Of a stretch of 25,840 nucleotides of DNA, positions 1 through 25,840 are shown piece by piece. Each line of letters begins with the position of its first letter. The first letter of the stretch is position 1. Source of the DNA: a virus; IMG/VR virus record IMGVR_UViG_3300042924_000247, positions 1 to 25,840 of that record, one strand, 5' to 3'. The position numbers and the translations under genes are program-made. The notes under the pieces are model-generated. The model saw only the letters and a program-made list of their open reading frames with translations, searched no databases and was not told the origin of the DNA.

Positions 1-240
1 CGTGAAAAGGCCGCTGATGCTAAACGCGAATCTGACGCTGAAATGAAGCGTGAGTCTCGTGGCATTAAGAAGCCCGCTAACTTTGACGCAATGCAAGAGT
101 CCATCCAAGATGCTAAAGACGCTAAAGATCGTGCAAAGATCAAGTCTATGGGCTATGCAAAAGGCGGCAAAGTAAGCTCTGCTTCTAAACGAGCTGATGG
201 CTGTGTCACTAAAGGCAAAACTCGCGGAAAGATGGTGTAA
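1..240 (+). CDS. Small Lys/Asp/Ala-rich basic protein, 5' end missing
   Basis: The frame is open from the first base of the window, so this is the 3' part of a gene whose start lies to the left; an ATG at 43 is in frame but nothing makes it the start. The visible 79 residues are highly charged, with a helical-looking Lys/Asp/Ala run, then YAKGGKV (bases 154-174) and a C-terminal motif ADGCVTKGKTRGKMV (from base 193). That C-terminal motif recurs in the proteins at 2171 and 2362. The next gene starts two bases after the stop. Function is unknown. A small basic virion or DNA-associated protein is my inference from composition and from its place in the structural operon. Confidence 0.6.
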   Translation, partial: REKAADAKRESDAEMKRESRGIKKPANFDAMQESIQDAKDAKDRAKIKSMGYAKGGKVSSASKRADGCVTKGKTRGKMV

Positions 241-242
241 CT

Positions 243-620
243 ATGATGTCCAGTCGCGGTATGGGAGCCATGCTCCCCAATAAAATGCCCAAAGGCAAGA
301 AGAAAGCCCGGCGGGACGACACTGACTTTACTCAATACAAAGAAGGCGGTGTAGTTAAAGCTGCTGGTGGTTTGGCGCAGCAAGCGGCCACAGCTATTGC
401 TATGAAGGCCAAAGGTGTAAAACCTAAGAAGATGGCAGAGGGCGGTAAGTCTACGGTTAACGCCGCAGGCAACTACACCAAGCCAGAACTACGTAAAAGA
501 ATCTTTAACGCTGTAAAAGCAGAAGCCACAGCAGGCACTGGCGCTGGGCAATGGAGCGCAAGAAAAGCACAAATGGTGGCACAGCGCTATAAAAAAGCAG
601 GCGGAGGCTACAGAGATTGA
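243..620 (+). CDS. Small basic protein with DUF5872-like C-terminal segment
   Basis: This is a 125-residue basic protein. The N-terminal half is Lys/Gly/Met-rich and carries two Gly-Gly motifs, YKEGGVV (336-356) and MAEGGKS (432-452). From about residue 65 it matches the pattern I associate with DUF5872, 'YTxPELRxRI...GxGxGQWSARKAQxxAxxYKKAGGGY', here ending KKAGGGYRD. Starts at 243 or 246 are both possible because the protein begins Met-Met. The stop overlaps the TTG start of the following gene, so the two are probably translationally coupled. DUF5872 has no established function that I can name. The assignment rests on recalled sequence patterns, not on a search. Confidence 0.6.
   Translation: MMSSRGMGAMLPNKMPKGKKKARRDDTDFTQYKEGGVVKAAGGLAQQAATAIAMKAKGVKPKKMAEGGKSTVNAAGNYTKPELRKRIFNAVKAEATAGTGAGQWSARKAQMVAQRYKKAGGGYRD
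603..607 (+). promoter_or_regulatory. Shine-Dalgarno GGAGG for the TTG-started gene at 617
   Basis: GGAGG lies 9 bases upstream of the TTG at 617, inside the end of the previous gene. It decides the start of the downstream gene. The 617 frame contains no ATG at all, and an in-frame stop at 590-592 limits how far upstream translation could begin. Confidence 0.6.
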
Positions 621-850
621 AAGCTCCTCAGAAATCTCTTAAAGATTGGGGCGACCAGAAATGGCGCACCAAGTCTGGTAAACCGTCAAGCAAGACGGGT
701 GAGAGATATTTGCCTGAAAAAGCCATTAAGTCTTTAACCTCAGCAGAATACGCAGCTACAACCAAAGCCAAGAGAGCTGGCAAAGCCTCTGGTAAACAGT
801 TTGTAGCTCAACCTAAAAATATTGCAAAGAAAACGGCAGGCTTTAGATGA
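617..850 (+). CDS. Small basic protein, second DUF5872-like segment, TTG start
   Basis: This 77-residue basic protein has no internal methionine. Its pattern 'SLKDWGDQKWRTKSGKPSS...GERYLPEKAIKSLTSAEYAATTKAKRAG..GKQFVAQP' looks like the other half of DUF5872-type proteins. From memory, in cellular genomes the two halves (this one and the QWSARKAQ segment encoded just upstream) sit in one polypeptide. The TTG start overlaps the previous stop (TTGA) and is preceded by GGAGG. The stop overlaps the ATG of the next gene (ATGA). Function is unknown; the family assignment is from recall. Confidence 0.55.
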   Translation: MKAPQKSLKDWGDQKWRTKSGKPSSKTGERYLPEKAIKSLTSAEYAATTKAKRAGKASGKQFVAQPKNIAKKTAGFR

Positions 851-1776
851 CCACTACCGGCTCAACACTTTTCAATATGGACTTCACGGAGATCGCCGAG
901 GAGGCTTGGGAGCGTGCTGGCCGAGAGATGCGTTCTGGTTATGACCTCAAGACCGCCCGGCGGTCTATGAATCTCATGACCATCGAGTGGCAGAACCGTG
1001 GCATCAACATGTGGACGATAGAGCAAGGCTTTATCACCTTAACTCCGGGTTTAAACACATACGCCCTACCACTGGACACCATAGACCTTCTGGAACATGT
1101 GATTAGAACAGGTGCAAATACAGCATCTACACAGGCTGACCTCACCATTACACGTATCAGTGTTTCTACCTATGCGACCATTCCGAACAAACTTCAACAA
1201 GCCCGTCCCATCCAAGTCTTTATTCAAAGACTTTCTGGACAGGTTAACCCGACGACTTCGTACCTCAACGGAGCCATTACAGCCACAGCGACGACGATCA
1301 CGCTTGACACGGTGGTTGGACTAGCCGGGTCGGGGTTTATCCGTCTAGAGTCAGAAGACATCTATTACACATTCATCACAGGTAACACCCTTGGTGGGGT
1401 GTTCCGTGGACAGAACAATACAACCGCTGCAACTCACGCAGATGGTATCGCTGTATTTGTGCCCCAGCTACCAGCAGTGACTGTGTGGCCTACACCAGAT
1501 AACAGCACAACATATCAGTTTGTGTACTACCGTTTACGGCGTGTACAGGACGCGGGAGCAGGCTCTGAGACTGCGGATATGAACTTCAGGTTCTTGCCCT
1601 GTGTAGTGGCTGGACTTGCGTATCACATTGCCATGAAAGTACCGGAGTTAGCACCCCGGTTAGATATGCTTAAAGGCGTGTACAACGAGCAGTTTGATTT
1701 GGCCGCTGGTGAGGATCGTGAAAAGGCTGCGGTAAGATTTGTGCCCCGTCAGATGTTCATTGGTGGGAGCTACTAA
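847..1776 (+). CDS. Head-to-tail adaptor, P22 gp4-like
   Basis: This 309-residue protein begins with a helical segment 'FTEIAEEAWERAGREMRSGYDLKTARRSMNLM' (pattern only), followed by 'NRGINMWTIEQG...LTPGLNTYALP'. That is the usual opening of podoviral adaptor or tail-accessory proteins (P22 gp4 type), which dock onto the portal and form the first ring of the neck. Residues about 135-205 look like an inserted small beta domain of the type 'TTITLDTVVGL..SGFIRLESEDIYYT...GVFRGQNNTTAATHADG'. The helical fold resumes with 'FLPCVVAGLAYHIAMKVPEL' and 'EDREKAAVRFVP'. The start is fixed by the ATGA overlap. P22 gp4 itself is much shorter (about 166 residues), and the insertion accounts for part of the difference. 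Confidence 0.65.
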   Translation: MTTTGSTLFNMDFTEIAEEAWERAGREMRSGYDLKTARRSMNLMTIEWQNRGINMWTIEQGFITLTPGLNTYALPLDTIDLLEHVIRTGANTASTQADLTITRISVSTYATIPNKLQQARPIQVFIQRLSGQVNPTTSYLNGAITATATTITLDTVVGLAGSGFIRLESEDIYYTFITGNTLGGVFRGQNNTTAATHADGIAVFVPQLPAVTVWPTPDNSTTYQFVYYRLRRVQDAGAGSETADMNFRFLPCVVAGLAYHIAMKVPELAPRLDMLKGVYNEQFDLAAGEDREKAAVRFVPRQMFIGGSY

Positions 1777-2159
1777 TGAGTAATCGTTTTGCTTCTGGCA
1801 AAATAGCGATTGCTCAATGCGACCGCTGTGGTCAGCAGTTCAGACTAAAGCAGCTTAAGACGGAGATCATTAAGCAGCGTAAATACGAGTTGTTAGTCTG
1901 TCCTGAGTGTTGGGATCCAGATCAGCCTCAGTTGATGCTTGGAACGTTCCCGGTGGATGATCCGCAGGCACTGCGTAACCCACGCAGGGACACAACATAT
2001 GTGACGTCTGGTGTGAATGCGGCTGGGAATCTATCTGGTGGTTCGAGAGACATTCAGTGGGGCTGGAACCCGGTTGGCGGGGCTAGTAATTTTGATGAGG
2101 CGTTGACTCCAAACTACTTGGTGGCAACAACATTTGTTGGTACAGTATCTATATCTTAA
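1776..2159 (+). CDS. Zinc-ribbon-like small protein between the two adaptors
   Basis: This 127-residue protein carries two CxxC pairs near the N-terminus, CDRC (residues 15-18) and CPEC about 24 residues later, separated by a basic stretch. That spacing is typical of a zinc ribbon. The remainder contains 'DDPQALRNPRRDTTYV' and a Gly/Asn/Trp-rich C-terminus without a recognisable fold. The ATG overlaps the preceding stop by one base (TAATG), so it is coupled to the adaptor gene. Position in the neck-gene cluster suggests a virion or assembly role; a DNA- or protein-binding function is inference from the cysteine pairs only. Confidence 0.6.
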   Translation: MSNRFASGKIAIAQCDRCGQQFRLKQLKTEIIKQRKYELLVCPECWDPDQPQLMLGTFPVDDPQALRNPRRDTTYVTSGVNAAGNLSGGSRDIQWGWNPVGGASNFDEALTPNYLVATTFVGTVSIS

Positions 2160-2170
2160 GGGGTTTAAAC

Positions 2171-2359
2171 ATGGCTTACACAAGATCAGCAGACGGCATT
2201 GCCAAAAAAGGCAAGACCGAAGGCAAAAATTTGGGCGATAGCGGCCCCGCAGTTGGCATCATGCGCGGCGGAAAAGGCAAAGGCAAAGGTAAAACCAATG
2301 CTGATATGTTGTCTATGGGACGTGGTTTGGCAAAGATTGCCGCACAGAAACGAGGTTAA
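2171..2359 (+). CDS. Tiny Lys/Gly-rich protein with shared KGKT motif
   Basis: This 62-residue, strongly basic protein is preceded by an AAGGGG Shine-Dalgarno. Its N-terminus has RSADGIAKKGKTEGKNL (2183-2233), which matches the C-terminal motif of the partial protein ending at 240. Then come an IMRGGKGKGKGKTNADML stretch and a final amphipathic helix. The composition resembles small nucleic-acid-binding or capsid-decorating proteins, but nothing in the sequence proves either. I do not recognise a named family. Confidence 0.6.
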   Translation: MAYTRSADGIAKKGKTEGKNLGDSGPAVGIMRGGKGKGKGKTNADMLSMGRGLAKIAAQKRG

Positions 2360-2361
2360 TC

Positions 2362-2619
2362 ATGGCTAAATTTAGCAAAAAAATGATGGGCAAAGAGGTG
2401 GGTGATGCGGCTGTGTATGCACCTCCTCACACAATGACAGGCAAGCCTGTCAAACCTTCAGCCGCGTCAGGCCCTAACCGGAGTGATGCAGGCACAGTCA
2501 ATATGTCTGTAGCTGGCATTAACCGCAGACCCCCTCCTGCGGCCAAGACAAGCGGTATCGTTACACGCGGTAATGGCGCAGCGACCAAAGGTAGAATTGC
2601 CAGAGGCCCGATGGCATGA
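2362..2619 (+). CDS. Small basic protein with C-terminal GAATKG motif
   Basis: This 85-residue protein is basic and rich in Pro, Gly and Ala. It ends in GNGAATKGRIARGPMA (2569-2619), a variant of the Lys/Gly motif seen in the proteins ending at 240 and starting at 2171. The middle, 'HTMTGKPVKPSAASGPNRSD' and 'AGINRRPPPAAKTSG', looks disordered. The stop overlaps the ATG of the second adaptor gene (ATGA). I recall similar 'RGxGAATKGxxARGPMA' endings in small environmental-phage proteins that also have no assigned role. The gene is well supported by tight packing; its function is unknown. Confidence 0.6.
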   Translation: MAKFSKKMMGKEVGDAAVYAPPHTMTGKPVKPSAASGPNRSDAGTVNMSVAGINRRPPPAAKTSGIVTRGNGAATKGRIARGPMA

Positions 2620-3461
2620 ACTACGCAGACCTCGTTAGCGCTATTCAAGCGTATACCGAGAACACGGAGACAGACTTCGTGGCGGAGATTCCTGTCTTTG
2701 TTAGGCAGGCGGAGCAGCGTATTTACAACGTGGCACAGCCTTCGTTTTTAAGAGAAAACGTAACGGGTGTCTTAACCACTGGTAATAAGTTTTTGCAGTG
2801 TCCTACGGACTTTTTGTCTGCTTACAGCCTTGCCATATTTCCAAACAACTCAACAACTGCGACGGGTACGTCTGGGCTTAAAACCATTGTGGTAGCGAGT
2901 GCCGCTGGGATCGCTGCAGGTCAGCAGGTAACGGGTACAGGCATTGGTGTCAACGCACTGGTCAGAGGCATTGTGGGAACGACCGTCACACTGACGGTTG
3001 CCAACAGCGGTACAGTGTCAGGTACAGTCATCTTCCAAGGTGACAATCTGTACCTACTTAACAAGGACGTTAACTTCATTCGTGAAGCGTATCCTTTGAC
3101 GGCCCAGCTTGGTGAGCCTAAACACTACGCCATTTTTGGCCCTCGGTCAGACAACGAGCGGGAGCTGACTTTCATCCTTGGCCCGACACCCAATGCAAAC
3201 TACACCGCAGAACTACATTATTACTATTACCCAGAGTCTATTGTGACTGCCGGTACGACTTGGCTGGGCGATAACTTTGATACAACCTTGTTGTACGGCT
3301 CTTTGGTGGAAGCTTACACTTACATGAAGGGTGAAGCAGACATGCTGAAACTGTACCAAGAACGGTACGTCCAAGCTATTGCTTTGTATAAGAACCTTGC
3401 CGACGGCAAGCAGCGCGGTGATGCTTACCGAGATGGCCAAGTAAGGGTTCCTGTCTCATGA
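2616..3461 (+). CDS. Second head-tail adaptor, SU10-adaptor-like
   Basis: This 281-residue protein opens with 'MNYADLVSAIQAYTENTET' and 'IPVFVRQAEQRIYNVAQPSF', the hallmark of the adaptor family named after podophage SU10, in which a helical N-terminus binds the portal ring. About residues 85-140 hold a Gly/Thr/Val-rich insertion ('VVASAAGIAAGQQVTGTGIG', 'GTTVTLTVANSG') that looks like a small beta-sandwich. After it come 'YAIFGPRSDNERELTFILGP' and 'TAELHYYYYPESIV', then a helical C-terminus. The ATGA overlap with the previous gene fixes the start. It could occupy a second ring of the neck with the protein at 847. The family call is by pattern recall. Confidence 0.6.
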   Translation: MNYADLVSAIQAYTENTETDFVAEIPVFVRQAEQRIYNVAQPSFLRENVTGVLTTGNKFLQCPTDFLSAYSLAIFPNNSTTATGTSGLKTIVVASAAGIAAGQQVTGTGIGVNALVRGIVGTTVTLTVANSGTVSGTVIFQGDNLYLLNKDVNFIREAYPLTAQLGEPKHYAIFGPRSDNERELTFILGPTPNANYTAELHYYYYPESIVTAGTTWLGDNFDTTLLYGSLVEAYTYMKGEADMLKLYQERYVQAIALYKNLADGKQRGDAYRDGQVRVPVS

Positions 3462-3868
3462 TCTTACAGACTCAAACCACCAGCTTTAAGTTACAGTTGT
3501 ATACGGGTGTTCATAACCTGTCTACAAACACCTTGAAGGTTGCTTTGTATACAGCCAGTGCAAATCTTGATGAAAGCACAACTGAATACAACTCGACCAA
3601 TGAGGTGAGTGGTGGTGGGTACACGCCGGGCGGCGTGACTTTGTCCGGGGTCACAATCAGCTCTGATGGGTACACAGCCTTTGTGAACTTCAATGATGCT
3701 GTGTTCAACGCCTCAGTGACAGCTCGGTGTGCGTTGATTTACAATGTTACTCAGGCAAATAAATCTATTGCGGTATTGGATTTTGGGTCTGACAAAACAT
3801 CAAGTAATTTTACAATCGTGATGCCCGCTAACACGGCATCTTCTGCTTTAATTCGTAGTTCTAACTAA
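3458..3868 (+). CDS. Putative virion decoration or tail protein
   Basis: This 136-residue, beta-strand-rich protein contains segments such as 'LKVALYTASANLDESTTEY', 'EVSGGGYTPGGVTLSGV' and 'NKSIAVLDFGSDKTSSNFTI'. These recur in small virion proteins of tailed phages as I recall them, usually without a known role. The ATG overlaps the stop of the second adaptor gene (ATGA). No signal peptide, transmembrane segment or catalytic motif is visible. A decoration, neck-fibre or tail-associated role is inferred from context. Confidence 0.5.
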   Translation: MILQTQTTSFKLQLYTGVHNLSTNTLKVALYTASANLDESTTEYNSTNEVSGGGYTPGGVTLSGVTISSDGYTAFVNFNDAVFNASVTARCALIYNVTQANKSIAVLDFGSDKTSSNFTIVMPANTASSALIRSSN

Positions 3869-3877
3869 GGAGTCATT

Positions 3878-4456
3878 ATGACTATTGAAAAAACCAAAGC
3901 CACTGACGTTGTTTCTAGTGGCCTGACTTGTAACACCAAAGCCGGTGAGGACGCAAAAGCTACAGGCGTATTTGAAATCAAATGCCACGACAAAGACGGC
4001 AACTTGAAGTGGTCTGCCGAGTCTAAGAATTTGGTGGTCAACGTTGGCCTCCAATATATGGCGGGCAGTGCTTTGACCTCAGTGAGCCAGATTACCACTT
4101 GGTATCTTGGTTTGTACGGCGCTGGCGCTTCTAATACACCTGCGGCGGGCGACACAATGGCTTCCCATGCTGGTTGGACAGAAGTTACTGCTTACAGCAA
4201 CGGAACCCGTGTGACTGCCACGTTTGTAACCGCTACAACTGCCGATCCTTCTGTAGTGACTAACTCAGCTTCTCCCGCAGTGTTTAACATCAACGGCACA
4301 ACAACAGTTGGCGGTGCGTTTTTGACGAGCAACGATACTAAGGGTGGTACAACGGGAACATTGTTCTCTGCGGCTGACTTTGGCTCACCCGGCGACCGCT
4401 CTGTGGTAAACAGCGATACTTTGTCTGTGACTTATACATTCAGCTTGGCGGCTTAA
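3878..4456 (+). CDS. Putative virion protein, beta-rich
   Basis: This 192-residue protein is preceded by a strong AAGGAG Shine-Dalgarno. The N-terminal part is charged ('GVFEIKCHDKDGNLKWSAE'), followed by 'NLVVNVGLQYMAGS', 'TWYLGLYGAG' and 'TMASHAGWTEVTAYS', then a Thr/Ser/Gly-rich region predicted as beta. The 'WYLGL...TMASHAGWTE' pattern is one I have seen in uncharacterised podoviral structural proteins. It sits between the adaptor and fibre genes, which suggests an exposed structural component. No enzymatic motif is seen. Confidence 0.5.
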   Translation: MTIEKTKATDVVSSGLTCNTKAGEDAKATGVFEIKCHDKDGNLKWSAESKNLVVNVGLQYMAGSALTSVSQITTWYLGLYGAGASNTPAAGDTMASHAGWTEVTAYSNGTRVTATFVTATTADPSVVTNSASPAVFNINGTTTVGGAFLTSNDTKGGTTGTLFSAADFGSPGDRSVVNSDTLSVTYTFSLAA

Positions 4457-4457
4457 T

Positions 4458-5465
4458 ATGGCTGGGTGGGGTGACGGCTTATGGGGCGAACAAGGGTGGG
4501 GCGGTTTTACTGCCTTCACTAGCTCCGTAGACGAAACCTCCACAGGATCAGACGCGGTTAGCTCCACGTTAAGTGTAGCCCCCGCTGTCAGTGAAACAGG
4601 CACAGGCACAGATGTAATTGCAGCGGGTAAGATATTTACCTCAAGCATAACGGAAACGTCAACAGGGACAGACGCTATAGAAGGCGGCCCGCTATATGCC
4701 GCCACGGTAACAGAGACTGCCACAGGTTCAGATGCGGTTTCTTCTGCTATTTCTGTAGGGGCAATAATTACCGAAACTGCTACGGGTACAGGTGCAACAA
4801 TAGGCGGGGAAGTTTATTCGGCAACGATTGCTGGAACGGCTTGGGGGCAAAACAGTTGGGGTAGTAATTCGTGGGGTGGAGAAGGTGAGTTAGCCACCGC
4901 TACTGATGCGGTAGCTTCTACTTTAACGCTGAATCCAACAGTAAGCGAAGCGGCAACGGCAACAGACGATGTTGTAGCGGTAGCAGCGTTCGCGGCACAG
5001 GTTATTGAGACGGCTACAGGTAGCGATGAAATTACATCTACACCTAACTATGCTACAACGGTAACCGAAACGGCTACTGGATCGGATGTGGTATCTAGCG
5101 TGCCTGTGTATGCGGCTACAGTTGCAGAGACAGCAACCGGAACAGATAACATAACCGGAAGTCTTATATATTTTGGAGATATACAAGAAACGGCGACGGG
5201 AACAGATGCAGTAACAGCGGTAGTGGTAATTAATGCGGCAATTACAGAAACCGCGACGGGGTCAGATGTAATTACGGCACAAGTAGCATTTAACAGCGCA
5301 ATTACTGAAAACGCAGTAAGTGCAGACACTTTGATAGCAGCAGCAGCTTTTGTAGCTTCTATTAGTGAGTTAGCAACAGGTACAGATGGATTGACTGCAC
5401 GACCATTCTGGGATGTAATTGATGATACACAGACTGCCAACTGGGTTGCAGTCGCAACGAACTAG
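4458..5465 (+). CDS. Fibre-like protein built of 20-residue repeats
   Basis: This 335-residue protein starts with a Trp-Gly-rich cap (MAGWGDGLWGEQGWGG). Residues 23-320 are almost entirely 20-residue repeats with the core [VI]-x-E-T-A-T-G-[ST]-D-x-[VI]. Five regular units (23-122) are followed by a 38-residue break (123-160) with a second Trp-Gly cluster, WGQNSWGSNSWGG, and then eight regular units (161-320). The C-terminus 'FWDVIDDTQTANWVAV' lies outside the repeat. Such short regular repeats are compatible with a beta-solenoid or a trimeric fibre shaft; I cannot tell which. It follows the previous stop by one base and precedes the fibre at 5475. Confidence 0.55.
   Translation: MAGWGDGLWGEQGWGGFTAFTSSVDETSTGSDAVSSTLSVAPAVSETGTGTDVIAAGKIFTSSITETSTGTDAIEGGPLYAATVTETATGSDAVSSAISVGAIITETATGTGATIGGEVYSATIAGTAWGQNSWGSNSWGGEGELATATDAVASTLTLNPTVSEAATATDDVVAVAAFAAQVIETATGSDEITSTPNYATTVTETATGSDVVSSVPVYAATVAETATGTDNITGSLIYFGDIQETATGTDAVTAVVVINAAITETATGSDVITAQVAFNSAITENAVSADTLIAAAAFVASISELATGTDGLTARPFWDVIDDTQTANWVAVATN
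4524..5417 (+). repeat. Coding tandem repeats, 60 bp unit
   Basis: There are five regular 60-bp units, then 114 bp of degenerate units with a Trp-Gly insertion, then eight regular units. They encode the E-T-A-T-G-[ST]-D repeat. The units share protein sequence more than DNA sequence, so the array looks old and held by selection on the protein. Confidence 0.7.
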
Positions 5466-5474
5466 GAGTTAAAA

Positions 5475-6770
5475 ATGGCATCAACATGGTCAGCACTTAA
5501 AATAGAGTTGCTTGAAACAGGACAGAACTCAGGTCAATGGGGTAACCTTACCAACGTCAATCTGGGCGACGCAGTGCTGGGTGAGGCTATTACAGGCTCT
5601 GCCACAGTAGATTTTGCAACAGACGCAGACGTAACAATTACGCTTACCGACTCGGCAGCATCCCAATCGGCTAGAAACTTACGTTTAAACATCACAGAAA
5701 GTTCTTCGGGCATAGGTTCTGTGCGTAACTTGATACTGGGTTCTGGTTGCCAGATTGAGAAGTTTTACCTTATCAATAATACCGGCACTGGCGCTAAAAC
5801 AGTGAAGAACACTTCAGGTACGGGCATTTCTGTTCCTGCGGGCAAGGCCACGCTGGTTTTCAACGACGGCACAAACGTCGTTGATGCGGCTTCGTACTTC
5901 ACCTCTTTGACTCTGGGTTCTGCGCTCCCAATTGCTTCTGGTGGTACGGGCACAACTTCAACTACATTTACCAATCTGGCTACCAATGTCACGGGAACTC
6001 TTCCTGTTGGAAATGGTGGTACAGGAATTACATCTTTTGGAAGTGGTGTTGCCACTTTCCTTGGCACTCCTAGTTCAGCTAATTTAGCGGCGGCAGTAAC
6101 TGACGAGACTGGCTCTGGCTCATTGGTGTTTGCAACCTCTCCAACTTTGGTGACACCGGCGCTGGGAACACCCACTGCTTTAGTTTTGACATCAGCCACA
6201 GGTTTACCCTTAACTACTGGCGTAACTGGAACACTACCAACAGCTAACGGCGGCACAGGTATAACATCTCTCGGCGCTGGCGTAGCAACATTTTTAGGCA
6301 CGCCATCATCGGCAAATCTTGCTGCCGCCTTAACAGACGAAACAGGTAGTGGTTCTGCTGTTTTTGCAACGTCACCCACGTTGGTTACCCCTGCGCTTGG
6401 AACACCATCACAAGGCGTACTTTCAGCTTGCACCGTTGACGGCACTAATCTTGTCGGTTACAAAGCAATCCCTCAGTCTGGCTCAGCTAAAACTACTAGC
6501 TACACCCTTGCTGTGGGTGATGTGGGTGAGTTTATTGAAGTGGGCGCTAGTGGGTCAATTGTTGTGCCCAACGCTACTTTTGCTGCCGGTGATGCCGTTG
6601 TTATTTTTAATAACACATCAGGCGCAATTACATTGACCATGTCCATCACCACCGCGTATATTGGTGGTACTGATGCGGATAAAGCTACAATTTCGTTGGC
6701 AACACGCGGCATTTGCAACGTGTTGTTTATCTCTGGTACTGTTTGTGTTGTGACAGGAAACGTAACATGA
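5475..6770 (+). CDS. Tail fibre protein with internal 58-residue duplication
   Basis: This 431-residue protein is preceded by an AGGAG Shine-Dalgarno. The N-terminus 'MASTWSALKIELLETGQNSG' and 'WGNLTNVNLGDAVLGEAITG' is typical of small podoviral or siphoviral tail fibres and probably anchors to the virion. The centre holds two 58-residue copies of 'LPxxNGGTGITSxGxGVATFLGTPSSANLAAA...LVTPALGTP' (6000-6173 and 6234-6407), a repeat widely found in phage fibres. The C-terminal ~110 residues ('GYKAIPQSGSAKTTSYTLAV' and 'GEFIEVGASGSIVVP') form a beta-rich domain that I recognise as common in fibre tips. Its stop overlaps the ATG of the adhesin gene. Confidence 0.7.
   Translation: MASTWSALKIELLETGQNSGQWGNLTNVNLGDAVLGEAITGSATVDFATDADVTITLTDSAASQSARNLRLNITESSSGIGSVRNLILGSGCQIEKFYLINNTGTGAKTVKNTSGTGISVPAGKATLVFNDGTNVVDAASYFTSLTLGSALPIASGGTGTTSTTFTNLATNVTGTLPVGNGGTGITSFGSGVATFLGTPSSANLAAAVTDETGSGSLVFATSPTLVTPALGTPTALVLTSATGLPLTTGVTGTLPTANGGTGITSLGAGVATFLGTPSSANLAAALTDETGSGSAVFATSPTLVTPALGTPSQGVLSACTVDGTNLVGYKAIPQSGSAKTTSYTLAVGDVGEFIEVGASGSIVVPNATFAAGDAVVIFNNTSGAITLTMSITTAYIGGTDADKATISLATRGICNVLFISGTVCVVTGNVT
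6000..6173 (+). repeat. Fibre repeat, copy 1 of 2
   Basis: This 174-bp unit (58 codons) is paired with the unit at 6234-6407. The two protein copies differ at 6 of 58 residues. Confidence 0.75.
6234..6407 (+). repeat. Fibre repeat, copy 2 of 2
   Basis: This 174-bp unit has the same reading frame and length as the unit at 6000-6173. Most DNA differences from copy 1 are synonymous third-position changes, so the duplication is not recent. Confidence 0.75.
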
Positions 6771-8131
6771 GTGGAATCTTGATGGCGTCTGTTGGGGCTA
6801 GCTACAGTGCTGCTCCAGTTAATACCGTGGCTCCAGCAGTCACAGGTACAGCCTCATTTGGCTCCACGCTTACAACAACCAATGGTACGTGGACAGGTGC
6901 GCCAGCGCCGACATTTACATATCAATGGCAACGGGTTACAGCAAACATCAGTGGCGCAACTTCTAGTACATATGTATTGGTTGCTGCTGACGTTGGCAAC
7001 ACAATCCGCTGTGTTGTAACAGCTACTAATATAATAGCTGCCGTAAGCGCAAACTCAAATTCTACAGCTTCTGTAGCGGCGATTGTTCCCGGAGCGCCAA
7101 CAATTGGCACGGCTACAGCTACTGGAGCGACCACAGCAACTGTTACATTTACTGCCCCCGCAAGTGACGGCGGCGCTACAATTACACAATATGACGCTGT
7201 ATCTAACCCCGCTGGTGGAACCGGTACATTGGTTCAAGCTGGCTCTGGCACTATTAACGTTACAGGCTTGTCCGCAGTAACAAATTACACATTCACTGTC
7301 AAAGCAACTAACTCTGCTGGACAGAGTGCGGCAAGTGCTGCAAGTAATAGCATTACGACACAGGCAACGCCGAGCCAACAAGAGTACACAAGTCCCGGAA
7401 CTTATACATGGACTGCTCCGGCAGGTGTCACATCTGTTTCCGTCGTTTGTGTAGGCGCTGGTGGTTCTGACAATTCTTTGGGTTCGGGTGGTGCTGGTGG
7501 TTTAGGTTGGAAGAATAATATTACAGTTGTTCCCGGCACGGGGTATACCGTGATTGTCGGCGCTGCGGCTCCGCGCCTAGATAACAACGTAAATGGCGGG
7601 GATTCTTCTTTTATAAACACAGCAACCGTGCGCGGCGGAGGTGGGCAGGCCAATGGTGGTAACAGTGGCGGTTCTTTTACGGGTGATGGTGGTGGTAATG
7701 GCGGTCAAGGCGCTGGCGGCGGCGGCGGCGGCGCAGATGGTGGTTCTGGTGCTGGTGGATATGCCGGTGCTGGTGGACGAGGCGGCGCTTCTGGCGGTGG
7801 TAGCGGCTCTGGCGGTGGTGGTGTTGGTATTTATGGTCAAGGAGCAAGTGGCGCTGGCGGTAGTGGCGGATCCGGCGCATTCTATGTGCCCGGTAATCCC
7901 GGTTCTGGCGGCGGCGGCGGTGGCGGAGCCGGTGGATTCCAACAGGCTCCCGGCGGCGGTGGCGGAGGCTCTGGGGGAGGGACTGGTGGTACTGGCCCAT
8001 CTTCAGCAAACCTTTCCGGGGGTAATTTTGGAGGGTCTGGCGGCGTTATTGACGGGCAATCTGCTGGCGGCGCGGTACGTATTTTGTGGGGCGGCGGTAG
8101 GTCGTTCCCCAGCAACGCAGGGAATTTATGA
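6767..8131 (+). CDS. Host-recognition adhesin: Ig-like + FN3 + polyglycine tip
   Basis: This is a 454-residue protein. I chose the ATG at 6767 because it overlaps the previous stop (ATGA) and has an AGGA Shine-Dalgarno 9 bases upstream; a TTG at 6713 would extend it 18 residues into the fibre gene. Residues about 17-95 resemble an Ig-like domain ('GTWTGAPAPTFTYQWQR', 'YVLVAADVGNTIRCVVTATN'). Residues 107-197 form a fibronectin type III domain ('VPGAPTIGTATATGATTATV', 'VTNYTFTVKATNSAGQSAAS'). From residue ~205 comes 'EYTSPGTYTWTAPAGVTSVS' and then a ~200-residue glycine-rich region ending 'GAVRILWGGGRSFPSN'. Glycine-rich tips like this are known in phage adhesins, where polyglycine helices carry variable receptor-binding loops. 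Confidence 0.7.
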   Translation: MSGILMASVGASYSAAPVNTVAPAVTGTASFGSTLTTTNGTWTGAPAPTFTYQWQRVTANISGATSSTYVLVAADVGNTIRCVVTATNIIAAVSANSNSTASVAAIVPGAPTIGTATATGATTATVTFTAPASDGGATITQYDAVSNPAGGTGTLVQAGSGTINVTGLSAVTNYTFTVKATNSAGQSAASAASNSITTQATPSQQEYTSPGTYTWTAPAGVTSVSVVCVGAGGSDNSLGSGGAGGLGWKNNITVVPGTGYTVIVGAAAPRLDNNVNGGDSSFINTATVRGGGGQANGGNSGGSFTGDGGGNGGQGAGGGGGGADGGSGAGGYAGAGGRGGASGGGSGSGGGGVGIYGQGASGAGGSGGSGAFYVPGNPGSGGGGGGGAGGFQQAPGGGGGGSGGGTGGTGPSSANLSGGNFGGSGGVIDGQSAGGAVRILWGGGRSFPSNAGNL

Positions 8132-8601
8132 TGGAACTGTTTATCAAAATTGTTGGCGGCCAACCTTTTGAACATCCAATGGTAGGCGAGAATTTTCGCC
8201 AAGCATTTCCCGACGTGGATGTAAACAATTTACCGGCTGAGTTTGCTCGGTTTGAGCGTGTAGCGCCACCAAAAATAAAGTACTCCCAACTTGCGGTAGG
8301 GCCGGTCTATCAATGGGTTGATGGAGTTGTTAAAGACGTTTGGACTATCCAAGACTTGGAAGGGGCCGCTCTTGCGGAAAAAGAACAAATTCAAGCAGAA
8401 TATTTAAACTCTATACACAGAAGATATTTGCTAGTTACCCAAACACTTTTAGCACAAGAAACTGACCCTGTTGCAGTACAAGATTTGAATTCTTGGATTG
8501 CAGCTTTAAGTACTTGGACGCTGACAGATTATGAAAAACCGGGTATTCCTAATGCTTCAGAACGCCTAAGACAAACTTACAACTTACCACTTTTACCTTA
8601 A
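8128..8601 (+). CDS. Tail-fibre assembly-like protein
   Basis: This 157-residue protein directly follows the adhesin, overlapping it as ATGA. The N-terminus 'MMELFIKIVGGQPFEHPMVG' and 'FRQAFPDVDVNNLPAEFARF' and the later 'YQWVDGVVKDVWTI' resemble proteins encoded after fibre genes in many phages, annotated as tail-fibre assembly or chaperone-like. The C-terminal half is helical ('AEKEQIQAEYLNSIHRRYLL', 'NSWIAALSTWTLTDYEKPG'). It has no signal peptide or catalytic motif. A chaperone or tip-associated role is inference from position and pattern. Confidence 0.5.
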   Translation: MMELFIKIVGGQPFEHPMVGENFRQAFPDVDVNNLPAEFARFERVAPPKIKYSQLAVGPVYQWVDGVVKDVWTIQDLEGAALAEKEQIQAEYLNSIHRRYLLVTQTLLAQETDPVAVQDLNSWIAALSTWTLTDYEKPGIPNASERLRQTYNLPLLP

Positions 8602-8621
8602 TAAAAATATTGGTGCTAAAC

Positions 8622-9218
8622 ATGCAACTTAACATGCTGTTCCCTACACCCGTTGGGGAATTTAGTATTGGCCGTCCTTTTACCGATCAAGAAATTGAAT
8701 TTGTAAAAGGGCAGATAGTTGTTCCAAATAACTGTAACAAAATTAGTAAGAATAAGACGGTTTTAGATTCAAACGTTTTTTCTGATATTAGGACGTTTCT
8801 TGATACGTGCGTAGCAGAGTATTTTACGACGGTATATAAACCTATGTACGACGTAAAACTAAAAATTACGCAGTCATGGTTCAACTACACTAACACCAAC
8901 GAGTCGCATCATTCACACGCCCACCAAAATTCTTTTTTATCTGGGGTGTTTTATATACAGACTGATGCAACAGATAAACTGCATTTTGCAACAGGCGCAT
9001 ACAGACAGTTAGAAATAGTCTCAAGCGAACACAACATCTATAACTCAAATTCGTGGTGGCTTCCGGCTGTATCAGGAAAACTGTTATTATTTCCATCTTA
9101 TTTAATTCATTATGTAGCGCCCGTTGTGGCTGACAACATCAGAATTAGTCTGTCCTTTAATACATTTCCTGTGGGGCAACTCGGGCATGCAGAGGGCACA
9201 ACCGGGGCGTTCGTGTAG
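8622..9218 (+). CDS. 2-oxoglutarate/Fe(II) oxygenase-like protein
   Basis: I start this at the ATG at 8622 (198 residues); a TTG at 8610 and an ATG at 8634 are in frame and no clear Shine-Dalgarno decides. 'MLFPTPVGEF' near the N-terminus, 'QSWFNY..NESHHSHAHQNSFLSGVFYI' (residues 84-112) and 'LLLFPSYLIHYVAPV..DNIRISLSFN' (154-180) match the putative 2OG-Fe(II) oxygenase family of phages and marine bacteria (PF13759 type). The HxH at H99/H101, the distal H163 and the 2-oxoglutarate-binding arginine R174 are all present, so it is probably active. The substrate is unknown. Its place after the fibre genes suggests hydroxylation of a virion or host-surface component, but that is speculation. Confidence 0.75.
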   Translation: MQLNMLFPTPVGEFSIGRPFTDQEIEFVKGQIVVPNNCNKISKNKTVLDSNVFSDIRTFLDTCVAEYFTTVYKPMYDVKLKITQSWFNYTNTNESHHSHAHQNSFLSGVFYIQTDATDKLHFATGAYRQLEIVSSEHNIYNSNSWWLPAVSGKLLLFPSYLIHYVAPVVADNIRISLSFNTFPVGQLGHAEGTTGAFV

Positions 9219-9220
9219 CT

Positions 9221-9313
9221 ATGTGGGACTGGGCTGAAGCATTCATTGCGGCGGCCTGTATAGTGGCCTTTGTCATCTATGGCACGTACATAATTGCATG
9301 GACTTTGGTGTAA
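9221..9313 (+). CDS. 30-residue single-pass membrane peptide
   Basis: This ORF runs from ATG 9221 to TAA 9311-9313. It encodes a 30-residue peptide beginning MWDWAEAF with one hydrophobic helix across nearly its whole length ('AAACIVAFVIYGTYIIAW'). It fills the space between the oxygenase gene and the next small ORF without overlap, which supports its being real. It opens a run of membrane proteins ending in a lysozyme, so a role as a small holin, antiholin or lysis regulator is plausible. I do not recognise a named family. Confidence 0.5.
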   Translation: MWDWAEAFIAAACIVAFVIYGTYIIAWTLV

Positions 9314-9316
9314 TGA

Positions 9317-9472
9317 ATGCGTTGGCTGCTAATGCTTTTTTTGGTGTTTCTACCGGGAGCCGCCAGCCAAGACAGGAAGACTGAATACCGCTGTGTGCGG
9401 TGGGCGTGGACGGGTGATGTTTATAACCGCAAAGTTGTTTGCCTACAGTGGGAAAAGGTTGTACGGAAATGA
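9317..9472 (+). CDS. 51-residue secreted protein with two cysteines
   Basis: This ORF runs from ATG 9317 to TGA 9470-9472 and overlaps the next gene's ATG (ATGA). The N-terminus MRWLLMLFLVFLPGAAS is a clear signal peptide with likely cleavage near residue 17. The short mature part contains 'YRCVRWAWTGDVYNRKVVCL', with C26 and C42 able to form a disulfide. There is no lipobox cysteine, so it is not an obvious outer-membrane spanin lipoprotein. Position among the lysis genes suggests a periplasmic accessory function; its role is unknown. Confidence 0.55.
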   Translation: MRWLLMLFLVFLPGAASQDRKTEYRCVRWAWTGDVYNRKVVCLQWEKVVRK

Positions 9473-9963
9473 TTGATCCGATCACGGCGCTAGAAGGATT
9501 GCAAACTGCAATCAGTGTCGTTAAAAAAGCTAGTAAAGTTGCTAGTGATCTGGCAGGTCTAACGCCGTCAATAGCCAAGCTTTTTGATGCAAAGAGCACC
9601 GCTACGAAAGCCATGCTTCAGGCCAAGCGTACAGGTGGTAAGTCTAATCTTGGTGCGGCCCTGCAAATTGAAATGGCTTTGGATGAAGCCAAGCGGTTTG
9701 AAGAACAGTTAAAAATGTTGTTCATGCAAGCTGGTCGCATAGACGTATGGAATGCAACCAAGGCCCGTCAAGCTGAAATGGACAGGGATGATGCCAAAGA
9801 GATGGCGGCTTTAAACGCTGAAGAGAAAAGGCGCAAAGAGGCTGAAGCCGAACAGATGCAATGGGCGGCTGCCATTGTTATTATTGTGATGTTTATTGGT
9901 GCTGTTGGTTGGGGTATCAATGAAGTTTCTGATCTGTGTGCAAGATCAAGGTGTGGGCGGTGA
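9469..9963 (+). CDS. Coiled-coil protein with C-terminal membrane anchor
   Basis: This is a 164-residue protein. I chose the ATG at 9469, which overlaps the preceding stop as ATGA, over a TTG at 9439 in the same frame. The N-terminal third is helical ('ALEGLQTAISVVKKASKVAS'). The middle is a long charged helix ('KRFEEQLKMLFMQAG', then 'MAALNAEEKRRKEAEAEQ'). A transmembrane segment follows ('WAAAIVIIVMFIGAVGWGI') with a short Cys-containing tail. The topology resembles an inner-membrane spanin turned around, or a membrane-tethered lysis or entry protein. No family is recognised, and the assignment to the lysis island is by context. Confidence 0.55.
   Translation: MIDPITALEGLQTAISVVKKASKVASDLAGLTPSIAKLFDAKSTATKAMLQAKRTGGKSNLGAALQIEMALDEAKRFEEQLKMLFMQAGRIDVWNATKARQAEMDRDDAKEMAALNAEEKRRKEAEAEQMQWAAAIVIIVMFIGAVGWGINEVSDLCARSRCGR
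9948..9951 (+). promoter_or_regulatory. Shine-Dalgarno AAGG for the GTG start at 9960
   Basis: AAGG lies 8 bases before the GTG at 9960. It supports that start over the ATG at 9964, which is in a different frame and gives a 44-residue Cys/Ser-rich peptide with no recognisable character. Confidence 0.4.
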
Positions 9964-10109
9964 ATGAATACCAAAAGCAATTTGACCTTTTCCTTAAAGT
10001 CTTTGTGCGGTTGTGCATTGCATGGTGGGTGCTTGGACTGCTCCGCTTCCTGCCGGATGAGTTGGCGGGGAAAATTGTCGATAAACTACTTGGAATGATA
10101 GGACTGTAA
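9960..10109 (+). CDS. 49-residue membrane peptide, GTG start
   Basis: GTG at 9960 overlaps the previous stop (GTGA), and the stop TAA at 10107-10109 overlaps the next ATG (TAATG). The peptide begins MNEYQKQFDLFLKVFV, has a hydrophobic helix 'RLCIAWWVLGLLRFL', and ends with an amphipathic helix 'LAGKIVDKLLGMIGL'. The fit between neighbours on both sides makes it a likely real gene despite its size. Its place in a run of membrane proteins just before a holin-like gene suggests a lysis role. No family is recognised. Confidence 0.55.
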   Translation: MNEYQKQFDLFLKVFVRLCIAWWVLGLLRFLPDELAGKIVDKLLGMIGL

Positions 10110-10612
10110 TGCTTTCACTATTCTCAACACTTGGCGGCTTGCTCATATCAGGCTTGCCCAAACTACTGGACTTTTTCCAAAACAAGGCTGACCAGAAGCA
10201 TGAGTTAGCTCTTGCCCGTGTTCAAGTGGAAATGCAGCTACAGATGATGGCGCAGGGCTTTGCTGCCCAAGAGCGCATGGAAGAGATTCGCACCGACCAG
10301 ATTGCTATGGAAACAGACGCTCAGATGACTGTAGCGGCCTATGACCACGACAAAAAGATCATGGAAGAAGCCAGCCGCTGGGTTGTAAACTTTGTAGGTA
10401 CTGTGCGCCCGATGGTCACTTACATCTTTGTGCTTGAACTATGCGCTATTAATGCTTGGATCGCCTATTACGTCTACAGCAACCCACGGCTTGTCTTGAG
10501 CATGGAGGACTTGATTCGTGTATCTGACATTATCTTCTCCACAGACGAGATGGCAATGCTTGGAGGAATTATTGGCTTTTGGTTTGGAAGTAGAAGCTGG
10601 AGCAAAAAATGA
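10109..10612 (+). CDS. Holin-like protein of the GTA three-transmembrane type
   Basis: This is a 167-residue protein. A hydrophobic N-terminus ('STLGGLLISGLPKLLDFF') is followed by a charged helical stretch with many Met/Gln/Glu residues, then two membrane segments ('MVTYIFVLELCAINAWIAYY' and 'MLGGIIGFWFGSRSW'). The 'VRPMVTYIF' and 'DEMAMLGGIIGFWFG..SW' patterns fit the GTA_holin_3TM family (PF11351 type), proteins that permeabilise the inner membrane for particle release. The ATG overlaps the previous stop by one base. The lysozyme is encoded two genes downstream. The family match is by pattern, and I am fairly confident. Confidence 0.65.
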   Translation: MLSLFSTLGGLLISGLPKLLDFFQNKADQKHELALARVQVEMQLQMMAQGFAAQERMEEIRTDQIAMETDAQMTVAAYDHDKKIMEEASRWVVNFVGTVRPMVTYIFVLELCAINAWIAYYVYSNPRLVLSMEDLIRVSDIIFSTDEMAMLGGIIGFWFGSRSWSKK

Positions 10613-10770
10613 ATTTAAACCAAGGAAAACTTGTTGACGGATTAGTTGAAGACGTACTAAAAACAGTACACAAATACGATGACTCTTTGTACATGGCAAC
10701 AGTCATTGGTGCATTGGAGTTTGTCAAACTACAACTGATACGCGAAAGCATGGAAGAGGAAGACGAATGA
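10609..10770 (+). CDS. 53-residue acidic helical protein
   Basis: This ORF runs from ATG 10609 (ATGA overlap with the holin stop, GGAG six bases upstream) to TGA 10768-10770, which in turn overlaps the lysozyme ATG. The protein begins MNLNQGKLVDGLVEDV and ends in an acidic tail EEEDE. It is soluble and helical, with no membrane segment. The double overlap strongly supports it as a real gene. It could regulate the holin or lysozyme, but that is context only. Confidence 0.6.
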   Translation: MNLNQGKLVDGLVEDVLKTVHKYDDSLYMATVIGALEFVKLQLIRESMEEEDE

Positions 10771-11273
10771 AACTGGGCGAAGCTGGCTCTAAGTTGATGC
10801 ACCAGTGGGAGGGGTATCGCACTAAGCCGTACCTCTGCCCAGCCCACATTTGGACAATTGGTTACGGCCATGTTTTGTACCAAGATCAAATCCGTCTGCC
10901 CGTAATCAGGGTAGAAGGTAAAGAAACACCCATGATTCGCAAAGAGATGCCACTGAAACCGGAGGACAACCGTGTCTGGACTAAAGAAGAAATCGAGAAA
11001 CTATTCGAGGATGACGTCGTCCCTACTGAACGTGGTGTTCTTAGACTTGCTCCCGCTTTATCTGGTCGTCAAGGGGCTTTCGATGCGTGTGTCAGCTTTG
11101 CCTTCAACGCCGGAGTGGGGGCTTTTCAGCGCTCTTCTATTCGGATGAAGATTAATCGTGGTGATTGGGAAGGCGCAGCCGATGCCCTCTTGCTGTATTG
11201 CATGGCTGGTGGCAAAATACTCCTAGGGCTAAAAAAGCGCAGGGACGCTGAAAAAGCACTGTTTCTATCCTAG
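10767..11273 (+). CDS. Endolysin: GH24 (T4-type) lysozyme
   Basis: This 168-residue muramidase would cleave the peptidoglycan glycan strand at lysis. The catalytic E-x8-[DC]-x5-T triad is visible at E15, C24 and T30 in 'WEGYRTKPYLCPAHIWTIGY', followed by GYGH. The Cys variant at the second position is known in lambdoid and P21-type lysozymes. 'GAFDACVSFAFNAGVGAFQR' is the conserved helix of the family. An insert of about 40 residues ('EGKETPMIRKEMPLKPEDNR' region) lies between the active site and the helical lobe. There is no signal peptide, so export would depend on the holin. The start is set by the ATGA overlap with an AGAGGA Shine-Dalgarno. Confidence 0.9.
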   Translation: MKLGEAGSKLMHQWEGYRTKPYLCPAHIWTIGYGHVLYQDQIRLPVIRVEGKETPMIRKEMPLKPEDNRVWTKEEIEKLFEDDVVPTERGVLRLAPALSGRQGAFDACVSFAFNAGVGAFQRSSIRMKINRGDWEGAADALLLYCMAGGKILLGLKKRRDAEKALFLS

Positions 11274-11281
11274 GACTGCTC

Positions 11282-13177
11282 ATGCCACTTAAAAAAATAC
11301 TTTTCCGCCCGGGTGTTAATCGTGAGAACACACGGTATACAACTGAGAACGGTTGGTATGAGGGCGACAAGGTTCGTTTCCGTCAGGGCAACCCTGAAGT
11401 GATTGGTGGTTGGGTACGTATTTCTACTAATACATTTTTAGGTATCTGCCGGTCTTTGTGGAACTGGGTTTTACTGGACGGCAGGAGCATCATTGGTCTT
11501 GGCACGAACCTTAAGTTTTACCTTGAGAATGGTGGTGCTTACTATGACATCACACCCATCCGGGCATCCAGCACAATCAATACAAACCCTTTTGTGGCTA
11601 CAAACGGCTCCGCCGTTATTACCGTCACAGACACATCGCATGGCGCTGTTACAGGGGACTTTGTAACTTTCAGTGGTGCTACGAGTCTGGGCGGTAATAT
11701 TACCGCTACGGTGTTAAACGCCGAGTATCAAATAACAATTATTGATGCCAATTCGTACACATTTACAGCGTCAGCTACAGCCAATGCATCAGACGTTTCT
11801 GGCTCTCCCGGTGGTGGTGCTTCTGTGAATGCTGCATATCAAATTAGTGTTGGCCCTGAGACACAACAGGTTTTAGAGGGTTGGGGTTCTGGCGGCTGGG
11901 GTTTAGGTACATGGGGTAATGGCGCTCCCGTGGCAACTGTATTTGGTGCTTTAAGAATTTGGAGCCAGCAGAACTTTGGTGAAGATTTAGTATTTAACCC
12001 TCGCGGCGGTGGTTTGTATTATTGGGACGCTACTGGTGGTTTAAGCACCAGAGGTGTTTTGGTGTCTAGCCTAATGGGTGCAGATCCTGAAGTACCTTCG
12101 GTGGTTAATTTAGTGGCTGTGTCAGATACATCCAGATTTGTTTTTTGTTTTGGCTGCGATGATTATGGAAGCTCCGTATTAAATCCAATGTTAATACGCT
12201 GGTCGGATCAAGAAGACATTCTTATCTGGAATCCACTCCCTACCAATCAAGCTGGTAGTGTGACGCTGTCACATGGCTCTGAGATCATTGCTGTGGTGCA
12301 GTCAAGGCAGGAGCAGATTGTTTTTACAGACTCTGCGGTGTATTCATTACAGTACCTCGGCCCGCCAGTTGTCTGGCAAACTCAACTCTTGGGTGATAAC
12401 ACATCCATCTATGGCCCGAACGCAGCCGTCCTTGCTTCAGGCATTGTGTACTGGATGGGCATAGATAAGTTCTATAAATACGATGGCCGGGTACAGACAT
12501 TAAACTGCGACCTGCGCAGGTTCATTTTTAGTGACATCAACAAGAATCAAAACCTACAGGTTTTTGCAGCTTTAAACGAAGGTTTTAACGAAGTCTGGTG
12601 GTTTTATTGCTCAGAAGCCAGCACATCTATTGATCGCTACGTTATCTATAACTACGCAGAAAACGAAGGTAAAGGTGTTTGGTACTACGGCACGATGGGC
12701 AGGACAGCTTGGTTAGACTCAGGATTAAGGGATTACCCTATAGCTGCAACGTACTCTCGTAACCTTGTTGATCATGAGAATGGTTTAAACGACAACGAGA
12801 CAGCCACAGCGGTTGCTTTAGACGCTTACATCTCATCTTCCGAGTTTGACATTGAAGACGGCAACAGCTTTGGTTTTGTCTGGAGGATTGTGCCTGACTT
12901 AACATTTGGTGAGTCTACAAATAGTCCAACCGCCGTCAGTCCTAGGGTGACGATGAGTTTATTTGGCTTAACCAACTCAGGCTCTGGCGTTGTGAATACC
13001 GCCTCTGGCCTTGTTACCAAGGGTAGTAACTTTGTCATTACTGAAGAATTTACAGGTCAAATCTACACCCGGATACGGGGACGGCAGATGATCTTTAAGA
13101 TCGCCAGCAATCAGATCAATACTCAGTGGCAACTAGGATCTCCTAGAATTGACATCAGAGCTGATGGACGCAGATAA
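11282..13177 (+). CDS. Packaged-DNA stabilisation / tail hub protein, P22 gp10-like
   Basis: This 631-residue protein has the N-terminus 'FRPGVNRENTRYTTENGWYE' and 'DKVRFRQGNPEVIGGWVRI', which is diagnostic in my experience of the P22 gp10-like stabilisation family. Its members plug the portal after packaging and seat the tail needle or tip. The middle has a Ser/Thr/Val-rich inserted beta domain (about residues 100-190) and a Trp-Gly motif (GWGSGGWGLGTWG). The rest is a likely beta-propeller with 'RFVFCFGCDDYGSS', 'IRWSDQEDILIWNPL' and 'VWWFYCSEAS'. Together with the gp4-like adaptor at 847 it points to a podovirus neck. Confidence 0.75.
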   Translation: MPLKKILFRPGVNRENTRYTTENGWYEGDKVRFRQGNPEVIGGWVRISTNTFLGICRSLWNWVLLDGRSIIGLGTNLKFYLENGGAYYDITPIRASSTINTNPFVATNGSAVITVTDTSHGAVTGDFVTFSGATSLGGNITATVLNAEYQITIIDANSYTFTASATANASDVSGSPGGGASVNAAYQISVGPETQQVLEGWGSGGWGLGTWGNGAPVATVFGALRIWSQQNFGEDLVFNPRGGGLYYWDATGGLSTRGVLVSSLMGADPEVPSVVNLVAVSDTSRFVFCFGCDDYGSSVLNPMLIRWSDQEDILIWNPLPTNQAGSVTLSHGSEIIAVVQSRQEQIVFTDSAVYSLQYLGPPVVWQTQLLGDNTSIYGPNAAVLASGIVYWMGIDKFYKYDGRVQTLNCDLRRFIFSDINKNQNLQVFAALNEGFNEVWWFYCSEASTSIDRYVIYNYAENEGKGVWYYGTMGRTAWLDSGLRDYPIAATYSRNLVDHENGLNDNETATAVALDAYISSSEFDIEDGNSFGFVWRIVPDLTFGESTNSPTAVSPRVTMSLFGLTNSGSGVVNTASGLVTKGSNFVITEEFTGQIYTRIRGRQMIFKIASNQINTQWQLGSPRIDIRADGRR

Positions 13178-13447
13178 ATGGCACAACTTAACGCCAAAGC
13201 ACCAAGCCTGCCGTTGGCCGGTACGGAGTACGAACGTGAGTATTTTGACAAGCTCACGAATGTCCTGCGTTTGTACTTTAACCAGTTAGACAATCCCGGG
13301 CCAATGGGTGCAACAAGTTTAAACTTTGATTTAAACAACCTACCAACAGATGCTGATCTGGCTAATTTAAGGTTGGGTGATGTTTATCGAGACACCCAAG
13401 ACGGCGTTCAAGATACCAGTCAAATGCTCAGAATAAAGACTTCTTAA
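13178..13447 (+). CDS. Small companion protein of the gp10-like gene
   Basis: This 89-residue protein starts directly after the preceding stop (TAA|ATG). The N-terminal half is helical ('YEREYFDKLTNVLRLYFNQL'). The C-terminal half is short and polar ('NLPTDADLANLRLGDVYRDT'). I recall proteins of this size and pattern next to stabilisation proteins in environmental podophages, without a known role. No enzymatic or membrane feature is visible. Confidence 0.5.
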   Translation: MAQLNAKAPSLPLAGTEYEREYFDKLTNVLRLYFNQLDNPGPMGATSLNFDLNNLPTDADLANLRLGDVYRDTQDGVQDTSQMLRIKTS

Positions 13448-13456
13448 TAGGTTTAT

Positions 13457-16400
13457 ATGGCTATTGATTATTTTGCACAACAATTTGGTGAAGATGTATT
13501 TGAAGATACAGCCCCCGCCGTATCTGATGCTGAAATTCTTGCGTATGTACAAGCTAACATAGACAACCCCGCTGCTATTGCAGCGGCTGCATCGGCGGCT
13601 GGTGTATCGATGGAAGACCTGTCTCGTGCAACAGGTTTTTCTGTGGCTGACATTGGCGGTTATTTTGGTAATGCGGGTGTAGAACCACCGCCAGCGCCCG
13701 TTTACACCCCTCCTCCAGAGCCTGTTTACACACCGCCACCACCACCAACACCTCCGCCGCCACCTCCTCCGGAGCCTGTCTATACGCCACCGCCTGCTCC
13801 AGTTAGTGAGCCTGTAGTTGATTATTACGCACAACAGTTTGAGCCTGACCGGTTTGAGCCAGTTTATACGCCTCCACCTCCTCCACCAGACCCTGTGTAC
13901 ACGCCTCCTCCGCCGCCTCCAGTAGAAGCTGCGCCTGTAGGAATTGCGTCGTTACCAGCCGCTGCACCAGTAGCCGCTCCCGCTAATAAAGTCTCTAATG
14001 CTGATATCTTAGGTTGGTTTAACGCCAATCCAGATGCGGATGCTGCATTAATTGCAAAAACAATGCAAGAGGCCAATGTTAGCCGCGATCAGATGTCTGA
14101 GGCTCTTAAAGGTTCTACGGAAGCGGCCACGCAATATTTAACAGCACAAATTCTTTCACAAGGAACGAGTGATCAATGGAAGGGTGAGGGCAAAGGTTCC
14201 GCTGAAAAGAATGCAGAAGACATGGCTAGGATCATGGCCGAAACAGGTGTTACTGACATTAACCAGTTTGGCAAGGTTACTAAAACTGTTGATGCTGCGG
14301 TGCAACCTGTTTTTGAAACGTTTGATACTGGGGGCTATGATGAGAACGGCCCCATCATTGCTCAAAAAATTGTTGGTTATACCGACCAAAATGGAAATGT
14401 AATTGACCCTAGTTTGGTTAAAACTGAGTTTGTTTCTGGCGGTGAAAGCGGAAGTGACAGCATTGCTTACGTTGCCCCCGTAGGCAAGCAAGAAGTATTT
14501 GGTAATAAACTAACTGGACAAGAAGTCGCCAGTACATACGGCGAACGTCAGACAGGTAATGCTTTTGGCGGCACGTTTGACGGCAAAGGCAACACCGGCT
14601 ATCGAGTGCAGTTTGGTGCAGATGGCACTCCTATTTTCTATACGACACAAGCTACATCTAATGATCTTGCAATTTTAATGCAAGATCTAGGGCCAATTGG
14701 TCAGATTGCTATAGCTGTAGCTACAGGTGGTTTGTCTATACCGCAACAAATTGCAGCCAACATGGCTATCAGCGTTTTAAGCGGCAACGACATTGGTGAT
14801 GCAATTAAGAATGCCGCAGTCAGTTATGTAGGCGCACAAATTCCGGGTATGGACTTTATGAAAGAAGGTGGTTCTTTCATTAAAGATCTTGGTTTTTCGG
14901 CAGACATAACCAATACCTTAACTAATTCTTTTAATAAAGCAACAGTGGCGGGTGTTACAGCCGCAGCAACGGGCAAGGATATTGGTGATGCAGTAGTTGC
15001 AGGCGCAACATCTGGCGGTTTAAACGGAGCAGTTAATGCGGTTCTAGGTAGCATTGACGGTTTTGCAGACCTGTCCGGCACTAATAAAAACCTTGTTGCC
15101 AACGCTGTAACGGGTGCGTTGTCGGGCCAGACATTAGATCAAATAGCAATTAGCACCGCCATTGCTGCTGGTAATGCCGTTGTAAATAATGCTACGGGTG
15201 GGAATGCAAACCTTACCACTCAGTTGCAAAATGCTGGCTTGGTAAATAATTCAGGCGCAGCATCATTTGCAGATGCAAATACTGCCGACGATACTGACAC
15301 TCAGATCTCCAATCAACTTACCCAATCTTTAACTTTTGACGGTTCTGGGGCAACTGACATCAATGCCGCCGCCACCGCCGCTCAAAATGCAGGATTAAAT
15401 ACATTTACGTTTGGTGGTGGCACGTACACCATTGACAACAATAACGCCGCTGCAACAATTGCTGATCTAGAAAGAATTGTTGCGGCTGACAATCTTGCCG
15501 CCACGACAACAGCTAATTTAGCTGGTGGTGAGTTTGCCGGTGTAGATGCCGCTGTGGCAGCTAACGCCGCAGCCAACAATACAGTTATTGGTAATGCAGA
15601 AGCTGACGATGTAACGCAAGCTGCCGCTTTAGCCAAAATGCGTAACCCGACCGGCACGACCTTCACCTTTGATGGTAAAACTTACACATTGGGCACATCT
15701 AATGCTGATGTAAACGCAGCATTAGCCACTACTCAAAGAGACACCGCGCTTCAAGACATTCAAAACGCACCTAATTTTAATGCCGCGTATGCCGCAGCCC
15801 GTGCAGCGCTTGGCCCTAACCAGACGTTTACATATAACGGCAAACAGTACAGCACTGCCACCGCAGCAGAGCGTCCAGATCTTACCCCTGCAGCAGATTC
15901 TGCCAGAACAATTGAAGCTTTAAACGCATCTAACCTTGCCAATAAAACTGATGCTTCAAGCACAGTGGCAGCTCAGAACGACGCCTTAGCAAAGATTGTT
16001 GCCGGTGGGCCAGATCAAAGTTCCGCCGAAAGTAAAAGATTATTTGAACAAAACAAAACATTAAGCGTTGCAAAAGGGGATCAGTATGCCAAAGATACAT
16101 TGGCTGCTCTTGAGGCAATGTTTGGCAAAGATTCAACCGCTGCCCGTCAGTTTATAGCAACTCTTACCGCAGCAAATGCTTCAACTTTAGATTTTGTTGG
16201 TGGAACTCTGTCTGGATTAGGAATAACAGGCCCAACTAATGCCATCACCAATGCCGCCAAAGATGCTCAAAATGCTGCGTATGCTTTAAATACAGAGGGT
16301 GTTAATGATGCTGTTCAAACTGTTGTTACAAATGTAACCAACGCAAAAGGATTTGTTAACAAAAGCAAAGCACTTATTGATTCTGTTATAGAAAACCCTA

Positions 16401-18538
16401 AATCTTTAAATGTAGCTGCCGTAGAAATAGTTCAAGAAGGTTTGCCTATAGCGTTAGGTTATGGACTTTATAGCAACTTAGTAAGGCTGGGCACGGCAGT
16501 CAATACAGCTAGAAAAGCAGGTATTGGTCTAGATGTATTTGTTAATGCCGCTGAATCTGCTGGCGCTGCTTGGAACAACGAAATAGAAGAGGGGGCGGAA
16601 AAAAATCTAAACTCTCAAGAAACAATACGAAACGCAAATATTGCGTTTGGCGTTGCAGGTGCAGTAACAATGGTTACTGGCGGCATAACTGATATGGCGC
16701 TGGTTAACAAAATAAGCAATGCAATAAGCAAAGTCTCTTCTAAAGTTGCTACCAATAGCGGCGTACAAGCAGCTAGTGAATTTGCCGAAGTGTTTAGCAC
16801 GGGAGTGCTTACTGCCGTTGCTACTGGGCAACCAGTCAATATTAATAAAATATTAACTCAATCAATTATTGAAACTGCTGTCAGTGGAAAAACAACGGCG
16901 GTAGTAGATGTTTCTCAGGTACAAACCGCTGTTAATGAAGCTTCTAGCACTTTTAATACAGAATTAAACAATGCAGGCATTCAGTCTGTTGACGGCAGTG
17001 GAAACTTATCTTCTTTACAAGACAAAACAACAGGCACTTTTGTTGCCCCTACAAACGTAGTTACTGGTACAACTGGTACAAATGCAGGCGATATTACACA
17101 AACCTTAACAAACTCAGGTTTGCAAAATACAGACGATCAAACAACAATAGGAGACATAACTTCAATTGTTGGTGAGACAGGCTCAACAGGCGCAACAAAT
17201 GTAAATTCTGGAACTGTGATTGCTACCGATGCAAATACAGGAACCGCAATAGTTTTAGATAACTCTGGTGCGGCTCAAATTGTTTCTTATACAGGTAATG
17301 TTGCCCCCGGCTCTACCGTTCAACTTCAGACTAATTCTTCTACGGGCGTTGTTACTGCCGCGCCAGCCACTGGAACAACTACCGGAGCCACTACAGAAAC
17401 TACTACAGGAGCAACAACTGGTGCAACCACAGGAGCAACCACTGGAACGACTACAGGAACAACGGGAACAACTGGGACTACCACAGGCGCGACTACAGGA
17501 ACAACGGGAACAACTGGCTCAACGACTGCAACAGACGCAGCGACAACCGCCAATACTGCCGCAAATACAGCCACAACAGCGGCCAATAACACTGCGGCAG
17601 ATGTCAGTACAAACAACACTACTGCGGCGGCGACCAATGCAGCCACGGCGACAGATGCCGCCACTACGGCAAATAATGCAGCTAATGTTGCGTCCAACGT
17701 AGCGGCTACCACTAATTCAGCTACTGACGCTAACGCCGCTGTAGATGCCAACACTGCGGCTAATGTGGCAAACAATGCCGCTGTAAACGCCAATGCCACA
17801 GTCAATCCAACTGTCAACCCTACGGTTAATCCTAACGTTAATCCCAACGTTAATCCCAACGTTAATCCCAACGTTAATCCCAACGTTAATCCTAATGTTA
17901 ATCCTAATGTTAATCCTAATGTTAATCCTAATGTTAATCCTAACGTTAATCCAACAGTTAACCCGACTGTTAACCCTACAGTTAATCCAACCGTAAACCC
18001 AACTGTTAATCCCAACATTAACACTAAGATTAATACAGATGTACCTAATGTTTTAACCGTTGGCGGAACCTCTATTCCCGGGACGTATGTAGAACCGCCA
18101 GTCATTCCTACAACTCCTATAACACCAGATGTAACAACGCCGGTTACACCTGTCACGCCCGTTACGCCCGTTACTCCGCCAACTAAACAGCCGCCTAAAA
18201 AGCCAACTAAAAAGCCGACCCTAGACCAGCCGCAGATGCCACAACAAGGTGGTGGCATTGCAGAGCTTGCACCGCTGGCTAATGTGTTCTATTACGGCAA
18301 AGAGTTTGGCGGTCAGAAACAACAACTGTCTCCCACCGGAGAGTTAATGATGGCTCCGTATCAGGAGCTAAGTGTCACTAAAGCTGGCGCAGAAGCGCCC
18401 GTGCAAGCTATGCCTGTTGCACAAGCACCCAAAGAAGACGAAAATGACATATCTGCGTTGATACAGCAAATCATGGCATCGAGCGGAAACAACATGACGC
18501 AAGACGAACTTATGCAAATTATTCAATCAAGGGGCTAA
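13457..18538 (+). CDS. Giant low-complexity protein, putative DNA-ejection/internal virion protein
   Basis: This is a 1693-residue protein. In order it has [13 protein letters not shown] (4-16), a 51-residue helical module (24-74), and a proline-rich stretch with PVYTPPP repeats (~76-160) that contains a second [13 protein letters not shown] (122-134). A second helical module (181-231), an Ala/Gly-rich hydrophobic region (~400-540) and three beta-hairpin motifs '[11 protein letters not shown]' (649-659, 735-745, 790-800) follow. Another hydrophobic region (~985-1080) precedes Thr/Gly- and Ala/Asn-rich tracts, the xVNP array (1448-1519), PVTP repeats and a helical C-terminus. Size, hydrophobic patches and place before three similar genes suggest a protein released into the cell envelope during DNA entry. 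That is inference; no enzymatic domain is seen. Confidence 0.5.
13526..13678 (+). repeat. 51-codon helical module, copy 1
   Basis: This encodes residues 24-74 of the giant protein, beginning [11 protein letters not shown] and containing [20 protein letters not shown]. It is related to the units at 13997-14149 and 18870-19022. Confidence 0.5.
13997..14149 (+). repeat. 51-codon helical module, copy 2
   Basis: This encodes residues 181-231 of the giant protein, beginning [13 protein letters not shown] and containing [14 protein letters not shown]. It aligns without gaps to copy 1 and copy 3 by eye. Confidence 0.5.
17371..17523 (+). repeat. Thr/Gly/Ala low-complexity coding repeats (GATT/GTT)
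   Basis: Short degenerate units encode GATT, GTTT and GTTG blocks inside the giant protein. Synonymous variation is high, so there is no exact DNA unit. An Ala/Asn/Thr-rich tract follows. It probably forms an extended disordered linker. Confidence 0.6.
17798..18037 (+). repeat. 12-bp coding tandem array, [TN]-V-N-P
   Basis: Eighteen in-frame 12-bp units (17798-18013) encode three TVNP, ten NVNP and five TVNP, and two degenerate units (NINT, KINT) follow. Four consecutive units are identical, aacgttaatccc (17834-17881), and another four are identical, aatgttaatcct (17894-17941). The flanking TVNP units vary at synonymous sites. The central block has therefore been homogenised or expanded recently. 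Confidence 0.85.
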
Positions 18539-18539
18539 T

Positions 18540-19469
18540 ATGGGTGATGACTACGACTTTTTTGCCGATCCTAGAAATGATCCCTTTTACTACAATGACT
18601 TAGGCACGTCTCCATCTAATGCTGACATTTTGTCTAGTATTAGTTACGACCCGGGCCTTTTCGATTCCCTCAAAGGACTACTGTCTGGCAAATCTGGCAC
18701 TGCGGCGCAATTAGCTAGTGTGGGTGGTATTGGGGCTTTGCTCAACAGTATTGGTGGCGGTGGCGGTGGTGGTTTTGCTGGCTATAGGGGCAGTATCCCT
18801 AAGTACACAGCATCACGCACGCAGTACGCCCCTCCGGTTAGCACAGTCAACCGTGGCCCTGCACCGTCCAATGAAGCGGTATTGGACTATCTGCAACGTC
18901 CCGGTTTAAACGATGCAATGATTGCGCGTTCTATGAATGAATACGGTGTTGCACCGCAGCAAATTGCTGACGTAACCAAAGCTCCTCTAGCGGATATACA
19001 AGCTCGCTATCAGGCGGCCATGGGGCCAAATGCAGGCATTGCCCGCCGTCCCGGCTCTGGTGGTGTGACGTACTTCTCTCCTATGGTTTACACACCACAA
19101 GCCGCCGCTCCTGCAACTCCTGCAACCCCAGCCACTGCCGCTACGCCTGCTGTAGTTGAGCCAGAAAAATTTGCCGATGGCGGTATAGCTAGTTTAGGAG
19201 GGTACTCAGATGGTGGACAATTACTCCGTGGCCCCGGTGATGGTGTGTCTGATGACATCCCTGCAACCATTGGTGGCAAGCAACCCGCACGTCTTGCTGA
19301 TGGCGAGTTTGTTGTGCCTGCTCGTATTGTTTCTGAACTGGGTAATGGATCAACAGAGGCGGGGGCCAGAAAGCTCTACGCCATGATGGATCGCATTAAA
19401 AAAGCCCGCAGTAAGAGTCTGAAGAACATCGCAGCCAATAGTAAGGCTGATAAATATTTACCCGCATAA
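18540..19469 (+). CDS. Putative ejection/virion protein with GDGxSD-IPA module
   Basis: This is a 309-residue protein. An acidic aromatic N-terminus is followed by SNADIL, a glycine-rich hydrophobic patch (~55-80), and a 51-residue helical module (111-161, 18870-19022) that is homologous to two modules in the giant protein upstream. An Ala/Thr/Pro linker leads to a C-terminal region with FADGGIA (19170-19190), 'GPGDGVSDDIPATIGGKQ' and 'ARLADGEFVVPARIVSELG'. The GxGxGxSDxIPA...LxDGEFVV pattern is widespread at the ends of phage tape-measure and injection-type proteins. The start is one base after the previous stop. It is a likely internal virion or ejection protein; its biochemical role is unknown. 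Confidence 0.55.
   Translation: MGDDYDFFADPRNDPFYYNDLGTSPSNADILSSISYDPGLFDSLKGLLSGKSGTAAQLASVGGIGALLNSIGGGGGGGFAGYRGSIPKYTASRTQYAPPVSTVNRGPAPSNEAVLDYLQRPGLNDAMIARSMNEYGVAPQQIADVTKAPLADIQARYQAAMGPNAGIARRPGSGGVTYFSPMVYTPQAAAPATPATPATAATPAVVEPEKFADGGIASLGGYSDGGQLLRGPGDGVSDDIPATIGGKQPARLADGEFVVPARIVSELGNGSTEAGARKLYAMMDRIKKARSKSLKNIAANSKADKYLPA
18870..19022 (+). repeat. 51-codon helical module, copy 3
   Basis: This encodes residues 111-161 of the 309-residue protein, beginning NEAVLDYLQRPG and containing NEYGVAPQQIADVT and LADIQARYQAAM. It is related to the two modules in the upstream giant gene, so the module is shared between neighbouring genes. Confidence 0.5.
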
Positions 19470-19477
19470 GGAATACC

Positions 19478-20329
19478 ATGGCTGATCCAAAAGCTCCACC
19501 CGCCTCTCCCGGAGGCATAGGCTCATCTCAGCAAACCCTGTCTGAGTACGCAGGCCCGTATGTAACGAGTATGCTCGGCAAAGCCGAGGCATTGTCTGAG
19601 CAACCCTATCAGGTCTATGGCGGCCCAATGACTGCCGCTGAGTCTGGCCTTCAGTCTAAGGTGTTTCAAGGTCTGGGTAATTTAAACTTTCCCGGCCAAC
19701 TGGGTCAGACATTCAGCTCGACAGGGGCTTATCAGCCCCCTTCTATGCAGACTCAGCCTATGAATGTGCCGACACAGGGACAGCCCACAGGCATAGCCTC
19801 TCAGTACATGAACCCGTATTTGCAGTCTGTCCTACAGCCGCAGATGGAAGAGATGCGACGTCAGTCACAGATTAACTTACAGCCCTCCATGGCTCAGTTA
19901 ACCCGTGCTGGTGGTTATGGTGGTGGCCGTCAGGCCATCATGCAGTCTGAAGCGGATCGTAATTTACTGGCCGAGCAAAACAAAACCATTGGTCAAGGTT
20001 ACGCCACTGCCTATGACAAAGGTTTACAGCAGTTTAATTTAGAACAGGGTCAGGCTAAGGGTTTGGCAGATTTCATGGCCGAGCAAGGCGGTCAGCAACG
20101 TGGCATTGAACAGCAAGGTATCAGCGCTGACTACAATGAATTCTTAGCCCAAAGAGACTACCCACAAAAGATGCTTCAGTTTCAACAGTCAATGCTACAG
20201 GGCTTACCCATTTCGACGGTCAGCAATCAACCAGCACAGATGAGCGGGCTTGGTAGCCTCACTTCTACAATAGGTGGTGCAGGTGAGCTATTGACCAAAT
20301 TAAAAAATCTTGGTTTACAACTAAGCTAA
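19478..20329 (+). CDS. Putative internal virion protein, Gln-rich helical
   Basis: This 283-residue protein is preceded by AAGGAA. The N-terminal part is Pro/Gly-rich ('YAGPYVTSMLGKAEAL', 'YQVYGGPMTAAESG'). Then come 'SQYMNPYLQSVLQPQMEEMR' and 'AGGYGGGRQAIMQSEADRNL', and a Gln-rich helix ('AYDKGLQQFNLEQGQAKGL'). The 'YMNPYxxxVxxPxxxExxRQ...GxYGGxRQAI' pattern is one I recall from uncharacterised proteins next to ejection genes in environmental phages. The C-terminus 'STIGGAGELLTKLKNLGLQL' is amphipathic. It has no catalytic motif. A role in the ejection apparatus is inferred from neighbours. Confidence 0.5.
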   Translation: MADPKAPPASPGGIGSSQQTLSEYAGPYVTSMLGKAEALSEQPYQVYGGPMTAAESGLQSKVFQGLGNLNFPGQLGQTFSSTGAYQPPSMQTQPMNVPTQGQPTGIASQYMNPYLQSVLQPQMEEMRRQSQINLQPSMAQLTRAGGYGGGRQAIMQSEADRNLLAEQNKTIGQGYATAYDKGLQQFNLEQGQAKGLADFMAEQGGQQRGIEQQGISADYNEFLAQRDYPQKMLQFQQSMLQGLPISTVSNQPAQMSGLGSLTSTIGGAGELLTKLKNLGLQLS

Positions 20330-20338
20330 GGATTAGAC

Positions 20339-21988
20339 ATGAATTTAATTCAAGTACAGGAGCATCTTAAAGACATGCCCATGAGGAATGTCTTGGAGTA
20401 TGCCAACGGTAAAAGCGCTCAAGTGCCCCCTTATTTGGCTTTGGGTGAGTTAAACCGCCGAAAGCAGATGGAGCAGTCTGCCAAGGCCCCTCAAGCGCCG
20501 GACGGTACAGTCAAGGAACGCTTAGAGAAAGAGTTAACCGGACAGGCTACCGACCTCATGCAGGCCGGTGCAGCCCGTCAGGCTCAGTCCAATGAAGCGA
20601 TGCAGCAAGGCATCATGGCTCAACCACAGCCAGTGCCTGAAGGTACACCTCAACCCCCCCAGCTAGAGGAAGAGATGCCTCAAATGGCTGGCGGGGGATT
20701 GACGGCCTTGCCTGTAAATGACATGTTTAAATTTGCCGAAGGCGGCGGTATTGTTGCTTTTAGCAATGGTGATGCGGTTGTCGATGAGTTTAGTGCTGCT
20801 AATCCAGAATTTTATAATGCACAGCTAGAACAAAATGTTTTAAAAAATGCAGAGAGACAACGTTTAAAAGACCAAAAGGAATTGGTAGACAAGATTAAAT
20901 TCTTAGAAACTGCCGCGCCGGAAGTGGCTGAACGTCTCAAAAGAGAAAGAGCGTCTGAATTACCGCAACCGGCGGTTGCTCCAGCAAAGCAAGGCATTGC
21001 ATACGACCCCGCTACAGCAACTCGCCGTAGCGACTTTGCAGGGGCAGCTCCGATGCCCCCAATGCCTGCAATGGGTGTACCCGGTGGTATTTCTTCAGCG
21101 ATGCCAAAACCCCCCACGATCACAGCACCTGATCCAGATGCGTATGACAAGAAACTTGCTGCGTTTAAACAAGCCAATCCCGGATTGGCTGGCAGCGAGT
21201 TCCAAGCGTTGATTGAGAAATTGTCTAAACAAGACGAAGCCGACCGCGCTAGGTTTGCAGCGCAAGAAAAAGGCCGCGCTCAGTCTGATTTCTTCAGGTC
21301 TTTGATTGATGCGGGTGAGGCCACCCGTGGTCAAAAGGGCATTGGTGCTTTGTTTGCAGGGTTTGGTCGCTCCTCTGGAGCCGCTCAAGTTGCAGCGGAT
21401 GAGCGTGAAAACGCTCAGATGAAGATACGCAGAGAGCAAGACTTAGGCATGGCCAAGATCCGTGCTGAGTTAGAGGCCGCCCGCCGGGCAGAGGCCCGTG
21501 GCGACTTTGAAGCTGCGTTTAAACATAGACAAGACGCAGAAAAAATTGGCATGGAGCTTCAGCAGAAAGAATTTGCCAATCAAGTGGAGCTTACCAAGCT
21601 TAAACAGCAAGATCGTGCCAGTAACATTCAGGCCGCTAATGTTAATCGGGATCCTGAAGTTATTCGAATTGCCAAATATCTCCAATCTACAGGCGTATCT
21701 GTGCCTGAATCATTGGAGCGTGCCCCTAGCTTGGCGAGCGGCGCTCAATATCTAACGGCAGATGTGCGCCAACAAAAGGCCATAGCCGACGCATATGAGG
21801 TCGAACGTCCTCATGATCCTAAGATGATCCAATACATGGCTAAAACGCCTGAAGAACGACAGAAAATGTTAAAGGAAAACCAAGAAGCATATGATCGGGT
21901 TCGCGCTCGTTTTGGATTAGGCCCTCAAGGCCAGCAAACTGATCCTAACGCTCCAACTCCCGGTTTTGGTCAAGCACGTCCTAAGTAA
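20339..21988 (+). CDS. Putative internal virion/ejection protein with long coiled coil
   Basis: This 549-residue protein is preceded by AAGGA. N-terminal 'LKDMPMRNVLEYANGKSAQV' and 'PPYLALGELNRRKQMEQS' form a helical module. A Gln/Pro-rich linker follows, then a glycine motif region (MAGGGLTAL; FAEGGGI at 20732-20752), a Pro-rich stretch, and a long charged coiled coil (about residues 290-430, rich in Arg/Glu/Ala: 'AEKGRAQSD'-like segments replaced by 'EARGDFEAAFKHRQDAEKI'). The C-terminus is polar with 'YMAKTPEERQKMLKENQEAY'. No enzyme signature is visible. Size, coiled coil and position fit P22-type ejection proteins, but homology is not shown. Confidence 0.5.
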   Translation: MNLIQVQEHLKDMPMRNVLEYANGKSAQVPPYLALGELNRRKQMEQSAKAPQAPDGTVKERLEKELTGQATDLMQAGAARQAQSNEAMQQGIMAQPQPVPEGTPQPPQLEEEMPQMAGGGLTALPVNDMFKFAEGGGIVAFSNGDAVVDEFSAANPEFYNAQLEQNVLKNAERQRLKDQKELVDKIKFLETAAPEVAERLKRERASELPQPAVAPAKQGIAYDPATATRRSDFAGAAPMPPMPAMGVPGGISSAMPKPPTITAPDPDAYDKKLAAFKQANPGLAGSEFQALIEKLSKQDEADRARFAAQEKGRAQSDFFRSLIDAGEATRGQKGIGALFAGFGRSSGAAQVAADERENAQMKIRREQDLGMAKIRAELEAARRAEARGDFEAAFKHRQDAEKIGMELQQKEFANQVELTKLKQQDRASNIQAANVNRDPEVIRIAKYLQSTGVSVPESLERAPSLASGAQYLTADVRQQKAIADAYEVERPHDPKMIQYMAKTPEERQKMLKENQEAYDRVRARFGLGPQGQQTDPNAPTPGFGQARPK

Positions 21989-21996
21989 GAACATAT

Positions 21997-24900
21997 ATGC
22001 CTTTATACGAGATCACAGCGCCTGATGGCCGCACGTATGAAATTGAAGGCCCAGTAGGCGCAACCCAAAGACAGGTTGAAGCTGAGGTGCTTCGTCAGTT
22101 TCCTATGGCGGGCAAGACCACACAAGAACTAAAAGATGCGCCCAGCGCTCCCAGTAAGTTGAAAGACGTGGGTCTTGCTGCCAAGCAAGGTTTAGCAGGT
22201 GGCCTTCAGTCTCTGACTAACTTGTTTGGTGTTGACAATGCGGCCTCTCAGTATTTAGGTGGTGTACAGCAGTCTGCGTTTGAGGGACTATCCCCCGCCC
22301 GTCAAGAAGAAATTGCCCGTCGCCAAGAGCTGATTGAGCGCTCCGGCGGTGATGTGAGTTCTAAGGTTGGTAGCTTCTTAGAGGCTCCGCTGCAAACGGG
22401 TGTGCAGGCATTGGCAGGAAGCATCCCAATCATTGCAGGTAGTTTCATCCCCGGTGGTCAAGTTGCCGCTGGTGCAAGTCTGGGTGCAAGAGCCTTGGCA
22501 GGGGCAAGAGGCGCAGGCGGTATTGGTGGATTGATGGGTGTCGGAGGCCAGAAAGGCCAAGACTACGAGGCCGTTAAACAGGCCCTGTTGGCGCAGGGCG
22601 AGTCCCCTGAAGTGGCTGAACAAAAGGCTCAAGAGGCCGCTCAGTTCTCATTACAGAATCTGCCCCGTCAGGCGGTGGCAGGTGGAGCAGGTGCATTAGA
22701 GGGTGTGTTTGGTATTGAAAGCATTCTTGCCAACGCAGCCAGAAAAGTCAGTAAAGGCACTGGAGCGCCATCCCTTGACGCTCCTACCTATCGCAAGGCA
22801 GTTGGCCTGTCTGTATTAGGTGAGTCGATACCTGAAGCTGTACAGGCTGCGGTTGGTCAGGTGGGCACTAACGTCGCCTTAAACCAAGCTGGTATCAGTA
22901 AAGATTTAACGGAAGGGCTGGCCGGAACGGTCGCTCACGACGCTTTGGTCGGTGCTGTATTAGGTCTGGCTGTGTCTCCTCTACAGATGTCTAATCTGCA
23001 ACGAGAGCAAAAACAAGCACAGGCCGCTGAACAAGCCAAGAAGCAGGCCGCCTTTGACAAAGAACTCAAAGATCTGAATGACAAAGCAGCGGCAGAGCGT
23101 GCTGTTCTTCAGAAGCAGACTGATGAAATCCAACAGCAAATGGGGCAAACTCTTGCCCTGCCCGCCCCTGCTCAGATCCTTGAACCAGAAGAGGTGACTC
23201 CGCCTTTACAGAACCCCATAGGTAATCTGACCCCCGATGAGCTTGGCCCTGAAGTCACTCAGTACGTTAATAAATACCGCAAAGACAACAAGCTACCCCT
23301 GTTGCAGTCTTACTCCATAGAAGACATCAAAGCAACAATGACCGCAGTCAATCCAGAGGGCGAGAAAGCTGCTCTGGATTCTATTTTGACAGCCAAGACA
23401 GGCTACTCCGGTACAGAAACTTACACGCCCGAGAATGTCATTGACGCCGCAGTGGAAAAGAACGTTGCCACAGATACCAAAGGTTTCAACGACTTCTTGG
23501 CCAGAACCACTGGTGTAAACAACCTAGAAGAGATGTCGCAGCCGCAGCTCTATGCTGCGTTTAAAGCACTCAAAGACTTACCGGCCAACACAACCGGGGA
23601 GCAGATTGTGCTACCCACAGGTAGCAACTCCTCTAGCGTGCCTCCGGCTAAAACAACTCTGCCAGAAGGCTATGACATTGTTGAGAAACAACTCAAAGAG
23701 GGCGAAGCACCAGAAGGCTTTGCCATCACTCCAGAGGGCCGAGGTAAACCTTTAACTACGGTCATCAATCAAGCTGACGTGCAAGCGGAAATTGACCGCT
23801 TAACTGGGCCTCGTCAAAAAGAAGCCGCCAAGGCTTTGGACGAAGCTCTGAAGTACGAAGCATCTGTACTCAAGAGCCGTGGCCGACTAGATGAAATGGT
23901 GGCTCGTGGTGAAGCGGATACAGAAGCTTACGCCAAGGCGCAAGCCCGTCAAAAGAATATTGAGAAAATTCTTGATGATCGCAGGAATGCGCTGTATGAC
24001 AAAGTAGAAGAATTTTCTACGCCATTACAAGGCAAACCTTTTGGTAAAAGAAACCTTGCCCGCTCTGGATTTACGATTGTCAAAGACGGCAAAGAAACAG
24101 CTACATTCCCTACCCGTCAGGCCGCAGAAGAAAGCATTCTGACAGAACTGCCTGATGATGTTCTAGAGTCTATTGTGTCTTCTACGAAGTCTGGTGGCTT
24201 TGCACAGCGTGCCGCTGCCGAACAAAACCGACGAGTCAGCCCACCCAAAGAGGGTAAGAAGGTTTCTGAGGTTCTTAGAAAAATAGAAGAAGAAAAAGCT
24301 AAGAAGCTAGAGCCTACACCAGAAGCTAAAGCACAGATGGCCGAGGTCGAGGCCAAGCTCAAACCTATTCTGAAACAGTTTGGACTTGGCGATGTCAAGC
24401 TGAACTTAGTAGAAAAATTGGACGCAGAAGGCTCCTACAACGACAGCCTGATCGAGATTGCTTTAAGTGAAAAGAACCCTGTCAGGGTTCTGCGCCATGA
24501 GTCTATCCATGCCCTAAAGGATTTGAAGTTCTTCAGCCCTGAGCAGTGGACTGCCCTGACCCGCATGGCCAAGGATCAGTGGATTGATAAATACCTCAAG
24601 AGCAGAAACGCGGATTACAAGGGCCAGAAAATGTCCCGCTACGACGCCTATGTTGACCTGTACAAGGGCGACATGGAGAAGGTTACAGAAGAAGCAATCG
24701 CTGATGCGTTTGCTGATTTTGACAGCTCCAAAGCGCCGCCGGGAATGCTGGCTGCGCTGCTTAAGCGTTTAAACGACTTCTTTGTTGCGCTGCGTAATGC
24801 ATTGAACGACGCAGGCTTCCAAACCTTTGAAGATGTGTTTGGCAAGATTGAGCGTGGCGAGTTGAAGGCTGGCACAGCTACAAAGGGTGGCCCACGCCTA

Positions 24901-25840
24901 AGCGTCAAAGAGTATCAGACGCAAATGAAGCAGGCCAAGGCTTACGAAAAAGCAAACGGCATCATGCCGTATGTGTCTGAGCCTATAGATGAACTGCCGA
25001 CTGATTCACCACGTTTCTCTTTACAGAGTTACAACCCTGACAAGCATCTGTCTTTTGATCCTACGCTAGGCGTGCCGATTAATAAGGACGGAACCGTTAC
25101 TGTTTATTACCACACCACCAAAGAAAATGCCCTGCGTATTGCACAGAACCGGATGATTCCGTCTGACGGTCGCGCATTAATCTTTTTGACCAATGAGTCT
25201 GGCGGTGATGCCATCTTGAAGAACCGTGGTAACTTTGATCAAGATTTAGACGGTAGCACCGTCTTGGTTTACGTCACGCCCGATCAGCTTCAGGTTGATG
25301 AAGAGTATGACAATGGCCGCAGAGACTTCTTTATTCCATTGGCAGAAGGTGATTACTTTGCCAAGAAGATGAAGTTGCAGTCTATACAGAAAAGCCGCAA
25401 AGAACCGATTACGGATGACTTCTTGTATTCCGATCACGAAGAACGTATTACTAGGGCTGTCAACGATTACAAAGCCGCCACTCCCACAGAACGCCGTAAG
25501 CTAGTTGCTACCGCCCGCAAGCTTCTTAAGAAAGAGCACAACGTTGGCAGTCTGTTAACTGAGAATGGCAAGCTAGAAAAGACCCGTATCGGTGACTACA
25601 ACATCTCCTATGATGGCAACAGCGTGGCCTCGCAGGGCTTGGGTTTGGCTTCTGCCCAAAAGATTACAGACAAAGTAAACACATGCCCCCGCTCCGCTAT
25701 CTGCGAAGGCTTGTGCCTTGGCGAAACATCAGGTGGTAACTTCATGTTTGGCGGGGCGGCTCAAGAAGACGTGGGTGACATTGAGAAGAGTGCATTCCGT
25801 GCGGGCGCACGCATGATGCAGTACCTCAAAACAGAAGCTT
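21997..25840 (+). CDS. Polyvalent protein with HExxH metallopeptidase-like and possible ART-like segments, 3' end missing
   Basis: The frame is open from ATG 21997 to the right edge, at least 1281 residues. The N-terminus 'MPLYEITAPDGRTYEIEGP' and 'GATQRQVEAEVLRQFP' is common in phage ejection proteins. Residues about 125-185 are Ala/Gly-rich and hydrophobic. A long charged helical region covers about 330-800. HESIH (834-838) with a downstream EEAIADAF (898-905) fits a gluzincin-like metallopeptidase. 'GTVTVYYHTTKENALRI' (1032-1048), IFLTNES (1062-1068) and RDFFIPL (1109-1115) resemble the ADP-ribosyltransferase-like domain of polyvalent proteins. A cysteine cluster C1230, C1236, C1240 follows. 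Polyvalent proteins are thought to be co-injected with DNA to counter host defences. The overall architecture is fairly secure; individual domain names are tentative. Confidence 0.65.
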   Translation, partial: MPLYEITAPDGRTYEIEGPVGATQRQVEAEVLRQFPMAGKTTQELKDAPSAPSKLKDVGLAAKQGLAGGLQSLTNLFGVDNAASQYLGGVQQSAFEGLSPARQEEIARRQELIERSGGDVSSKVGSFLEAPLQTGVQALAGSIPIIAGSFIPGGQVAAGASLGARALAGARGAGGIGGLMGVGGQKGQDYEAVKQALLAQGESPEVAEQKAQEAAQFSLQNLPRQAVAGGAGALEGVFGIESILANAARKVSKGTGAPSLDAPTYRKAVGLSVLGESIPEAVQAAVGQVGTNVALNQAGISKDLTEGLAGTVAHDALVGAVLGLAVSPLQMSNLQREQKQAQAAEQAKKQAAFDKELKDLNDKAAAERAVLQKQTDEIQQQMGQTLALPAPAQILEPEEVTPPLQNPIGNLTPDELGPEVTQYVNKYRKDNKLPLLQSYSIEDIKATMTAVNPEGEKAALDSILTAKTGYSGTETYTPENVIDAAVEKNVATDTKGFNDFLARTTGVNNLEEMSQPQLYAAFKALKDLPANTTGEQIVLPTGSNSSSVPPAKTTLPEGYDIVEKQLKEGEAPEGFAITPEGRGKPLTTVINQADVQAEIDRLTGPRQKEAAKALDEALKYEASVLKSRGRLDEMVARGEADTEAYAKAQARQKNIEKILDDRRNALYDKVEEFSTPLQGKPFGKRNLARSGFTIVKDGKETATFPTRQAAEESILTELPDDVLESIVSSTKSGGFAQRAAAEQNRRVSPPKEGKKVSEVLRKIEEEKAKKLEPTPEAKAQMAEVEAKLKPILKQFGLGDVKLNLVEKLDAEGSYNDSLIEIALSEKNPVRVLRHESIHALKDLKFFSPEQWTALTRMAKDQWIDKYLKSRNADYKGQKMSRYDAYVDLYKGDMEKVTEEAIADAFADFDSSKAPPGMLAALLKRLNDFFVALRNALNDAGFQTFEDVFGKIERGELKAGTATKGGPRLSVKEYQTQMKQAKAYEKANGIMPYVSEPIDELPTDSPRFSLQSYNPDKHLSFDPTLGVPINKDGTVTVYYHTTKENALRIAQNRMIPSDGRALIFLTNESGGDAILKNRGNFDQDLDGSTVLVYVTPDQLQVDEEYDNGRRDFFIPLAEGDYFAKKMKLQSIQKSRKEPITDDFLYSDHEERITRAVNDYKAATPTERRKLVATARKLLKKEHNVGSLLTENGKLEKTRIGDYNISYDGNSVASQGLGLASAQKITDKVNTCPRSAICEGLCLGETSGGNFMFGGAAQEDVGDIEKSAFRAGARMMQYLKTEA

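What the first reader, a model, noticed from the sequence alone, without database searches (positions are those of the whole stretch)
190..2619. Shared short Lys/Gly tag in three separate tiny proteins
Three proteins carry the same short motif: ADGCVTKGKTRGKMV at the end of the partial protein (to base 240), ADGIAKKGKTEGKNL near the start of the protein at 2171, and GNGAATKGRIARGPMA at the end of the protein at 2362. The consensus is about [DN]-G-x-[AV]-x-K-G-[KR]-[TI]-x-x-G. The carriers are otherwise dissimilar and flank the first adaptor gene. A motif kept at a terminus of several unrelated small basic proteins suggests a docking or packaging tag, or DNA binding, rather than a fold. I recall similar endings in environmental-phage hypotheticals but no assigned role.
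Basis: partly seen in the sequence, partly recalled or inferred. Interest (0 to 1): 0.65.

Follow-up and report, generated by a model that had tools for sequence, protein, structure and literature searches.

The report
Shared tail tag on phage head proteins
Many otherwise unrelated small proteins in one large group of aquatic phages end in the same short basic peptide, always encoded just after the capsid gene, which suggests a common docking tag that brings accessory proteins to one partner in the virus head.

Summary
The motif at window 190-240 is a C-terminal tag: Gly-Gly linker, then about 18 residues, ..SSASxRADG[IC]AxxGKT[KR]G[KR][MFI][VC]-stop. The same motif opens the 62-aa protein at 2171. 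The third segment (end of the 2362 protein) is a separate, family-specific ending that resembles the tag only weakly. A 99.85% identical contig shows four tagged proteins in this phage, just upstream of the adaptor. In IMG/VR the tag ends 336 proteins from 181 loci, in over 100 BLAST clusters with no detectable similarity apart from the tag. With loci chosen by the capsid gene instead, 30 of 31 carry tags, all 1.2-5.9 kb downstream of it. Synonymous sites vary freely, so selection is on the peptide. Tags in one genome resemble each other, and a single cysteine sits at one of two positions, almost never both (p = 4e-17). The tag is in no Pfam, PHROG or PDB entry. Best reading: a C-terminal docking peptide recruiting disordered accessory proteins to one head partner, comparable to encapsulin targeting peptides or T4 capsid-targeting sequences. 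Partner and location are untested.

The parts
1..240 (+). 3' part (79 aa) of a tagged protein, complete length 139 aa in L125; two predicted helices, rest disordered
   Evidence: 23 of 23 distinct homologues carry the C-terminal tag
148..237 (+). C-terminal tag MGYAKGGKVSSASKRADGCVTKGKTRGKMV: GG linker plus RADG....GKTRG core, stop 3 residues after the last G
243..620 (+). 125-aa basic protein with a [FY]xxGG motif, phrog_17747 (unknown function); standard neighbour of the tagged genes
617..850 (+). 77-aa basic protein, phrog_14910 (unknown function); standard neighbour
847..1776 (+). first SU10-type adaptor (head-tail connector) protein
   Evidence: Pfam PF24175, 2.4e-7
1776..2159 (+). 127-aa putative zinc-ribbon protein between the adaptor and the N-terminal tag protein
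   Evidence: weak Pfam zinc-ribbon hits; conserved synteny
2171..2359 (+). 62-aa protein with the tag motif at its N-terminus (ADGIAKKGKTEG at 2189-2224)
2362..2619 (+). 85-aa protein whose conserved C-terminus TRGNGAATKGRIARGPMA (about 2563-2616) resembles the tag only weakly
2616..3461 (+). second SU10-type adaptor protein
   Evidence: Pfam PF24175, 5.5e-20

Best explanation
The tag is a short linear docking motif on the end of a flexible Gly-Gly linker. It recruits several unrelated, mostly disordered accessory proteins to one common partner during head assembly of a large lineage of aquatic short-tailed phages with a Mu gpT-like (HK97-type) capsid protein. Shown: the shared peptide, its terminal position, the unrelated bodies, selection at protein level, the single-cysteine rule, and the fixed place between the capsid and adaptor genes. 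Inferred: that the peptide is bound by a single partner (within-genome co-variation suggests it), that the partner is a head component (capsid interior, acidic scaffold or portal/adaptor vertex), and that tagged proteins end up in the virion, possibly to be ejected with the DNA.
For: Terminal: of 336 C-terminal carriers in 181 loci most end exactly 3 residues after the last motif Gly, and most of the rest carry a 10-13 residue extension, often ending in Cys. Unrelated bodies: 123 BLAST clusters; in 90 representatives only the start Met, the GG linker and the tag are invariant or nearly so; only a few have a confident family match beyond the tag. Modular: DUF6321 proteins end ..RAWNC without a tag in 129 cases and have a tag at the end in 11. 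Location: 30 of 31 capsid-selected loci with at least 4 kb downstream have tags, 113 of 113 hits downstream on the same strand, none upstream; one cluster per 60-kb record. Lineage: 118 of 120 tag contigs carry its head-gene markers. Protein-level selection: third bases near background use. Within-genome likeness between families: z = 3.9 overall, z = 5.0 at the two residues before GKT, third bases only z = 2.1. One Cys: 109 at position 3, 65 at the C-terminus, 2 both, 81 neither; 11 families contain both forms, one-per-family median p = 1.5e-5. Disorder: 84% of bodies against 20% of other proteins; AlphaFold gives the tag no secondary structure, pLDDT about 52-55. One widespread carrier module (SKKQ..FM..) matches PHROGs annotated as virion structural proteins.
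Against: No virion proteomics, binding assay or complex model was available. Capsid relatives with about 55-66% identity (HTVC023P, HTVC027P, CRP-902, DSL-LC04) showed no tag in the region read, so the tag is not needed for this capsid type. The motif also occurs at one N-terminus and with C-terminal extensions, so a free C-terminus is not required. The net charge (about +4.5) also fits nucleic-acid binding. Third-base likeness within genomes (z = 2.1) leaves room for some recombination.
Confidence: 0.55

Rival explanations
1. The tag is a basic nucleic-acid-binding tail (RG/KG-rich) that binds packaged DNA or RNA, so tagged proteins act as condensing proteins or ride in with the genome.
For: Mean net charge about +4.5 over 18 residues; disordered basic bodies; many K/R swaps are tolerated.
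Against: D, G, G, T, G and the register are fixed while charge could be kept in many other ways; the single-cysteine rule and within-genome matching of the two residues before GKT are not expected of non-specific binding.
Confidence: 0.2
2. The tag handles the fate of the protein rather than docking in the head: a recognition signal for a host or phage protease, chaperone (these phages encode a GroES-like co-chaperonin upstream) or secretion route.
For: C-terminal position, short linear motif, unrelated carriers; GroES genes near the scaffold gene in relatives.
Against: GroES is also present in the tagless relatives; carriers are confined to the capsid-adaptor interval, whereas a general degradation or folding signal could be anywhere in the genome.
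Confidence: 0.1
3. The tag spreads as a DNA cassette (duplication or recombination between copies) and has little protein function.
For: 2-6 copies per genome in neighbouring genes; slight excess of third-base identity within genomes, z = 2.1.
Against: Third bases are near background use and as different within a genome as between genomes (0.38 against 0.37), while D, G, G, T, G were invariant among the collected tags and K nearly so; Cys moves between two positions within families.
Confidence: 0.05
4. Chance likeness of Lys/Gly-rich, low-complexity proteins.
For: Bodies are K/G-rich; the third segment probably is such a look-alike.
Against: 0 of 100 shuffles give two matches where the window has two; hits lie in one lineage and one locus.
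Confidence: 0.02

Closest known systems
Encapsulin targeting (cargo-loading) peptides
   Same: Short peptide, usually at the C-terminus and in one cargo type at the N-terminus, shared by unrelated proteins encoded beside an HK97-fold shell gene (PMC8346489, read).
   Different: No TVGSL-like sequence; a phage with a DNA-filled head; several different cargo candidates per genome; no binding shown; extra single-cysteine rule.
T4 capsid-targeting sequences (CTS) of internal proteins IPI-III
   Same: Short sequence shared by divergent small head proteins, seen as an evolutionary way to load various proteins into the capsid (PMC9026906, read).
   Different: CTS is N-terminal and removed by the prohead protease gp21; this tag is mostly C-terminal, not related in sequence, and no S78 prohead protease was found in 13 records.
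Planktothrix phage Pag-Yong1 protein UMO75986.1 (isolate)
   Same: 308-aa protein between capsid and adaptor ending YASGGMIGRDGCAKRGRTKGRFI, a divergent tag.
   Different: Only one tagged protein in the region read; annotated hypothetical, no role assigned.
P-loop (Walker A, GxxxxGK[ST])
   Same: DGxxxxGKT fits the consensus letter for letter.
   Different: No strand before or helix after it, only about 5 residues to the end of the protein, no predicted fold, no Pfam hit.

Membership tests
T4-type capsid-targeting sequence | N-terminal position | tested here: not met
   Most carriers are C-terminal; one family (2171) is N-terminal
T4-type capsid-targeting sequence | Removed by a prohead protease | tested here: inconclusive
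   No Peptidase_S78 in 13 records, controls rang; Peptidase_S77 absent too but its control did not ring
T4-type capsid-targeting sequence | Directs the protein into the head | not testable with these tools
   Needs virion proteomics or reporter loading
Encapsulin targeting peptide | Short terminal peptide shared by unrelated proteins encoded beside an HK97-fold shell gene | tested here: met
   the capsid protein hits PF25209 and Mu gpT
Encapsulin targeting peptide | TVGSL-like consensus sequence | tested here: not met
   Tag consensus RADG[IC]AxxGKT[KR]G
Encapsulin targeting peptide | Binds the inner face of the shell | not testable with these tools
   No complex prediction or binding assay on hand
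P-loop NTPase | GxxxxGK[ST] between a strand and a helix | tested here: not met
   Sequence letters fit but no strand or helix is predicted and the protein ends; no Pfam hit
Described protein family (Pfam, PHROGs, PDB) | Profile match to the tag | tested here: not met

The most novel reading that the evidence does not exclude
A phage counterpart of the encapsulin cargo system: a modular one-cysteine peptide that loads up to six different accessory proteins per genome into the head, with the single thiol used for covalent or redox-controlled anchoring, and with the tag co-evolving with one genome-specific receptor.
Probability: 0.15. Interest if true: 0.82.

Novelty: new variant of a known kind. 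Interest (0 to 1): 0.62.

Why it matters
If the docking reading holds, a short peptide would predict which of the many uncharacterised genes of a very common aquatic phage lineage act in or on the virion head, and would give a natural, modular loading tag (with a sharp one-cysteine rule) that can be tested on a cultured phage. It also shows how phages may add new head-associated proteins: by attaching a tag rather than by evolving a new fold.

Tried and rejected
tblastn of the first protein, of a 28-aa tag consensus and of the 62-aa protein against GenBank phages found nothing; the divergent tag of Pag-Yong1 came only through its capsid gene. Tag members or profile against PHROGs, Pfam and PDB: nothing of note. 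Tag strings in open papers: none; papers on Pag-Yong1 or its relatives: none relevant; papers on a shared C-terminal motif: none relevant among those listed. GTDB genomes: 25 pattern hits; four loci are tagged loci of the same lineage (L203, L205, L207, L219), L222 is a tag at the edge of an unrelated frame and probably a chimeric assembly, and the remaining 20 show no lineage marker and are taken as chance. Concerted evolution by recombination: rejected as the main cause on third-base evidence. Walker A motif: rejected on context. Prohead protease S77 search: control did not ring, so no conclusion.

Full report
Observation. The three segments are at the stated places. The pattern ADGxxxKGKT occurs exactly twice in the window, at 193 and 2189, and never in 100 shuffles. 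The two copies align with P = 7.6e-10 as profiles. The third segment, the end of the 2362 protein, is a different conserved ending, RG[TAN]G[AC]ATKGxxxRGPMA, kept in its own family and never the tag in 139 homologues; it resembles the tag only weakly (profile P = 0.004, probability 8.7%; about 0.5% of controls score as high).

The phage. The window is a 25.8-kb IMG/VR record. Contig L125 is 99.85% identical over 7.36 kb and reaches 2.8 kb further upstream. There, four proteins of 110, 136, 319 and 139 aa carry the tag at or near the C-terminus, the last being the complete form of the window's partial protein. Long relatives of about 60 kb show the order terminase, portal, GroES, scaffold-like protein, two proteins, capsid, cement-like proteins, DUF6321, tagged genes, phrog_17747, phrog_14910, adaptor 1, zinc ribbon, the 62-aa protein, the 2362 protein, adaptor 2. 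Function names other than capsid (Pfam Phage_capsid_4 and Mu gpT) and the adaptors (Pfam SU10_adaptor) rest partly on position or on annotation of isolates.

The tag. The consensus is [MFY]xxGG-x(2-6)-SASxRADG[IC]A-x-[KR]-GKT-[KR]-G-[KR]-[MFI]-[VCIL]-stop. In the first set ADG and GKT were fixed by the DNA pattern, so their invariance there is by construction. In loci chosen by the 62-aa protein, a relaxed pattern still gave almost only C-terminal tags besides that protein's own copy. Loci chosen by capsid similarity, searched with a profile, gave divergent forms such as RGDGACMKGHTKGRMV, IDGAAIKGKTKGRMC and RGDGICRKGKTKGRMV, all at the very end. What is kept is D-G-x(4)-G-[KRH]-T-[KR]-G, some 3 residues before the stop, or 10-13 residues before it with an extension that often ends in Cys.

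Unrelated carriers. Removing the tag leaves 123 BLAST clusters from 324 bodies (single linkage at other cut-offs gives 64 to 117 for the 261-tag subset used later). In 90 representatives only the GG and the tag are invariant or nearly so, apart from the start Met. Few have any family match. 84% of bodies are predicted disordered by a charge-hydropathy rule against 20% of other proteins. An AlphaFold model of the window family (13 sequences, mean pLDDT 55) shows two helices and an unstructured tag; it is a low-confidence model and is used only for that.

Place and lineage. In 30 long records the tags lie essentially in one cluster each. Of 31 capsid-selected loci with at least 4 kb downstream, 30 have tags; all 113 hits are 1.2-5.9 kb downstream on the same strand. 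118 of 120 pattern-selected contigs carry markers of the same head locus; the other two are 1-kb excerpts of long records in the set. On a capsid tree the multi-tag clade is well supported (100/99; 31 of 34 tagged), sister clades have sporadic, usually single tags, and the DSL-LC04-like clade has 1 of 30. A cultured member of the sister clade, Planktothrix phage Pag-Yong1, has one divergent tag. The tag therefore looks like an old single feature that multiplied in one clade, with losses elsewhere; that history is inference.

Selection on the peptide. Third bases at conserved Gly, Thr and Ala codons are near background use, and as different within a genome as between genomes (0.38 against 0.37). 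Tags from different families in one genome are nevertheless more alike in amino acids than expected (z = 3.9), most of all at the two residues before GKT (QR, TK, VK; z = 5.0), while third bases show only z = 2.1. This fits matching to a common partner; shared ancestry of neighbouring genomes and some recombination are not fully excluded.

One cysteine. Position 3 (I or C) and the C-terminal residue (V, C, I, L) exclude each other as cysteines: 109, 65, 2 both, 81 neither, p = 4e-17. With one tag per family the median p is 1.5e-5, and 11 families contain both forms, so the cysteine has moved within families. It is usually the only cysteine of the protein. Two cysteines are avoided and one is favoured, but 81 of 257 have none, so it is not essential. 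A disulfide, metal or simply a hydrophobic role is open. The rows are not fully independent, so the p-values are guides.

Mechanism. A fixed short peptide after a Gly-Gly linker on many unrelated disordered proteins, coded in one head-gene locus, is best read as a docking motif for one head partner. Encapsulin targeting peptides (PMC8346489) and T4 capsid-targeting sequences (PMC9026906) are working parallels, not shown relatives: the encapsulin consensus and the N-terminal position of CTS were tested and not met. The scaffold-like protein is acidic and would suit a basic tag, as a guess. Presence in virions, the partner and the use of the cysteine are untested.

Noticed in passing
window 243-620, 18540-19469, 20339-21988: A second recurring short motif, [FYM]xxGG (as in QYKEGG, KFADGG, KFAEGGG), appears in many proteins of these phages, also at carrier N-termini (MKKYADGG, MKRRFYEDGG).
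   Followed up: no
window 2362-2619; MN698239.1 (HTVC023P) 32480-32863 in L327: The ending RGxG[AC]A[TV][KR]G is a conserved family C-terminus of its own and has a likely relative (RGGGAAVRGMGFKGVF) in the Pelagibacter phage HTVC023P, in which no tag was seen.
   Followed up: partly
L240 13348-13797 and cluster 1 of the carriers: The N-terminal SKKQ..FMxAVANNPxFAKKVGV module is about 60% identical over 43 aa to small hypothetical proteins of phiKZ-like jumbo phages and lies at the start of PHROG virion structural proteins.
   Followed up: partly
L230 17892-18158 (G009:C1:57892-58158), L043: Small proteins in the tagged locus contain DLTGDGKxTxADxLKGRG near the start, which looks like a dockerin or EF-hand calcium loop.
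   Followed up: no
L240 11761-12015 (PF19846, DUF6321): DUF6321 proteins end in a conserved ..RAWNC or ..RWKC; in the matched PHROG profiles this domain lies at or next to the C-terminus of longer proteins.
   Followed up: partly
window 13457-18538: 1693-aa protein with a long VNPNVNP / VTP repeat region.
   Followed up: no
L222 162-229: A tag fused in frame to an acyltransferase-like frame at the end of a Patulibacter MAG contig, probably a chimeric assembly.
   Followed up: partly
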